Assembly: GCF_000373145.1 (NCBI RefSeq)
Contig: NZ_KB890603.1
Location: 248,001-312,000, forward strand
Source: Thermus oshimai DSM 12092
Lineage (GTDB): Bacteria; Deinococcota; Deinococci; Deinococcales; Thermaceae
Length of the DNA: 64,000 nt
Reading direction: 5' to 3'
A program made the position numbers and the translations under genes. Shown here one piece after another: positions 1 to 64,000 of this stretch. Numbering within the stretch: position 1 is the first letter of the stretch; every line of letters begins with the position of its first letter. The notes under the pieces were generated by a model. The model was not told the origin of the DNA and did no database searches. It was given only the letters and a program-made list of their open reading frames with translations.

Positions 1-1225
1 GTTTCTGGGCTACACCACCCTGGAGGGGGAGGGGGAGGTCCTCCTCCTCCTGGCCGGGGACCAGGCCCTTTCCGAGGCCGGCCCCGGCACGGAGGTCCAG
101 GTGGTCTTGGACCGCACCCCCTTCTACGCGGAAGGGGGCGGGCAGATCGGGGACTTTGGCCTTTTGGAGTGGACAGGCGGCCGGGCCCGGGTGGAGACCG
201 TGCACAAGACGGAGAAGGGCCTCTTCCTCCACCGGGCTAAGGTGGAGGAGGGGGTCCTCCGGGTAGGCGAGAAGGTGCGGGCGGTGGTGGACCCCAAACG
301 GCGGGACACGGAGCGCCACCACACCGCCACCCACCTCCTCCACGCCGCCCTACGGGCCGTGCTCGGCCCCCACGTGCGCCAGGCGGGGAGCCTGGTGGCC
401 CCCGATAGGCTCCGCTTTGACTTCACCCACCCCGAGGCCCTGACCCCGGAGGAGCTTGAGCGGATAGAGCTTTTGGTGAACCGCTGGATCATGGCGGACT
501 TCCCCGTGACCTGGCGCTACCTCCCCCTGGAGGAGGCCAGGCGGGAGGGGGCCATGGCCCTCTTCGGGGAGAAGTACGGGGAGGTGGTGCGGGTGGTGAC
601 CGTGGAGGGGAGCCCCTCCAAGGAGCTCTGCGGGGGCACCCACGTGCGCCGCACGGGGGAGATCGGGGCCTTCCTCATCGCCCGGGAGGAGGCGGTCTCC
701 GCGGGGGTCAGGCGGATCGAGGCCGTGGCCGGGGAGGCGGCCCTCCGTTTCGCCCGCGGGGCCTTGAACCGGCTGAAGGCCCTCTCCGAGCGCCTCGAGG
801 TGGGGGAGGCCGCCCTGGAGGAGCGCCTGGAAAAGCTCATGGCCGAGCTCAAGGCCAAGGAGAAGGAGGTCCAAAGCCTACGGGCCCGGCTGGTGCGGGC
901 GGAGCTTAGGGAGGGGGTGGCCCTGAAGGAGAAGGGGGGCCTCCGGTATGGGGGGGCGGAGCTCCCGGGGCTGGACGGGTCTGCGCTCCGCCAGGCGGCG
1001 GACGACCTGGTGGCGAGGGGGGCGGACGTGGCCCTGGTCCTCTCCGGGGGGCAGGCGGTGCTGAAGCTCTCCGAACGGGCGCGGGAAAGGGGCCTCGAGG
1101 CCGGCGCCCTCTTCCGGGCCCTCGCGGAGCGGGCGGGGGGCCGGGGGGGCGGGAAGGGCGCTTTGGCCCAGGGGGCGGGGCTGGACCCGGAAAAGGCCTT
1201 GAAGGCGTTGGAGGACCTCCTCTAA
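1..1225 (+). CDS. alaS: alanyl-tRNA synthetase, C-terminal part (5' end outside window)
   Basis: Charges tRNA-Ala with alanine in the cytoplasm and hydrolyses mischarged tRNA. The reading frame is open from base 2, so the gene starts upstream of the window; about 407 residues are visible, roughly the second half of a normal ~880-residue AlaRS. The editing domain carries the zinc/active-site motifs HTATHLLHA and CGGTHV. A coiled-coil stretch rich in Glu, Leu and Lys follows, then a C-terminal DHHA1-type domain rich in glycine (GGGKGALAQGAG). The stop at 1223-1225 is followed by the promoter of the next gene. Identification is secure; only the N-terminal catalytic domain is missing because of the window edge. 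Confidence 0.97.
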   Translation, partial: FLGYTTLEGEGEVLLLLAGDQALSEAGPGTEVQVVLDRTPFYAEGGGQIGDFGLLEWTGGRARVETVHKTEKGLFLHRAKVEEGVLRVGEKVRAVVDPKRRDTERHHTATHLLHAALRAVLGPHVRQAGSLVAPDRLRFDFTHPEALTPEELERIELLVNRWIMADFPVTWRYLPLEEARREGAMALFGEKYGEVVRVVTVEGSPSKELCGGTHVRRTGEIGAFLIAREEAVSAGVRRIEAVAGEAALRFARGALNRLKALSERLEVGEAALEERLEKLMAELKAKEKEVQSLRARLVRAELREGVALKEKGGLRYGGAELPGLDGSALRQAADDLVARGADVALVLSGGQAVLKLSERARERGLEAGALFRALAERAGGRGGGKGALAQGAGLDPEKALKALEDLL

Positions 1226-1238
1226 TACCCCGGCGCGG

Positions 1239-1244
1239 TAAACT
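1239..1244 (+). promoter_or_regulatory. -10 box TAAACT of a leaderless promoter
   Basis: TAAACT ends 6 nt before the ATG at 1251, the arrangement seen repeatedly in this window. Transcription would start at or just before the A of the start codon. No good -35 hexamer is visible 16-18 nt upstream. Confidence 0.45.
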
Positions 1245-1250
1245 GGGGGC

Positions 1251-1934
1251 ATGCTCCTGGGTTTCCTGGCGGCCCTCCTCTCCTGGGCCCTCTTCGGCCT
1301 GACCCTGGCCCGCTACACCCGGCGCCCCTCCTGGCACAACGCCCTCTACAGCCTGGGCCTCTTTCTCTTCGCCCTGGCGGTTTCCGCGGAGCTCCTGGCC
1401 AAGCTCCAGGGGGCCTGGACCCCCTTCCTCTACCGCCTCTGGTACCTCACGGGGGCCATGCACGGGGTGACCTTCCTGGGCCTGGGGAGCCTGGCCCTCC
1501 TGAACCCGAGGGCGGCGCGGGGGCTTCTCCTCCTTCTCCTTCCCCTCGTCCTCTACGGCCTCTTCTTGGTCCTCACCGCCCCCCTGGACCTCGCCCGCCT
1601 GCCCGCGCCCTACGCCCCCTCGGGGGCGGCCTTCCCGCCCCCCGGCCTCACCTCCCCCAGGCTCTGGACCATCCCCTTTAACCTCCTGGGCACCCTCCTC
1701 ATGGCCGGGGTGGCCCTCTACACCACGGCCCTCTTCTGGCGGAAAAACCCCTTACGGGCCCAGGGGACAGCCTTGGTCTTCCTCGCCGCCTTGGTCCTGG
1801 CCTCCACCAGCACCCTCAACCGCTTCGGGGTGGTGGGCCTGGAGGAGCTGGGCCGGGCCCTGGGGGTGGGCCTCCTCTTCCTGGGGGTGGTCCTGGCGGA
1901 CCGGAGCGTTCGGTATGCGGGTGGGCGCGCTTGA
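1251..1934 (+). CDS. polytopic membrane protein, unknown function
   Basis: A 227-residue protein made almost wholly of hydrophobic segments, with about seven predicted transmembrane helices separated by short polar loops, including a longer Pro-rich loop near residues 120-140 ([15 protein letters not shown]). No enzyme motif is recognised. The start is the ATG placed 6 nt after a TAAACT box, so the mRNA is probably leaderless. It overlaps ruvX by 20 bp and heads a likely ruvX-mltG transcript. The family is not recognised; an integral membrane protein is as far as the sequence allows. Confidence 0.75.
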
Positions 1935-2322
1935 CGTGGGCCGGGCCAGGATCGGCCTCGCGGTGGGGGAGGAGGGGCGGCCCTTCGCCTTCGGCCGGGG
2001 GTATTTGGTGCGGCAAGGGCTGGAGAGGGATGTGGAGGCCCTTTTGGACTTCGTGCGCCGGGAGGGCCTGGCAAGGCTCGTGGTGGGCCTTCCCTTGCGC
2101 ACCGACGGGACCATGAGCGAGGAGGCCCAGGGGGTTTTGGCCCTGGTGGAGGCCTTGAGGGCCCGGGGGGTGGAGGTGGTGCTGGTGGACGAGCGCTACA
2201 CCACCAAGCTGGCGGAGCGCCGTCTTAGGGAGGCCCCGAGGCGCCTCAAGCGGGACAAGGGCAAGCTGGACGAGATGGCCGCGGTGGTGCTCCTGGAGGA
2301 TTACCTTGCGGGAGGGGCCTAG
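1915..2322 (+). CDS. ruvX: RuvX/YqgF-type Holliday junction resolvase-like nuclease
   Basis: Member of the RNase H-fold YqgF family, which processes the 5' end of pre-16S rRNA and has been linked to recombination. The protein is 135 residues, the usual family size. The N-terminal strand with the first acidic residue ([14 protein letters not shown]), the substrate-binding VVGLP.R.DGT segment, the VDERYTT motif and the C-terminal [13 protein letters not shown] helix with conserved acidic residues are all present. Translation is probably coupled: it begins inside the preceding gene and ends inside mltG (17-bp overlap). Confidence 0.92.
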
Positions 2323-3307
2323 GGCGTGGCTCTGGCGGGGGGTGGTGGGGCTTTTCCTCACCTTCCTCCTCCTGCTCCTCTACGCCCTTTGGCTTTTGGG
2401 CCCCACGGGGAAGGAGGCCCTGGTGCGCGTCCCCAAAGGGGCCACGGCCCAGGAGGTGGCCCGGACGCTGGAGGAGGCCGGGCTCGTCCGCTCCGCCTAC
2501 CCCTTCTCCGCCTACCTGCGCTTTTCCGGCAAAGCGCGGAAGCTCGTCCCCGGGGTTTACCGGCTTAGGGGGGAAGGGGCCTTCCGCCTGGCCCGGGCCC
2601 TCACCGGGGGGGTGAGGCCCCTCACGGTGACCCTCACCTTCCCCGAGGGCCTCCGCGCCCAGGACTACGCCCGGCGGCTTCAGGAGGCGGGGCTGCCCGG
2701 GGAGGCCTTCTTGAGGCTGGTGGAAGACCCAGGGCCCCTCAAGCCCCCGTTTGTGGAGGGGCGGGGCCTCGAGGGCTACCTCTTCCCCGCCACCTACACC
2801 TTTGACCTCCTCGCCACCCCCGAGGAGCTGGTCCGGGCCATGCTGGACCGCTTCCGGATGGAGCTCACCCCCGAGGTGGAGGAGGCCCTAGGGCGCCTCG
2901 GGCTTTCCGTCCACGCCTGGGTGACCCTGGCCTCCATCGTCCAGCAGGAGGCGGGGGCTGAAGCGGAGATGCCCTACATCGCCGGGGTCTTCCTGAACCG
3001 CCTGGAACGGGGCATGCCCCTCCAGGCGGACCCCACCGTGGCCTACGCCCTGGGTAAGCCCCTCCCCGCCCTGGACCGGAAGGCGGGGGACTTCGCCGTG
3101 GACTCCCCCTACAACACCTACCGCTACAAGGGCCTCCCCCCGGGGCCCATCGCCAACCCCGGCCGGGCGGCCCTCCGGGCGGTCTTAAGCCCCAAGCGCC
3201 AGGACGAAGGGGGCCGCCCCTACCTCTACTTCTTCCACGCCCAGGGGCGGCTTTTCCTCAACGCGGACTTTGAGGGCCACCTCCGCGACCTGGCCCTACA
3301 CCGCTAA
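2306..3307 (+). CDS. mltG: endolytic peptidoglycan transglycosylase MltG (YceG family)
   Basis: Inner-membrane lytic transglycosylase that cuts nascent glycan strands and so sets their length. The 333-residue protein starts at a TTG inside ruvX, has one N-terminal transmembrane helix (residues ~13-35), then a LysM-like part ([19 protein letters not shown]) and the YceG catalytic domain. The conserved catalytic Glu lies in ASIVQQEAG, followed by [24 protein letters not shown]-type residues and the [21 protein letters not shown] signature. RuvX next to MltG is a familiar bacterial neighbourhood. The stop overlaps the convergent permease gene by 4 bp. Confidence 0.95.
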
Positions 3308-4152
3308 TCCTCCGAGCGGAGAAGCCGGAGCTGGGCGTAGGCGAAGAAGAGGGTGAGGAGGAGGATGACCACGGTGACCGCCGCGGCGTAGCCCAGGCGG
3401 AAGTTCTCAAACCCCGCCTCGTACAGGTAGTAGCCCAGGACCCGGGTGGCCCCGAAAGGCCCCCCCCGGGTGAGGAGGAAGACGGCGCTGTAGGACTGGA
3501 GGGCGAGGACCGTCCCCACCACCACCAAGAAGGCCAGGGCGGGCCGGAGGAGGGGCAGGGTCACGTAGCGGAAGGCCTCAAAGGGCCCCGCCCCGTCCAC
3601 GTAGGCCGCCTCCAGGAGGGTCTTGGGGATGGCCTTGAGCCGGGCGGAGGCCACCAGCACCCCGTAGCCCAGATGCCGCCAGAGGGTGAAGAGGACCACC
3701 ACCGCCAGGGCCCAGAACCCCTCCCGGTCCCAGGGGGGGACGGGGAGGAACTGGGCCAGGGCCCCGTACTCCGGGGTGAAGAGGGTGTACCAGCTCAAGG
3801 TGGCCCCCCCCAGGGTGACCAGCCCCGGCAGGAAGAGGAGGCTTTTGGCCAGGCGCTCGTAGGGCGCCCCCTCCAGGGCCAGGGCCAGGGCCACGGAAAG
3901 CCCCACGAAGAGGGGGAGGGCGAGGAGCATGAACTTCAGGGTGACCCAGAGGCTGCCCCAAAAGGCGGGGTCCTGGAGGAGGTGGGCGTAGTTCTTAAGC
4001 CCCACGGGCTTGGGCTCGGAAAGCCCGGACCACTCCCAGGTGGAGAAGCGGAGGACATCCAAGAAGGGGTAGAGGACGAAAAGCCCCAAGGTCCCCAAGG
4101 CGGGGAGGGAAAAGAGGATGAGGGGAAGGCGCCGCCTCCAGGGTTTGCCCAT
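3304..4152 (-). CDS. sugar ABC transporter permease, MalF/UgpA type
   Basis: Inner-membrane component of a CUT1-class carbohydrate importer. The 282-residue protein has six hydrophobic segments and the permease-ATPase contact loop (EAAYVDGAGPFEAFRYVTLPLLRPAL), close to the EAA motif consensus. In this class a MalF-like and a MalG-like permease normally sit next to each other with a binding protein; here neither partner nor ATPase adjoins. The MalG-like permease at 40877-41659 is the only candidate partner in the window, about 37 kb away. The substrate cannot be inferred. Confidence 0.9.
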   Translation of the reverse strand: MGKPWRRRLPLILFSLPALGTLGLFVLYPFLDVLRFSTWEWSGLSEPKPVGLKNYAHLLQDPAFWGSLWVTLKFMLLALPLFVGLSVALALALEGAPYERLAKSLLFLPGLVTLGGATLSWYTLFTPEYGALAQFLPVPPWDREGFWALAVVVLFTLWRHLGYGVLVASARLKAIPKTLLEAAYVDGAGPFEAFRYVTLPLLRPALAFLVVVGTVLALQSYSAVFLLTRGGPFGATRVLGYYLYEAGFENFRLGYAAAVTVVILLLTLFFAYAQLRLLRSED

Positions 4153-4155
4153 GGC

Positions 4156-4644
4156 TTAGAAGAGGTAGAGGAGGCTTAGGCGGAAGGGGTAGCGGTCGGA
4201 GAAGGCGGCCTCCAGGGCCAGGGGCTCGAGGTAGAGCCTGAGGCCGAGGCCGTAGGCCAGGTGGAGCCTTCCCTCGTACCCAAGCCCAAGCCGGGCGGAA
4301 AGGGCCCCGCCGGGGATCTCCAGGCTGAAGAGGGGCCCCAGGTGGGCCCCGAAGGGGTAGCGGAGGTCCAGCCCCACCCCCAAGGAGGCGTAGAGGCTTT
4401 CCACCACCAGCCCGGGGAAGAGGTTGGCCTTGAAGAGGGCTTCCCCTTGGGGGTTCTGGTCCAAAAGGACCTCCAGGTCCAGCCCCGTGTCCAGGCCCAG
4501 GGGGCTGAAGGGCAGGAGCAGCCCCCCCTGGAGGTAGACCCCCCGGTCGGGGGCGTACCCCAGACCGAAGGCGGTTTCGGGGTAGGCGGGGGTCTGGGCC
4601 AGGGCCAGGGCGAAGAGGAGGAGGGCACCGAAAAGCCGCTTCAT
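4156..4644 (-). CDS. small envelope protein, probable outer-membrane beta-barrel
   Basis: 162 residues with an N-terminal signal peptide (MKRLFGALLLFALALAQ, cleavage likely after ALA). The mature part is rich in Gly, Leu and alternating hydrophobic/polar strands (LGYEGRLHLAYGLGLRLYL, FRLSLLYLF) and ends in Phe, as outer-membrane barrels often do. No family is recognised. It has its own promoter (-10 TAGGAT at 4654-4659), and the permease gene follows 3 bp after its stop, so the two may share a transcript without a clear functional link. Confidence 0.65.
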   Translation of the reverse strand: MKRLFGALLLFALALAQTPAYPETAFGLGYAPDRGVYLQGGLLLPFSPLGLDTGLDLEVLLDQNPQGEALFKANLFPGLVVESLYASLGVGLDLRYPFGAHLGPLFSLEIPGGALSARLGLGYEGRLHLAYGLGLRLYLEPLALEAAFSDRYPFRLSLLYLF

Positions 4645-4653
4645 ATCCCCCCC

Positions 4654-4675
4654 ATCCTACCAGAGGCCGTAGAAT
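4654..4675. promoter_or_regulatory. divergent -10 boxes serving both neighbouring genes
   Basis: On the minus strand TAGGAT (4654-4659) lies 9 nt from the ATG at 4644. On the plus strand TAGAAT (4670-4675) lies 7 nt from the ATG at 4683. The two -10 boxes are only 10 bp apart, so polymerase on one should exclude it from the other. Neither has a convincing -35. Confidence 0.5.
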
Positions 4676-4682
4676 ACCCCCC

Positions 4683-5384
4683 ATGGTGCCCTTTGCCCTC
4701 GAGGCTGCTCCTGGGCTTGTGCCCCTCCGGGAGCTCCCCCTTCTCGTCCTGGTGGGCCTCACCGGGGTGGGGAAGAGCACCCTGGTGGAGGCCCTAGGCT
4801 TTCCCCGCCTCCCCGACCGGCGGGCGCTGGTGGACCTCTATGTCCTCCCCCGCTACGGGGCGAAGCCCCCCATCCCCCGGGAGGAGCGCTTCCGCCTCAC
4901 CCGCCGCTTCCGGGAGGAGTTCCCAGGGGGGGTGGCCCAGGTCCTGGCCCAGGGGTACGCCCCCCCCACCCGGCCCCTCCTCTTTGACGGCCTGAGGGGG
5001 GAAAGGGAGGTGGCCTACGCCCTGGAGGCCCTCCCCAAGGCCCTGTTCGTGGTCCTTCACGCCCGGGAGGCCACCCGCCTAAAGCGCCTCCTCACCCGGA
5101 GGGACGCCTTTGACCGGGTGGAGCTTGCCCCCGAGGAGGCCGAGCGCCTCCGGGCTCTGGCGGAAGGGGTCTTGGCCCCGGAGGAGCTGGAGGAGGCCCT
5201 GGCCCTGGCCCCCCTGGAGGAGGTCTTGGCCAAGCTCAAGATCGTGGCCGAGGAGAAGCGGAACTACGACCCGGAAGGCCCCCTTCGCCTCCTAAAGGGC
5301 CACCCCCGGGCCCTCCTTCTGGACACGGAAAGGCTCAGCCTGGAGGAGGAGGTCCAGGCGGTGCGGGCTTTCCTAGGCCTTTAG
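4683..5384 (+). CDS. P-loop NTPase/kinase-like protein, unknown function
   Basis: 233 residues with a clear Walker A motif GLTGVGKST near residues 22-30, directly after a hydrophobic strand (LPLLVLV). A basic/acidic helical region follows, with a possible strand-Asp ([20 protein letters not shown]) near residue 100. The C-terminal half is rich in Leu and Glu and contains [19 protein letters not shown]. The size and layout resemble nucleoside/nucleotide kinase-like ATPases, but no subfamily is recognised. The mRNA is probably leaderless. The gene converges on carA with a 4-bp overlap. Confidence 0.7.
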
Positions 5385-6556
5385 ACCCCGAAGCCGTCTG
5401 CCCTTTGCTTCTCCACCGGGAGCCCCGTGGCCCCGTGGAAGGCCTCCACTTCCTCCAGGAAGCGGCGGAAGAGGTAGAGGGCGTCGTGGGGGCCGGGGGC
5501 GGCTTCCGGGTGGTACTGCACGGAGAAGACGGGGTAGCGCACGTGGGTCATGCCCTCCAGGGTCCCGTCGTTCAGGTTCACGTGGGTGGGCTTGAAGTCC
5601 TTGAGGGAGTCGATGTCCACCGCGTAGCCGTGGTTCTGGCTGGTGATCTCAATCTTGCCCGTCTGCAGGTTCTTCACCGGGTGGTTGGCCCCGCGGTGGC
5701 CGAACTTCATCTTGTAGGTGCGCCCCCCCGCGGCCAGGGCCAGAAGCTGGTGCCCCAGGCAGATGCCGAAGGTGGGGAGGAGGCCCATGAGCTTCCAGAT
5801 GGTCTCGTGGGCGTAGCGGGGCATGGAGGGGTCCCCGGGGCCGTTGGAGATGAAAAGGCCGTGGGGCTCGAGGGCCATGATCTGGCTGGCCGGGGTCTTG
5901 CCCGGCACCACGATGATCTCAAAGCCTTGGGCCGCCAGGTTCTCCACGATGGCGTGCTTGATGCCGAAGTCCATGACCACGATGCGCCGCCCGGTTTTCA
6001 GGGTGGGCCAGGCGTAGGGGAGGGGGGTGGTGACCTCGGGGGTCATGTCCCGCCCGTCGATGTCCCGCCAGGCCCGGGCCTCCTCCTTTAGGGCCCCAAG
6101 CTCCTCCTCCGTGAAGGCGTGGTCGGGGGCGCCGTAGAGGCTCGCGTGGGCGATGACCCCCTTTAGGACCCCCCCTTCCCGGATCTTCCGCACCAGGGCC
6201 CGGGTGTCGATGCCCTCCAGGCCCACCACCCCGTAGAACTCCATGAACTCCTGCAGGGTCTGCTGGGCGCGGGGGCTCGAGGCCACCCGGCTGAACTCCT
6301 TGGCCACGAAGCCCCGCACCCAGGGGCGGTTGGACTGCATGTCGTAGACGTTCACCCCGTAGTTCCCCTGGTGGGGGTAGGTCATGACCACGATCTGCCC
6401 GTGGTAGCTGGGGTCGGTCATGATCTCCTGGTAGCCCGTCTGGGCGGTGTTGAAGACCACTTCCCCCACCGTCTTCCCCCGGGCCCCGAAGGCGTAGCCG
6501 TGGTAGACGGTGCCGTCTTCCAGCACCAAAACCGCGCGCTCCTTTAGTCCTGCCAT
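5381..6556 (-). CDS. carA: carbamoyl-phosphate synthase small (glutaminase) subunit
   Basis: Releases ammonia from glutamine for carbamoyl-phosphate synthesis, feeding both arginine and pyrimidine pathways; the CarB partner is not in the window. The 391-residue length is typical. The N-terminal domain has [17 protein letters not shown] and [21 protein letters not shown]; the class I glutamine amidotransferase domain has the nucleophile Cys in [11 protein letters not shown] and the His/Glu pair in [11 protein letters not shown]. The start has a good Shine-Dalgarno (GGAGG). It lies downstream of argG-argH-NAGS but has its own promoter and a leader ORF whose stop falls inside carA. Confidence 0.97.
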
Positions 6557-6756
6557 TCTTCCTCCGTTAGCCCTGCCAAGAGACCGGTAGGGGCTCTCCC
6601 CGGGCTACATGTAGGCGGGCCCAACCTTCCAGGGCCGCCTGGGGGTTCTCTTCGCATCCCCGAAGGGGGAAGCCCCGGGGTTTTCCCGTGGTAGGGCTCC
6701 TCGTCCTGCAAAGGCTCGTAGGGGCCCCAGGCCATGGCCTCCTGATGTAGCCCCAT
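6544..6756 (-). CDS. candidate 70-codon leader ORF overlapping the carA start
   Basis: An open frame starting at an ATG exactly 7 nt after a TAGAAT box, so it could be translated from a leaderless mRNA, and stopping at 6544-6546, 10 nt inside carA. The predicted product (begins [17 protein letters not shown]) is Pro- and Gly-rich and resembles no known protein, so a regulatory role through translation is more likely than a functional polypeptide. Pyrimidine operons in Thermus have been reported to carry a leader peptide, which gives a precedent, but no PyrR-type binding loop was found here. It may simply be untranslated leader. Confidence 0.4.
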
Positions 6757-6763
6757 CCCACCC

Positions 6764-6792
6764 ATTCTAGAGGTCGGCCTCCCTGGGGTAAA
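6764..6792 (-). promoter_or_regulatory. carA promoter (TTTACC, 17 nt, TAGAAT)
   Basis: Read on the minus strand, the -35 is TTTACC (6787-6792) inside the end of the acetyltransferase gene and the -10 is TAGAAT (6764-6769), with 17-nt spacing. It would let carA be expressed apart from the arginine genes upstream. Confidence 0.6.
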
Positions 6793-7333
6793 GCCACTTT
6801 ACCACCGCGATCTCCCGGCAGTTCTCGTAGAAGGGGCAGGCGTTGCACTCGCTCCACACCTTGGGGGGCAGGGCCTCCCGGGTGGTGACCTGGTAGCCGA
6901 GGCCCCGGAAGAAGCCCACCTGCAGGGTCCAGGCGAAGACCCGGGGCAGGCCCAGATCCCGGGCCTCCCGCTCCGCCGCTAGCACCAGCCAGCGCCCAAG
7001 GCCCTCCCCTTGCCTTGCCGGGTGGACGGCGAGGCCCCGGATCTCCCCCAGGTCCCGCCAGAGGACGTGCAGGGCCCCTGTGCCCACGATCTGCCCGTCC
7101 TCGTCCTCCAGGACGAAGAAGTCCCGGATGTTTTCGTAGAGGTGGCTGTGGCTCCGGACCAGCATCAGGCCCTTTTCCGCCCAGTAGCGGATGAGCCAGT
7201 AGATGGCGTCCACATCGGAAAGCCGGGCCTTCCTAAGCTCCACCCCCGCCCCCCGCCGCACCTCGGGGAGGGGATTCATTTCCTGGGGGGGTTTCTCCCT
7301 TTGGGGGAAGACCTTTAGTTCAAGCTCCTTCAA
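6767..7333 (-). CDS. argA: short-form N-acetylglutamate synthase (GNAT family)
   Basis: First step of arginine synthesis: acetyl transfer from acetyl-CoA to glutamate. 188 residues; a GNAT fold with the acetyl-CoA loop in [18 protein letters not shown] and the C-terminal Cys cluster [22 protein letters not shown] that marks the short single-domain synthases (S-NAGS) rather than the long kinase-fused ArgA. A preceding segment of about 30 residues ([16 protein letters not shown]) is charged and may be a variable tail. It overlaps argH by 14 bp, which supports the pathway assignment. Confidence 0.85.
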
Positions 7334-8714
7334 GCCCCACCTCCTTCCTGGCCTCCAAAACCCGTTCCCGCACCGCCTCCGGGGCCGTGCCCCCGTAGGA
7401 CCCTCTCCGGTGGATGGCGGTCTCCAGCCGGAGGAGGGGCAGGGCGTCCTCGGCGAAGAGGGGGTGGTGGGCCCTAAGCTCCTCCAGGGTGAGGGCCTTC
7501 AGGGGGCGCCCCTCCTCGGAAAGCTTCCGCACCAGCCGCCCCACCACGTGGTGGGCCTCCCGGAAAGGAAGCCCTTTTTCCGCCAGGTAGTCCGCAAGCT
7601 CCGTGGCCAGGGCGTACCCCTCCTCCGCCGCCCGCCACATCCGGGCCCGGTTCCACTTAAGCCCTGGGAGGAGGGCCTTCAGGAGCCTCAGGCTATCCCG
7701 GTAGGTGGAAAGGGCATCCAGAAGGGGCTCCTTGTCCTCCTGGAGGTCCTTGTTGTAGGTGAGGGGAAGCCCCTTCACCACCGTGGAGAGGGCCACCAGC
7801 GCCCCCAAAACCCTTCCCGCCTTGGCCCGGATGAGCTCCAGGATGTCCGGGTTCTTCTTCTGGGGCATGATGGAAGACCCGGTGGCGAAGGCGTCGGGGA
7901 TCTCCACGAAGCCGAACTCCTCGGTGCTATAGAGGATGAGCTCTTCCGAAAGGCGCGACAGGTGGAGCTGGCCGATGTTTAGGGCGGAGAGGACCTCGAG
8001 GGCGAAGTCCCGGGAGGCCACCGCGTCCAGGGAGTTCCGCATGGGGGCGCGGAAGCCAAGCTCTTTGGCGGTGAAGTGCCGGTCTATGGGGAAGCCCGTC
8101 CCCGCCAGGGCCGCGGCCCCCAAGGGGCTTTCGTTGAGCCTCTCCCGGGCGTCCTTTAGCCGCCCCTCGTCCCGGGAGAGCATCTCGTAGTAGGCCAAAA
8201 ACCAGTGGGAAAGGAGGATGGGCTGGGCCCGTTGCAGGTGGGTGTAGCCGGGGAGGACATGGAGGGGTTCCAGGTGCCGCTCCGCCTCCGCCACCAGAAC
8301 CCGCTTTAGGCCCCGGATTTCCTCCAAGAGCTCGTCCAGGGCACCCCGGAGGAAGAGCCGTAGGTCGGTGGCCACCTGGTCGTTGCGGCTCCGGGCGGTG
8401 TGGAGCTTGCCCCCAGGGGGGCCGATGAGCTCCACGAGGCGGGCCTCGAGGTTCATGTGCACGTCCTCCAGCTCCTCCCGCCAGGGAAAGGTGCCCCTTT
8501 CAATCTCCTCCTCAATCCGGTCCAGGCCCTGGAGGATGGCCTTTAGCTCCGCTTCCGAAAGGAGGCCCACCTTGTGGAGCATGCGGGCGTGCACCCGGTT
8601 TTGGAAGAGGTCTTCCCGCCAAAGGGCCCGGTCAAAGGGGAGGGAGGCGTTGAACCGGGCTGCGAGGGCGTCCGGCCCCTCGCTGAAGCGGCCGCCCCAG
8701 GTCCTATGCCCCAT
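7320..8714 (-). CDS. argH: argininosuccinate lyase
   Basis: Splits argininosuccinate into arginine and fumarate. The start is placed at the ATG giving [15 protein letters not shown], the usual beginning of this enzyme, which makes 464 residues; a longer upstream frame would overlap argG far more. The fumarase/aspartase superfamily signature [12 protein letters not shown], with the catalytic Ser loop, is intact, as are the substrate-binding [15 protein letters not shown] and the catalytic-His stretch YTHLQRAQP. It overlaps argG by 11 bp and the acetyltransferase gene by 14 bp, so the three are one operon. Confidence 0.97.
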
Positions 8715-9906
8715 GCCCTTTGCCCTCCACCAGGGCCCTGACCCTAAGGCGCAGGGCCTGGATCTTGATGAACCCCTCCGCGTCCTTCTGGTTGTAGCCC
8801 CCCGCCTGGTCAAAGGACACCAGGTCCTTTCGGTAAAGGCTCTTTTCCGCCTTCCGGCCCACCACGTAGGCGTTCCCCTTGTAGAGCTTGAGCCGGGCCA
8901 CGCCGGTCACGGCCTTCGCCACGTGGTCAAAGTAGGCCTGGAGGGCCTCCCGCTCGGGGGCGTACCAGAAGCCGTAGTAGACCAGCTCCGCGTACTTGGG
9001 GGAGAGGGCGTCCCGCTGGTGAAGGACCTCCCGGTCCAGGGTGAGGCTCTCCACCGCCCGGCGGGCGTGGTAGAGGAGGGTGCCCCCTGGGGTCTCGTAG
9101 ACCCCGCGGGACTTTAGCCCCACGAAGCGGTTTTCCACCAGGTCCACCCGGCCCACCCCGTGCCGGCCCCCGATCTCGTTGAGCTTTTGGAGAAGGGCCG
9201 CGGGGGAAAGCCTCTCCCCGTTCACCGCCACCGGGTCCCCCGCCTTAAATGCGATCTCCACGTACTCGGGCTCGTCTGGGGCCTCCTCGGGGTCTTGGGT
9301 CATGCGGAACATCCCCTTAGGGGGCTCGGCCCAGGGGTCTTCCAGGACCCCGCCCTCGTAGGAGATGTGGAGGAGGTTGGCGTCCATGGAGTAGGGCTTT
9401 TCCTGGGTCACGGGCACGGGGATGCCGTGGGCCTCGGCGTAGGCCATCATCTCCTGCCGGCCCTGGAAGCTCCACTCCCGCCAGGGGGCGATGACCCGGA
9501 TGTCCGGCTTTAAGGCGTAGGCGGTGAGCTCAAAGCGCACCTGGTCGTTCCCCTTGCCCGTGGCCCCGTGGGCGATGGCCTCTGCCCCTTCCTCCTCGGC
9601 GATCTTCACCAGGTACTTGGCGATGAGGGGCCGGGCGATGGAGGTGCCCAGGAGGTAGTAGCCTTCGTACACCGCCCCCGCGCGCATCATGGGGAAGACG
9701 AAGTCCCGCACGAACTCTTCCCGTAGGTCCAGGGCGATGGCCTTGGAGGCCCCGGTCCTTAGGGCCTTGAGGCGGGCCTCCTCCACCTCCTCCCCCTGGC
9801 CGATGTCCGCGGTGAAGGCGATGACCTCGGCCCCGTAGGTTTCCTTCAGCCACTTGAGGATGATGCTGGTGTCCAGCCCGCCGGAGTATGCCAGGACGAT
9901 CTTCAT
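8704..9906 (-). CDS. argG: argininosuccinate synthase
   Basis: ATP-dependent joining of citrulline and aspartate. 400 residues, standard length. The N-type ATP pyrophosphatase P-loop is seen in [16 protein letters not shown] near residues 5-20, and the citrulline/aspartate-binding region in [16 protein letters not shown] and [15 protein letters not shown]. First gene of the leftward argG-argH-NAGS operon, with a clear promoter immediately upstream. Confidence 0.98.
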
Positions 9907-9943
9907 GCCGACCCCATTCTAGCCCCTCGAGGGGGCGTGCATA

Positions 9944-9972
9944 AGTATACGACTTTTCCGCATCAAAAACAA
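9944..9972 (-). promoter_or_regulatory. argG promoter (TTGTTT, 17 nt, TATACT)
   Basis: Minus-strand -35 TTGTTT (9967-9972) and -10 TATACT (9944-9949) with ideal 17-nt spacing. The -10 lies in an AT-rich, imperfectly symmetrical stretch (TGCATAAGTATACGA) that loosely resembles an ARG box; an ArgR operator here is a guess, not a match. Confidence 0.65.
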
Positions 9973-9989
9973 GGTTAGGGGCCCGGTTC

Positions 9990-10019
9990 TTGACGAAATC
10001 GCCTGAATGAAAGTAGAAA
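9990..10019 (+). promoter_or_regulatory. candidate promoter of the lipoprotein-protease pair
   Basis: TTGACG (9990-9995) followed after 18 nt by TAGAAA (10014-10019). It would start an mRNA near 10026 carrying the 14-codon ORF at 10056. Confidence 0.45.
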
Positions 10020-10055
10020 ACCCCCGGCGCAAGTGCCAAACGAGGAGGTCTGTTT

Positions 10056-10100
10056 ATGGCCTACAGGTATCCAAGGTTCTGCGGGGAGGTTGCCTTATGA
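10056..10100 (+). CDS. 14-codon leader ORF coupled to the lipoprotein gene
   Basis: ATG at 10056 is preceded by a strong GAGGAGGT 7 nt upstream. The frame encodes MAYRYPRFCGEVAL and its TGA (10098-10100) overlaps the ATG of the lipoprotein gene in an ATGA junction. The good ribosome site and the exact coupling suggest it is translated. Three Arg and two Pro codons in 14 could slow ribosomes, but there is no clear attenuator hairpin. The function is unknown. Confidence 0.5.
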   Translation: MAYRYPRFCGEVAL

Positions 10101-11809
10101 GGAAAGCCTTTTTACCACTTTTGATGGGGTTAAGCCTGCTTCTCACGGCCTGTCCGGGGCCAAGGAGCGCCCTCCCATCGGGTGACCACACCCTAAACGT
10201 AGCGGTGGTGAGCGAGGGAGCTGGGGCTCCGGTGCAGGGGACCACCTTGCGCCTATACCTCGAGAGGCTTCTCTTACGCACAGCCAGCGCCAATGCGGAA
10301 GGGCGCTTCACCTTTGACCGGCTCCCCGAGGGGGTCTATCGCCTCGAGGTCCAAAAGCCCGGTATGGCGGGGAGCGTGGTGGAGGGCATCCGTGTGCCGG
10401 ATATGGACAGCATCACCGTCATCCAGAAGCCGGCCTTTGACCAAAGCGCCACCACCACCCCACCTACCCTGATCGTCACCCAAAACGGCACCGACCCTCT
10501 GGAGGGCCAGACCTTCACCAACGCCATCCCCTTCCGGGTCCAAGTGGACACCTCCAAGGACTACGTGAAGCCCATGCGCTACATCTACGTGGCCTTGGGC
10601 CGCACGCCGGGCGCGGCCTTCCTGACCCAAACCGCCACCTCCAGCCGGCGCCTCTTTACCGATACAGAGGACACCGATAACCAGACCCTCTCTGGTTCCC
10701 AAGTGGCTGGCTTCGGGGATGTGGACGGCGAGGAGGTGTACCTAGAAGTGGTGGCCTACGACTTCAACAACAACCGCAGCCACTACATCCTTCCCTTGAC
10801 CTTTATCAATACCGCTTCTGCGCAGAACAATACGGTAAGCGCCCCTACTGGGGTGGCGGCCACGGCCATCACCCTGACCCAGGCCGTAGGCTTCTACAGC
10901 GTTAAGGCCCCCACGACCCTCACCGTGCCCCTGGGCAAGGGTCAGGTGGGGGAGATGCCCCTGGCGGCGCCCGAAGGGAGCAACCTCTACGTGGAGGTGC
11001 GTTGGTGCTACACGGCTTCCACGGTTCCCTTCGCCTTTGATATTGAGCGTTCTGAAGACGGCCAGAACTGGACCCGGGTGGGCACCGTGGGGGGTTCTCG
11101 AAGCAATAGCTGCCCCAGCAACGCCTTCAACCGCCCCTTCTACTTCCGGGATGCCTCTCCAGACCTCACCCCCGGCCAGACCTACTACTACCGGGTGGTG
11201 GCCCGGGGTGCCAACCGGGCGGAGAGCGCCCCCAGCTCCACCACCCCTTTGCCCCCCTTCTTCGCCCCCCTCGTGGCTCCCGCGGACGAGGCCAAGGACG
11301 TGTCTAAAACCCCAGACTTTGTCATCGGGCATCCGCAGCTGGATTTAGGCGCGGACGGAGCGGCGTACAACCTGGTCCTCTGGGACACCCTCACCGGGGA
11401 CTGGGTAGCCTGGCAGACCTTAGGGGGGGGGCTCCTCCAGGTGGAGTTCGGTACAGGGGATCAGGGCAATGGGATTCTCCAAGGGGAGGCTCTGGTGTAC
11501 GGATTCCTTGGCAACGTCCCCACGATTTACACGGATACGACGGATCCTAACAACCCCAACCTTGTACCCGTAAACGTATCCCAGGGCACCGTGACCCTGC
11601 CCTACAACTTTGACGGCTACGCCTCCTTGTCCGAGCTCCAGGCCTACCGAACCTATGCTTGGCAGCTTTATGCCAGCTTCGCCTACAAGTACAACCCGGA
11701 GGAAAACCGGATCTCCGCCTACAGCGTTCAGACCTGGCCCAGCTCTACCTCCTTTATCCGCCTAAGCCGCCCTGGGACCCAGGTCTTTGAGTTCACCACG
11801 GGGGAGTGA
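10097..11809 (+). CDS. large secreted lipoprotein with beta-sandwich repeats, unknown function
   Basis: 570 residues from the ATG that has its own GGGAGGT site and begins a lipoprotein signal peptide (MRKAFLPLLMGLSLLLTAC, lipobox LTAC). An N-terminal carboxypeptidase-regulatory-like segment (EGRFTFDRLPEGVYRLEVQKPG, residues ~55-85) is followed by Ig/fibronectin III-like parts, including TYYYRVVARGANRAESAPS near residue 370 and a final Tyr/Asn-rich part. Codon use is less GC-biased than in flanking genes. The subtilisin gene follows after 4 nt, so the pair is co-transcribed; it may be a surface partner or substrate of the protease. Confidence 0.75.
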   Translation: MRKAFLPLLMGLSLLLTACPGPRSALPSGDHTLNVAVVSEGAGAPVQGTTLRLYLERLLLRTASANAEGRFTFDRLPEGVYRLEVQKPGMAGSVVEGIRVPDMDSITVIQKPAFDQSATTTPPTLIVTQNGTDPLEGQTFTNAIPFRVQVDTSKDYVKPMRYIYVALGRTPGAAFLTQTATSSRRLFTDTEDTDNQTLSGSQVAGFGDVDGEEVYLEVVAYDFNNNRSHYILPLTFINTASAQNNTVSAPTGVAATAITLTQAVGFYSVKAPTTLTVPLGKGQVGEMPLAAPEGSNLYVEVRWCYTASTVPFAFDIERSEDGQNWTRVGTVGGSRSNSCPSNAFNRPFYFRDASPDLTPGQTYYYRVVARGANRAESAPSSTTPLPPFFAPLVAPADEAKDVSKTPDFVIGHPQLDLGADGAAYNLVLWDTLTGDWVAWQTLGGGLLQVEFGTGDQGNGILQGEALVYGFLGNVPTIYTDTTDPNNPNLVPVNVSQGTVTLPYNFDGYASLSELQAYRTYAWQLYASFAYKYNPEENRISAYSVQTWPSSTSFIRLSRPGTQVFEFTTGE

Positions 11810-11813
11810 AACG

Positions 11814-13910
11814 ATGAGGAAGGTGAATCTACGTCCCAATGGGCGGACTTGGCTGGTCACCCTTGGCTTGGCGCTCCTTCTTGGGGCCTGCACCCAGCCT
11901 ACGGGCCGCGCTCCACAGGGGCCGGCCCAAGCGCCCGAGCTGGCTTCCCGTGAAGGGGTGACCTACGTTCAGGGCCAGGTGGTGGTGGCCTACCAGGAGG
12001 AAGGGGCCCTACAAGAGGCCATCCGTAGGCTAGGGGCAAAGGAAATCGCCCGGATTCCCGAGCTCAAGGCGGCCTTGCTCCAGGTGCCTGGCGATGCCTT
12101 GAAGGCTAGCCAGGCTCTTAAAGGGCTCCCCGGTCTTCGCTACGCCGAACCCCACCTGGCCATGGTTCAGGCCCCCAAAGACGATCCTGTGGAGCGGCTT
12201 GGCGGGGGTGGGAGCTTGGCCCCTTTGGGTAACCCAGCCGACCAGGTCTTTGACGAGCTTCCCCAGTACGCCCTAGACCCCCGGCACCTGGACGCCAAAG
12301 GGGCTTGGGACCGCGGCTTCATGGGCGAGGGGGTGACGGTGGCCATCATTGATGACCCCGCGGACGTCACCCACCCCGACCTGGCGGCCAACTGGGCGGG
12401 AAGGGCCTATGACCCGGTAACCGATACCACCTACACCTCCGCCCAAGACTGGCTGAACTTTATCCAGGGCTTAGGGGCTTTGGGGGAGACCTACCACGGC
12501 ACCTTTGTGGCCTCCACGGTGAGCGCCCCCAAGGACGGCCAGGGGATTGCCGGGCTGGCCCCCAGGACCAAGTTCCTGCCGGTGGCCATCTTCCAGCCGG
12601 GCTATGTGGGGGACTTCTACGTGGCCCGGGGGGTGGTCTGGGCGGTGAACCGGGGGGCCCAGGTGCTCAACAACTCCTGGGGTGGCCTAGGGTACGGGAA
12701 CCTGGTGAAAGAGGCCTTTGACTACGCCCTGGCCAACAGTGTGGTGGTGGTGGCCAGCGCTGGGAACTCCTACAAGGACGAGGTCCGCACCCCCGCGGGC
12801 TATCCCGGCATCATCGCCTCGGCTGCCGCGGACGGCAATCGGAACAAGACCGATTTCTCCACCTACGGCCGCCACGTTTCCAGCGCCGCTCCTGGTCTAG
12901 ACGTGCTCCTTGCCAACCCCACCTGGCTTGGGGGCGGGTACGGCCTTATCTCCGGCACCTCCTTCTCCGGCCCCTACACCGCCGCGGCCGCGGCCCTGGT
13001 GAAGGCGGCCTGCCCCGAGGCCACCCCCTACCAGGTACGCCGGGCCCTGGAGACCACCACCTGGGAGCGGCGCTTCACCCGGGAGAAGGGCTGGGGCCAT
13101 CTGAACGCCCGCAACCTGGCGGACCTCCTGGCCCAGGGGTGCGGCGCCCTGCCCCAGAAGGGCTCGGTGGTGCGGGTCAAGGTGGAGTACCAGAACGAGC
13201 GGGGCACCTTCCCGGGCCTTTTCGCGGACGTGATCCTCCGGGGGCGGGGCCTCCGCCCTGGGGACCCCACGGACCCTACGCCCATGTACTGGGCCAAGAC
13301 GGACGCGAGCGGAGAGGCCTGGTTCTACGAGATCGCCCCCGGTACCTACGATATCTACGTGGCCGGCGCGGATCTGGCCCTCACCGGCGGCCTGCCGGAG
13401 GAGCGGGGGATCTTCGTGGGCACCCTGGTGGCCACCCCTGGTTCCAGCGCGGGGCAGCCGGACTACAAGCCGGTGCGCCTCTTGGCCACGGAGGTGGACC
13501 TCAACCCCACGGACCCCTACGAGCCCAACGACACCCGGGCGCAGGCCGCGCCCATCGCCTACGGCCAGACCACCCAAGTGGCCTACATCTTCGGCCAGCC
13601 CCAGGACTACGACTTCTTCGCCTTCACAGGGACCGCGGGGGACCAGATCCGGGCCCGGGTGTACGCCCGCTCCAGCCTGGGGGGCACCCTGGACTCCTAC
13701 CTCTACCTCCTGGACGGCAACGGCAACGTGCTGGCCCAGAACGATGACCTTGTCCCCGGGCAGATCACGGATTCCGAGATCACCTACACCCTGCCCGCGG
13801 ACGGGACGTACTATCTGGTGGTGACGAGCTACACCATCGCCGAAGGCGGTGAGGACAACAACCCCTTCAACAAGTACCGCCTCGAGCTCCAAGGTACGTC
13901 GGCTCCCTAG
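11814..13910 (+). CDS. lipoprotein-anchored subtilisin-like serine protease with PPC domain
   Basis: 698 residues. The ATG at 11814 starts a lipoprotein signal (lipobox LLGAC). An inhibitor-I9-like propeptide (VVVAYQEEGALQEAIRRLGA) precedes the S8 catalytic domain, with the triad at about Asp180 (VAIIDDP), His228 (YHGTFVAS) and Ser383 (GTSFSGP). The usual D-(S/T)-G after the catalytic Asp is D-D-P here, but the Asp is kept. A carboxypeptidase-regulatory-like Ig domain and a C-terminal PPC domain (DPYEPNDTRAQAAPI ... YYLVVTSY) follow. Likely a cell-surface or secreted thermostable protease. A terminator follows. Confidence 0.93.
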   Translation: MRKVNLRPNGRTWLVTLGLALLLGACTQPTGRAPQGPAQAPELASREGVTYVQGQVVVAYQEEGALQEAIRRLGAKEIARIPELKAALLQVPGDALKASQALKGLPGLRYAEPHLAMVQAPKDDPVERLGGGGSLAPLGNPADQVFDELPQYALDPRHLDAKGAWDRGFMGEGVTVAIIDDPADVTHPDLAANWAGRAYDPVTDTTYTSAQDWLNFIQGLGALGETYHGTFVASTVSAPKDGQGIAGLAPRTKFLPVAIFQPGYVGDFYVARGVVWAVNRGAQVLNNSWGGLGYGNLVKEAFDYALANSVVVVASAGNSYKDEVRTPAGYPGIIASAAADGNRNKTDFSTYGRHVSSAAPGLDVLLANPTWLGGGYGLISGTSFSGPYTAAAAALVKAACPEATPYQVRRALETTTWERRFTREKGWGHLNARNLADLLAQGCGALPQKGSVVRVKVEYQNERGTFPGLFADVILRGRGLRPGDPTDPTPMYWAKTDASGEAWFYEIAPGTYDIYVAGADLALTGGLPEERGIFVGTLVATPGSSAGQPDYKPVRLLATEVDLNPTDPYEPNDTRAQAAPIAYGQTTQVAYIFGQPQDYDFFAFTGTAGDQIRARVYARSSLGGTLDSYLYLLDGNGNVLAQNDDLVPGQITDSEITYTLPADGTYYLVVTSYTIAEGGEDNNPFNKYRLELQGTSAP

Positions 13911-13924
13911 CCTGGAAACGATTG

Positions 13925-13954
13925 GACCCCGGGGGCGCTCCCCCCGGGGTCTTT
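13925..13954 (+). terminator. intrinsic terminator after the protease gene
   Basis: Perfect 11-bp stem GACCCCGGGGG / CCCCCGGGGTC with a 5-nt loop, followed by TTT. It ends the lipoprotein-protease transcript and also lies just past the convergent lpd gene. Confidence 0.8.
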
Positions 13955-13964
13955 ACCTTGGGGC

Positions 13965-15332
13965 TTAAAGGTGAATCGGCCTCTCCCACGCCGCCAGGGC
14001 GGCCTCCTTGAGGATCTCGGAAAGGGAAGGGTGGGCGTGGGGGGCGCGGCCCAGGTCCTCGGCGCTGGCCTTGAAGAAGATAGCTAGAGCGGCCTCCGCC
14101 AGCACGTCCCCCACCCGGGCCCCGATGCCGTGGACCCCCAGGATGCGGTCCGTGTCCCGGTGGGCCAGGACCTTGACGAAGCCCTCCGTCTCCCCCATGG
14201 CCCGGGCCCGGCCGGAGGCGGAGTAGGGGAACCGGCCCACCTTGTAGGGGATGCCCTGGGCCTTAAGCTCCTCCTCCGTGTACCCCACCCCCGCCACCTC
14301 GGGGTGGGTGTAGACCACGCTGGGGATGGCCAGGTAGTCCACGTGGCCCACCCCCGTGGCCATGTGCTCCACCGCGGCGATGCCCTCCTCGCTGGCCTTG
14401 TGGGCCAGCATGGGCCCCCGGATCACGTCCCCGATGGCGTAGATGTGGGGGTGTTTGGTCCTCAGGTGCCCGTCCACGGGGATGCGGCCCCGCTCGTCCG
14501 TGGAAAGCCCCGCCGCCTCCAGGCCAAGGCCGTCCGTGTAGGGCCGCCGCCCCACGGCCACGAGGACCCGGTCGGCCCAAAGGGCCTCGCCCCCCTCGAG
14601 CTCCACCCGGGCCCCTTTCCCCTCAGGGGCCACCCGCACCACCCGCACCCCGGTGCGGATCTCCAGGCCCTCCTTCTTGAAGATCTTTTCCGCCGCCCGG
14701 GAAAGCTCGGCGTCCATGGTGGGGAGGATGCGGTCCATGTACTCCAGCACGGTGACCTTGGCCCCGAGCCGGTGCCAAACCACCCCGAGCTCGAGGCCGA
14801 TCACCCCGCCCCCCACCACGACGAACCGCTCGGGCACCTCCGGGAAGCTCAGGGCCTCGGTGGAGGTCACCACCCGCTCGTAGTCCACCTCCGCCCAGGG
14901 GGGGATGAGGGGGGCGCTCCCCGTGGCGATGAGGAGGTACCGCCCTTCCAGGACCTCCCCCGTCTCCGCCACCTCCACCTTCTTCTCGGAAAGGAAGCGG
15001 GCCGTGCCCAGGTGGCGGGCGATGCCGTTTTTCTTGAAGAGGAACTCAATCCCCTGGGTGTTGGCCTGGACCACCTTGTCCTTGTGGGCGAGAAGGGCCC
15101 CTAGGTCTAGGCTGAAGCCCTCCACCTTGAGCCCAAGAAGGCCCTTTTTCACCTCGTAGATGCGCTCGGTGGTCTCCAGGAGGGCCTTGGAGGGGATGCA
15201 CCCCACCCTTAGGCAGGTCCCCCCCAGGGCCTTCTCCTTCTCCACCACCCCCACCTTCATCCCCAGCTGGGCCGCCCGGATGGCCGCCACGTACCCCCCG
15301 GGGCCGGCCCCGATGACCAGGAGGTCGTACAC
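13965..15332 (-). CDS. lpd: dihydrolipoamide dehydrogenase (E3)
   Basis: Flavoprotein that reoxidises the lipoyl groups of the E2 subunit using NAD+. 455 residues. FAD-binding GAGPGGYVAAIRAAQLG at the N-terminus, redox-active disulfide in GGTCLRVGCIPSKALL, NAD-binding GGGVIGLELG, second FAD site IYAIGDV and the C-terminal active-site HAHPSLSE are all intact. Last gene of sucA-sucB-lpd, one base after sucB, so it most likely serves the 2-oxoglutarate dehydrogenase complex, though E3 can be shared. Confidence 0.97.
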   Translation of the reverse strand: MYDLLVIGAGPGGYVAAIRAAQLGMKVGVVEKEKALGGTCLRVGCIPSKALLETTERIYEVKKGLLGLKVEGFSLDLGALLAHKDKVVQANTQGIEFLFKKNGIARHLGTARFLSEKKVEVAETGEVLEGRYLLIATGSAPLIPPWAEVDYERVVTSTEALSFPEVPERFVVVGGGVIGLELGVVWHRLGAKVTVLEYMDRILPTMDAELSRAAEKIFKKEGLEIRTGVRVVRVAPEGKGARVELEGGEALWADRVLVAVGRRPYTDGLGLEAAGLSTDERGRIPVDGHLRTKHPHIYAIGDVIRGPMLAHKASEEGIAAVEHMATGVGHVDYLAIPSVVYTHPEVAGVGYTEEELKAQGIPYKVGRFPYSASGRARAMGETEGFVKVLAHRDTDRILGVHGIGARVGDVLAEAALAIFFKASAEDLGRAPHAHPSLSEILKEAALAAWERPIHL

Positions 15333-15333
15333 C

Positions 15334-16530
15334 TCACACCTCCAGGAGGAGCCGCACGGGGTTTTCGATGAGCTCCTTCACCCGGCGGAGGAAGGTCACC
15401 GCCTCCCGACCGTCCACGATGCGGTGGTCGTAGGAGAGGGCCAGGTACATCATGGGCCTTATCACCACCTGCCCCTCCCGGGCCACGGGGCGCTCCTGGA
15501 TGGCGTGCATGCCCAGGATGCCCACCTGGGGCGGGTTCAGGAGGGGGGTGGAGTTGAGGGAGCCGTAGATCCCCCCGTTGGTGATGGTGAAGGTGCCCCC
15601 CATGAGCTCCTCGGGCTTGAGCTTCTTGGTGCGGGCCCGTTCGGCGAAGTCCGCGATCTGCCGTTCAATCTCCGCGAAGGAAAGCCGGTCCGCGTCCCTT
15701 AGGACGGGCACCACCAGGCCCTCGCCGCCCCCCACGGCGATGCCGATGTCGTAGTAGCGGTGGTAGACGATGTACCCGTCCCGGATCTCCGCGTTGAGCT
15801 CGGGGATCTCCTTCAGGGCCTGGACCACCGCCTTCACGAAGAAGCTCATGAAGCCCAGCTTCACCCCGTGCTTCTTCTGGAAGGCCTCCCCGAGCTCCTT
15901 CCTCAAGGCGATGACCGCGGACATGTCCGCCTCGTTGAAGGTGGTGAGCATGGCCGTGGTCTGGCGGGCCTGGAGGAGCCTTTCCGCGATGCGGCGGCGC
16001 AGGGGGGTCATGGGCACGGCCTCGTCCACCCGCCAGGGCTTCTCCGCAGGGGGTGCGGTGGGGGGCGGCGGGGTCTGGACAGGGGGTGGCGGGGGCGGGG
16101 CGGGTTCGGGCCTGGGGGCGGTTTCCAGGTGGCGGAGGACGTCCTCCTTCAGGATCCGCCCGCCGAGGCCCGTGCCGGGGACCGCCTCGGGGGCCACGCC
16201 CTTTTCCGCCATGAGCCTCTCGGCCGCGGGCATGGCCAGGGGGCCTTCCGCCTCCCGGGCCTCCTCAGGCTTGGGCGCGGGGGCGCTTTGGGCTGCCCCC
16301 TCCTCCAGGAGGGCGATGGCCTCCCCCACCCGGGCCGTCTCCCCGGTGCGCTTCAAGATCCGCTTCAGCGTGCCCGCGAAGGGGGCGGGAAGCTCCAAGG
16401 TGGCCTTGTCGGTGATGAGCTCCACCAAGGGCTCATCCTGCCGGAAGGCCTCGCCCTCCTTCTTGAGCCAAGCGCCGATCTCCACTTCCACGATGGACTC
16501 GCCCACAGAGGGCACCACGAGCTCTTTCAC
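15334..16530 (-). CDS. sucB: 2-oxoglutarate dehydrogenase E2, dihydrolipoamide succinyltransferase
   Basis: Core of the 2-oxoglutarate dehydrogenase complex. 398 residues: one lipoyl domain with the modified Lys in [11 protein letters not shown] (about residue 43), a peripheral subunit-binding domain near 95-132 ([20 protein letters not shown]), a Pro/Ala-rich linker, and the catalytic domain ending in [12 protein letters not shown] with the His/Asp pair. One lipoyl domain and the [12 protein letters not shown] start favour the succinyltransferase over pyruvate dehydrogenase E2. It lies between sucA (11 nt) and lpd (1 nt). Confidence 0.96.
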
Positions 16531-16541
16531 TTAGGACCTCC

Positions 16542-19220
16542 TTACCTAAAGGCCTCTTCCAAGAGGGCTTCCTGCTCCTTCTTGTGCACCTTGGAGGAGC
16601 CCACCGCGGGGCTTGGGGACTCGGGCCGGGCCACCACGCGGAAGGGGTGGCCGAAGATCTCCCCGCAGAAGCGGGCCTGGAGGTACCACCAGGCCCCCTG
16701 GTTTACCGGCTCCTCCTGGACATAGACTACGGGGGTTTTCTTGGGGTAGGGCGAAAGGGCTTCCTTAAGCTCCTCCTCCGGGAAGGGGTAGAGGAGCTCC
16801 AGCCGGAGGATGGCCACGTCCTCCGCCCCAAGCTCCCGGCGCTTGGCGAGGAGTTCGTAGTAGACCTTGCCCGAGGTGAGGAGGACCTTCCGCGCCCCCT
16901 TCACCTTCTCCCCGATGACCTTCTGGAAGCGGCCCGAGGCGAGCTCCTCCAGGGGGGAGACCGCCTCGGGGTGGCGGAGGAGGCCCTTGGGGGTCATGAC
17001 GATGAGGGGCTTGCGCAGGGGGCGCTTCACCTGGCGGCGGAGGAGGTGGAAGTACTGGGCGGGGGTGGTGGGGTAGGCCACCTGGAGGTTGTCCTGGGCC
17101 CCAAGCTGGAGGAAGCGCTCCAGGCGGGCGGAGGAGTGCTCGGGGCCTTGGCCCTCGAGGCCGTGGGGGAGGAGGAGCACCAGCCCCGAAAGCCGGTTCC
17201 ACTTGGCCTCCGCGCTGGCCAGGAACTGGTCTATGTACACCTGGGCCACGTTGACGAAGTCCCCGAACTGGGCCTCCCAGAGGATGAGGCCCTCGGGGTA
17301 GTCCAGGCTGTAGCCGTACTCAAAGCCCAAGACCCCGGCCTCGGAGAGGGGGGAGTTGTGGATCTCCACCTCCGCCTGGCCCGCCTCTAGGTGCTGGAGG
17401 GGGAGGTAGGGGGCGCCGGTCTCGTAGTCAAAGAGGGCGGCGTGGCGCTGGGTGAAGGTGCCCCTTAGGGCGTCCTGGCCCGTGAGGCGCACCCGGTGCC
17501 CCTCCACCGCCAAGGAGGCGAAGGCCAGGGCCTCCGCCGTGGCCCAGTCCAGGGGGCGCTTCTCCTCGGCCATCTCCAGGCGGGCCTCCAGGAAGCGCTT
17601 GAGCTTGGGGTGCAGGCGGAAGCCCTCCGGCAGGGCGGTGAGGCGCCTTAAGAGGTCCTTCAGCCTTTCCTTGGGCACCCCGGTGTCCGCCTCGGGCACC
17701 AGGCGGTCCGGCCCCCCTACGTAGCCCTTCCAGATGCCGGAAAGCCCGTGGGGGATCACGGGGCCGGGCTCGGCCTTGACCCGGGCGAACTCCGCCTCGA
17801 GGCGCTCCAGGTACCCTTCCCGCATGGCCTTTAGGGCCTCCTCCGTGACCACCCCCTCACCCTTAAGGACCTCCGCGTAGACCTTCCAGGGTTCGGGCTT
17901 TTTGGCGATGAGGGCGTACATGGGGGCCTGGGTGAAGGTGGGCTCGTCCGTCTCGTTGTGCCCCCGGCGGCGGTAGCCCACGAGGTCCAGGACCACGTCC
18001 TTGCCGAAGCGCTGGCGGTAGGCCAGGGCCAGCCTGAGGATGAACCAGAGGGCGTCCAGGGCCTCGGCGTTCACGTGGAAGATGGGGGCCCCGATCATCT
18101 TGGCGATGTCCGTGGGGTAGCGGCCGGAGGTGTACTCCGAGGGGAGGGTGGTGAAGCCCAGCTGGTTGTTGGCCACCACGTGCAGGGTCCCCCCCACCCG
18201 GTAGCCGGGCAGGCCGGAGAGGTTGAGGGTTTCCTGGACGATCCCCTCCCCGATGAAGGCCGAGTCCCCGTGGACCAGGATGGCGAGGCCCTTTTTCCTT
18301 TCCCGGTCCCCGAAGCGGTCCTGCTTGGCGCGAAGCCTTCCCAGGGTCACGGGGTTCACGAACTCCAGGTGGCTGGGGTTGAAGGCCAGGGAGACGTGCA
18401 CCGGGCCGTAGGGGGTTTCCTGGTCCGAGGAGAAGCCCAGGTGGTACTTCACGTCCCCCGCGTAGCCCTCGGGGAAGATCTCCTCAAACTCGCGGAAGAT
18501 GCGCTCCAGGGGCTTGCCCGCCACGTGGGCCAGGACGTTGAGCCGCCCCCGGTGGGCCATCCCTAAGACCACCTCCCGCACCCCAAGCCGGGCGGCCTCC
18601 AAGACCGCTTCCTTGAGGAGGGGGATGAGGCTTTCCAGGCCCTCGGCGCTGAAGGTCTTGGCCCCCAGGTACTTCTTCTGCAGGAACTCCTCAAAGAGGC
18701 TGGCCTGGAGGAGGGCCTCCAGGAGGCGGCGCCGGGTTTCGGGGTCCGGCTTGGGCCAGGGGGCCTCCAGGGCCTCCCGGAGCCACTCGGCCTCCTCGGG
18801 CTCCACGTGGGCGAGCTCTATGCCCACGGGGCCCAGGTAGACCGCCTCCAGCCTCTCCAGAAGGGCCCTTAGGGTGGGGGCGCCGAAGGTGGGGGGGAGG
18901 GGGCGGTCCAGGTCGGCGGGGCCCAGGCCGTGGGCCTCGAGGCTTAGGGCCCGGGGCCTGGGCCGGGGCCGCCCCAAGGGGTCAATCTGGGCCGCCAGGT
19001 GGCCCTGGGTGCGGTAGGCCTCCACCAGGCGGGCCACCTTTAGGAGGAAGGCCCCCTCCTCCGGCGCCAGGGTGGGGGAGGGGGCTTCTCTTCGTCGTCC
19101 GTCCTCCAGGGTGAGGCTGGAGAAGTACCGCCGCCACTCTTCCGGAAGGGCGAAGGGGTCCTCCAGGTAGGCCCGGTAGAGGGCCTCCAGGTAACCTTGG
19201 CTTTCCAGCGTGAGCTCCAT
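16542..19220 (-). CDS. sucA: 2-oxoglutarate dehydrogenase E1
   Basis: Thiamine-diphosphate-dependent decarboxylase of the TCA cycle. The start is set at the ATG (MELTLESQGYLEAL) with GGGAGG 5 nt upstream; a TTG four codons earlier is less likely. 892 residues, slightly short for the family. The N-terminal segment EALYRAYLEDPFALPEEWRRYF is the E2-contact helix of SucA proteins. ThDP/substrate motifs include VLGMAHRGRLNVLAH, HLGFSSD and GDSAFIGEGIVQETLNLS. First gene of sucA-sucB-lpd, with a 21-bp palindrome 36 nt upstream of its start. Confidence 0.96.
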   Translation of the reverse strand: MELTLESQGYLEALYRAYLEDPFALPEEWRRYFSSLTLEDGRRREAPSPTLAPEEGAFLLKVARLVEAYRTQGHLAAQIDPLGRPRPRPRALSLEAHGLGPADLDRPLPPTFGAPTLRALLERLEAVYLGPVGIELAHVEPEEAEWLREALEAPWPKPDPETRRRLLEALLQASLFEEFLQKKYLGAKTFSAEGLESLIPLLKEAVLEAARLGVREVVLGMAHRGRLNVLAHVAGKPLERIFREFEEIFPEGYAGDVKYHLGFSSDQETPYGPVHVSLAFNPSHLEFVNPVTLGRLRAKQDRFGDRERKKGLAILVHGDSAFIGEGIVQETLNLSGLPGYRVGGTLHVVANNQLGFTTLPSEYTSGRYPTDIAKMIGAPIFHVNAEALDALWFILRLALAYRQRFGKDVVLDLVGYRRRGHNETDEPTFTQAPMYALIAKKPEPWKVYAEVLKGEGVVTEEALKAMREGYLERLEAEFARVKAEPGPVIPHGLSGIWKGYVGGPDRLVPEADTGVPKERLKDLLRRLTALPEGFRLHPKLKRFLEARLEMAEEKRPLDWATAEALAFASLAVEGHRVRLTGQDALRGTFTQRHAALFDYETGAPYLPLQHLEAGQAEVEIHNSPLSEAGVLGFEYGYSLDYPEGLILWEAQFGDFVNVAQVYIDQFLASAEAKWNRLSGLVLLLPHGLEGQGPEHSSARLERFLQLGAQDNLQVAYPTTPAQYFHLLRRQVKRPLRKPLIVMTPKGLLRHPEAVSPLEELASGRFQKVIGEKVKGARKVLLTSGKVYYELLAKRRELGAEDVAILRLELLYPFPEEELKEALSPYPKKTPVVYVQEEPVNQGAWWYLQARFCGEIFGHPFRVVARPESPSPAVGSSKVHKKEQEALLEEAFR

Positions 19221-19255
19221 CTTGCCTCCCAAGGGGGGATACCCCCTTCACTAAA

Positions 19256-19276
19256 CTACACCAAAAACCGGTGTAG
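19256..19276. promoter_or_regulatory. palindrome CTACACC-7 nt-GGTGTAG, probable operator
   Basis: Perfect 7-bp inverted repeat with an AAAAACC spacer, between sucA (minus) and the enoyl-CoA hydratase gene (plus). The same TACACC-7 nt-GGTGTA layout recurs at 38345-38363. It fits a dimeric repressor or activator site; the regulator is unknown. Confidence 0.5.
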
Positions 19277-19290
19277 GGGCCCCGCCCCTT

Positions 19291-19296
19291 TACAAT
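19291..19296 (+). promoter_or_regulatory. -10 box TACAAT, leaderless promoter
   Basis: TACAAT ends 6 nt before the ATG at 19303. There is no canonical -35; the palindrome at 19256-19276 covers the -35 region, so a bound protein could control this promoter. Confidence 0.55.
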
Positions 19297-19302
19297 GGGG
19301 GC

Positions 19303-20067
19303 ATGGTGGAGAGAGCGCGGCACGAGGGGGTCCTCCTCCTCACCCTGAACCGGCCCGAGAAGCTGAACGCCCTTACCGGGGCCCTTCTGGACGAGCTCTA
19401 CGCCGCCCTGGAAGAGGCCCGGGAGGACGGCGCGGTGCGGGCCCTCCTCCTCACGGGGGCGGGCCGGGCCTTCTCCGCGGGGCAGGACCTCGGGGAGTTT
19501 GGGGAGGAGAAGCCCGACTACGAGGGCCACCTCCGCCGATACAACCGGGTGGTCCTGGCCCTCGCCACCCTGGAGAAGCCCGTGGTGGTGGCGGTGAACG
19601 GGGCGGCGGCGGGGGCGGGGATGAGCCTCGCCCTCTGGGGGGACCTGCGCCTGGCCGCGGCGGGGGCCACCTTTTCCACCGCCTTCGTGCGCATCGGCCT
19701 GGTGCCGGACTCGGGCCTAAGCTTCCTCCTGCCCCGCCTGGTGGGGCTTTCCAAGGCCCAGGAGCTCCTCTACCTCTCCCCCAGGCTCTCCGCGGAGGAG
19801 GCTTTGGCCTTGGGCCTCGTCCACCGGGTGGTGCCTGCGGAGCGCCTCTTGGAGGAGGCCCTTAGGATGGCCCGGGAGCTCGCGGAGGGCCCCACCCGGG
19901 CGCTCGGCCTCACCAAGAAGCTCCTCCTGGAAAGCTTCCGGCTCTCCCTGGAGGAGGCCTTGGGCCTCGAGGCCGTCCTCCAGGGGGAGGCGGGGCGCAC
20001 CCTGGACCACGAGGAGGGGGTGCGGGCCTTTAGGGAGAAGCGCCCGCCCCGTTTCCAGGGCCGATGA
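19303..20067 (+). CDS. enoyl-CoA hydratase/isomerase family protein, PaaG-like
   Basis: Crotonase-fold enzyme acting on acyl-CoA thioesters. 254 residues with the oxyanion-hole segments GAGRAFSAGQDLGEF and VVAVNGAAAGAGMSLALWGDLRLA, and the C-terminal helical trimerisation region. The GQDLGEF segment with an Asp resembles PaaG-type isomerases of phenylacetate degradation more than classic fatty-acid hydratases, but no other paa gene is in the window. It begins at a probable leaderless ATG, and ruvA starts within its last codons. Confidence 0.88.
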   Translation: MVERARHEGVLLLTLNRPEKLNALTGALLDELYAALEEAREDGAVRALLLTGAGRAFSAGQDLGEFGEEKPDYEGHLRRYNRVVLALATLEKPVVVAVNGAAAGAGMSLALWGDLRLAAAGATFSTAFVRIGLVPDSGLSFLLPRLVGLSKAQELLYLSPRLSAEEALALGLVHRVVPAERLLEEALRMARELAEGPTRALGLTKKLLLESFRLSLEEALGLEAVLQGEAGRTLDHEEGVRAFREKRPPRFQGR

Positions 20068-20633
20068 TCCGCCACCTTAAGGGGAAGGTCCTCTTCAAGG
20101 AGGAGGGGGGGTTCGTCCTGGAGGTGGGGGGGGTGGGGTTTTTCCTCCAGGCCCCCGAGCCCTTCCTGCGGGAGGTGAGGGAGGGGGAGGAGGTTTCCGT
20201 CCACACCCACCTCCTCGCCAAGGAGGAGGGCCTTTTCCTCTACGCCTTCCCCGACGGGGAGAGCCACCGCCTCTTCGGGCTTCTCCTTTCCGTCTCCGGC
20301 GTGGGGCCCAAGGTGGCCCTGGCCCTCCTCTCCGCCCTGGGGCCGAGGCTTTTGGCCCAGGCCCTTTCCGAGGGGGACGTGAAGCTCCTCACCTCCGCCA
20401 GCGGGGTGGGGAAGAGGCTGGCGGAAAGGATCGCCTTGGAGCTCAAGGGGAAGGTGCCCCCGGTGGCCGCCCCGGCGGTCCAGGGGGCGGCGGTGGAGGA
20501 GGCCGTCCTCGCCCTCCTGGCCCTGGGCTTCCGCGAGGGGGCGGCCCGGGCGGCGGTGCTGGAGGCCCTTTCCAAGGCCCCTTCCGCCAAGGCCCAGGAG
20601 CTCATCAAGGAGGCCCTTAAACGGCTCCGCTGA
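20064..20633 (+). CDS. ruvA: Holliday junction branch migration protein RuvA
   Basis: Tetrameric junction-binding partner of RuvB. 189 residues: N-terminal OB-fold (MIRHLKGKVLFKEEGGFVLEV), then two helix-hairpin-helix motifs (LLSVSGVGPKVALALLSALG and LLTSASGVGKRLAERIALEL), a flexible linker and the C-terminal RuvB-binding domain (VLALLALGFREGAARAAV). Translation overlaps the preceding hydratase by 4 bp. ruvB is not nearby. It converges on the HAD gene with a 17-bp overlap. Confidence 0.96.
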   Translation: MIRHLKGKVLFKEEGGFVLEVGGVGFFLQAPEPFLREVREGEEVSVHTHLLAKEEGLFLYAFPDGESHRLFGLLLSVSGVGPKVALALLSALGPRLLAQALSEGDVKLLTSASGVGKRLAERIALELKGKVPPVAAPAVQGAAVEEAVLALLALGFREGAARAAVLEALSKAPSAKAQELIKEALKRLR

Positions 20634-21363
20634 GGGCCTCCAGGAGGTTTTCTACCCTTTGGTGGGGGGGAAAGCGGGGGTCAAAAGGCCTATACCCCCG
20701 GTCCACCCAGACCGCCCGCACCCCCGCCCTTAGGGCCCCCTGGATGTCCCGTTCGGGGTTATCCCCCACCATGACCGCCTCCTCCGGCCCCACCCCGAAG
20801 GCGCAGAGGGCCATGCGGAAGGGCCTGGGGTCGGGCTTGCCCAGGCCGATCTCCCCCGAGACCAACACCAGGTCAAAGGCTTCCTGAAGTCCCGCCCCTA
20901 CGAGCTTCTCCCGCTGGAGGTCGGGGACGCCGTTGGTGAGGAGGGCGAGGTGGGCCCCCCGCGCCTTTAGGGCCTTCAGGAAGGCCTCCGTCTCCGGGAA
21001 GAGGGGGTAGCGCCGCCTCCTCTGGAAGAAGGCCTCCGCCACCTCCTCCGCCCGCTCCACGGGGCCCCCTAGAGCCTTTAGGGCCTCGGCGAAAACCCCT
21101 TTTCGGAAGCGGGGGGCCCACGCCGCCAGGGCCTCGAGGCCCGGGGTGCTGTAGCGGGCCCAAAGGGCTTCCAAAGCCGAGTGGCCGATGGCCTCCGCCC
21201 AGGGGTGGAAGGGGCTTTCGCGGAAGAGGGCCTCCGCCTTTTCCTTCACCGCGGGGAAGAGGCCATGTACCCCCACCTCCTCCCCCAAGGCCTCCAGGAC
21301 CTCCCGGCTCACCGCGTGGTCCTGGAGAAGGGTGTCGTCCAGGTCCAGGATCCAGAGCCTCAT
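20617..21363 (-). CDS. HAD-superfamily hydrolase
   Basis: 248 residues with the four HAD motifs: nucleophile WILDLDDTLLQ at the N-terminus, Thr in ALLTNG, Lys near GLGKPDPRPF, and acidic MVGDNPERDIQGA. The cap between motifs I and II is alpha-helical, as in phosphatases acting on small phosphoesters. The substrate is not identifiable. It overlaps the downstream 120-residue VOC gene by 4 bp. Confidence 0.9.
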   Translation of the reverse strand: MRLWILDLDDTLLQDHAVSREVLEALGEEVGVHGLFPAVKEKAEALFRESPFHPWAEAIGHSALEALWARYSTPGLEALAAWAPRFRKGVFAEALKALGGPVERAEEVAEAFFQRRRRYPLFPETEAFLKALKARGAHLALLTNGVPDLQREKLVGAGLQEAFDLVLVSGEIGLGKPDPRPFRMALCAFGVGPEEAVMVGDNPERDIQGALRAGVRAVWVDRGYRPFDPRFPPHQRVENLLEALSGAV

Positions 21364-21722
21364 CCTTCCCGCACCAGAACGGGGTTCCCCCCGGGGTCAA
21401 AGAGGAGGAGCTGGCCCGGGGCCTCCTGGAAGGGGAGGCCGTACTTGGAAAGGCGCACCTTCTCGTGCTCGAGGCTTTCCACCAGGAGGACGAGCCGCCC
21501 CTCCTCCACCCTAAGCCGGGCGAACCCCTCCCCCTCGGGCCGGGGCCGGGGGGGGCCCGCCTCCACGCCCCCCTCCCCCGGCCTCAGGAGGAGGAGGGGG
21601 CCTTCCTTGGGGGCGAGGAGGGCCTCTTTGGGGAGGAGCTCCTCCAAGGCCAGGCCCAGGGCCTGGTAAAAGCCCACCGCCTCGGCGATCTCGGGCACGT
21701 GCGCCACCACGGTCTCCGTCAT
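21360..21722 (-). CDS. VOC/glyoxalase-fold family protein
   Basis: 120 residues with the beta-alpha-beta-beta-beta layout of the vicinal oxygen chelate fold: [27 protein letters not shown] at the N-terminus and [16 protein letters not shown] at the end. The second metal-ligand position is not obviously His/Glu, so it may be a binding protein rather than a metal enzyme. It overlaps both neighbours by 4 bp, consistent with one leftward transcript with the LOG and HAD genes. Confidence 0.75.
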
Positions 21723-22234
21723 AGGCTCCTCAGGAAGGCGCGGAGGTCATTCTCGTCCCCGATGGGCCTTAGAAGGGCCAGGTCCTCGGGGGCGATCTCC
21801 CCGTGGGGCCTTAGGAGGGAAAGCCAGTAGGGGTCCACCCCCAGGGGCCGCCCCAGGCCCCGCCTGAGGTAGAGGAGGTTCCAGGCCAGGGTGAGCTCCG
21901 CCAGGGTGCCCACCCCTCCGGGAAAGGCCAGGTAGCCTTGGCCCAGGTCCAGAAGCCGGGCGATCCTTTGGGGGAGGGTGGCCGCGGGGAACTCCAGGTC
22001 CACGTAGGCGCTCGGCCCCTTCCGCTCGGGGAAAAGGGCGGGGGCGGTGACCCCCACCACCAGCCCCCCCTGGGCCTTCACGCCCCGGGCCAGGGCCTCC
22101 ATCCCCCCCTGGTAGCCTCCACAGGCCAGGCCAAACCCCTCCTCCGCCAGCACCTCCCCGTAGCGGTGGAGCTTCCGGTAGAGGGGGTCTTCCGGCAGGA
22201 GGCGGGAGGAGGCGAAGGCGGCGATGAGGCGCAT
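21719..22234 (-). CDS. LOG family protein (Rossmann-fold nucleotide-binding, lysine-decarboxylase-like)
   Basis: 171 residues with the characteristic GGYQGGMEA and [14 protein letters not shown] (PGGxGTxxE) motifs of LOG-type phosphoribohydrolases/nucleotide-binding proteins. Despite the family's old name, lysine decarboxylation is not expected. Cytokinin-activating activity is known for some members, but a housekeeping nucleotide role is as likely. It starts directly after the universal stress gene, in the same direction. Confidence 0.88.
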
Positions 22235-22669
22235 TTAGCGGCAGCGCACCACCAAGACGGGCACGGAGACCCGGTGGAGGACCCCCTCCGTCACCGAGCC
22301 CAGGAGGAGCTTGTCCAGCCCCGTGCGCCCGTGGGTGCCCATGACCACTAGGTCAAACCCCTTGGCCGCCTCCACGATGGTGGGGATGGGCACCCCCTCT
22401 TTGAGCTCGCTCGTGGCCTCCACCCCCTTTTCCGCGGCCATGGCCTCCGCCTTCTTCAGGGCCTCCTCCCCCGCCCGCTTGAGGTCCTCCAGGAGCTCCA
22501 GGCCGTAGGGGACGCTCTCCGGGGTGATCCAGATGGCCTGGGCGGGGTTTTCCAGGACGTAGAGGAAGTGCACCTTGGCCCCCAAGGCCTTGGCCAGGTC
22601 CAGGCCGTGGCCCACCGCCTGGAAGCTGCAGGGGCTGCCGTCAATGGGCATGAGGATCCTTCCGTACAT
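22235..22669 (-). CDS. universal stress protein UspA family
   Basis: 144 residues: N-terminal RILMPIDGSPCSFQAVGHGLDLA, then the ATP-binding G2xG9xGS/T-type motif near the end (VMGTHGRTGLDKLLLGSVTEGVLHRVSVPVLVVR). This motif marks the ATP-binding subclass. First of four tightly spaced leftward genes. Confidence 0.94.
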   Translation of the reverse strand: MYGRILMPIDGSPCSFQAVGHGLDLAKALGAKVHFLYVLENPAQAIWITPESVPYGLELLEDLKRAGEEALKKAEAMAAEKGVEATSELKEGVPIPTIVEAAKGFDLVVMGTHGRTGLDKLLLGSVTEGVLHRVSVPVLVVRCR

Positions 22670-22702
22670 GGCTTCCTCCTAAGGGCATCATACCCCAAGG
22701 CG

Positions 22703-22708
22703 TAGACT
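22703..22708 (+). promoter_or_regulatory. -10 box TAGACT, leaderless promoter of rlmB
   Basis: TAGACT ends 7 nt before the ATG at 22716. No strong -35. Confidence 0.45.
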
Positions 22709-22715
22709 GGGGCCT

Positions 22716-23432
22716 ATGTGGATCTACGGGCGCAACCCGGTCCTCGAGGCCCTCAAGGAGGGCCGGGCGCGGCGGGTCCTGGTGGCGAGGGGGGTGGAGG
22801 GCTGGCTCCTACAGGAGCTTTCGCGGCTGGGGGCGGAGTACACCCTGGTCCCCCGCATCGAGCTGGACGTGCTCCTCAAGACCACCCACCACCAGGGGGT
22901 GGCCGCGGAGGTGGAGGAGCCCCGCTACGCCACCCTGGAGGAGGCGTTGGGCTTCGCCGAGGCCCGGGGGGAGGTCCCCCTCCTGGTGGCCCTGGATGGG
23001 GTCACCGACCCCCGCAACTACGGGGCCATCCTGCGCACCGCCTTGGCCCTGGGGGCCCACGGGGTGGTTTCGGAAGAGCGGCGCTCGGCCCCCCTTTCCC
23101 CCCTGGCCCTGAAGGCCAGCGCGGGGGCGGCCTTCAAGCTCCCCATCGTCCGGGTGAAGAACCTGCCCCGGGCCCTGGGCCTCCTCAAGGAGCGGGGCCT
23201 TTGGGTCTACGGCCTGGACGTGGGGGGGGAGAAGACCCTGGGGGCGCTGGACCTCGCCCGGCCCCTGGTCCTGGTGGCGGGGTCGGAGGGGGAGGGGATG
23301 CGGCGGCTGGTGCGGGAGCGTTGCGACGAGCTCTTCCGCATCCCCATCCGCCCCGAGGCGGAGTCCTTGAACGTGGGGGTGGCGTTGGGCATCGCCCTTT
23401 ACGGGGTGGGCCAGGCCCGGGGTGTAGGATAA
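22716..23432 (+). CDS. rlmB: SpoU/TrmH-family RNA 2'-O-methyltransferase, RlmB-like
   Basis: Transfers methyl from SAM to a ribose 2'-OH, most likely on 23S rRNA. 238 residues: an N-terminal RNA-binding L30e-like domain (IYGRNPVLEALKEGRARRVLVARG), then the knotted SpoU domain with LVALDGVTDPRNYGAILRTA (motif 1, Asn/Arg), ELFRIPIRPEAESLNVGVALGIALY (motif 3, GVA). RlmB and TrmH-type enzymes are hard to tell apart without alignment, but the N-terminal domain favours RlmB. It begins a rightward set running to the ROK kinase. Confidence 0.85.
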   Translation: MWIYGRNPVLEALKEGRARRVLVARGVEGWLLQELSRLGAEYTLVPRIELDVLLKTTHHQGVAAEVEEPRYATLEEALGFAEARGEVPLLVALDGVTDPRNYGAILRTALALGAHGVVSEERRSAPLSPLALKASAGAAFKLPIVRVKNLPRALGLLKERGLWVYGLDVGGEKTLGALDLARPLVLVAGSEGEGMRRLVRERCDELFRIPIRPEAESLNVGVALGIALYGVGQARGVG

Positions 23433-23436
23433 CCCC

Positions 23437-24507
23437 ATGGACTGGGTGCGGCTTCTCTCCCGCCTGGTGCAGGCGGAAAGCCTCCCGGGGGGGGAGGGGG
23501 AGGCGGCGGGCCTCCTCCTGGAGGCCCTGAAGGGCCTGGGCCTCGAGGCCCATCTGGACGAGGCGGGGAACGTGGAGGCCCTTCTTGGGGAAAGGGAGCC
23601 CGAGGTGGTCCTCACCGGGCACATGGACGTGGTCCCCGTGGGGGACCCCCTCCACTGGCCCCACCCCCAGGGGGCCGTGGTGGGGGAGGCCCTTTGGGGC
23701 CGGGGGGCGGTGGACATGAAGGGGGCCCTGGTGGCCATGCTCCTGGCCCTGAAGGCCCTCCAGGGGAGGCCCCTTAAGGGGCGGGTGCGCTTTCTGGCCA
23801 CCGTCCAGGAGGAGGTGGGGGGCCTGGGGAGCCGCTTCGCCGCAGAAAGGCTTTCCCCCTTGGCCTTCATCCTGGGGGAGCCCTCCATGGGGCGGCTCAT
23901 GCGGGGCCACCGGGGGCGGGCGGAGATCTGGGTGGACTTTGAGGGGGAGGAGGCCCACGCGGCCCTGGCGGGCCCGGAAAACCCCCTCTTTGACCTGGCG
24001 GACTACCTCCTGGCCCTGAAGGACCTCCCCCTTCCCCCTGGCCTCAAGCTCACCCCCACGGGGGTGGCGGCCTACCCCGGGGCCCGCAACCAGACCCCGG
24101 GGGTGGTGCGCCTCTACCTGGACGTGCGCTACGAGCCCGAGGCCGACCCCCAGGCCCTCCTCCCCCGCCTCCAGGCCCTGGGCCCGGCCTCCGTCTACAT
24201 CCCCGAGGAGGAGCGGGCCTCGGGGGAGGTGCGCCTTACCCTCCCCGCCCTCTGGCCCCCCTACCGCCTGCCGGAGGACCACCCCCTCCTCCTTTTGGCT
24301 CTCAAGGCTCTCGGCCAGGAGGAGGCGGGGCTTTGGCCCTTCACCACCGACGCCCCCTACCTGGGGGCCAGGGCCCCCGTCTTGGGCTTGGGCCCCGGGG
24401 ACCCCGCCCTGGCCCACACCCCGAGGGAGCACATTCCCCTAAAGGCGGTGGAGGAGGCCGCGGGGGCCTACGCCCGCCTGGTGGAGGCTTTATGGAACGC
24501 CGCGTAG
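23437..24507 (+). CDS. M20 family metallopeptidase (ArgE/DapE/LysK-like)
   Basis: 356 residues. Zinc ligands lie in LTGHMDVVPVGD, GRGAVDMKGALVA and the catalytic Glu pair in TVQEEVGGLGS, with a bacterial-exopeptidase dimerisation domain (YPGARNQTPGVVRLYLDVRYE) in between and a C-terminal HTPREHIPLKAVEE. Candidate activities are deacylation of acetyl-ornithine or release of lysine/ornithine from LysW. The compact size is compatible with either; no lysine genes adjoin. It overlaps the 78-residue gene that follows by 16 bp. Confidence 0.85.
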   Translation: MDWVRLLSRLVQAESLPGGEGEAAGLLLEALKGLGLEAHLDEAGNVEALLGEREPEVVLTGHMDVVPVGDPLHWPHPQGAVVGEALWGRGAVDMKGALVAMLLALKALQGRPLKGRVRFLATVQEEVGGLGSRFAAERLSPLAFILGEPSMGRLMRGHRGRAEIWVDFEGEEAHAALAGPENPLFDLADYLLALKDLPLPPGLKLTPTGVAAYPGARNQTPGVVRLYLDVRYEPEADPQALLPRLQALGPASVYIPEEERASGEVRLTLPALWPPYRLPEDHPLLLLALKALGQEEAGLWPFTTDAPYLGARAPVLGLGPGDPALAHTPREHIPLKAVEEAAGAYARLVEALWNAA

Positions 24508-24728
24508 TGGCCGGTACCCCTTACCGCAGGCTCCTCACCGCCCCCAGGCCCGTGGCCGAGGGGCTTAGGGCCAGGCTGGAGGCGGGGGGCATCCCCGTGC
24601 TCCTGGAAACCCCCTTTTCCGACCTCCCCGAAAGCTACCTGGGCACCTACATGGGGGACGTGACCCTGTGGGTGCCCGAGGGGCTTTTGGCGGAGGCGGA
24701 GGCCCTTTTGGAGGAGGGGATCCCATGA
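24492..24728 (+). CDS. small DUF2007-like protein
   Basis: 78 residues starting at the ATG inside the end of the peptidase gene: MERRVVAGTPYRRLLTAPRP ... VTLWVPEGLLAEAEALLEEG. The ending VPE-x2-AEAEALLEE is the hallmark of small proteins with a 'putative signal-transducing' (DUF2007) fold. The function is unknown. It ends in an ATGA overlap with the ROK kinase, so translation is coupled. Confidence 0.7.
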   Translation: MERRVVAGTPYRRLLTAPRPVAEGLRARLEAGGIPVLLETPFSDLPESYLGTYMGDVTLWVPEGLLAEAEALLEEGIP

Positions 24729-25630
24729 CGGTGGTGGGGCTGGACCTGGGGGGGACCAAGATCGCCGCGGGGGCCTTTGACGGGGAAAGGCTCCTTTCGG
24801 AGGTGGTCCTCCCCACCCCCAAGGAGGGGGGGATGCGGGTGGTGGAGGCTCTGGCGGAGGCCGCCCTACGGGCGGAGGCCGAGGCCGGGGTGCGGGCGGA
24901 GGCCTTTGGGCTTGGCACCCCGGGGCCTTTGGACTTCGCTAGGGGCCTCATCCGCTTCACCCCCAACATCCCGGGCCTTAAGGACTTCCCCATCCGGGAC
25001 CTCCTGAGGGAAAGGCTTGGCCGCCCCGTCCACTTGGAAAACGACGCCAACGCCGCCGCCCTCGCCGAGCACCACCTGGGGGCGGCCCGGGGGGAGGAGA
25101 GCTCCCTCTACCTCACCGTGTCCACGGGGATCGGGGGCGGGGTGGTCCTGGGGGGGCGGGTCCTCCGGGGGGTGCGGGGGCAGGGGGGGGAGCTCGGCCA
25201 CATCACCCTCCTCCCCGGGGGGCCCGCCTGCGGGTGCGGCCTCGAGGGCTGCCTCGAGGCCCTGGCCGCGGGCCGGGCCCTGGAGCGGGAGGCGGGCTAC
25301 GCCTACGGGCTTCTGGTGGACACCCGCGAGCTCTTCCGCCGCTATGGGGCGGGGGACCCCAAGGCGGAGCGCATCCTCCTCCAGGCCGCCCGCTACGTAG
25401 GCCTGGGCCTGGCCAGCCTGGTGAAGGCCTTTGACCCCGGGGCGGTGGTGGTGGGCGGGGGGGTGGCCCTGAACGCCCCCGAGGGCTACTGGCAGGCCCT
25501 GGAGGGGGCCTACCGCCATTACCTTCAGGGCTGGGAGGTGCCCCCCCTCCGGAAGGCCCTTTTGGGAGCCCGGGCGGGGCTTCTGGGGGCGGCCCTCACG
25601 GCGTATCTTGAGGGGGATGGAGCTCGGTAA
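24725..25630 (+). CDS. ROK family sugar kinase, probable glucokinase
   Basis: 301 residues from the ATG giving MTVVGLDLGGTKIAAGAFDG; a longer frame upstream is excluded by the preceding gene. The phosphate-binding DLGGTK, the catalytic Asp in HLENDANAAALAEH, the STGIGGG loop, and the ROK zinc site GGELGHITLLPGGPACGCGLEGCLEA (His plus three Cys) are all present. Glucose is the most common substrate of this subtype. ATGA-coupled to the small gene upstream. Confidence 0.92.
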   Translation: MTVVGLDLGGTKIAAGAFDGERLLSEVVLPTPKEGGMRVVEALAEAALRAEAEAGVRAEAFGLGTPGPLDFARGLIRFTPNIPGLKDFPIRDLLRERLGRPVHLENDANAAALAEHHLGAARGEESSLYLTVSTGIGGGVVLGGRVLRGVRGQGGELGHITLLPGGPACGCGLEGCLEALAAGRALEREAGYAYGLLVDTRELFRRYGAGDPKAERILLQAARYVGLGLASLVKAFDPGAVVVGGGVALNAPEGYWQALEGAYRHYLQGWEVPPLRKALLGARAGLLGAALTAYLEGDGAR

Positions 25631-25832
25631 GGCCCTTTTGGTCCTTGGGCTTTTCCTCGCCCTTCTTGGGGTTATCCTCCTCTACTTCCCCAAGCTCTTC
25701 GCCTGGTTCGGCCACCTTCCGGGGGATATCCGCATTGAGCGGGAGGGGGTAAGGGTGTACATCCCCCTAACCTCCTCCCTCCTCCTCTCCCTTTTCCTTT
25801 CCCTCCTCCTCTACCTCCTGGGCCGCCGCTAG
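25617..25832 (+). CDS. DUF2905-like two-helix membrane protein
   Basis: 71 residues: two transmembrane helices (ALLVLGLFLALLGVILLYF and SSLLLSLFLSLLLYLLG) around a conserved loop FGHLPGDIRIEREGVRVYIPL, which is typical of DUF2905. The ATG at 25617 is chosen over a TTG nine bases earlier. It overlaps the kinase by 14 bp and the convergent regulator gene by 66 bp. Confidence 0.8.
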   Translation: MELGKALLVLGLFLALLGVILLYFPKLFAWFGHLPGDIRIEREGVRVYIPLTSSLLLSLFLSLLLYLLGRR

Positions 25833-27476
25833 GGGGTAGGCGGGAAGGGTCCCGGGGCGCAAGGCGTGGAGGGCCAGGCGGAAGGCCACCACCCCGGGGC
25901 CTTCCACCTTAAGCCGCACCCGCCCCCGGGGGAGGAGGAAGCGGTAGAGGAAGGTGGGGAGGAGGGGGAGGAGGAAAAGCCCCCCCTCAGAGGTGGCCTC
26001 TGCCCCCACCCAGAGGAGGGCCTGGGCGTGGGGGGTTTCCAGCCGGAGCCGGGGCTTGGGGCCTTCCTGAAAGAAGGCCGCCTGGCCGGAGAGGACCAGC
26101 ACCCCCTCCTCCAGGAGGCCCAGGTCCAGGTAGGCGGTTTCCCCAGGCTCCAAAAGGGGGGCCACCCAGCCCTCCCCTTCCGCCTCGAGGCCCTCCTCCC
26201 CCTCGGGGCAGAGGGCCCGTTCGGGGCCCAGCCCCACCCGGCGCTCAAGGGGGGGAGGCCCGGGGGCCAGGGCCAGCCGGGCCTCCTTGGGCAGGTGGGG
26301 GAGGAGGTCTCCCACCTCCCCCCCACCCCTTTGCCGGTGGTAGAGCTCCAAAAGGGTCAGCCCCGCCAGGGCCAGGGTTAGGGCGGCCAGGGCGTGGAGC
26401 TTGACCCGCTGGCCGGAGGGGAGGATCTGGTAGAGGAGGTGCCGCTCCCACTCCCGGGCGAAGCGCCACCCCTCCCGGTAGCAGAGCCAGCCCTTCCGCT
26501 CCAGCTCCTCCAGATGGGGCAGGGCCTCCAGGGCCTGGAGAAGGGGTTCGGGGATGGGCCCGGGCTGGATGGCAAGCCTTTCCAGGGCCTCCCGGGCGGG
26601 CCGGCTCAGGTAGCGGGCCCGGAACCGGAGCTGGGCCAGGGTGCGCTGGGGGATGCCCGGGGCCTGGAGGAGCTCCCGCAGGGCCTCGGGCTCCCCGCCC
26701 CCTTCCAGGTAGATCCGCCCCGCCTGGGAGAAGGAAAGCCCCCTCAGGACCCCCTGCTGGGCTTCTTGGAACGTGAGGGGCTTCAGGGCCACCACCCGCA
26801 TCCTCTCCGCGGGGTAGCGGGCCCGCAACTCCAGAAGGAGGCGGGGGTCCTCCCCGGGGTCCACCCCCAGGACGTAGAGGGTCTTGGTGTCCCCCAGGAT
26901 GGCCTCGGCCCCTTCGGGAAAGGGGGCCTCCAGGTAGCGCACGCCCCCCCGCCCCACCCCCAGGTGGAAGGGCAGACGTAGGGCCTCCGCCAGGGCCTGG
27001 GCCAACTCCTTCCGCCCCGAGGCCTGGGAGCCCAGGAGGACCAAGAGGGCCGGGGGGCGGAGGGCAGAGAGGGCCTTCAGGAGCCCCGCCCGGTCGGGGG
27101 GCGGGGGCGGGGGGGTGAAGCGGCGCTCCAGCACCCAGTCCGCGAACCCCGGGATGGCCTCGAGGCCCTCCAGGATCTCCCCCTCCCCCTTCGTTTCCAG
27201 GGCGATCCACTCCGGAAGGACCAGGGGGTCCTGCCCCTCGGGGAAGAGGGGGCGGCCCAGGGCGGCTTTCAGGCGGTGGAGCTCCACCCGCAGGTTGTTC
27301 AGGCCCTGGGGGTGGCCGTAAAGGAGGTCCGCCAGGAGGACCCGGGTGGTGGGGCCTTCCAGGGCCAGGTAGTAGAGGAGGGCCAGGCCCTTTAGGGGCA
27401 CCCGCACCGGCCGCCCTCCTTTTAAAAGCCGGGGCGGGCCGAAAAGGGGCAGGGTGTAAAGGCAGGTGTTACTCAT
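25767..27476 (-). CDS. SARP-like transcriptional regulator with degenerate NTPase region
   Basis: 569 residues. Residues ~1-115 match the OmpR-like winged helix plus start of a bacterial transcriptional activator domain found in SARP/AfsR-type regulators (LPLFGPPRLLKGGRPVRVPL ... LNNLRVELHRLKAALG). A P-loop-like GSQASGRKE at ~149-157 lacks the standard GKS/T and may not bind ATP. Residues ~290-350 look like the winged-helix part of STAND ATPases. The hydrophobic stretch ~359-380 could be a transmembrane helix or the buried helix that follows in STAND proteins. The C-terminal ~180 residues are beta-rich with no known match. It is divergent from the fibre-like locus, which it probably controls. 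Confidence 0.75.
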   Translation of the reverse strand: MSNTCLYTLPLFGPPRLLKGGRPVRVPLKGLALLYYLALEGPTTRVLLADLLYGHPQGLNNLRVELHRLKAALGRPLFPEGQDPLVLPEWIALETKGEGEILEGLEAIPGFADWVLERRFTPPPPPPDRAGLLKALSALRPPALLVLLGSQASGRKELAQALAEALRLPFHLGVGRGGVRYLEAPFPEGAEAILGDTKTLYVLGVDPGEDPRLLLELRARYPAERMRVVALKPLTFQEAQQGVLRGLSFSQAGRIYLEGGGEPEALRELLQAPGIPQRTLAQLRFRARYLSRPAREALERLAIQPGPIPEPLLQALEALPHLEELERKGWLCYREGWRFAREWERHLLYQILPSGQRVKLHALAALTLALAGLTLLELYHRQRGGGEVGDLLPHLPKEARLALAPGPPPLERRVGLGPERALCPEGEEGLEAEGEGWVAPLLEPGETAYLDLGLLEEGVLVLSGQAAFFQEGPKPRLRLETPHAQALLWVGAEATSEGGLFLLPLLPTFLYRFLLPRGRVRLKVEGPGVVAFRLALHALRPGTLPAYPLAAAQEVEEEGKEKGEEEGGG

Positions 27477-27553
27477 GAATAAAAAGGCATTACGGCCTTA
27501 GGGCTCATCTTAGCACAGAACCCCCGGGGTGCTTCCATAAGGGTCTGGGCACC

Positions 27554-27587
27554 GGTAACGGCCGGGTAACGCCCTTTTGGGTACTCT
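27554..27587 (+). promoter_or_regulatory. activator-type promoter: GGTAACG direct repeats before -10 TACTCT
   Basis: GGTAACG occurs at 27554-27560 and again at 27565-27571, an 11-bp period with a 4-bp gap. That is the spacing known for SARP binding sites. Ten bases further is a possible -10, TACTCT (27582-27587), with no -35 hexamer, as expected if an activator is required. The neighbouring divergent gene encodes a SARP-like protein. The rest of the 27477-27553 gap holds a possible minus-strand -10, TAAGAT (27507-27512), for the regulator gene. Confidence 0.55.
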
Positions 27588-27592
27588 CATCT

Positions 27593-27623
27593 CGCCTTCA
27601 GGGGCCACCACCCCATGAAGGCG
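27593..27623 (+). promoter_or_regulatory. 5'-end mRNA hairpin before the subunit-like gene
   Basis: CGCCTTCA-GGGG pairs with CCCC-A-TGAAGGCG: 12 base pairs with one bulged A and a 6-nt loop. It sits at the expected 5' end of the transcript and 6 nt ahead of a strong GGAGGAG ribosome site. A 5'-terminal stem of this sort commonly protects abundant mRNAs. Confidence 0.6.
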
Positions 27624-27640
27624 GATTAAGGAGGAGATTT

Positions 27641-28465
27641 ATGCGGAAGATTTTGGTAGCGGCATTGGCCCTGGCCCCCCTGGCCTTGGCCCAGCAGGTG
27701 AGCCCCACCACGGGGAACGGCCCCGACGCCTACGCGAAGGGCGAGAACTCCGCGGCGGTGAACCAGGTCATTGAGCTCATCCTCCCCAAGGCCACGGCCC
27801 TCCACCTGGACGTCACCACCTTGACCTTTGACCTGACCAGCCTGGACGGGGCGCAGTGGCCCAACTCCACGCCGGACTTCGGCAACCAGATGGTGTGCGT
27901 CTACGGCCTCACCGACCAGGACGTCAAGACCCAGCTGGGGGACAACTTCTACAACCAGGTCCAGACCCTCCCCCTGGGCACCAGCTACTCTGCGGCCCAG
28001 TGGCCCTACATCGCCATCAACGGCGGCGGTCCGGTCACGGCCTACCCCCCCATCAAGCTGGACAAGGACGGACAGCTGGTCCCGGGAAGCAAGAACCACT
28101 TCGTCTGCTACCGCACCTTCATCCTGCAGAAGTTCTCCAACGGCAAGAGGTGGGAACTCCAGGTGAGCCGCAACGACCCCCAGGGCGCGCAAGGGATCCA
28201 GCACCTCTACATCCAGGACAACCCCTGCGACACCTTCGGCGCGGCCACGGGGCTTTACGAGCTCCCCAACGGGGCGAGCCTCCAGCTGGTGCCCAAGAAC
28301 CTGCAGGCGGGCCCCACGGGCTCAAGGAGCGGCAACAACCCCCAGCGGTGCGGCTACAAGAGCTGGCTGGATGACCTGGTCGTGGTGGCGGTCAAGGTCA
28401 ACAGCGATCTCTGGGGCAAGAGCACCGCGAACTTGACCTACACCCTGGCCACCACCGCCTGGTAG
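27641..28465 (+). CDS. secreted subunit-like protein, first gene of fibre-like locus
   Basis: 274 residues with a signal peptide (MRKILVAALALAPLALAQ). The mature protein is rich in Asn, Thr, Val and Tyr, has four Cys spread through it (NQMVCVYG, HFVCYRTF, NPCDTFG, RCGYKSW) that could form two disulfides, and ends in beta-strand-like LTYTLATTAW. It has no family match I can name. Strong ribosome site, 5' mRNA hairpin and a perfect hairpin after the stop suggest a highly expressed structural protein, possibly the main subunit of a surface fibre or layer. Confidence 0.7.
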   Translation: MRKILVAALALAPLALAQQVSPTTGNGPDAYAKGENSAAVNQVIELILPKATALHLDVTTLTFDLTSLDGAQWPNSTPDFGNQMVCVYGLTDQDVKTQLGDNFYNQVQTLPLGTSYSAAQWPYIAINGGGPVTAYPPIKLDKDGQLVPGSKNHFVCYRTFILQKFSNGKRWELQVSRNDPQGAQGIQHLYIQDNPCDTFGAATGLYELPNGASLQLVPKNLQAGPTGSRSGNNPQRCGYKSWLDDLVVVAVKVNSDLWGKSTANLTYTLATTAW

Positions 28466-28472
28466 GCCGAGG

Positions 28473-28500
28473 GGGGCCTGGCCCTAAAGGGCCAGGCCCC
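28473..28500 (+). other. intercistronic hairpin, perfect 12-bp stem
   Basis: GGGGCCTGGCCC pairs exactly with GGGCCAGGCCCC around a TAAA loop. No T-tract follows, so it is more likely a partial terminator or 3' stabiliser between the subunit gene and the chaperone-like gene than a full stop. Confidence 0.65.
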
Positions 28501-28513
28501 ACCCCTAAGCGCC

Positions 28514-29347
28514 ATGAAGCGAATCCTCTTTACCCTCCTCCTCCTCCCCTGGCCCGTCCTGGGCCAGAGCACCTTAGGGGTGGAACCCCCCGTCTCCCTG
28601 AGGGAGGCGGCCCCCGGCCAGACCCTGACCCTGGACCTCAAGGTGCACAACGTGGGGGTGCGGCCGGTGCGGGTGCGGGTGAGCCTGGGGGACTGGACCT
28701 ACGACCCCTTGGGGAACATCCAGTTCCTTCCCCCGGGCACCCTCAAGGAAAGCGCCAGCCGCTTCGCCGCCTTCAGCCCCGGGGAGCTCAGCCTGGCGGC
28801 CAAGGCCTCGGGGACCCTCACCTACACCCTCACCCTCCCCAGGGAGATGGCCCCCGGCTCCTACTGGGGCGTGCTCTTCCTGGAAGGGGAGGACCCCAAC
28901 CCCCCGCCCGGGGTGCCCCTGGCCGTCTTCAAGGTGCGCATGGCCCACGTCTTCTACGTGAACATCCCCCCCATTCGCCAGGGGGGGCGGATCCTGGGCC
29001 TCCTGCCCACCCCCCCCAAGGCCCCGGAGGACCCCTACCGCTTCGCCGTCCAGTACCAGAACACGGGGAACGCGGCCCAGAAGCTCTCCGGCCGCTTTGA
29101 GGTCCGGGACCAGGGGGGGCGCACCGTGGCCCAGGTGGAGATAGAGGAGGTGGTGGTCCTCCCCGGGGCGGTGCGGGTCCTTCCCGTGACCCTAGTGGGC
29201 CCTCTGCCTCCCGGGAGCTACACCGCCCTCGTGGTCTTGAACTACGGCGACCCCGCCAAGGACGTGGCCGCGGACCAGCCCTTTACCCTGAAGACCCCCC
29301 TGGCCGCCCCCAAGGCGCCCCAGGAGGGGCAAGGAGGTGCCCCATGA
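28514..29347 (+). CDS. periplasmic chaperone-like two-domain Ig-fold protein
   Basis: 277 residues, signal peptide MKRILFTLLLLPWPVLGQ. Two Ig-like halves: residues ~22-145 (LTLDLKVHNVGVRPVRVRVSLGDW ... APGSYWGVLFLEGE) and ~165-265 (RFAVQYQNTGNAAQKLSGRF ... LPPGSYTALVVLNYGD). This is the pattern of pilus-assembly-chaperone-like proteins (PapD-like and related), though the classic chaperone motif is not present and a structural role is possible. There is no recognisable ribosome site at this ATG. The stop overlaps the next ATG (ATGA). Confidence 0.65.
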   Translation: MKRILFTLLLLPWPVLGQSTLGVEPPVSLREAAPGQTLTLDLKVHNVGVRPVRVRVSLGDWTYDPLGNIQFLPPGTLKESASRFAAFSPGELSLAAKASGTLTYTLTLPREMAPGSYWGVLFLEGEDPNPPPGVPLAVFKVRMAHVFYVNIPPIRQGGRILGLLPTPPKAPEDPYRFAVQYQNTGNAAQKLSGRFEVRDQGGRTVAQVEIEEVVVLPGAVRVLPVTLVGPLPPGSYTALVVLNYGDPAKDVAADQPFTLKTPLAAPKAPQEGQGGAP

Positions 29348-29823
29348 GGCTACCAGCCCTTCTCCTTCTCCTTTCTTCCGCCTGGGCCCAGGCCACCTGG
29401 ATCGTCCAGACCCTGATCCCAGAGACCATCGCCATCCGCACCCCCACGGTGGAGATCGCCTTTGACCTGAAGGACTACCCCCCCAAAAGCTTCCCCGCCC
29501 AGTACCCGGCGAGCTTCCCTGAAGGGGTGTTCCCCGTCCAGGTCTACGCCAACGCCCCCGGGGTCTGGAGCCTGCTCCTGCAGATCCCCGACCTCAAGGA
29601 CCCCACCGGGGAGGTGGTCCTGCCCGCGCGCCAGATCCTCTACCGGGTGAACGGGGGGCTTTGGCTGCGGGCGGATGGCACGCCCCAGATCCTCTACACC
29701 CAAGCGGGGCCCACCCCGGGCTGGCTGGAACTCAGGCTGGAGTTCGCCCTGGAGCTTTTGGGAACCGAGCGGGCCGGGCGCTACGCCGTCCAGGCCCTGA
29801 TCACCGCCCTAAGGCAGCCTTAA
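29344..29823 (+). CDS. secreted subunit-like protein in the fibre-like locus
   Basis: 159 residues; signal peptide MRLPALLLLLSSAWAQA. The mature part is a predicted single beta-sandwich (VEIAFDLKDYPP, VQVYANAPGVWSLLLQI, WLELRLEFALELLG) that ends RAGRYAVQALITAL, like the last strands of small fibre subunits that end in Y-x-V-x-h-x-h. No named family. Coupled at both ends: ATGA overlap before it and one base to the next gene. Best guess is a minor or tip subunit. Confidence 0.6.
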   Translation: MRLPALLLLLSSAWAQATWIVQTLIPETIAIRTPTVEIAFDLKDYPPKSFPAQYPASFPEGVFPVQVYANAPGVWSLLLQIPDLKDPTGEVVLPARQILYRVNGGLWLRADGTPQILYTQAGPTPGWLELRLEFALELLGTERAGRYAVQALITALRQP

Positions 29824-29824
29824 G

Positions 29825-32800
29825 ATGCGAAGCCTCGTCCTCCTCCTCCTCCTCCTCGGTCTGGCCCTGGCCCAGGTGCGCCTGGGCCCCCTGCCCCCCC
29901 TCCAAGGCCCCCCGGGGGCCTACCTCAGCCTGAGCGTGGAGGCCGAGGGCCAGGGGGAGGTCCGCTTCCGGCTCCTCCTCCCCGAGGGCTGGCAGGCCCT
30001 TTCCGACACCCGGGAGGCCCTCCTGGAGGGGAAGGGGGTGGTGGCCTTCACCCTGAGGGTGCCCGAGGCCCCCGCGGGCATCCGGGCCCCGGTGGCGGTG
30101 GTGGCCCACCAGGGCGGGGTGGAGGTGGCCAGGAGCCAGGGGGTGGTGGAGGTTCTGGCCCGCACCGAGCTCCGCCTTTCCGTTCCGGAGCGCCTCGAGG
30201 CCCCCCTGGGGGCCCCCTTTGAGTTTCCCCTTTACCTGGTGAACGCCTCCAACCACAAGGAGACCGTATTCCTGCGGGCGGAAGGGGCGGTTTTTCAGAT
30301 CTACCTGAACCCCCAGAGCCTGGACCTGGACCCGGGGGAGGCCCGGAGCGTCCGGGTCACGGTGGTCCCCCAGGGGGAGGTGAGCTCGGGCTACCCCTTT
30401 TACCTCAAGCTGCGGGCCGAGCCCCGCTCCGCCCCCCAGGCCGCCCGGGAGGTGGGGGCCCTCATCCTCTTCATGGATCCCCTGATGGCCTCGGGCCGGG
30501 GCAAGGACCCCGAGCTCACCCTGGCCCTGCGCATGGGGGTGGGCCTGGGCCTGGCCCTAACCCCGGGGGCCGCCCCCGCCTTCTCCCTGGGCTACACCCT
30601 GGCCCCCACCCTGAGCGGCGCCCTTTCCGACTACTACACGGCCACCCTGGAGACCGCCCCCCTTTCCGGCACCTGGCAGGACCCCTGGAACCCCCCCCAG
30701 AGCGCGGGGTTCAGCCTCAAGGGGGAGGGCCTGGAGGTGCGGGGCACCTACGGGGGAGGAAGCTACCGCCTCCAAAGCGCCCTCCGGGCCGGGGCGGTGC
30801 GGAGCAGCCTGGACCTGGGCCACCAGCCGGGGGGGGTCTGGAGCCTGGCCCTGGGGGCGGTGAGCCAGGACCCGGGGCTGGACCTCCAGGGGAGCCTTTC
30901 CACCCAGATCAAGCCCGATGGCCGCCAGGACGCCCTGGGGGTGCGCTACCGCCTGCCCCTGGGGGGCGGGTTCCTCCTGGGGGCGGGGCTGGACCTGGCG
31001 GGGCGGATGGCGGAAGGGTACGCCCTTGCCCTGGCCCTGCAGGAGAGCCTTTCCTGGCAGACCCAGGACCTGGACCTCACCCAGACCTACGCCGGGGTGC
31101 CCGCCGCGGGGCTCCACGCCTTTGGCCTTTCCGGGGGAACCCGCTCCCTCTACCCCCTGGGCCTCCGGGGCCAGACCAGCCTCCAGCTTTCCGGCCAGGG
31201 GGGGCTTTGGCAGTCGGGCCTGACCCTTTACCTGCAGCCCGTCCCCGGGGCCTTTCTGAGCCTGGGGGGCACCTACCGCCAGGCCCCCGAAGGCCGCTCC
31301 TTCGGCCTCGCCCCCGGGCTTTCCGCCGCCTTCGCCGAGCCTGGGGTCTACGCGGGCAGCCTCTACCTGGCCTACGGCCTGACCCGCCTCCTGGAGGGCC
31401 AGGGGCTGGAGGGCGAGACCTTCCAGGCGGGCCTTTCCCTAACCGCGGGGGAGCTCTCCCTCTCCGGGGGGGTTCTCCTGAAGGACCTGGGGGCGAGGAG
31501 CCTCGAGGCCTCCTTGGGCCTCCGCTACAGCCTTGGGGCCCTGGGCTACCTGCAGGCCCTCTACCAGCAAAAGGAAAGCCCCGAAGGGCAGAGCCTCCTC
31601 TACGGGGGGAGCTGGAGCCAGCTCTGGGAAGGGGGGCTTGTGAGCGAACTCCTCTACCGCCGAGAGGTGAAGGAGGGCCAGGGGGGGCACCGCTTCGGCT
31701 TAACCTTAAGCCAGCGGGACTTCCTCCTTCCGGGCCTGAGCCTGGGCGGGGGGTACGCCCTCCTCCTCCTGCCCGAGGGCCCCCGCCACGCCTTCAGCCT
31801 GAGCCTGGGCTACACCCAAGCCCTCACCTTCCCCACCCCCAGGCCGGTGGTGGACCTCTTCGGGGGCCGGAAGGGCGGGGAGGTGGCGGGGCGGCTTTTC
31901 CGGGATGGGAACCTGAACGGCCAGCCGGACCCGGGGGAGGAGGGGCTTCCGGGGGTTCGGGTCTGCCTGGGCTCCGTTTGCGAGGCCACGGACGGGGAGG
32001 GGCGGTTCCGCCTCCTGGTGCCCGTGGGCCGCTACGCCTGGACCTTCCAGGGCCTTCCCGCCACCTTGGCCCTCCTCTCCGAGGCCCCGGTCCAGGTGGA
32101 GCTGAACGCCCGCCTGGCCCAAGACCTCCCCGTGGCCCCGGCGGTGGCCCTGGAGGTGTGGGTTCTGGACGACAAGAACGGCAACGGACAGGAAGACCCG
32201 GGGGAACACGGCATCGCCTACGCGGGGGTGTGCGCCGAGGGGCCTGTGACCCGGTGCGCCCGGGCGGACGAAAGCGGCCGCGCTCTGATCCCTGGCCTTT
32301 TCCAGGGCACCTACCGCCTGAAGGCCGACGCCCGCTACCTGCCCCCGGGGTACGGGCCGGGCCTCGAGGCCACCCTCCAGGTCACCCCCCCCGCGGCCCC
32401 CATCCCCCTGCGGGTCACCGCCTTGCCCCCTAAGCGGGAAGTGGAGATCACCTACCGGGCGGGGGACCTGGCCCTGGTGGGGAGCGTGGCCCCCTTGACC
32501 CCCGTGGCCGGGGAGGAGGTGGAGGTGCGGGCCCTGGCCCAGGGGGCCCCCGAGGCGGTCTACCTCCTCCTCCCCGAAGGCCCCGTGGCCCTGGAGCCCC
32601 AGGGGGAGGGGTACTTCGCCCGCCGCCTCCGCCTCCGGCTCCCCCCCGGCTACCACACCCTTACCCTCCGGGCGGTGAAGGGCGAGGAACGGGTGGAAAG
32701 CCCCTTGGGCCTCCTCCTGGCCCAGGGGCCTCTTTACAGCCCCCAGACCGCGGAAAGCCAACCCCTCCGCTTGGTCCTCCGTTTCCGGGCCCGGGCTTTG

Positions 32801-32974
32801 CGCCTTCTGGGGGAGGGAGGGGTTTACGAGCTTAAGAGCAAGGACGGGTACACCTGGGAGGGGACCTTGCCCCTCACCGGGGAGCACACCCTCAAGGTGG
32901 TGGCGGACGGGGAGGAGCTCGGGCCCCTCCTCCTGCGCCTGCCCAAGGAAAGCGCCCAGGAGGGCGCCCCTTAA
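29825..32974 (+). CDS. large outer-membrane barrel protein, usher-like, with SdrD-type domains
   Basis: 1049 residues, signal peptide MRSLVLLLLLLGLALA. Residues ~20-210 are Ig-like (PFEFPLYLVNASNHKETVF). Residues ~220-675 consist of many short amphipathic strands rich in Gly, Ser, Tyr and Leu, as in a large beta-barrel. At ~692 (FRDGNLNGQPDPGEEGLPGV) and ~780 (DDKNGNGQEDPGEHGIAYAG) there are two Ca-binding SdrD/Cna-B-like domains. A further beta-rich tail follows. Barrel size and position after chaperone- and subunit-like genes suggest an usher or secretion pore, but PapC/FimD motifs are not clear. Confidence 0.7.
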   Translation: MRSLVLLLLLLGLALAQVRLGPLPPLQGPPGAYLSLSVEAEGQGEVRFRLLLPEGWQALSDTREALLEGKGVVAFTLRVPEAPAGIRAPVAVVAHQGGVEVARSQGVVEVLARTELRLSVPERLEAPLGAPFEFPLYLVNASNHKETVFLRAEGAVFQIYLNPQSLDLDPGEARSVRVTVVPQGEVSSGYPFYLKLRAEPRSAPQAAREVGALILFMDPLMASGRGKDPELTLALRMGVGLGLALTPGAAPAFSLGYTLAPTLSGALSDYYTATLETAPLSGTWQDPWNPPQSAGFSLKGEGLEVRGTYGGGSYRLQSALRAGAVRSSLDLGHQPGGVWSLALGAVSQDPGLDLQGSLSTQIKPDGRQDALGVRYRLPLGGGFLLGAGLDLAGRMAEGYALALALQESLSWQTQDLDLTQTYAGVPAAGLHAFGLSGGTRSLYPLGLRGQTSLQLSGQGGLWQSGLTLYLQPVPGAFLSLGGTYRQAPEGRSFGLAPGLSAAFAEPGVYAGSLYLAYGLTRLLEGQGLEGETFQAGLSLTAGELSLSGGVLLKDLGARSLEASLGLRYSLGALGYLQALYQQKESPEGQSLLYGGSWSQLWEGGLVSELLYRREVKEGQGGHRFGLTLSQRDFLLPGLSLGGGYALLLLPEGPRHAFSLSLGYTQALTFPTPRPVVDLFGGRKGGEVAGRLFRDGNLNGQPDPGEEGLPGVRVCLGSVCEATDGEGRFRLLVPVGRYAWTFQGLPATLALLSEAPVQVELNARLAQDLPVAPAVALEVWVLDDKNGNGQEDPGEHGIAYAGVCAEGPVTRCARADESGRALIPGLFQGTYRLKADARYLPPGYGPGLEATLQVTPPAAPIPLRVTALPPKREVEITYRAGDLALVGSVAPLTPVAGEEVEVRALAQGAPEAVYLLLPEGPVALEPQGEGYFARRLRLRLPPGYHTLTLRAVKGEERVESPLGLLLAQGPLYSPQTAESQPLRLVLRFRARALRLLGEGGVYELKSKDGYTWEGTLPLTGEHTLKVVADGEELGPLLLRLPKESAQEGAP

Positions 32975-32991
32975 AAAAGAAGGAGACGATC

Positions 32992-34161
32992 ATGAGGAAG
33001 ATTTGGCCTATAGCGTTTGCGGCGGCGCTCCTTGCCGCCTGCTCCCAGCCCTCTGGGGACCTGAAGCCCCAGGTGGCCGTGGGGCCGGCCCTCACGGTGG
33101 AGAAGACCGCGGTCCCCCACTTCCGGCGCACCTACCGCTGGACCCTGGAGAAGCGGGTGCTGGACCCCGCAAGCGGCGAACTCACCCTGAGCCCGGGCCA
33201 GCCCTACACCCTCCGCTACCGGGTGGTGGCCAGGGCCCAGGCGGAAGACAGCGGGTACCGGGTGACGGGCCAGGTGGTCTTCCGGAACACCGGCACCAGC
33301 ACCGTGTACCTGCAAACCCCCACGGACACCCTTTCCACCGGGGAATCCGTGGCCCTGGACTGCGGCGTGAGCTTCCCCTACGCCCTGGCGACAGGGGCTA
33401 GCCTCACCTGCACCTACGCCCAGGACCTGCCGGACGGGCAAGACCGCACCAACACCGTCCAGGTGGCCTGGGGTACGGACGGGACGAGCTTCCCCAATAC
33501 CGCCCAGACCCAGGCCAGCTTCGCCTTTACCAACCCCACGGAGGTGGTGGACGAGACCGCCCAGCTGAACGACACCCTGGGCGGGGCTTTGGGGACGGTC
33601 ACCGCCAGCGGCATCGCCTTCCAGCAGGCCTTTGAGTACACCCACCAGGTCCGCTACGACCAGTGCGGGAACTACCGGGTGGACAACCGGGCCCACCTCC
33701 AGACCACGGACACCGGCGCCGAGGCCCACGCCGAGGCCAGCGTGACGGTGCGGGTCCCCTGCCAGGGCTGCACCCTGACCCAGGGCTACTGGAAGACCCA
33801 CTCCCGGGAGGGCCCGGCGCCCTACGACGCCGCGTGGCAGAACCTGGGCTCCCAGGAGGAGGACACCCCCTTCTTCACCCTGGGCCAGACCTGGTACGCC
33901 GTCTTCTGGACCGCGCCCCGGGGGAACGCCTACTACATCCTGGCCCACCAGTACATGGCCGCCAAGCTGAACGTTCTGGACGGGGCTTCTGCGCCAGCTG
34001 AGGTCATGAACGCCCTGAGCGGGGCCGAGATCCTCTTCGGTGGCCTCCCCGCGGGGAGCACCGCCTTGACCTCCACCCAAAGGAGCCAGGCCCTGGCCTG
34101 GGCCAGCCTCCTGGACAGCTACAACAACGGCCTCGTCGGCCCCGGGCACTGCTCGGAATAG
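32992..34161 (+). CDS. surface lipoprotein with DUF11-like and GYWKTH domains
   Basis: 389 residues, lipobox LLAAC at the end of MRKIWPIAFAAALLAAC, good AAGGAGA site upstream. The first ~230 residues form DUF11-like beta-sandwiches (YRVTGQVVFRNTGTSTVYLQ, LTCTYAQDLPDGQDRTNTV). The second part begins CTLTQGYWKTHSREGPAPYD, a module often found at the end of bacterial surface proteins, and is mostly helical. The context makes it the anchored partner or adhesin of the preceding barrel protein; this is inference. Confidence 0.75.
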   Translation: MRKIWPIAFAAALLAACSQPSGDLKPQVAVGPALTVEKTAVPHFRRTYRWTLEKRVLDPASGELTLSPGQPYTLRYRVVARAQAEDSGYRVTGQVVFRNTGTSTVYLQTPTDTLSTGESVALDCGVSFPYALATGASLTCTYAQDLPDGQDRTNTVQVAWGTDGTSFPNTAQTQASFAFTNPTEVVDETAQLNDTLGGALGTVTASGIAFQQAFEYTHQVRYDQCGNYRVDNRAHLQTTDTGAEAHAEASVTVRVPCQGCTLTQGYWKTHSREGPAPYDAAWQNLGSQEEDTPFFTLGQTWYAVFWTAPRGNAYYILAHQYMAAKLNVLDGASAPAEVMNALSGAEILFGGLPAGSTALTSTQRSQALAWASLLDSYNNGLVGPGHCSE

Positions 34162-34171
34162 GGGGTGGGAG

Positions 34172-34597
34172 GTGAGGCACCTTCTCCTCTTGGTCTTGGC
34201 GGGCGTGCTTTCGGCCTGCGGCGCGGCCATCCGCACCAGCGGGGCTCTCCGCATCCTCTCCGTGGCCCCGGACGTGGTGGCGGGCTGCACCGTGCGGGCG
34301 GGGGACTGGATGGCCCTTAAGGGGAACGCCTTCGGGACCCAGGCGGAGTGGGACGCGGGGGTGAACTACGTCCTCTTTCCCCCTGGGGTGAAGGCCGAGC
34401 CCGTGGAGCTCACCCAAAGCGAAAACCCGGCCACCCTCTTCTTCCGGGTGCCCCTCGAGGCGGAAAGCGGCGAGATCCGGGTCCACGTGGAAGGGGTGGG
34501 GGAGGCCTGGATCCCCGTGCGGGTGGAGCCTGCCCTCTCGGTGCAGATGGCCGTGCCCGGGTGCGAGGCCCCCACGCCGCCTTCCGAGCCCCAATAG
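34172..34597 (+). CDS. small lipoprotein with IPT/TIG-like domain
   Basis: 141 residues from a GTG with overlapping GGGAGG; signal MRHLLLLVLAGVLSAC, lipobox LSAC. The mature part has an Ig-like IPT/TIG pattern (AGDWMALKGNAFGTQAEW ... ENPATLFFRVPLEAESGEIRVHVEG) with a Cys pair (AGCTVRAG, PGCEAP). Last gene of the rightward locus, 10 nt after the previous stop and followed by a strong terminator. Confidence 0.65.
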   Translation: MRHLLLLVLAGVLSACGAAIRTSGALRILSVAPDVVAGCTVRAGDWMALKGNAFGTQAEWDAGVNYVLFPPGVKAEPVELTQSENPATLFFRVPLEAESGEIRVHVEGVGEAWIPVRVEPALSVQMAVPGCEAPTPPSEPQ

Positions 34598-34610
34598 GCC
34601 TTTGGGAAGA

Positions 34611-34639
34611 CCCCCGCCGGGCTTTCCCGGCGGGGGTTT
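34611..34639. terminator. bidirectional terminator between the fibre-like locus and folE
   Basis: 11-bp perfect stem CCCCCGCCGGG / CCCGGCGGGGG with a CTTT loop, followed by TTT on the plus strand. It lies between convergent genes, and the minus-strand reading also forms the stem after folE. Confidence 0.75.
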
Positions 34640-35246
34640 ACTTGAGGTGGTCCAGGAACTCCTCCCGGGTTTTGGCGCTTTCCCGGAACACCCCCAGCAT
34701 GGCGCTGGTGACGGTGCGGGAGTGCTGCTTCTCCACCCCCCGCATCATCATGCAGAGGTGCACCCCCTCCACCACCACCCCCACCCCCTGGGGCTCCAGG
34801 ACCTCCTGGATGGCCTCCGCGATCTGCACCGCCAGGCGCTCTTGCACCTGGAGGCGGCGGGCGAACATGTCCACGATGCGGGCGAACTTGGAAAGCCCCA
34901 GGATCTTCCGGTTGGGGATGTAGCCGATGTGCACCTGGCCGAAGAAGGGGAGCATGTGGTGCTCGCAGAGGGAGTAGAACTCAATCCCCTTGACCACCAC
35001 CATCTCGCTCCCCTCCGCCTGGAAAATGGCGCCGTTGACGATCTCCTCCAGGCTCTGCCGGTAGCCCCGGGTGAGGAAGGCCCAGGCCTTGGCCACCCGC
35101 TCCGGGGTTTTCTTAAGGCCTTCCCGCTCCGGGTCCTCGCCGATGAGCCTGAGCCACTCCTCGGAAAGGGCCTGCAGGCGCTCCAGGTCCACTTCCGTGA
35201 CGAAGCTCAGGCCGGTTTCTTCAATCTCCACCATTCTGCGTTCCAT
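34638..35246 (-). CDS. folE: GTP cyclohydrolase I
   Basis: Zn-dependent opening of GTP to dihydroneopterin triphosphate, the first step of folate synthesis. 202 residues; zinc ligands Cys and His in [15 protein letters not shown] and the second Cys in [15 protein letters not shown], with [22 protein letters not shown] in the core. The start could instead be the Met five codons in (MVEIEETGL); the first 30 residues are a variable extension in this family. Confidence 0.96.
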
Positions 35247-35284
35247 ACTGCCCTATCCCGTCCCTTCCCTGTGTAGCGGGGGGC

Positions 35285-36373
<1,089 letters not shown>

Positions 36374-36392
36374 GGGGGGATTGGGTGTGCCC

Positions 36393-38156
36393 ATGGAGAT
36401 TAGAAACATTGCCATCATTGCCCACGTGGACCACGGCAAGACCACGCTGGTGGACGCCATGCTTCGCCAGGCCAAGGCCCTGGGGAAGGAGGAGGGGGAG
36501 CGCATCCTGGACTCCTTTGACCTGGAAAGGGAGCGGGGCATCACCATCCTGGCCAAGAACACCGCGGTGGTCTGGAAGGGCGTGAAGATCAACATCGTGG
36601 ACACCCCGGGCCACGCGGACTTCGGCGGGGAGGTGGAGCGGGCCCTTTCCCTGGTGGAGGGGGTCCTCCTCCTGGTGGACGCCGCGGAGGGCCCCATGCC
36701 CCAGACCCGCTTCGTCCTGCGGAAGGCCCTGGAGGCGGGGCTCAAGCCCATCGTGGTCCTGAACAAGGTGGACAAAAAGGACGCCCGCCCCGACGAGGTC
36801 CTCTCCCTCACCTTTGACCTCATGGTGGAGCTTGGGGCCACGGACGAGCAGCTGGACTTCCCCTACCTCTACGCGGTGGGCCGGGAGGGGCGGGCCTGGC
36901 GGGAGGCCCCCCGGGAGGACCTGTCCGAGCTCTTCCAGGCCATCCTGGAGCACATCCCCCCGCCCCAGGCGGCGGAGGGCCCTTTCCAGCTCCGGGTGGC
37001 CAACCTGGACCACTCCCCCTACCTGGGCCGGGTGGTGGTGGGCCGGGTGGCCCGGGGCCGGGTGCGCAAGGGGGAGACGGTGGCCATCCTGAAGGCAGAG
37101 GGCCAGCTCCAGGCCAAGGTGGCCGCGGTCTACACCCACCAGGGCCTGGAGCGCCTGGAGGTGGAGGAGGCCACCCCCGGGGACATCGTGGCCCTGGCGG
37201 GGCTGGAGGGGGCGGAGATCGGGGACACGGTGGCGGACCTCGAGGCCCCCGAGGCCCTGCCCCCCCTGCGGGTGGACGAGCCCACCGTGGCCCTCACCCT
37301 CACCCCCAACACCTCCCCCTTCGCCGGCCGCGAGGGGCGGTACGTGACCGGGCAGAAGCTAAAGGAGCGCCTGGAGAAGGAGCTCCGCACCAACGTGGCC
37401 CTGCAGGTGCTGGAGCTTTCCCCGGAGACCTTTGAGCTTCGGGGCCGGGGGGAGCTCCACCTGGCGGTGCTCCTGGAGACCATGCGCCGGGAGGGGTACG
37501 AGTTCAGCGTGGGCCAGCCCCGGGTCCTCTTCAAAGACGGCCTCGAGCCCTACGAGCGCCTCACGGTGGAGGTCCCCGAGGAGCGCCTGGGGCCGGTGAT
37601 GGAGGCCCTGGGCCGCCGGCGGGCGGAGATGGTGCACATGGAGGTGGGGAGCCGGGTGCGGGCGGAGTTCCTCCTGCCCGCCCGGGCCCTTTTTGGCTTC
37701 CGGAGCCTCTTCCTCTCCCTCACCGGGGGGGAGGGCCTCCTGGGCCACACCTTCCACGGCTACGGCCCCCCCGCGGGGCCCATAGAGACCCGCACCACGG
37801 GGAGCGCGGTGGCCATGGAGGCCGGGGTGGCCACCGCCTACAGCCTCCACCGCCTCCAGGAGCGGGTGCGGTTTTTCATCCAGCCGGGGACGGAGGTCTA
37901 CGTGGGCATGATCGTGGGGGAGCACGTGCGGGAGAACGACCTGGAGGTGAACGTCACCACCGCCAAGAAGCTCACCAACATCCGGGCCGCGGGCTCGGAC
38001 GAGAACATCCGCCTCATCCCCCCGAAGCCCCTCTCCCTGGAGGAGGCCCTGGAGTTCCTAGCCGAGGACGAGCTTTTGGAGGTGACCCCGAAAAGCCTCC
38101 GCCTGCGCAAGAAGATCCTGGACCCCAGCGCCCGCAAGCGGGCCGTGGCCCGGTAA
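36393..38156 (+). CDS. bipA: ribosome-associated GTPase BipA/TypA
   Basis: Translational GTPase linked to ribosome assembly and stress growth. 587 residues from MEIRNIAIIAHVDHGKTTLVDAML; the much longer upstream open frame is antisense to ndx1 and is rejected. G motifs: HVDHGKTT, DTPGHADFGGEVER, LNKVDKKDARPDEV. Domain II, the EF-G-like domain III/V part and the BipA-specific C-terminal domain (NDLEVNVTTAKKLTNIRAAG, RLIPPKPLSLEEALEFL) are present. A terminator follows directly. Confidence 0.97.
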   Translation: MEIRNIAIIAHVDHGKTTLVDAMLRQAKALGKEEGERILDSFDLERERGITILAKNTAVVWKGVKINIVDTPGHADFGGEVERALSLVEGVLLLVDAAEGPMPQTRFVLRKALEAGLKPIVVLNKVDKKDARPDEVLSLTFDLMVELGATDEQLDFPYLYAVGREGRAWREAPREDLSELFQAILEHIPPPQAAEGPFQLRVANLDHSPYLGRVVVGRVARGRVRKGETVAILKAEGQLQAKVAAVYTHQGLERLEVEEATPGDIVALAGLEGAEIGDTVADLEAPEALPPLRVDEPTVALTLTPNTSPFAGREGRYVTGQKLKERLEKELRTNVALQVLELSPETFELRGRGELHLAVLLETMRREGYEFSVGQPRVLFKDGLEPYERLTVEVPEERLGPVMEALGRRRAEMVHMEVGSRVRAEFLLPARALFGFRSLFLSLTGGEGLLGHTFHGYGPPAGPIETRTTGSAVAMEAGVATAYSLHRLQERVRFFIQPGTEVYVGMIVGEHVRENDLEVNVTTAKKLTNIRAAGSDENIRLIPPKPLSLEEALEFLAEDELLEVTPKSLRLRKKILDPSARKRAVAR

Positions 38157-38196
38157 AAAAAGCGTGGGGGGCATTCCGCCCCCCACCCGCCTTTTT
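38157..38196. terminator. bidirectional terminator between bipA and the 24-codon gene
   Basis: 9-bp stem GTGGGGGGC / GCCCCCCAC with an ATTCC loop, A-tract upstream and CTTTTT downstream. On the minus strand the stem is followed by CGC then seven Ts, so it terminates the small minus-strand gene well too. Confidence 0.8.
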
Positions 38197-38201
38197 AGGC
38201 C

Positions 38202-38276
38202 TTACTCCTCTTCCCGCTCCCCGTAGGTTTCCAGGGCTTCCTGCCACGCCTGGCTTACTTCCTTGGCCTGCTCCAT
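38202..38276 (-). CDS. 24-residue small protein, not previously called
   Basis: ATG at 38274-38276 preceded by AAGGAGG 5 nt upstream; encodes MEQAKEVSQAWQEALETY followed by GEREEE and TAA. The product is a single charged amphipathic helix. Support: a good ribosome site, a terminator with a T7 tract right after the stop in the same direction, and an upstream palindrome shared with sucA. A fortuitous short frame cannot be excluded. The gap 38277-38380 otherwise holds only that palindrome. Confidence 0.5.
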   Translation of the reverse strand: MEQAKEVSQAWQEALETYGEREEE

Positions 38277-38344
38277 GGTGCCCTCCTTAAGCCTAAGGGT
38301 AGGGGTGGGGCACGCTGGAGGGAGCGGGTTAGGCCGGGAAGCCG

Positions 38345-38363
38345 TACACCAAAAGGCGGTGTA
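38345..38363. promoter_or_regulatory. palindrome TACACC-7 nt-GGTGTA, probable operator
   Basis: Inverted repeat with spacer AAAAGGC, the same half-sites and spacing as at 19256-19276. A third half-site, CTACAC, follows about 11 bp downstream. It is upstream of the 24-codon gene on the minus strand. Confidence 0.5.
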
Positions 38364-38380
38364 GGCCAGAAGAGGCTACA

Positions 38381-39061
38381 CTACCCCGTGAGGATGGCCT
38401 CCGCCTTGAGCCGGGCCAGGACCGCCTCCAAACTGCCCCCTTGCCACCGCTCCACCGCGTAGGCCCCTAAGGGGAAGCGCTCCTTGAGGCGCTTGAGGAG
38501 GCCCGCCGCGTCCTCGGGCCGGCTGCCCTGGAGGACCAGAAGAAAGCCCTCCCCAAGCCGGAAGGCCAGATCCCCCCGCCTCAGCTCGGAAAGGAGGCGC
38601 TCGGGGTTCAGGGGGGCCTCGAGGTAGACCAGGACCAAAGGACGCCTGAGGGCGAGCCCCTCCAAGGCCCCCGCCATCCGCTTAAGCTCCTCGGGCCCTC
38701 CCATCCCCTGGGGGGGCGGGAGGAGGGGGGCCTCCTGCCCGGTGCCCAGGAGGAAGGCGGCGAAAAGGGCCAGGCTCCCCAGGATGGGCACCAGGTAGGC
38801 CGGGAAGGCCACCCCGCCCACAAAGGCGAAGGCGGCTCTCAGGGCCAGGTCCAGGGTCCAGAGGGCCAGGGCCAGGACCAGGGCGAACTGGACCCGGGGG
38901 GCCAGGGGAAAGCGGGAAAAGAGGCTCGCCGTCCCCGCCAGGAGGAGGGCCGCCGTCAGGAACCCCAGGCCCTCCCCCACCTCCCCCTCGGGGGCGAAGA
39001 GGGTAAGGGGCAAAAGCCCCAGGAGGAAGAAGAGCCAGGGGAGGAGGAAAAGCCCCCGCAT
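38381..39061 (-). CDS. membrane protein with degenerate GGDEF-like domain
   Basis: 226 residues from the ATG giving [22 protein letters not shown] (a GTG six codons upstream is possible). Four to five transmembrane helices occupy residues ~1-125. The cytoplasmic remainder ends [18 protein letters not shown], which aligns by eye with the RGGDLVARLGGDEFAVLL strand-turn of diguanylate cyclases but lacks GGDEF. It is shorter than a full cyclase domain, so it probably binds or only resembles one. It diverges from rarA. Confidence 0.65.
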
Positions 39062-39080
39062 GCCCTTCCAGGCTACCACG

Positions 39081-39086
39081 TAGGAT
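39081..39086 (+). promoter_or_regulatory. -10 box TAGGAT, leaderless promoter of rarA
   Basis: TAGGAT ends 7 nt before the ATG at 39094. The box overlaps an earlier in-frame ATG at 39085, which therefore should not be the start. Confidence 0.5.
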
Positions 39087-39093
39087 GAGGGGG

Positions 39094-40347
39094 ATGGGTC
39101 CTTTGGCCGAGCGCCTCCGCCCGAAAAGCCTGGACGAGGTCCTGGGCCAGGACCACCTGGTGGGGCCGAAGGGCCCCCTAAGGCGCTTTTTGGAACGGGG
39201 GTATCTCCCCTCCCTGGTCCTCTTCGGGCCCCCCGGAAGCGGCAAGACCACCCTGGCCCGGCTCCTCGCCCAAGGCCTCGGCCGTCCCTTCCGCCACCTC
39301 TCCGCGGTGGAGGCGGGGCTTAAGGAGGTGCGGGAGGCGGTGGCGGAGGCCAGGCGGGCGGGGGGGCTGGTGCTATTCCTGGACGAGATCCACCGCTTCA
39401 ACAAGGCCCAGCAGGACGCCCTCCTCCCCCACCTGGAATCGGGCCTCCTCACCCTGGTGGGCGCCACCACGGAAAACCCCTCCTTCGCCCTCACCCCCCC
39501 CTTGCGCTCCCGCCTGCGCTTCTTCCCGGTGAAGCCCCTTTTGGAGGAGGACCTCCTTGCCCTCCTCCAAAGGGCCCTGGCCCACCTGCCCGGGGTGGAG
39601 GCGGAGGAAGGGGCCCTCCGCCTCCTGGCCCAGGCCGCCCAGGGGGACGCCCGCCGGGCCCTGAACGCCTTGGAGCTTGCCGCCCTCGCGGGGCAGGTCA
39701 CGGAGGAAAGCGCCAGGGAGGCCCTGGGGGCCCTCCTCCCCGCCTTGGACCGGGGCGGGGACCTCTTCTACGACCTGGTCTCGGCCCTGCACAAGAGCAT
39801 CCGGGCCAGCCACGTGGACGCCGCGCTCTACTACCTGGCCCGGCTCCTTTTGGGCGGGGCCGACCCTCTCTATGTGGCCCGGCGGCTCATCCGCATCGCC
39901 GCGGAGGACGTGGGCCTGGCCGACCCCCAGGCCCTCCGGCTTGCGGTGGCGGCCAAGGCGGCCTACGAGGCCCTGGGGAGCCCGGAAGGGGAGCTGGCCC
40001 TGGTGGAGGCCGCGGTGTACCTGGCCCTAGCCCCCAAGGCCAACAGCCTCTACGCCGCCTGGAAGCGGGCGGAGGAGGCCCTGAAGGCCCACCCCAGCGC
40101 CTCCGTGCCCCTCCACCTTAGGAACGCGCCCACCGCCCTCCAGAAGGCCTTGGGCCACGGGGCGGGGTACGCCTACTACCACGAGGACCGGGAGGGGAGC
40201 TTCGCCCAGGCCTACCTGCCGGAGGGCCTCGAGGGCCTCACCCTCTTTGAGGCCACGGGGGAGGGCTTTGAGGAGCGGGTGCGGGAAAGGCTGAAGGCCC
40301 TCAGGGCGCGTTTCCGAAGCGCCAGGCCCCGGAAAGATTCAGGATAA
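39094..40347 (+). CDS. rarA: replication-associated recombination protein RarA/MgsA
   Basis: AAA+ clamp-loader-like ATPase acting at stalled forks. 417 residues; N-terminal [22 protein letters not shown], Walker [15 protein letters not shown], Walker [16 protein letters not shown], sensor 1 [10 protein letters not shown], and the RarA-specific C-terminal tetramerisation part ([42 protein letters not shown]). Start chosen from the leaderless spacing. Its last 47 bp overlap a gene on the other strand. Confidence 0.95.
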
Positions 40348-40852
40348 CCCCTTCCCCTATAGCCAGGGCCCCTAGCTCCAGGATCCACGCCTTTTCGTAG
40401 ACCCCTGCGGATAGGCCGAAAAGCCAGCCTGCCCTGCTCCCCCATCCCGGAATCGCTATAAAGTGGATCCGGGGGGAGAGGTAAACCCCGCCTCCTCCCA
40501 GCAGAAGCCCCAGGTCCGCCGCCACCGGTACCCCCTGGCTCCAGTCCGCGTCCGGGCTTGGGGGCGGCAGGGTGAGGCCGAAGTCCAGGGCCGCCCCCGG
40601 GGCCAGGGCCCACTTGGCCCCGCCCCTCAGGCCCCACTGGAGGTTCAGGTTCCACTCCAAGGTTCCGTCCCCTTCCGCGTAGGCCAGGTAGGGGAGGGGC
40701 GCCACGGGGTACTGGTCCTGGTTGGCGAAGGGGTTGGTCACCAAGGAGGCCCCCACGGTGAAGCTTGGGCCCCTGGCCGCCTCCGGGGTCCTCAGGGTGG
40801 CCACGGGCACGCACCCCGAAAGGAGAAGGACCAGGACGATCCACCTCCTCAT
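40301..40852 (-). CDS. lipoprotein, probable beta-barrel-like, unknown function
   Basis: 183 residues, signal [14 protein letters not shown] (lipobox LSGC). The mature part is Gly/Leu/Trp-rich with alternating strands ([27 protein letters not shown]) as in small outer-membrane proteins. No family recognised. A -10 TAAACT at 40874-40879 (minus strand) lies 21 nt upstream of the start, behind a purine-rich ribosome site. The C-terminus overlaps rarA antisense by 47 bp. Confidence 0.65.
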
Positions 40853-40876
40853 CCTTTCACCCCCTTTAGCCCTAGT

Positions 40877-41659
40877 TTACCCCTTAAGCCCCTCCTCAAA
40901 GGTGGCCACCACCCGTCGCTCGAAGAGGAGGTAGAGGAGGGCCAGGGGGAGGACGGAGAGGAGGGCCGCCGCGGAGAGGAGGCCCCAGTCCGTGGGGTAC
41001 TTGCGCTGGAGGTCCGTGAGCCAGGTCTGCACCGTCCAGAGCCTCGGGTCCGAGACCACCACCCGGGGGTAGAGGACCAGGTTCCAGTGGGCGGCGAAGG
41101 CCAGGACCCCCGCGGCCACCAGGGTGGGCCGCACCAGGGGGAAGAGGATTCGGAAGAGGAGGACCCTATGCCCCGCCCCGTCCAGCCGGGCCGCCTCCAA
41201 GAGCTCCTCCGGCACCCCGCGCATGGCCTGGTAGACCAGGTAGACGATGAAGGGGCTTGCGGCGAAGGGGAGGACCAGGGCCCAGACGGTCTCCAGAAGC
41301 CCCAGGCCCTTCAGAATCCCGTAAAGGGGCACCAGGAGGAGCTCCGCGGGGACGGCCATGAGGACCAGGTAAAAGGGCAGAAGGCCAAGCCCAGCCCTAA
41401 GGGCGTAGGCGGCGAGGAGGGCGGTGAGGAGCTGGAGGGCCACCACCCCCCCGGAAAGCCCCAAGGAGAAGAGGAGCCTTTCCCAAAACCCCTCCCCCCT
41501 TAGGGCCGTGAGGTTTTCCAGGCTGAAACCGAGATGGCGGAAGAGCTCTCCGCTATAGACCGCCTCCTTGGGGAGGAAGGCGGCGTAGGCCATCCAGAGG
41601 AAGGGGAGGAGGATAAAGAAGAGGATGAAGGCCACGAAGAGGTGCCGCAGGAACCCCAT
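40877..41659 (-). CDS. sugar ABC transporter permease, MalG/UgpE type
   Basis: 260 residues with six hydrophobic segments and the EAA-type loop (PEELLEAARLDGAGHRVLLFRILFPLVRPTLVAAG). The N-terminal MGFLRHLFVAFILFFILLPFLWMAYAAF is typical of the MalG half of CUT1 importers. No binding protein, MalF partner or ATPase adjoins; see 3304-4152. A -10 TAGAGT (41667-41672, minus strand) lies 7 nt upstream of the ATG, inside the end of ppdK, so it has its own leaderless promoter. Confidence 0.9.
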   Translation of the reverse strand: MGFLRHLFVAFILFFILLPFLWMAYAAFLPKEAVYSGELFRHLGFSLENLTALRGEGFWERLLFSLGLSGGVVALQLLTALLAAYALRAGLGLLPFYLVLMAVPAELLLVPLYGILKGLGLLETVWALVLPFAASPFIVYLVYQAMRGVPEELLEAARLDGAGHRVLLFRILFPLVRPTLVAAGVLAFAAHWNLVLYPRVVVSDPRLWTVQTWLTDLQRKYPTDWGLLSAAALLSVLPLALLYLLFERRVVATFEEGLKG

Positions 41660-41664
41660 CCCCC

Positions 41665-44259
41665 CTACTCTACACCCACGGGCACCCTGGGCCGCTCCAG
41701 GCCCGCCTGGGCCGCGGCCAGCCGGGCGGTGAGGACCCGGTAGGGGCTGGCGGAGACGTAGTCCAGGAGGGGTTCCACGAAGCGCACGCTCCCCGCCTCC
41801 CCCCCGTGCTCCCCGCAGAGGCCGAGCTTGAGCCTGGGGTTCGCCCGCCGCCCCTCCTCCACCGCAAGCTGGAGGAGCCGCCCCACCCCCTTCTCGTCCA
41901 GGCGCTCCGTGGGGTCAAAGGGGAAGAGCCCCTCCTCCAGGTAGCGGGGCAGGAAGCGGCCCGCGTCGTCCCGGGAGAGGCCGAAGGTCATCTGGGTGAG
42001 GTCGTTGGTGCCGAAGCTGAAGAAGTCCACCAAAGGGGCGATCTCCCCCGCGAGGAGGCAGGCCCTGGGGGTTTCCAGCATGGTGCCGAAGGGGATGGGG
42101 CCGTATTCCTGGAAGAGCTCCTCCGCCAGAGCCCTCGCCCTTTCCACCTCCTTGGGGTCGGCCACCAGGGGGACCATGACCTCAGGCCTGGGGTCCAGGC
42201 CCTCTTCCCGGAGCTCCCGGGCGGCCTCCAGGAGGGCCCTAAGCTGCATGCGGAAGATCTTGGGCCTGAGGAGGAGGAGCCTGACCCCCCGGAAGCCCAG
42301 CATGGGGTTCACCTCCTTTAGGGCCTCCACCCGCTCCAAGAGGGCCTTGGCCTCCTCGTCCCCCCGCTTCCTAAGCTCCTCCTCCGAGGGCAGGAACTCG
42401 TGCAGGGGCGGGTCCAGGAGGCGCACGGTGACGGGGAGGCCGTCCATGGCCTTTAGGATCCCCTTGAAGTCCTCCTTCTGGAAGGCGAAGAGGTGCTTTA
42501 AAGCCTCTTCCTCCTCCGCTTCATCCTTCGCCAGGATAAGCCTCTGCACGTAGGGCAGGCGCTCTTGGGCGAAGAACATGTGCTCCGTGCGGCAAAGCCC
42601 GATCCCCTCCGCCCCCAGGGCCCGGGCCCTCTTGGCGTCCTCGGGGGTGTCCGCGTTGGCCCGCACCCCCAGGCGCCGGTGGGGCTCGGCCCAGGCGAGG
42701 AGCTTTTCCAAAAGCGCCGTGTCTCCCTCCTCCAGAAGCGGCACCGCCCCGAGAAAGACCTCCCCCGTGCCCCCGTCCAGGGTGAGGAGGTCCCCTTCCC
42801 GGATCTCCACCCCGTCCACCAGGGCCCGCCCCGCCTCGGGGAAGACCCTTAGGGCCTCCGCCCCCACCACCGCGGGCACCCCCAGGCCCCGGGCCACCAC
42901 CGCCGCGTGGGAGGTGAGGCCGCCCCGGGCGGTGAGGATGCCCCGGGAGAGGTACATCCCGGTGATGTCCTCCGGGGTGGTCTCGGGCCGCACCAGGATG
43001 GTGGGAAGGCCCTGGGCGCTCAAGCGCTCCGCGGCCTCGTTGCTGAAGACCGCGTGGCCTATGGCCGCCCCGGGGCTTGCGGGAAGGCCTTTCAGGAGAG
43101 GTTTGGGGGCCTTTTCCCGGTCCACCTCGGGGCGGAGGAGGCCGGGGAGGGCGTTGGCCTCCACCCTTAGGAGGGCCTCCTCCCGGGAGATGAGGCCCTC
43201 TTCCGCCATCTCCACCGCGATGCGCACCGCGGCTTTGGCCGTGCGCTTGCCGCTTCGGGTCTGGAGGAGAAAGAGCCTTCCCCGCTCCACGGTGAACTCA
43301 AAGTCCTGCATGTCCCGGAAGTGGCGCTCCAGGCGCTCGGCCACCCCCCTTAGCTCCTCGTAGACCCCGGGGGCGTAGGCCTTCAGGGCCTCGAGGGGCT
43401 CGGGGGTGCGCACCCCCGCCACCACGTCCTCCCCTTGGGCGTTCCGAAGGTACTCCCCGTAAAGGCCCTTCTCCCCCGTGGCCGGGTTGCGGGTGAAGCC
43501 CACCCCGGTGCCCGAATCCTCCCCCAGGTTGCCGAAGACCATGGCCTGGACCACCACCGCGGTGCCCATCTCCTCGGGGATGCCGTAGATGCGGCGGTAG
43601 GCCCTGGCCCGGGGGTTCTGCCAGCTCTTGAAGACCGCCTCTATGGCCCCCTGGAGCTGGGCCCAGGGGTCCATGGGGAAGGGGGTGCCCCGCTCTTCCA
43701 AAAGGCGGAGGAAGCGGAAGGAAAGCTCCTCCAGGTCTTCTGCTCCCAGGGCGCTGTCCGCCCCCACGCCCCTTCTCCGCTTGGCCTCCTCCAAAAGGGC
43801 CTCAAAGGCCTGGGCCTCCACCCCCAGGACCACCTCCCCGTACATCTGCACCAGGCGGCGGAAGGTGTCCCAGGCGAAGCGGGGGTTCCCCGTGGCCCGG
43901 GCCAAGGCCCCTACCCCCTCCAGGGTGAGGCCGAGGTTGAGGATGGTGTCCATCATCCCGGGCATGGAGACCGGGGCCCCGCTGCGCACGGAAACGAGGA
44001 GGGGAGGGGTGGCCCCCTCCCCCCGGCCGAAGCGCTTCCCTACTAGGCCCTCGAGGGCCGCCATCTTGGCCGCCACCGCCTCCTCCAGGCCGGGCACGGC
44101 CCCCTCCTTGAGGTAGGCCCGGCAGGCCTCCGTGGGGACGATGAAGGCGGGGGGTACGGGGAAGCCTGCCTGGGCCATCTCCACCAGGCCAAACCCCTTC
44201 CCCCCTAGGACCTCCTTGCCGAGCCCCCGGGCCTCCGAAAGCAGGTACACCTGGACCAT
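41665..44259 (-). CDS. ppdK: pyruvate, phosphate dikinase
   Basis: Interconverts pyruvate/ATP/Pi and PEP/AMP/PPi. 864 residues, usual for PPDK and longer than PEP synthase. The ATP-grasp domain has LVSVRSGAPVSMPGMMDTILNLG, the swivelling domain has the phosphorylated His in GGLTSHAAVVARG, and the TIM barrel has LCRTEHMFF, FFSFGTNDLTQMTFGLSRDD and the catalytic Cys loop LGLCGEHGGEA. Gluconeogenic role likely. -10 TATCCT (44266-44271) lies 6 nt before the ATG. Confidence 0.96.
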   Translation of the reverse strand: MVQVYLLSEARGLGKEVLGGKGFGLVEMAQAGFPVPPAFIVPTEACRAYLKEGAVPGLEEAVAAKMAALEGLVGKRFGRGEGATPPLLVSVRSGAPVSMPGMMDTILNLGLTLEGVGALARATGNPRFAWDTFRRLVQMYGEVVLGVEAQAFEALLEEAKRRRGVGADSALGAEDLEELSFRFLRLLEERGTPFPMDPWAQLQGAIEAVFKSWQNPRARAYRRIYGIPEEMGTAVVVQAMVFGNLGEDSGTGVGFTRNPATGEKGLYGEYLRNAQGEDVVAGVRTPEPLEALKAYAPGVYEELRGVAERLERHFRDMQDFEFTVERGRLFLLQTRSGKRTAKAAVRIAVEMAEEGLISREEALLRVEANALPGLLRPEVDREKAPKPLLKGLPASPGAAIGHAVFSNEAAERLSAQGLPTILVRPETTPEDITGMYLSRGILTARGGLTSHAAVVARGLGVPAVVGAEALRVFPEAGRALVDGVEIREGDLLTLDGGTGEVFLGAVPLLEEGDTALLEKLLAWAEPHRRLGVRANADTPEDAKRARALGAEGIGLCRTEHMFFAQERLPYVQRLILAKDEAEEEEALKHLFAFQKEDFKGILKAMDGLPVTVRLLDPPLHEFLPSEEELRKRGDEEAKALLERVEALKEVNPMLGFRGVRLLLLRPKIFRMQLRALLEAARELREEGLDPRPEVMVPLVADPKEVERARALAEELFQEYGPIPFGTMLETPRACLLAGEIAPLVDFFSFGTNDLTQMTFGLSRDDAGRFLPRYLEEGLFPFDPTERLDEKGVGRLLQLAVEEGRRANPRLKLGLCGEHGGEAGSVRFVEPLLDYVSASPYRVLTARLAAAQAGLERPRVPVGVE

Positions 44260-44303
44260 GCCCCGAGGATAGGGGTTTCCGTGGAAGCGTGGAAAAGTGT
44301 ACC

Positions 44304-44332
44304 CGTGTAACCCTTACACCGCTTGGGGACAA
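44304..44332 (-). promoter_or_regulatory. ppdK upstream control region with GTGTAA-CCC-TTACAC palindrome
   Basis: A perfect 6-bp inverted repeat (44305-44319) is centred about 50 bp upstream of the ppdK start codon. The same stretch can be read as a second promoter, TTGTCC (44327-44332), 17 nt, TACACG (44304-44309). Half-sites resemble the GGTGTA motif elsewhere but are arranged outward. Confidence 0.4.
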
Positions 44333-44372
44333 AAAGGCTTACACCCAAGCCCCCTCGAGGGGGCTTGGGTGT
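44331..44372 (-). terminator. terminator of nrfHA
   Basis: Perfect 14-bp stem ACACCCAAGCCCCC / GGGGGCTTGGGTGT with a TCGA loop (44341-44372), followed on the minus strand by AAGCC then five Ts. It lies directly after nrfA. Confidence 0.8.
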
Positions 44373-44379
44373 GGGGAGG

Positions 44380-45678
44380 TTACCGCTTGGCCAAGGCGCG
44401 CTCTGCCGCCAGCTGGGCCTGCCGGGCTAGATCGGTGGCGTGGAGGAGGATGCGGGCAGCTTCCTGAGGGCTGTGGAACCCCATGCTGTTTTCCGCGTCA
44501 ACGAAGTCCCAGCGGAGCTGGGCTGCCCGATGGAGCTTCCGCGCCTCCTCTAGCGCCTCGTCCGGTACCCCCGCCTCCATGGCCTTTTGGATGGCTAGGA
44601 TAGCGTCCTCCAAGGCTTTTTCGGTGGTGGTGGCGAGCTCCTTGGTCCGGTCCTGGATGGTCTTGACCCGGTTTAAGAGCTCCGCTTCGGGTACCCGGTG
44701 GCAGGTCTGGCAGCTTTGGGCCACTTGGGTCAGGGGGCTCCGGATCCAGTGATCGCTGATCTTCATCCCCCCCACCCGGATGTAGGGCATGTGGCAGTCC
44801 GCGCAGGCCACGCCCGCCTGGTGGTGCACGCTGGTGGTGTAGAGCTCGTACTCCGGGTGTTGCATCTTGATCATGGGGGCTTGGGTGATGGCGTGGGTCC
44901 AGTCCTTAAACCCGTAAGCGTCGTAGTGGGCTTCTATGGCCTCCACGCTGGTGCCGCGCGACCAAGGGAAGGTGAGGGTTTTCCCTTCACCTAGGAAGTA
45001 GTACTCCACGTGGCACTGGGCGCAGACCAGGGAGCGCATCTCCTGCCTCGAGGCCTGCCTCCAGTCCTTACCCTGGGCTTTGAGCGCGTTTTCCAAAGCG
45101 GGCCGGGTGATGCGTAGGGCCATGGTTTTGGGATCGTGACAATCCGCGCAGGTAACCCCGAGGTGCCCGCCCGCCGCCAACCGCTCCCGGAACTCGTTGT
45201 AAGGGGTGCGGTTGAGGGTGTCCCACCCTATTTCCGCCACCAGCTTCACAAACTCGCCGGTGTGGCAGTTTAAGCAAGCGCCCGGCTGCTTGAATTCCGT
45301 GGTCCGCTTGGTTTGGTATTGGTCCAGCTGGGCGTAGTGGTGGCCCCGGTCCTCCTTGTAATCTACGGAGAAGGGGTGGCCGGCCCAGGCCAGCTTTAGG
45401 AAAGGCTTTTCTGCTAGCTTGTCGTAGCGGACCCCACCCCCATAGGCCGTCCGCCCATACTCCTCCCTGGTCCGCAGGAAGCGGTCATAGTGGAGGGGAA
45501 AGTTTTGGCCCCAAACGGCAGGGTCCACCTCCAGCTCCCCGATCTCCACCAGCCGCAAGGGGTACTGCTTCGCTTCGGCCTGCCGTTTGACGATAACGCT
45601 GAGAACGTACCCTACACCTATCCCTAGTACCCCGAAAAGCACCAGGATGCCTAACCCCTTCCATCCCCTTTTCGGCAT
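44380..45678 (-). CDS. nrfA: cytochrome c nitrite reductase, pentahaem NrfA
   Basis: Six-electron reduction of nitrite to ammonia. 432 residues with an N-terminal membrane/signal helix (~8-30). Five haem motifs: CLNCH (135-139), CADCH (177-181), CAQCH (219-223), CADCH (292-296), CQTCH (323-327). The first is the catalytic haem, normally CxxCK; here it is CxxCH. Other NrfA features match by eye to E. coli: RGHHYAQLD (active-site Arg, ~111), CHVEYYF (Tyr, Ca site), APMIKMQHPEYE (His, ~274). Codon bias is weaker than in neighbours. It follows nrfH by 9 nt. Confidence 0.93.
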   Translation of the reverse strand: MPKRGWKGLGILVLFGVLGIGVGYVLSVIVKRQAEAKQYPLRLVEIGELEVDPAVWGQNFPLHYDRFLRTREEYGRTAYGGGVRYDKLAEKPFLKLAWAGHPFSVDYKEDRGHHYAQLDQYQTKRTTEFKQPGACLNCHTGEFVKLVAEIGWDTLNRTPYNEFRERLAAGGHLGVTCADCHDPKTMALRITRPALENALKAQGKDWRQASRQEMRSLVCAQCHVEYYFLGEGKTLTFPWSRGTSVEAIEAHYDAYGFKDWTHAITQAPMIKMQHPEYELYTTSVHHQAGVACADCHMPYIRVGGMKISDHWIRSPLTQVAQSCQTCHRVPEAELLNRVKTIQDRTKELATTTEKALEDAILAIQKAMEAGVPDEALEEARKLHRAAQLRWDFVDAENSMGFHSPQEAARILLHATDLARQAQLAAERALAKR

Positions 45679-45687
45679 GCTTTCACC

Positions 45688-46146
45688 TCACTTCAGGGCC
45701 CTGTGCCCTACGTTGCCGTGGCAGGCGGTGCAGTTGAGATCTTCCGGTCCATGAACCCCCGGCCGGAGGAGCATCTGTTCCACCACCGGGCGGTGGCAGG
45801 CCACGCAGTTGTCCAGGGCTATGGCCTTGTTCCAGGGGGTAATGACGATGGGTTCAGGAAAACGCCCCGTGGTGAAGGCCACGCTGTGACGGAGACCGCT
45901 GACGGCTTTGGTGGTCCATTTGCCCAAGAAGGTGTGGGGCATGTGGCAATCGTTACACGTGGCCCAGTTGCGATGGCTGGAGTGTTGCCAGGATTCGTAC
46001 TGATCCCGCATGATGTGGCAGTTGACGCACGCCCGGGGATCGTTGCTGAGATACGACCACCCCTTTCCTTGATAGAACGCGTACCCGGCTAGGCCGAGGA
46101 TAAACCCCAGACCGGCCAGCCAAGGGGCGCTGCGCAGAAAGCTCAT
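45688..46146 (-). CDS. nrfH: NrfH-type tetrahaem quinol dehydrogenase
   Basis: Membrane-anchored NapC/NirT-family cytochrome that passes electrons from menaquinol to NrfA. 152 residues: one N-terminal helix (~8-25), then haem motifs CVNCH (40-44, followed by IM as in the CxxCHxM of NrfH), CNDCH (64-68), CVACH (114-118), CTACH (139-143). The start has GGAGG upstream. It precedes nrfA in the same transcript. Confidence 0.94.
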   Translation of the reverse strand: MSFLRSAPWLAGLGFILGLAGYAFYQGKGWSYLSNDPRACVNCHIMRDQYESWQHSSHRNWATCNDCHMPHTFLGKWTTKAVSGLRHSVAFTTGRFPEPIVITPWNKAIALDNCVACHRPVVEQMLLRPGVHGPEDLNCTACHGNVGHRALK

Positions 46147-46167
46147 ACCCCCTATCCTCCTACGTCA

Positions 46168-46196
46168 AGGGTACCGGCGCTTAAGGGGCCTGTCCA
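46168..46196 (-). promoter_or_regulatory. nrfHA promoter (TGGACA, 17 nt, TACCCT)
   Basis: Minus strand -35 TGGACA (46191-46196) and -10 TACCCT (46168-46173) with 17-nt spacing, leading to a ~15-nt leader before the ATG at 46146. Confidence 0.5.
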
Positions 46197-46221
46197 GGGA
46201 CACGAGTCCTTAGCCGACTTT

Positions 46222-46227
46222 TAGAAT
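46222..46227 (+). promoter_or_regulatory. -10 box TAGAAT, leaderless promoter with GTG start
   Basis: TAGAAT ends 6 nt before the GTG at 46234. No clear -35. Confidence 0.5.
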
Positions 46228-46233
46228 GGGCTC

Positions 46234-47421
46234 GTGGCTTCCCTTTCGGGCGTTAAGGTTTTAGACCTCTCCCGCGTCCTGGCGGGCCCCCTTTGCACCA
46301 TGATCCTGGCCGACCTCGGGGCGGAGGTGGTGAAGGTGGAACCCCCCTGGGGGGACGAGACCCGGGGCTGGGGCCCCCCTTTCGTGGAGGGCGAAAGCGC
46401 CTACTTCCTCTCGGTGAACCGCGGGAAAAAGAGCCTCGCCCTGGACCTCAAGCACCCCGAGGGCCAGAAGGCGGTGCGCCGCCTGGCGGAGCGGGCGGAC
46501 GTCCTGGTGGAGAACTTCAAGACCGGGGACCTGGCCCGCTACGGGCTGGACTACGAAAGCCTCCAGGCCCTTAACCCCAGGCTCGTGTACCTCTCCATCA
46601 CCGGCTTCGGCCAGACCGGCCCCCGGGCCAAGGAGCCAGGCTACGACGCTGCCCTCCAGGGCTACACCGGCATCATGTCCGTGACCGGGGACCCCCATGG
46701 CCCCCCCATGAAGGTGGGTGTGGCCTGGATTGACGTGATGACGGGGATGATGGGGGCCTTAGCGGTCCTCGCCGCCCTGTGGGAACGGGAAAGGAGCGGC
46801 CTCGGCCAGCACATCGACCTCTCCCTCTTTGACGTGGGCCTCTTCGCCCTGGCCAACCTTGGGGAAAGCTACCTCCTCACGGGCAAGCCCCCAAGAAGGC
46901 TTGGGAACGCCCACGCCCAGATCGTGCCCTACGGGGCCTTCCCCGCGGCGGACGGCTTTCTCGTGCTCGCGGTGGGGAACGACGAGCAGTTTAGGAGGCT
47001 CTGCGGCCTCCTGGGGCTTCCTGGGCTCTATGCGCGCTTCCCCCAAAACGCGGGGAGGGTGGAGGCCCGGGAGGAGGTGGAAAGGACGCTTTCCGAGGTC
47101 CTCAAGACCCGCCCCAGGGCTTACTGGTTGGAACTTTTTCAGAAAGAAGGGATCCCCGCCGCCCCCGTGAACGACCTCGCCGAGGCCTTCGCTGACCCCC
47201 AGGCCCAGGCCCGGGGGGCGGTCTGGACCCTGGAGCACCCCCTCCTTGGGGCCCTCCCTACCCTGGCCAACCCCTTGCGCTTCCTCTCCCGCACCCCTGC
47301 GAGGCCCACCCTCCCCCCGCCCCTCCTGGGCCAGCACAGCCGGGAGGTGCTCCTCGAGGCGGGCTTTTCCCAAGAGGAGGTGGAGGGGCTCCTTCGGGAA
47401 GGGGTGGTCAAGGGGCCGTAA
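46234..47421 (+). CDS. CaiB/BaiF family CoA-transferase
   Basis: Class III CoA-transferase, 395 residues, starting at a probable leaderless GTG. SGVKVLDLSRVLAGPLCTMILADLGAEVVKVEPPWGDETR is the family N-terminus, with the catalytic Asp in the region AWIDVMTGMMGALAVLAAL (WxDxxxG). The acid substrate is unknown; succinate, carnitine, formyl or aryl acids are all seen in the family. It stands alone between nrfHA and the SRP RNA. Confidence 0.92.
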   Translation: MASLSGVKVLDLSRVLAGPLCTMILADLGAEVVKVEPPWGDETRGWGPPFVEGESAYFLSVNRGKKSLALDLKHPEGQKAVRRLAERADVLVENFKTGDLARYGLDYESLQALNPRLVYLSITGFGQTGPRAKEPGYDAALQGYTGIMSVTGDPHGPPMKVGVAWIDVMTGMMGALAVLAALWERERSGLGQHIDLSLFDVGLFALANLGESYLLTGKPPRRLGNAHAQIVPYGAFPAADGFLVLAVGNDEQFRRLCGLLGLPGLYARFPQNAGRVEAREEVERTLSEVLKTRPRAYWLELFQKEGIPAAPVNDLAEAFADPQAQARGAVWTLEHPLLGALPTLANPLRFLSRTPARPTLPPPLLGQHSREVLLEAGFSQEEVEGLLREGVVKGP

Positions 47422-47450
47422 TGGGTTGGGGAAGAGCCCTTTTAGGGGCC

Positions 47451-47476
47451 CCCGTCGCGGCGCAAGCCGCGACGGG
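47451..47476. other. perfect 11-bp hairpin next to the SRP RNA 3' end
   Basis: CCCGTCGCGGC / GCCGCGACGGG around a GCAA loop (plus-strand sense). The run of seven As that follows is the U-tail of the SRP RNA on the other strand. It may end transcription from the CaiB gene or act as a second stop for the SRP transcript. Confidence 0.5.
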
Positions 47477-47584
47477 AAAAAAACACCCCCGGCTTCCCAG
47501 CGGCGCCCGACCCGAGGCGCTTAGGGCTGCTTCCTTCCGGACCTGACCCGGTTCACGCCCGGACCGCCGCGCTGGACCGGGGGC
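47477..47584 (-). ncRNA. ffs: signal recognition particle 4.5S RNA (small bacterial type)
   Basis: The minus strand contains the conserved domain IV loop of SRP RNA (GGTCAGGTCCGGAAGGAAGC then AGCC). The ends pair, 5' GCCCCCGG with 3' CCGGGGGU, giving the usual single long hairpin of about 100 nt, followed by seven Us that can end transcription. The RNA binds Ffh for co-translational membrane targeting. The ends are estimated from the promoter and the U-tract. A -10 TATACT lies 6 nt upstream. Confidence 0.93.
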
Positions 47585-47589
47585 TTTTG

Positions 47590-47596
47590 TAGTATA
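47590..47596. promoter_or_regulatory. shared -10 box read on both strands (TAGTATA)
   Basis: Plus strand TAGTAT (47590-47595) is 7 nt before the ABC-ATPase ATG; minus strand TATACT (47591-47596) is 6 nt before the SRP RNA start. The two -10 boxes occupy the same bases. Neither side has an obvious -35. Confidence 0.55.
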
Positions 47597-47602
47597 GCAC
47601 CC

Positions 47603-48481
47603 ATGGAGGCCTTAAAGGTGGAGGGCCTGAGCAAGCGCTACGGGCGGAAGCCCATCCTGGAGGGCGTGTCCCTTTCCGTGCGTCCGGGGGAGGTCTACGC
47701 CCTGGCGGGCCCCAACGGTTCCGGCAAGACCACCCTCATCCGCCTCCTCACCGGGCTCGCCTTCCCCACCGCGGGGAAGGCCTTCCTCCTGGGGGAGGAC
47801 GTCCACCAGAACCCGAGGGCCCGGCGCCACCTGGGGGCGGTGGTGGAGGCCCCCGCAGCCTTCTACCCCCACCTCACGGGGCGGGAGAACCTGCGGATGC
47901 AGGCCTACCTCTCCGGGCTTAAGGACGAGGCCCGCATAGGGGAGGTCCTGGCCCGGCTTAAGCTCCTCTCGGTGGCGGACCAGAAGGTGGCCCTTTACTC
48001 CCTGGGCCAGCGCCAAAGGCTCGGCCTGGCCGCGGCCATCCTCCACCGCCCCAAGGTCCTGGTGCTGGACGAGCCCACCAGCGGCCTGGACCCCGAGGGG
48101 GTGGAGCTGGTCCACACCCTTCTCCGGGAACTCGCCAAGGAGGGGGTGGCGGTTTTCCTCTCCACCCACCACCTGCAGGAGGTGGCCGCCTACGCCCACC
48201 GGGTGGGGATCCTGGGGGGCGGGCGCCTTCTGGACGAGGTGGGGCTTGGGGAAAGGCGCCTGTTCCGCCTGGAGGCGGAGCCCCTGGAAGGGGCCTTGGC
48301 CCTCCTCAAGACCCTGCCCCAGGTGAAGGAGGCCAGGCTCCAAGGGAGGGCCATCCTCCTGGAGGGCGAGCCGGAGGCCGCCCTTAGGGCCCTCCTCCAG
48401 GACGGGTACCGGGTCCTGGCCTTCCACCCCCACCGCTTTGACCTCCTGGCCTACTACCAGGAAAGGGTGCACCATGCTTAG
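47603..48481 (+). CDS. ABC transporter ATP-binding protein (ABC-2 type)
   Basis: 292 residues with Walker A GPNGSGKTTLIRLL, signature YSLGQRQRLGLAAAI (an LGQRQ variant of LSGGQ), Walker B VLVLDEPTSGLDPEG and the switch His in STHHLQE. The ~80-residue C-terminal extension is typical of exporters with a separate permease. The next gene is that permease, starting 8 bp before this stop. The substrate is unknown; drug, lantibiotic-like or lipid export are all possible. Confidence 0.92.
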   Translation: MEALKVEGLSKRYGRKPILEGVSLSVRPGEVYALAGPNGSGKTTLIRLLTGLAFPTAGKAFLLGEDVHQNPRARRHLGAVVEAPAAFYPHLTGRENLRMQAYLSGLKDEARIGEVLARLKLLSVADQKVALYSLGQRQRLGLAAAILHRPKVLVLDEPTSGLDPEGVELVHTLLRELAKEGVAVFLSTHHLQEVAAYAHRVGILGGGRLLDEVGLGERRLFRLEAEPLEGALALLKTLPQVKEARLQGRAILLEGEPEAALRALLQDGYRVLAFHPHRFDLLAYYQERVHHA

Positions 48482-49244
48482 GGTTTTCTTCTGGGAGCTG
48501 TCCAAGCTATTCCACCTTCGCTCGGTGCGGATCGGCCTTGTGGTGGCCTTCCTGCTCCCTTTTCTCTGGGCTTTGGCCCCCGGGCTGAAGGAGGTCTACG
48601 GCCTGGTCCTGGCCTCGGGCTGGCAGGTGGTGGCCTTAAGCCTCCTTGCGGGGATGGAGTTCCTCTTCCCCTTCCTGGTGGTCATGGCCGCCAGCGAGGC
48701 CCTGGGGGGGGAGGTGGCCCAGGGGACCCTGAAAACCCTCCTCCTCAGGCCTTTTCCCCGTTATAGCCTCCTCCTCGCCAAGCTCCTCGCGGTGCTCCTC
48801 TACCCCTTCCTCCTCCTTTCGGCAAGCTTCCTAGGGGGGCTCCTCGCGGGCCTGCCCCATGGCCTTGGGGGCTTTTTCGGGGGCACGGGGCTTGGGCCTG
48901 GGGGGTTTGCCGGGGTGGGGTACCTTTCCCCTGGGGCGGCCTTGGGGGAGCTCCTCGAGGCCCACCTCCTGGCGGGGATGGTGCTCCTTCCTTTGGCGGC
49001 GCTCGCCCTCCTCTACGCCACGGTCTTCCTCTCCACCACGGCCAGCGCCCTGGCCGCGGTGGCCACCCTCCTCCTCATGCGCCTCCTTGTCGCCTTCCCC
49101 GCCCTCACGCCCTTCCTCCTCACCACCTACCTGGACCTGCACCTGCGCCCAGAGGCGGCCGCCATCGGGCTTCCCCTCCTCCTCCTCTACACCCTGGGGT
49201 TTGGGGGGCTCGCCCTCCTTACCTTTGAGCGAAAGGACCTTTGA
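48474..49244 (+). CDS. ABC-2 type transporter permease
   Basis: 256 residues from the ATG giving MLRVFFWELSKLFHLRSVRIG. Six hydrophobic segments with the ABC-2 layout: short cytoplasmic N-terminus, a loop after helix 2 (GGEVAQGTLKTLLLRPFPRY, the conserved coupling region), and a terminal basic tail. It overlaps the ATPase gene by 8 bp and converges on the aminopeptidase gene with a 26-bp overlap. Confidence 0.88.
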   Translation: MLRVFFWELSKLFHLRSVRIGLVVAFLLPFLWALAPGLKEVYGLVLASGWQVVALSLLAGMEFLFPFLVVMAASEALGGEVAQGTLKTLLLRPFPRYSLLLAKLLAVLLYPFLLLSASFLGGLLAGLPHGLGGFFGGTGLGPGGFAGVGYLSPGAALGELLEAHLLAGMVLLPLAALALLYATVFLSTTASALAAVATLLLMRLLVAFPALTPFLLTTYLDLHLRPEAAAIGLPLLLLYTLGFGGLALLTFERKDL

Positions 49245-50313
49245 ACCGTCCCCCCTCCAGGATGGGCTCGCCGTCCACCAGGAGCCTTCCTTCCTTGAGG
49301 GAGAGCACCAGGTCCAGGTGGAGGGCGCTTTCGTTTTTCCCTCCGGTTTCCGGGTAGCTCCGGCCCAGGGCCAGGTGCACCGTGCCCCCCATCTTCTCGT
49401 CCAGGAGGATGAGGCCCGTGGGCCGGTCCAGGGCGAAGTTGGTGCCGATGCCGATTTCCCCCAGCCTTCTGGCCCCCGCGTCCGTGGCCAGGGCGGAAAG
49501 GAGGTAGTCTTCTCCGGCTTCCGCCCTTGCCTCCACCACCGCCCCGCCCTGGAAGCGGAGGTAAGTCCCCTCCACCCGCCTCCCCCCCACGAAGGCCGGG
49601 AGGTTGAAGCGCACCTCCCCTTCCGCGGAGTCCTCGAGGGGCCCGGTGAAGACCTCCCCCGAGGGCATGTTCCGCTTCCCGTCGGAGTTGATCCAGGTGC
49701 GCCCCGCCACGCTGAGGGTGAGGTCCGTGCCCGGGGCCTGGATCCTCAGGGTTTTGGCCTGGCTAAGCTTGGCGATGAGGCCTTCCTGGAAGCGGGAGAG
49801 GGCCCGCCAGGCCGCCACCGGGTCCTCTTGGTCCAGGAAGAGGGCCCGTTCCAGGTAGCGCCGGAAGGCCTCCGTGCCCATCCCCGCCCCCACCGCGTAG
49901 CCCACCGTGGGGTAGAGGGTGAGGGTCCAGCGCTTCCTGAGCCGGGCTTCGGCCAGGGGCCGCCAGGCCCGGGCGTGCTCCACGGCGAGGGCCGGGTCCA
50001 CCTCCGCGCCCTCTAGGGGGTTTTCCTGGGAGAGGATGCGCAGGAACTTATCCGCCCTTTCGTAGAGGGCCCGTTCGGCCTCGGGGATCTCCGTCCGCCA
50101 CCTGCCCCCGTGGAGGAGGAGGTCTTTGGCCTCCCCAGGATAGCCCAGGCGGATGAGGGGGTAGGCCCCCCGCTCCAGGAGGGCCCGCTTCAGGTGGGGG
50201 AGGAGGGGGAGGGCGGGGGTTTCCGCCTCTATGAGGACGGTTTCCCCTTCCTGGGCCTCGAGGCAGTAGTCCGCGAGGAGCCTGGCAAAGCGCGCTTCCA
50301 CTCCTGCTATCAT
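49219..50313 (-). CDS. M29 family thermophilic-type aminopeptidase
   Basis: Metallo-aminopeptidase of the AmpS/aminopeptidase T family. 364 residues; matching regions include RTWINSDGKRNMPSGEVFTGPLEDSAEGEV (metal-ligand Glu), the His in GTVHLALGRSYPETGG, and ALHLDLVL. The codon assigned, ATG at 50313, overlaps the TATGAT box; a GTG at 50301, 7 nt after it, may be the true start. The -35/-10 pair is TTGGGT, 16 nt, TATGAT. Convergent with the ABC permease. Confidence 0.88.
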   Translation of the reverse strand: MIAGVEARFARLLADYCLEAQEGETVLIEAETPALPLLPHLKRALLERGAYPLIRLGYPGEAKDLLLHGGRWRTEIPEAERALYERADKFLRILSQENPLEGAEVDPALAVEHARAWRPLAEARLRKRWTLTLYPTVGYAVGAGMGTEAFRRYLERALFLDQEDPVAAWRALSRFQEGLIAKLSQAKTLRIQAPGTDLTLSVAGRTWINSDGKRNMPSGEVFTGPLEDSAEGEVRFNLPAFVGGRRVEGTYLRFQGGAVVEARAEAGEDYLLSALATDAGARRLGEIGIGTNFALDRPTGLILLDEKMGGTVHLALGRSYPETGGKNESALHLDLVLSLKEGRLLVDGEPILEGGRFKGPFAQR

Positions 50314-50336
50314 AAGACCAAGATGGAAGAACCCAA
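50308..50336. promoter_or_regulatory. divergent promoters between the aminopeptidase and the E2-like gene
   Basis: Minus strand: TTGGGT (50331-50336), 16 nt, TATGAT (50309-50314). Plus strand: -10 TATCAT (50308-50313), 9 nt before the ATG at 50323. The two -10 boxes overlap almost completely. Confidence 0.5.
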
Positions 50337-51372
50337 GATTACGCCCCTGGCCCGGCGCCTCGCGGAAGAGAACGGGATAGACTGGCGCCTCCTCAAGGGT
50401 ACGGGCCCCGACGGCACCATCGTGGAGCGGGACGTCCTGGCCTTTTTGGCCAAGGTGATGGCGGGGGAGGTGGACCTGCCCCCGGCCCCCGAGCCTGCCC
50501 CGCCCCCTCCTGTGCCGGAGGCCGACCTGCGGCGGGCCCAGGAGGTCCTGGGCCGGGAGGGGGTGGACCTTTCCGAGGTCCTCCCCACCCGGCCCCTCAC
50601 GGTGGAGATCCGGGAGGAGGAGCTGGACCTCGAGCCCATCCTCCTGGACGACCTGGAGGACCTGGCCCTGGAAGAGCCGGAGCCCGAGCCCGTTTTGGAC
50701 GCCCAGCCGGAGCCCGTTTTGGAGGAGTGGGAGGAGGACCTCCTGGCCCAGGCCGCCCAGGAGGCGCGGGAAGAGGGGCTGGAGGAAGACCTAGCGCCTG
50801 TCCTGGCCTCCTTGGAGGAAGAGGCCCTGCCTGAACCCCTTCTGGAGGAGCTTGAGGACCTGGGGTCCTTGGAGGAGGACCTGCAACAGGAGGTGACCCC
50901 CGCCCTGGGGGCCGTGGCCCCAGTCCCCCTGCCCCCGGTGGAGGCGTTTAGGGCCCTAAGGGTCTTCCGCCGCTCTGTGGACCTGAAGGCGGTGGAGGAG
51001 GCGGAGGAGGCCTTCGCCCGGGCGTTCGGCGTGCCCAAAACCCCCCTGCCCTTCCTCCTCAAGGCGGCGGAGAGGGCCTTGGCGGAGCTGGGGCTTCCCC
51101 TAAGGCCCCTCCTGGGCCGCCTGCAGGGGGAAACCCCCCTGGGCCTCAAGCCCGAAGGCCCCTTCCTGGCCCTCTTCCGGGGGGAAGGGCGGGAGGAGGG
51201 GGAGGGCCTCCTCTGCTTCTTCGGGGAAGAGGAGGTCCACACCGGCCGGCCAAGCCTTTTCCTCCTCCCCGAGGGGCTCCTCGCCCTTTCCGGGATGGAA
51301 GGGGAGGTGGCCAAGAAGCTTCTGGAGCGGGTGGCCCTGTACCTGGAACACCCCGTCCTGCTCCTGGCCTAA
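50323..51372 (+). CDS. E3-binding-domain protein with degenerate E2-like C-terminus
   Basis: 349 residues. The N-terminus is a peripheral subunit-binding domain ([20 protein letters not shown] then [16 protein letters not shown]) as in 2-oxoacid dehydrogenase E2. No lipoyl domain precedes it. A ~150-residue acidic, Pro-rich linker with repeats ([21 protein letters not shown]) follows, then ~140 residues resembling the acyltransferase fold but with no HxxxDG. It could tether E1 or E3 to a complex, or regulate one. It overlaps uvrB by 4 bp. Confidence 0.75.
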
Positions 51373-53360
51373 CGCCGCTTCCTCCTCCGCTTGCCCGGCA
51401 CGGGCTCCGGGGGGGCAAGGCCCTCCAGGCGGGCCTCGAGGGCCCTAAGCTCGTCCCGGATCCGGGCCGCCCGCTCAAAGTCCAAGGCCTCCGCCGCCTG
51501 CCACATGGCGAGCTCCAGCTCGGCGATGCGCTCCTTCAGGTCCTCCCGGGCCACCTCCTCCAGGGCAGGCCCCTCGTACCCCTCGGGCCGGATGACAGCC
51601 CGCACCCCTTTGCGCACCGTTTCGGGCACGATGCCGTGCGCCCGGTTGTAGGCCTCCTGGATGGCCCTTCTCCGGTTGGTTTCCCGGATGGCCCTCTCCA
51701 TGGCCTCCGACACCTGGTCCGCGTAGAGCCAGACCTCCCCCTTGGCGTTCCGGGCCGCCCGGCCGATGGTCTGGATGAGGCTCCGCTCGCTCCTCAAGAA
51801 GCCCGTCTTGTCCGCGTCCAGGATGGCCACCAGGGAGACCTCGGGAAGGTCCAGGCCCTCGCGAAGGAGGTTGATCCCCACCAGGCAGTCAAAGTGCCCA
51901 AGCCGCAGGTCCCGGATGAGGGCCTGGCGTTCAAAGGCGTCCAGCTCGTGGTGCAGGTAGCGGGCCCGGATGCCCTGCTCCACCAGGAAGTCCGTGAGCT
52001 CTTCCGCCATGCGCACGGTGAGCACGGTGACCAGAGTTCTTTCCCCCCTTTTGGCGCGCTCCCGGATCCCCTCCATGAGGTCCAGGATCTGGTTCTCCGT
52101 GGGCTTCACCCGCACCAGGGGGTCCAGAAGCCCCGTGGGGCGGATGATCTGCTCCACCACCCTACCCGAGTGGCCGAGTTCAAACTCCCCCGGGGTGGCG
52201 GAGACGAAGACCACCTGGGGGGCGTGCTCTAGGAACTCCTCAAAGCGCAAGGGGCGGTTGTCCAGGGCGGAGGGCAGGCGGAAGCCGTAGTCCACCAGGG
52301 TCTTCTTGCGCACGTAGTCCCCCCGGTACATCCCCTGGAGCTGGGGCACGGTCACGTGGGACTCGTCCAGGAAGACCAGGAGGTCCTCGGGGAAGTAGTC
52401 CAGGAGGGTGTAGGGGGGTTCTCCCGGGGCCTTCCCCGTGAAGTAGCGGGCGTAGTTCTCCACCCCCGGGCAGGTGCCCATGACCCGGAGCATCTCCAGG
52501 TCGTAAAGCGTGCGCTCCTTGAGCCTTTGCGCGTAGAGGAGTTCCCCCCTTTCCTCGAAGTAGCGCACCCGCTCCTCCAGCTCCTTCTTGATCTCCTCCA
52601 GGATCTCCTCCAGCCCCTCCGGGGAGAGGTAGTGGGTGGCGGGGAAAAGGACGAAGCCAGGAAGCTCCCTAAGCCGCTCCCCCGTGAGGGGGTGCACCTG
52701 GAGGATCCGCTCCACCTCGTCCCCGAAGAGCTCCACCCGGATGGGCTCCGTGTCGTAGGCGGGGAAGATCTCCAGGACCTCCCCCTTGGCCCGGAAGCGG
52801 CCCGGGGTGAGGTCCAGGTCGTTCCGCTGGTAGCCCAGGTCCAGAAGCCTTTCCAGGAGGGCCTCCCTTGGGTGGCGCTCCCCCCTTTGGACCACCAGGT
52901 TCCGCGCCCGGTACTCCCTTGGGTCCCCCAGGCCGTAGATGGCGGAGACCGAGGCCACCACGATCACGTCCCGGCGGGTGAGGAGGCTTCGGGTGGTGGA
53001 GTGGCGCAGGCGCTCTATTTCCGGGTTGATGCTGGCGTCCTTCTCAATGTAGAGGTCCCGGCCCGGCACGTAGGCCTCGGGCTGGTAGTAGTCGTAGTAG
53101 CTGATGAAGTACTCCACCGCGTTCTCGGGGAAAAGCTCCCGGAACTCCGCGGCGAGCTGGGCGGCCAGGATCTTGTTGGGGGCCAGGACCAGGGCGGGCC
53201 TTCCCAAGGCCTCAATGACCTTGGCCATGGTGACGGTCTTCCCCGTACCCGTGGCCCCGAGAAGGGTGACGAAGCGCTCCCCGTCCCGTAGGGCCTCCAC
53301 CAGCTCGCGGATGGCCTTGGGCTGGTCCCCCTTGGGCTCGGGGCCGTGGTAGCGGAACAT
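51369..53360 (-). CDS. uvrB: excinuclease ABC subunit B
   Basis: DNA damage-verifying helicase-like subunit of nucleotide excision repair. 663 residues: Walker [14 protein letters not shown], beta-hairpin region [25 protein letters not shown], Walker [13 protein letters not shown], helicase motifs [15 protein letters not shown] and QTIGRAARN, and a C-terminal UVR domain ([31 protein letters not shown]). The ATG has AAAGGAG in a very short leader. Confidence 0.98.
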
Positions 53361-53367
53361 CTCCTTT

Positions 53368-53373
53368 AGTGTA
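53368..53373 (-). promoter_or_regulatory. -10 box TACACT of uvrB
   Basis: TACACT on the minus strand lies 7 nt before the uvrB ATG; the 7 nt between are AAAGGAG. No -35, and no LexA-type box was seen. Confidence 0.45.
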
Positions 53374-53378
53374 GCCGG

Positions 53379-53412
53379 AAAAGGAAACCCCCGCCCACGG
53401 GGGGCGGGGGTT
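53379..53412 (-). terminator. slpA terminator
   Basis: 11-bp stem AACCCCCGCCC / GGGCGGGGGTT (53386-53412), loop ACGGG, followed on the minus strand by a run TTTCCTTTT. Directly after slpA. Confidence 0.85.
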
Positions 53413-53426
53413 GAGCTACCAGCTTC

Positions 53427-56258
53427 TTAGAACTTCACGCTGTAGGAGATGCTGAAGCCGCGGCCGTAGTCCGTGAAGCTGGTGAGGGTGCCGATGGCGA
53501 ACTCCCCGTAGGCCACGGTGAGGTCGTAGTACTTGATCTCACCGTAGAAGCCCGCCACCCGGCCCGACTGGGAGCTGGGCGTGGCCAGCCAGGGCGCGGC
53601 GATGGGGTCGGGGCTCCGGTAGATCCGGTCGCGGGCGAAGTTGAAGGCCTGGTTACCCGAGCCCACCGTGGGAAGACCCGACCCGGCAAGCAAGTCGCCT
53701 TCGTAGTTAGCGTAGGCCACGCTGAAGTTCAGCTTGGGCACCAGGAAGTCCTGGAGCTTGACCCCGGCCCGCCAGTAGAACTCGTAGGCGGTGGTGGCGG
53801 AGGTCACCCCAGAGCCGTTGCCCTGGTACTGGGTCTGCCGGTAGGAGGCGGCCCCATCCAGGCTCAGGCCGAAGGCGATGGGGTCGGTGGAGACCTCTAC
53901 CCCTCCCTTGAGGGTGGTGTAGTCCCCGGTGGGGGCGGTAGTGCCCCCCTGGAGGAAGGTGTGGTAGCGGAAGCCGGGCTTGAGGTTGATGAAGGCCAGC
54001 TTGAAAGGCTGGGCCAGGGTGGCGTAGGCCTGGATGTCCGTGTAGCCGGAGACGTAGAAGTTGGCGTACTGGGCGGTGAGGTTGAGGCTAGGCACCAGGG
54101 CATCCTGAGCCTTGCCGTCGTGGCTGACCCGCACCCCGAAGCTGGAGGAGTACTTGAAGTTTTCGTTTACGTAGACAAAGAGCCCTCCAGGGGCAATGGC
54201 ATCTACCTGGGTAGCAAGGTCAAAGTAGTTGCTCCCACCTGTGTAGGCAGCATTGTAGAAGCCGGTCAGGCTGAAGCCCCGGAAGTTGCCTAGGGTTACA
54301 GCGGCGCCCAGGGCATCGTAAACCGTACCGGCGCCTAAAGCGTAGTTGCCCTCGCTCTCCGCGTAGCCCTTCACGCTTACCGGGCCGAAGGCGGCGCTGG
54401 CTTCCACGCCGAGCCCGCGGGTGTCGGAACCGTAAGGGGCGGAGGATTTAAACCCACCGTACCAGTTGGTGTCCTCGTTTTCAGACATCCCCGCCTGCCC
54501 ATCGGCGTAGTCTGGGTCCACGGCGTGGTAGTTAGCACTCAGCTTGACGGGACCCAGGTTGACTTCGCCTTGGACGTAGTAGGCCCAGTCGGAAAGCGTG
54601 TTGTCGAAGAAGCCGGACACAGGACTGGTGAGGGGCTGAGAGGAAACCCACAGGCCTTTCAGGCTAAGGGGGCCCAGGTTGAGGCCACCATCCGCACCTA
54701 CAGCAGAGCGGTTTTGGCCTAAGCTGTCAGCGTAGTTCAGGGCCAGGTTCACGTCCTTCAGGGGCTTAAAGTTGCTACGGATGCCGAAGTATTGCCCACT
54801 GAGAGCAGGATTGGGATCCGAGGCGGTGGTGCCCGCAACGCCCGCCACCAAGGTCACCTCCGGAGCCAAGGGGAACTTGGTGCCGGAGAAGGTGGCCACC
54901 AGGCCCTGGCGAGGGTTAGCCCGGCCGATTTGAGCATCACCCTGGTCCTGGTCGTTAGCGAAGAGGTAGTCGTTGAACTTGAAGAGGCTGGTGTTCCGGT
55001 GGTAGGTTACGCTGAAGGCTTGGCCATCCACCGTCCCCTTTACGGTGGCGTTGTTGAAGCGGATGGTGGGCACAGCAAAAGAGCTGGTGAAGGCGTCTGC
55101 GGTAACGGTGGCGCTAGCCTCGCTCACCGCTACCCCTTGGGCCGAGGGGGCGGTGTTCTTGAGACCAAAGGTGAGGGAAGCCCCACCGTAGGAGATGTTC
55201 CCGCGGGTGGAGTCGGGGTTCTGGACGTTGGAGCCTGTGGCGCCGTACACCCCACTGGAGAAGACGTTCCCCGGGAAGAGGCGGTCGATGTCAAAGGCGG
55301 TCCCACCCTGGGTCACCACGGTGCCGTAGGTGGCGGAGAGGCTACCCGAGATGGAGTACTGCACCTTGGAGAGGTCGGCCAGCTTACCCTCCAGGGTAGC
55401 GGTCTTGCCCTCCAGAGCGGATACCTTCTCGGAGAGGCCCACCAGGTCGGAACGCAGGGCGGCGGCGAACTCCTGGACCGCGGCCACGTCCTCCTTGCTG
55501 GCGAACTGCTCGAAGTCCACGCCCTGCAGGTCGGCGAGGCCCTTCTCCAGGGCGGTCACCCGGTCCTGGAGGGCCAGCACGTCCTGGTTCAGGAGGACGG
55601 CCAGCTCGTTCAGGGCCTGGATGGCCTGGGCGTTGGCCTCCACCTGGGTCTGGAGGCCGGCCACGTCGCCCTTCACGCCTTCCAGGTCCTGGGCCAGGGC
55701 CTCCAGCTGCTCGGCCAGCTGCTGGGCTTGGGCCAGGGCAGTGTCCGCGGCGATGGAGGCGGCCTCCACCCGGTCGGCGAGGTCCTGGAGGGCGGCCTCG
55801 TCCATACCGGGCTCGGGGGCGGGCTGGGCCTTGAGCTCCTCAATGAGGGCCTCGAGGCGGGCGATGTCCTCCTTGGTGGCGGCGCTGTCCTCCAGGGCGG
55901 AGACCCGAACGCCAAGGGCGGCCAGCTCGGCGGCCAACTCCTGGACGGCGTTCTTCAGGGCCTCGAGGTCCTCAGCGGACATGGCCTCCATGGTGGGGGA
56001 CTCGCCCTGCTGCTTCATCTCCGCCTCAATCTGCTGCAGGAGGCGGTAGATGATGAGGGCGGCCTGGTAGCGGGTGAGGGTCTCGTTGCCCCGGAAGGTG
56101 CCGTCCGGGAAGCCGACCACGAGCCCCTTGGCCGCCAGGGCCTCCACGGCCTCCTTGGCCCAGTGCCCAGCGGGCACGTCGGAGAACTGGGCTAGACCGA
56201 ACCCCATGGAGAGGACGGTCAAAAGCCCGGCCAAAAGCATGACTAGCCTTTTCTTCAT
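53427..56258 (-). CDS. slpA: S-layer protein SlpA with SLH domain and barrel
   Basis: Main surface-layer protein that ties the outer envelope to the cell wall. 943 residues: signal MKKRLVMLLAGLLTVLSMGFGLAQ, an SLH domain ~25-70 (FSDVPAGHWAKEAVEALAAKG ... FRGNETLTRYQAAL), a long coiled coil ~80-290, and a C-terminal ~600-residue beta-barrel ending GFSISYSVKF. This is the OmpM-like layout of Thermus/Deinococcus surface proteins. Base composition changes inside the gene (lower GC about 54.2-55.3 kb). It has a GGAGG site 11 nt upstream and a long leader. Confidence 0.95.
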   Translation of the reverse strand: MKKRLVMLLAGLLTVLSMGFGLAQFSDVPAGHWAKEAVEALAAKGLVVGFPDGTFRGNETLTRYQAALIIYRLLQQIEAEMKQQGESPTMEAMSAEDLEALKNAVQELAAELAALGVRVSALEDSAATKEDIARLEALIEELKAQPAPEPGMDEAALQDLADRVEAASIAADTALAQAQQLAEQLEALAQDLEGVKGDVAGLQTQVEANAQAIQALNELAVLLNQDVLALQDRVTALEKGLADLQGVDFEQFASKEDVAAVQEFAAALRSDLVGLSEKVSALEGKTATLEGKLADLSKVQYSISGSLSATYGTVVTQGGTAFDIDRLFPGNVFSSGVYGATGSNVQNPDSTRGNISYGGASLTFGLKNTAPSAQGVAVSEASATVTADAFTSSFAVPTIRFNNATVKGTVDGQAFSVTYHRNTSLFKFNDYLFANDQDQGDAQIGRANPRQGLVATFSGTKFPLAPEVTLVAGVAGTTASDPNPALSGQYFGIRSNFKPLKDVNLALNYADSLGQNRSAVGADGGLNLGPLSLKGLWVSSQPLTSPVSGFFDNTLSDWAYYVQGEVNLGPVKLSANYHAVDPDYADGQAGMSENEDTNWYGGFKSSAPYGSDTRGLGVEASAAFGPVSVKGYAESEGNYALGAGTVYDALGAAVTLGNFRGFSLTGFYNAAYTGGSNYFDLATQVDAIAPGGLFVYVNENFKYSSSFGVRVSHDGKAQDALVPSLNLTAQYANFYVSGYTDIQAYATLAQPFKLAFINLKPGFRYHTFLQGGTTAPTGDYTTLKGGVEVSTDPIAFGLSLDGAASYRQTQYQGNGSGVTSATTAYEFYWRAGVKLQDFLVPKLNFSVAYANYEGDLLAGSGLPTVGSGNQAFNFARDRIYRSPDPIAAPWLATPSSQSGRVAGFYGEIKYYDLTVAYGEFAIGTLTSFTDYGRGFSISYSVKF

Positions 56259-56339
56259 ATTCCCCTACACCTCCTTTGGAGGTCTCCGGGGGTTTTGGCG
56301 GGTGAGTTTCCGCGTTTCCTCCCCGCTTAAACCCCGGGC

Positions 56340-56376
56340 GCAAGGTCAAGAGAGCTCGGAAGAACTTTGACCTTGC
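56340..56376 (-). promoter_or_regulatory. stem-loop at the 5' end of slpA mRNA
   Basis: GCAAGGTCAA (56367-56376 read on the minus strand) pairs perfectly with TTGACCTTGC (56340-56349), a 10-bp stem with a 17-nt loop. It begins within a few bases of the predicted mRNA start and ~80 nt ahead of the ribosome site. Thermus slpA is known to be controlled through its leader. Confidence 0.7.
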
Positions 56377-56386
56377 ATCCGCAGGT

Positions 56387-56438
56387 ATCATAAAAGGCTC
56401 ATCCACGTCTTGTCAAGCCCAGAAGGCTCCTCTATACT
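56387..56438. promoter_or_regulatory. divergent slpA and glmS promoters sharing the -35 bases
   Basis: Minus strand (slpA): TTGACA (56411-56416), 18 nt, TATGAT (56387-56392). Plus strand (glmS): TTGTCA (56410-56415), 17 nt, TATACT (56433-56438). Both are near-consensus, and the -35 hexamers are the two strands of one TTGTCAA. Polymerase can hold only one direction at a time. Confidence 0.8.
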
Positions 56439-56469
56439 CCCCCTGGGGCGCTTGCCCCTCTAGGCGGGA

Positions 56470-56642
56470 AGCGCAGGGGGCCATTGGCCTCACGAGGTGG
56501 CGGACCCCGAAAGGGGATAACCAAGGGGCCCAAAGGGCCTTTTGGGAAAGGTCGAGGAGATCCGCGGATGCCGCCCGGGGTGGACCCGCCCCGCCCGCCT
56601 GAAGACCTCCAAGGGAAAGCCAGCCCCGCGAGGGGGGGACAA
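56470..56642 (+). ncRNA. glmS ribozyme candidate
   Basis: Between the glmS promoter and its ATG. Start A|GCGC (cleavage between 56470 and 56471), P1 pairing GGGGCC/GGCCTC, conserved ACGAGG, P2 strand GGCGG pairing CCGCC, core TCGA..., CGCGGATG, then a downstream CCAAGG and terminal GGGGGGGACAA. The order and sequence match known glmS ribozymes, with P2 covarying (GGCGG/CCGCC instead of GGAGG/CCUCC). About 48 nt are inserted within the P2-core junction, containing CCCC-GAAA-GGGG and an 11-bp hairpin. Glucosamine-6-phosphate would trigger self-cleavage. Confidence 0.75.
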
Positions 56643-56695
56643 CCTTAGGAGGAGGGCCTTTGGGGAAGGCATGGGCCTTCCGGGAAAGGGGTGTT

Positions 56696-58510
<1,815 letters not shown>

Positions 58511-58533
58511 CACTCCCCTGACAGGCCCCGCCC

Positions 58534-58539
58534 TAAACT
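58534..58539 (+). promoter_or_regulatory. -10 box TAAACT, leaderless promoter of the two-component genes
   Basis: TAAACT ends 6 nt before the GTG at 58546. No clear -35 and no recognisable Pho box. Confidence 0.45.
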
Positions 58540-58545
58540 GGGCTT

Positions 58546-59217
58546 GTGGCCACCGTGCTCCTGGTGGAGGACGAGCCTGCCGTGCGGCTTGGGGTGCGCC
58601 TGGCCCTGGAGCGGGCGGGGCACCGGGTGCTGGAGGCCGGGGACGCCGCCTCCGCCTGGCCCCTTCTTGGGGAGGCGGAGGCGGTGGTGCTGGACTGGAT
58701 GCTCCCCGACGAGCCTGGGATAAGGCTTTTGGAGAGGATCCGGGAGGGGCCTCACGCGGGGCTTCCCGTCCTCCTCCTCACCGCCCGGGCAGAGGTGCGG
58801 GACCGGGTGGAGGGCCTGAGGCGGGGGGCGGACGACTACCTCCCCAAGCCCTTCGCCACGGAGGAGCTTTTGGCCCGCCTCGAGGCCCTCCTCCGCCGCT
58901 CCGGGCGCGCCAAGGTGCTCAAGCGGGGGCCCTTGGCCTTGGACCTGGAAAGGCGGGAGGCCCGGCTGGAGGGCAGGCCCCTGGACCTCAGCCGGCGGGA
59001 GTTTGACCTCCTCGCCTTCCTGGCCCAGCATCCGGGCCGGGTCTACACCCGGGAGGCGCTTTTGGAGGCGGTCTGGGGGGAGGACTTTTTGGGCACCCCC
59101 AGGACCGTGGACCAGCACATCCTGCAGCTTCGGGAGAAGCTGGGGGAAGACCCCAGGGCCCCCCGCTTTTTGGAAACCGTGCGGGGGGTGGGGTACCGCT
59201 TCAAGGAGGAAGGGTGA
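58546..59217 (+). CDS. phoB: OmpR/PhoB-family response regulator
   Basis: 223 residues: a receiver domain with the acidic pair EDE near residues 6-8, the phosphorylated Asp in VVLDWMLPDEPG, Thr in LLTARAE and Lys in DDYLPKPF; then an OmpR winged helix (VYTREALLEAVWGEDFLGTPRTVDQHILQLREKLGEDP ... RGVGYRF). Start at a probable leaderless GTG. It sits before a histidine kinase and phoU, so the PhoB role is likely. Overlaps the kinase gene by 4 bp. Confidence 0.85.
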   Translation: MATVLLVEDEPAVRLGVRLALERAGHRVLEAGDAASAWPLLGEAEAVVLDWMLPDEPGIRLLERIREGPHAGLPVLLLTARAEVRDRVEGLRRGADDYLPKPFATEELLARLEALLRRSGRAKVLKRGPLALDLERREARLEGRPLDLSRREFDLLAFLAQHPGRVYTREALLEAVWGEDFLGTPRTVDQHILQLREKLGEDPRAPRFLETVRGVGYRFKEEG

Positions 59218-60101
59218 AGGAGGCCCTGGCGGAGGCCTGGGAGGAGGCGCGGGAAGGCCTTCTCCTCCACCAAGACCGGCGGGTGGTCTACCTAAACCCA
59301 AGGGCGGCGGAGCTCCTCGGGGTGGACCGGGGGAAGGTCCTGGGGGGGCCCCTCCTCCTGGCCCTTAGGGACCACCGCCTGGAGGCCTTGGCCCTCCACG
59401 GGGGGGAGCGGCGCTTTGAGGTACGGGGCCGCCACCTTTGGGCCAAGGCCCTGCCGGGAAGGCTTTACCTTCTGGACGAGACGGAGGTCCAGAAGAGGCT
59501 TTCCGAGCTGGAGGAGACCACCCTCCTCCTGGCCCACGAGCTCCGCACCCCCCTGGCGGGCATCGGGCCTCTCCTGGAGGCCCTCACCCCCAGGACCCGG
59601 CAGGAGGAGGAGGTCCTTTCCCTCCTGAAAGGGGAGGTGGCGCGCCTCTCCCGCCTGGTCCAGGACCTCTCCCTCACCGCCCCAGGGCCCAAGCGCACCT
59701 TCTTCCCTTCCGAGCTTTGGCCCAGGCTGGCCCGGCTCCTCCCCTTGGAGGGGCGGCGGGTGGAGGTGGACCTGGCCCATCCCGTGCGGGCCGACCCCGA
59801 AAGGACCTTCCAGATCCTCCTGAACCTTCTGGACAACGCCCTCAAGTACGGCCGGGACCCCATCCGCCTAAGGAGCCGGGAGGAGGGGGGAAGGGTCTTC
59901 CTGGAGGTGCGGGACGCGGGGCCACCCCTTTCCGACTACGAGGCCCTCTTCCGCCCACGGCACCGGGGCTTCCAGGGGGGGGCGGGGAGCGGGCTTGGGC
60001 TCTATTTGGTGCGCCGCCTGGCCCGGGCCCAGGGGGGGGAGGCCTACGCCAGGAGGGAGGGCGGGGAGAACGTGTTCGGGGTGGTCTTTCCCCTAGACTG
60101 A
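59214..60101 (+). CDS. phoR: soluble PAS-histidine kinase, PhoR-like
   Basis: 295 residues, GTG start in a GTGA overlap. A PAS-like domain (~5-85, LLHQDRRVVYLNPRAAELLGVDR) leads to a HisKA domain with the His in LLLAHELRTPLAGIG and a HATPase with the N box LLNLLDNALKYGRDP and the G box GAGSGLGLYLVRRLARAQGG. The canonical DxG..I motif is seen as VRDAGPPLSD. No transmembrane helix, unlike usual PhoR, so it presumably senses through a partner such as PhoU or the phosphate transporter. Confidence 0.82.
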   Translation: MKEALAEAWEEAREGLLLHQDRRVVYLNPRAAELLGVDRGKVLGGPLLLALRDHRLEALALHGGERRFEVRGRHLWAKALPGRLYLLDETEVQKRLSELEETTLLLAHELRTPLAGIGPLLEALTPRTRQEEEVLSLLKGEVARLSRLVQDLSLTAPGPKRTFFPSELWPRLARLLPLEGRRVEVDLAHPVRADPERTFQILLNLLDNALKYGRDPIRLRSREEGGRVFLEVRDAGPPLSDYEALFRPRHRGFQGGAGSGLGLYLVRRLARAQGGEAYARREGGENVFGVVFPLD

Positions 60102-60116
60102 ACGTGAGGAGGCGAG

Positions 60117-60779
60117 ATGCGCGAGAGCTTGGATCGGGCGCTGGAGGGGTTGATTTCGGAAACCCTCAGGATGCTTTCCCTGGTGCGGGAGATGACCGAG
60201 AAGGCCACGGAGGCCCTGGTGGAAGGGGACGCGGCCAAGGCCCAGGCGGTCATCGCACAGGACAAGGAGGTGGACGCCCTGGAGCTCAAGGTGGAGGATG
60301 AGGCCATCAAGGTCATCGCCCGCCACCAGCCCGTGGCCCGGGACCTTAGGCTCATCTTCACCGTGATCAAAAGCCTCACGGACCTGGAGCGGGCGGGGGA
60401 CTACGCCATGCACGTGGCGGAGGACGCCCTTCTCCTCTCCAAGGAGCCTCCCCTGAAGCGCTACGTGACCCTACCGGAGATGGGGCGCAGGCTCCAGGAG
60501 ATGATGGACGTCCTCTCCAAGGCGGTGGCCGAGCGGGACGTGGCCCTGGCCCGGAAGGTTCTGGAGCTGGACGACGCGGTGGACGGGCTTTACGAGGAGG
60601 TCACCCGGGAGCTCATCACCTACATGATGGAAGACCCCCGCACCATCACCAAGGCCCTCACCCTCATGCGGGTGGCCCGGAGCTACGAGCGGCTTGGGGA
60701 CCACCTGGAGAACGTGGCCGAGCGGGTGATCTACTGGCTTACCGGCGAGGTGTACAAGGCCCCGGAGGACGCGTACTAG
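60117..60779 (+). CDS. phoU: phosphate signalling protein PhoU
   Basis: 220 residues, two three-helix halves with the metal-binding motifs EKATEALVEGDAAKAQAVIAQDKEVDALE and AVAERDVALARKVLELDDAVDGLYEEV (E/DxxxD type), and the conserved ERAGDYAMHVAE / ERLGDHLENVAE repeats. Strong GAGGAGG site. It links the two-component pair to the Pst system, whose genes are not in the window. Confidence 0.96.
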   Translation: MRESLDRALEGLISETLRMLSLVREMTEKATEALVEGDAAKAQAVIAQDKEVDALELKVEDEAIKVIARHQPVARDLRLIFTVIKSLTDLERAGDYAMHVAEDALLLSKEPPLKRYVTLPEMGRRLQEMMDVLSKAVAERDVALARKVLELDDAVDGLYEEVTRELITYMMEDPRTITKALTLMRVARSYERLGDHLENVAERVIYWLTGEVYKAPEDAY

Positions 60780-61396
60780 AAGGAAACCTCCCGGAAATCC
60801 CTAAGCACCCCCTTGGCCCCGGCCTCGAGGAGGGCCTCCTTGGGGTGGCCCGTGAGGAGGGCGTAGGTGGGGATGCCGGCCCCCACCGCGCTCCTTACCC
60901 CTGCGGGGGAGTCCTCAAAGGCCAGGGCCTCCTCCGGCCCCACCCCGAGGCGCTTTAGGGCCACCCGGTAGGGGAGGGGGTCGGGCTTGCCCCGGCCCAC
61001 CTCCTCCGCCAGCACGAGCAGGGGAGGCTCCAGCCCCAGGGCCTCCAGCACGTGGCGGGCGTTCTCCTTAGGGGCGTTGGTCACCACGGCCCAGAGGAGG
61101 CCCTTGGCCTTCGCCTTTTCCAGAAGTTCCGGGAGCCCGGGGGTGGGCCTTAGCCCCTGGGCCAGGGTGCGGAAAAGGGCCTCCTTCCGGGCGATGATCG
61201 CCTCCGCCCTTTCCCCTTCCCATCCCAGGAGGTCTTTCACGATTTCGGGGTTCAGGCGGCCGGAGATCCGCTTTCGGTAGAAGAGGGGGTCCACCTCGAG
61301 GCCAAAGGGCTTTAGGACCTCCCGCCAGGCCAGGAGGTGCAGGGGGTCGGTGTCCGCCAGGGTGCCGTCCAGGTCAAAGAGGAGGGCCTTAAGCAC
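60776..61396 (-). CDS. HAD hydrolase, beta-phosphoglucomutase/phosphatase-like
   Basis: 206 residues with motif I LLFDLDGTLADTDPLHLLAWREVL, a four-helix cap, motif II VVTNAP, motif III Lys in GRGKPDPLPYR, and motif IV LAFEDSPAGVRSA. This pattern is closest to beta-phosphoglucomutase-like phosphatases; the substrate is unknown. It overlaps phoU (4 bp) at one end and the transporter gene (8 bp) at the other. Confidence 0.88.
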   Translation of the reverse strand: MLKALLFDLDGTLADTDPLHLLAWREVLKPFGLEVDPLFYRKRISGRLNPEIVKDLLGWEGERAEAIIARKEALFRTLAQGLRPTPGLPELLEKAKAKGLLWAVVTNAPKENARHVLEALGLEPPLLVLAEEVGRGKPDPLPYRVALKRLGVGPEEALAFEDSPAGVRSAVGAGIPTYALLTGHPKEALLEAGAKGVLRDFREVSF

Positions 61397-62432
61397 GCTG
61401 TTCCTCCGCCAGGGGGATGAGGGAGAGGAGGGCCAGGACCAGGGCCAGAAACCCCAAGGGGATCCCGGACGGGGGTAGGAAGGCGAAGAGGGCGGGGACC
61501 AGGGTGCTCCCCAGGGCCCCCGCGTAGAAGAGCCCTCCTAGGGCTTGATGGCCGAAGCGGGCCTGCACCACCGCGAAGAGGGTGGAGAAGAAGGGCCCCA
61601 GGAAGAAGCCCACCAGGGGGAAGAGGTAGGCCCCCGGGGGGAGGAGGTTTAGGCCGAGGAGGAGGGCCACCAAGAGGAGGAGGCGCCTTAGGGCCTTCAA
61701 GGGCGCCTCCGCCACCCGCCGGGCCAAAAGGAGCCGCCCCAGGGAGAGGCCCAGCCAGTAAAGCCCGAGGAGCACCCCCCCTAAGGCGGTGGGGCGGCCC
61801 AGGTGCTCCAGCCAGACCCGGTTCCAGGCGGCCAAGGCCCCTTCCAGCCCCGTGTAGAGCCCCACCAGGAGGAGAAAGGGGAGGACCCGCCCGCCCCCTT
61901 CCGCCCGCCGGCCCGCCACCTGGGGGGCGCCCCAGAGGAGGAGGCCCGCCCCCAAGGCCAAAAAGCCCGCTAAGGCCAGGGCCAGGGGGTAGGGGAGGTA
62001 GGTGAGGAGGAGGGGGGTGGCCACCGCCCCCAGACCGAAGCCCACGTTCACCCGGTTTAGGAGCTCCACCCGCCGCTTGGGGTCCAGCTCCCCCACCAGG
62101 CTGTTGCCGTGGACGTTCATCACCCCTTCCCCCAGGCCCAGGAAGAAGGCCAGGCCCACCACCCCGGGGAAGGAGGGGGCCAGGGCCAGGCCGAAGAAGG
62201 CCAGGGCCACCAGGAGGAGCGCTCCGGGAAGGAGGGGGTGCCGCCTTTCCCCCCTGGCCAGGCGCACGCCGAGGAGGAGGCCCGCAAGGAGGGCTAGGAA
62301 AAAGCCCGAAACCTCCTCCCCCACCCCGTAGGCCGCCCGCCAGTGGGGGAGGGCCGCCCCCGGGAGGGCCACGATGACCCCCACCAGGAAAAGGGCCAGG
62401 AAGGCGCCAGCGAAAAAGCGCACGCCCCCCAT
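61389..62432 (-). CDS. MFS transporter
   Basis: 347 residues, 10-12 hydrophobic helices, with MFS-like loops (GVRLARGERRHPLLPG between helices 2-3, MNVHGNSLVGELDPKRR). The second half is shorter than usual but complete. The substrate is not recognisable; it may be sugar-related given the adjacent HAD gene. The ATG at 62432 overlaps the -10; a GTG at 62423, 7 nt past the -10, could be the true start (344 residues). Confidence 0.83.
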   Translation of the reverse strand: MGGVRFFAGAFLALFLVGVIVALPGAALPHWRAAYGVGEEVSGFFLALLAGLLLGVRLARGERRHPLLPGALLLVALAFFGLALAPSFPGVVGLAFFLGLGEGVMNVHGNSLVGELDPKRRVELLNRVNVGFGLGAVATPLLLTYLPYPLALALAGFLALGAGLLLWGAPQVAGRRAEGGGRVLPFLLLVGLYTGLEGALAAWNRVWLEHLGRPTALGGVLLGLYWLGLSLGRLLLARRVAEAPLKALRRLLLLVALLLGLNLLPPGAYLFPLVGFFLGPFFSTLFAVVQARFGHQALGGLFYAGALGSTLVPALFAFLPPSGIPLGFLALVLALLSLIPLAEEQRA

Positions 62433-62463
62433 TCTTCCCCCCGCTGACCCTTTGGTCAATAAT
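62431..62463. promoter_or_regulatory. divergent overlapping promoters of the MFS and ygfZ genes
   Basis: Minus strand: TTGACC (62454-62459), 17 nt, AAGAAT (62431-62436). Plus strand: -10 AATAAT (62458-62463), 7 nt before the ygfZ ATG at 62471. The ygfZ -10 lies in the MFS -35, so the two exclude each other. Confidence 0.55.
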
Positions 62464-62470
62464 GGGAGGC

Positions 62471-63241
62471 ATGGAGGGAGCCTTGGAGAGGGCGCTGAAG
62501 GGGGAAGGGGTGTTCGCCTTCCCCGGGGTCCTCTGGGTGCGGGGGCCCGACGCCCCCTCCTTTCTCCAGGGCCAGACCACCCGGGACGTGCGCCGCCTAA
62601 AGGGGCCCACGGGGACCCTTTTCCTGAACCACAAGGGCCAGATTGAGGAAGCGGCGACCCTTTTTCCCCACACGGAGGGCTTTCTCCTCGCCCCTTGGGG
62701 GAGGCTGGAGGACCTCAAGGCCCGGCTGAAGCGCTACATCGTGTTCGACCAGGTGGAGCTCGTGGAGCTTCCCCTTTACCGCCTGGTCTACGCGGACAGG
62801 CGGGAGGCCCTAGGGGAAAGCGGGGAAGGGGCCTGGCCTTCCGAGCTTTACCCCCCTTTCGCCCTCCTCAAGGGCCTGCCCCTTTTGGAGGCCATCCGGG
62901 GGGAGCTCCCCCAGGCGGTGGGCCTCGAGGGCCTGGTGGACCGGGGCAAGGGGTGCTACGTGGGCCAGGAGATCATGGCCCGCACGGAAGGGAAGGCGGT
63001 GCACCGCCGTCTGGTGGGGCTTCAGGCCCTAAGCCCTTCCGCCGCTTTGGGCCCCCTTTCCTTTGAGGGGCGGGCGGTGGGGGAGGCCAAGCTCCTCCTC
63101 CCCACGCCCTTCGGCCTTCTGGGCCTGGGGGTGGTGCGGCAGGAGGTGCCCTTCGGGGCGGAGGTGGAAGGGGACGAGGGGCGGTTTAGGCTCCTCCCCT
63201 GGCCCTTCGGGGGGGAAGCATGGAGCGAGCAGAGATCCTAG
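62471..63241 (+). CDS. ygfZ: folate-binding Fe-S cluster repair protein YgfZ/GcvT-like
   Basis: 256 residues; T-protein fold with the YgfZ signature KGCYVGQEIMARTE near residue 160 and the N-terminal FLQGQTTRDVRRL. It helps maintain Fe-S enzymes using folate. An ATG 9 nt earlier is overlapped by the -10 box, so this start is preferred. It overlaps cinA by 22 bp. Confidence 0.9.
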   Translation: MEGALERALKGEGVFAFPGVLWVRGPDAPSFLQGQTTRDVRRLKGPTGTLFLNHKGQIEEAATLFPHTEGFLLAPWGRLEDLKARLKRYIVFDQVELVELPLYRLVYADRREALGESGEGAWPSELYPPFALLKGLPLLEAIRGELPQAVGLEGLVDRGKGCYVGQEIMARTEGKAVHRRLVGLQALSPSAALGPLSFEGRAVGEAKLLLPTPFGLLGLGVVRQEVPFGAEVEGDEGRFRLLPWPFGGEAWSEQRS

Positions 63242-64000
63242 GCGTGGGCACGGAGCTCATCTACGGGGAGACCCTGGACACCAACACCGCGGAGATCGCC
63301 CGCGCCCTCAAGCCCTACGCCCTAAAGGTGGAAAGGACGCTGCGGATCGTGGACGAGGTGGGCCCCCTGGCGGAGGCGGTGCGGGAGGCCTGGGGGAGGG
63401 CTCGGCTTTTGGTCCTCTCCGGGGGCTTAGGCCCCACCCCGGACGACGTGACCCGGGAGGCGGTGGCCCTGGCCCTGGGGGAGCCTTTGGAGCTGGACGA
63501 GGAGGTGCTTTCGGAGATCCGGGCCCTTTTCCAGGCCCGGGGCCGCCCCATGCCCGAGGCCAACCGCAAGCAGGCCCTTAAGATCCCTTCCGCCCGCTGG
63601 CTGAAAAACCCCCGGGGCACCGCCCCCGGGTGGTGGGTGAGGAAGGAGGGGAAGGACCTCGTCCTCCTGCCCGGGCCCCCTTCCGAGTGGCGGCCCATGT
63701 GGGCGGAGGTCCTTCCCGCCCTCGGCATCCCCCGCCGCCCCTACGCGGAGCGGGTTTTCAAGACCTGGGGCATCGGGGAGTCGGAGATCGTGGAACGGCT
63801 GGGCGAGCTCTTTGTGAGGGAAGAGGGGCTGGAGGTGGGCACCTACCCCAAGGCCCACGGGGTGGAGGTGGTCCTAAGGGGGGAGGAGGCCCGGGTGGTG
63901 GAGCTTGCGGAAAAGGTGAAGAAAAAACTCCTAAAGGAGATCTGGGGCGAGGGGGAGCTCACCTTGGCCGAGGCGGTGAAGCGCCGCCTGGAGCTGGAGG
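63220..64000 (+). CDS. cinA: competence/damage-inducible protein CinA, N-terminal part (runs off window)
   Basis: About 260 residues visible; the gene continues past the window end. MERAEILGVGTELIYGETLDTNTAEIAR and VLSGGLGPTPDDVTREAVALALGEP belong to the MoaB-like (COG1058) domain of CinA; NRKQALKIPSARWLKNPRGTAPGWWVRKEG and LLPGPPSEWRPMW follow. The C-terminal deamidase domain is outside. It starts within ygfZ with a GGGGGGAAGC ribosome site. In Thermus cinA lies near ligT and recA. Confidence 0.95.
   Translation, partial: MERAEILGVGTELIYGETLDTNTAEIARALKPYALKVERTLRIVDEVGPLAEAVREAWGRARLLVLSGGLGPTPDDVTREAVALALGEPLELDEEVLSEIRALFQARGRPMPEANRKQALKIPSARWLKNPRGTAPGWWVRKEGKDLVLLPGPPSEWRPMWAEVLPALGIPRRPYAERVFKTWGIGESEIVERLGELFVREEGLEVGTYPKAHGVEVVLRGEEARVVELAEKVKKKLLKEIWGEGELTLAEAVKRRLELE

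Follow-up and report, generated by a model that had tools for sequence, protein, structure and literature searches.

Which assembly route, if any, is encoded by a regulator gene and six divergently oriented genes for secreted proteins in Thermus oshimai DSM 12092? The locus lies in the window, a stretch of 64,000 nucleotides, and was described in an earlier note as a SARP-controlled, chaperone-usher-like surface locus. It is best explained as an usher-like export-and-assembly operon for a surface fibre of A, built from divergent parts, a reading to which we assign a probability of about 0.58. In its arrangement, and probably also in its mode of action, the locus resembles a chaperone-usher operon, without being a demonstrated member of that class.

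The gene layout reported previously, with R diverging from six rightward genes for secreted proteins, was confirmed together with its coordinates (Table 1). A to D have N-terminal signal peptides, and lipoboxes were found in E (LAAC) and F (LSAC). B and C overlap by 4 bp and the gaps between C and D, D and E, and E and F are 1, 17 and 10 bp, respectively. B to F are thus tightly packed, no two neighbours being more than 17 bp apart. A and B are separated by 48 bp. A scan for sigma-70-type promoters found none. The terminator proposed downstream of F corresponds to a strong stem between the convergent genes F and folE.

Table 1. Features of the locus (positions in the window) and predicted domains of D (residues). 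Domain borders are our reading of the strand list and the Pfam matches.
Feature	Position	Strand	Description
ROK kinase gene	24668-25630		flank of the locus
R	25767-27476	-	569-aa regulator gene, divergent from A-F
A	27641-28465	+	274 aa, secreted; putative major fibre subunit
Hairpin A/B	28473-28500	+	perfect 12-bp stem, GGGGCCTGGCCC-TAAA-GGGCCAGGCCCC
B	28514-29347	+	277 aa, secreted; two-Ig, chaperone-like (WxLIP-like by profile)
C	29344-29823	+	159 aa, secreted, single-copy; A homologue; putative tip/base or adaptor subunit
D	29825-32974	+	1049 aa; predicted usher-like outer-membrane protein
E	32992-34161	+	389-aa lipoprotein
F	34172-34597	+	141-aa lipoprotein
Stem-loop F/folE	about 34611-34636		GC-rich, terminator-like, CCCCCGCCGGG-CTTT-CCCGGCGGGGG; F and folE convergent
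folE	34638-35246		flank of the locus, convergent to F
D, two Ig-like domains	residues about 20-217		AlphaFold2
D, barrel	residues 230-670		AlphaFold2; about 26-28 strands, count read from the DSSP string only
D, two SdrD_B-like domains	residues about 680-865		AlphaFold2 and Pfam
D, two C-terminal Ig-like domains	residues about 880-1042		AlphaFold2

The R|A-B-C-D-E-F block is a real conserved module and more than a chance arrangement. It is complete in 13 of 27 Thermus species, the window included, where it occupies one chromosomal site flanked by the ROK-kinase and folE genes. In at least 10 other Thermus genomes this site is empty, with the same two flanking genes only about 204-545 bp apart. 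Hence, the block occurs as a whole or not at all, which may reflect either loss or insertion. Relatives of B were detected in 19 of 27 Thermus genomes with B as query, and a scan of genome contigs with B resulted in matches in Thermaceae only. Among 111 Deinococcota genomes, 46 carry B and D together, 6 only B and 8 only D (Fisher p = 2.6e-16, which overstates independence because the genomes are related). That the genes belong together, as had been proposed, is borne out by this co-occurrence and by the synteny kept in Thermus and beyond. Copies of the type R|A(1-3)-B-C-D-F recur across the Deinococcota, with R|A-B-C-D-F in other families of the phylum. R divergently adjoins A in most module-bearing loci. 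F lies beside D or E and does so in further families of the phylum too, and E was found with the module in Thermus and in a single further genus of the Thermaceae. Apparent A-B-C-D gene sets, assigned by order, size and D match, were found on three Deinococcus plasmids, all annotated as hypothetical proteins.

The 1049-residue protein D was previously suggested to be a barrel with SdrD-type domains, and our analysis agrees on both points. SdrD_B passes the Pfam cut-off, and a large barrel is predicted by AlphaFold2 with a mean pLDDT of 86.9 (34 sequences); the pTM of 0.54 leaves the placement of the domains uncertain. Among solved structures, the ushers FimD and PapC rank first in the Foldseek comparison of D with the PDB, with alignments of about 770 columns and a best E value of 2.5e-15. 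The ushers are matched with low TM-scores (0.2-0.37), barrel-only usher entries score like TonB receptors (about 1e-6), and unrelated Ig-repeat chains, including cilia proteins, rank close behind the ushers. The low TM-scores and the parity of barrel-only entries with TonB receptors indicate that the usher ranking stems from the Ig-barrel-Ig arrangement. In the model this arrangement is usher-like, and the barrel by itself would not identify an usher. The barrel of ushers has 24 strands and encloses a plug (PMC8410936). In the AlphaFold2 model of D the strands are continuous from residue 230 to 670, without a domain-sized insertion that would represent a plug. PF00577, the usher family of Pfam, did not match any of 19 D proteins at E<=1 and gave no match in the 111 Deinococcota genomes, with a positive E. 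coli control. Profile-profile comparisons of D resulted in 1.7% with FimD and 2.5% with EcpC. Since PF00577 and the plug are two defining features of ushers and neither was found, the locus is not filed as a chaperone-usher member.

All Pfam matches of B were below threshold, with WxLIP_PGBD (PF06030) appearing weakly in 12 of 20 B proteins and PapD_N and PapD_C in none. In profile-profile comparisons B aligned to WxLIP at 97% over 232 columns including both Ig domains, to EcpB at 84-92% and to FimC at 0.2%. Here, the reference WxLIP and WxL proteins were taken from plasmids and a consensus sequence served as bait only. B also matched the N-terminal domains of D at 96.5%, thus its Ig similarity is partly generic; the low values of WxLIP with D (0.7%) and EcpB (0.2%) argue for some specificity of the B-WxLIP match. 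Profile matches between B and A, B and F, and C and D were inflated by signal peptides and disappeared after trimming. WxLIP was proposed to complement the WxL domain by inserting a beta-hairpin strand (PMC10599100), an idea of strand complementation akin to that of pilus chaperones. B lacks a C-terminal transmembrane helix and ends in a Pro/Gly-rich tail. In the control genome of Thermotoga maritima, a diderm, PF06030 was found above cut-off, and WxLIP-like proteins may therefore also exist outside the Gram-positive bacteria.

A and C are homologous, as judged from a profile-profile match of 97%. In an alignment of 38, Cys86 and Cys156 of A are invariant. The AlphaFold2 model of A has a pLDDT of 85 and places residues 18-51 outside any sheet. 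No PDB entry matched this model at E<=0.001 in Foldseek. The listed matches with a probability above 0.5 comprised FimG, PapE, the PapG pilin domain and a subunit of the Sulfolobus thread (0406), a donor-strand filament matching weakly at 0.69, all of them donor-strand proteins and all with E values that are not significant. These predicted fold similarities lean weakly to donor-strand pilins, which is a lead rather than a proof. For the Sulfolobus thread, we know of no usher or two-Ig chaperone partner. Matches of A to AHD and TCR chains were rejected, as they were below any cut-off. The profile of C aligned to WxL at 32% with the W-x-L motif and the C-terminal P in register, and that of A at 1%. 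Neither protein had a Pfam WxL match or a profile match to FimA or EcpA. Single-sequence and profile searches of the PDB as well as Pfam scans with A, B, C and F yielded nothing conclusive.

A hairpin follows the last A gene in nearly all loci in which A lies next to B. Stem lengths are about 10-16 bp, the loops span 3-6 bases, and folding z-scores computed against mononucleotide shuffles are about -2 to -8, with weaker values in the long gaps of loci L087 and L088. Gaps between A genes are devoid of a hairpin (z about 0) with one exception in locus L086. The stems differ in sequence between lineages, with GC, CG, AT, TA and GU at the same stem positions, where pairing is given by construction because the stems were chosen by folding. 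A hairpin after the last A and none between A copies is expected if A is made in excess. An ordinary full terminator was rejected as the sole reading of this element; most copies lack a T-tract, and B to D follow closely.

R combines a SARP-type winged helix (about residues 5-75) with a degenerate AAA/STAND-like middle part, suggested by weak AAA matches, and a beta-rich C-terminus. Its N-terminal OmpR-type winged helix matched a SARP-type protein encoded elsewhere in this genome at 96.8% (hhalign). The BTAD domain (PF03704) is absent from R and its relatives, and a search of the own genome found three other proteins with this domain and not R. The classification as a SARP-like regulator thus holds for the winged helix and fails for the BTAD domain; the AAA-like middle and the beta-rich C-terminus further set R apart from SARP regulators. 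The term SARP-controlled in the earlier note was overstated, with control of the locus suggested by the divergent position of R. The lipoprotein E contains a CTLTQGYWKTH motif, which is also known from other secreted proteins, and has no Pfam match above cut-off.

As an usher-like assembly operon, the locus would provide A as the abundant structural subunit. The hairpin after the last A gene may attenuate read-through or protect the upstream mRNA, resulting in an excess of A over B to F. In the periplasm, the two-Ig protein B would bind and stabilise A and C, the latter being a candidate tip, base or adaptor subunit. D would form the outer-membrane platform, with its N-terminal Ig domains receiving B-subunit complexes. 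The barrel would be the pore for export, and the SdrD_B and Ig domains following it would gate this pore and hand over subunits to the fibre, which would presumably form by donor-strand exchange. The lipoproteins E and F may serve as anchors or helpers in the outer membrane, and the divergently transcribed R is likely a local regulator. No report of such a fibre was found in the literature.

Chaperone-usher systems (FimC/FimD, PapD/PapC and the alternative EcpB/EcpC) share with this locus the order of parts, a two-Ig periplasmic partner, secreted beta-rich subunits with often duplicated genes and, according to the prediction for D, a large outer-membrane barrel between Ig-like domains. This supports the previously proposed order subunit-chaperone-subunit-usher. 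The locus could thus be a true but highly diverged archaic or alternative chaperone-usher member that lost the plug and the PF00577 signature, in line with the usher matches of D and the B-EcpB alignment. Deinococcus-Thermus has been named among the hosts of archaic systems (PMC4654587), although the 111 genomes examined may lack those species. However, in contrast to ushers, D contains neither PF00577 nor, in its model, a plug insert, is predicted to have more than 24 strands, carries SdrD_B domains after the barrel and is hardly alignable to FimD or EcpC by profile. Neither A nor C matches FimA or EcpA, B does not match FimC, and the lipoproteins E and F are additional components. We consider such a membership unlikely. 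D might instead be an outer-membrane porin or receptor, with neighbours belonging to an unrelated envelope complex and an usher resemblance arising from a generic combination of barrel and Ig domains. The similar scores of barrel-only ushers and TonB receptors and the high ranks of unrelated Ig-repeat chains are consistent with this, but B, C and D are closely conserved together with a duplicated subunit A and the hairpin, which renders it very improbable. Of the surface-fibre and export reading in the earlier note, the barrel with its usher matches and the synteny stand, whereas PF00577, the plug and a classical PapD match were not recovered.

The Gram-positive WxL/WxLIP clusters (DUF916-DUF3324) offer a different comparison, as B aligns to WxLIP over both Ig domains and one Ig-pair protein is combined with two related partners, as is B with A and C. 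Such clusters commonly pair one WxLIP with two WxL proteins, one small and one large (PMC10599100), resembling B, C and A. In a Gram-negative counterpart, B would hold the WxL-like A and C on the surface or the peptidoglycan in a static complex, leaving D only as an outer-membrane anchor or adhesin and not as an assembly pore. The weak PF06030 matches of B and the register of the C-WxL alignment would fit, but PF06030 stays below cut-off, the value for C is low and that for A is negligible, so that A and C are not demonstrable WxL domains. Furthermore, B is without the C-terminal membrane helix, and the WxL clusters are without a barrel partner, whereas D is present here in a diderm host. This counterpart is distinctly unlikely. 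The usher-like export-and-assembly operon that we favour could, though less probably than not, belong to a separate, undescribed class of outer-membrane fibre assembly in the Deinococcota, with a plug-less usher-like pore, a WxLIP-type chaperone and a subunit family of its own. Such a class would join WxL clusters and chaperone-usher pili in a common ancestral scheme of an Ig chaperone and a strand-complemented subunit. The suggestion in the earlier note that a different assembly route may be involved gains support from the missing PF00577 and plug and from WxLIP as the nearest relative of B.

About half of the 111 Deinococcota genomes carry relatives of B and D, though without an usher family match, and in three annotated records these are listed as hypothetical proteins. 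If fibres are built, a chaperone-usher-like route would be added in a deep-branching diderm phylum, and Thermus would have a second type of surface filament besides type IV pili. It could also link the WxL surface complexes to chaperone-usher pili. The roles now predicted for the individual parts are open to test by deleting the genes.

A second, paralogous locus was found in about nine Thermus species. It consists of R divergent to a duplicated A family of two or three copies, followed by B, C and D, and its B is 36-39% identical. Two species, G021 (L017) and G003 (L018), have the paralogous locus only, with an empty site at locus 1, indicating that the two loci were gained or lost independently. 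In G008, one locus is intact except for D (L035:6498-9613), which a frameshift splits into parts of 865 and 175 codons, and D fragments are located elsewhere in G001 and G008, which suggests decay of the paralogous locus. Other Deinococcota contain a further set of B and D genes (L093, L095-L104) with D nearby on the opposite strand and B beside subunit-like secreted proteins that share the C-terminal pattern ...G.Y...TY....P. The profile of C matched some of these subunit-like genes, at 97% and 96%.
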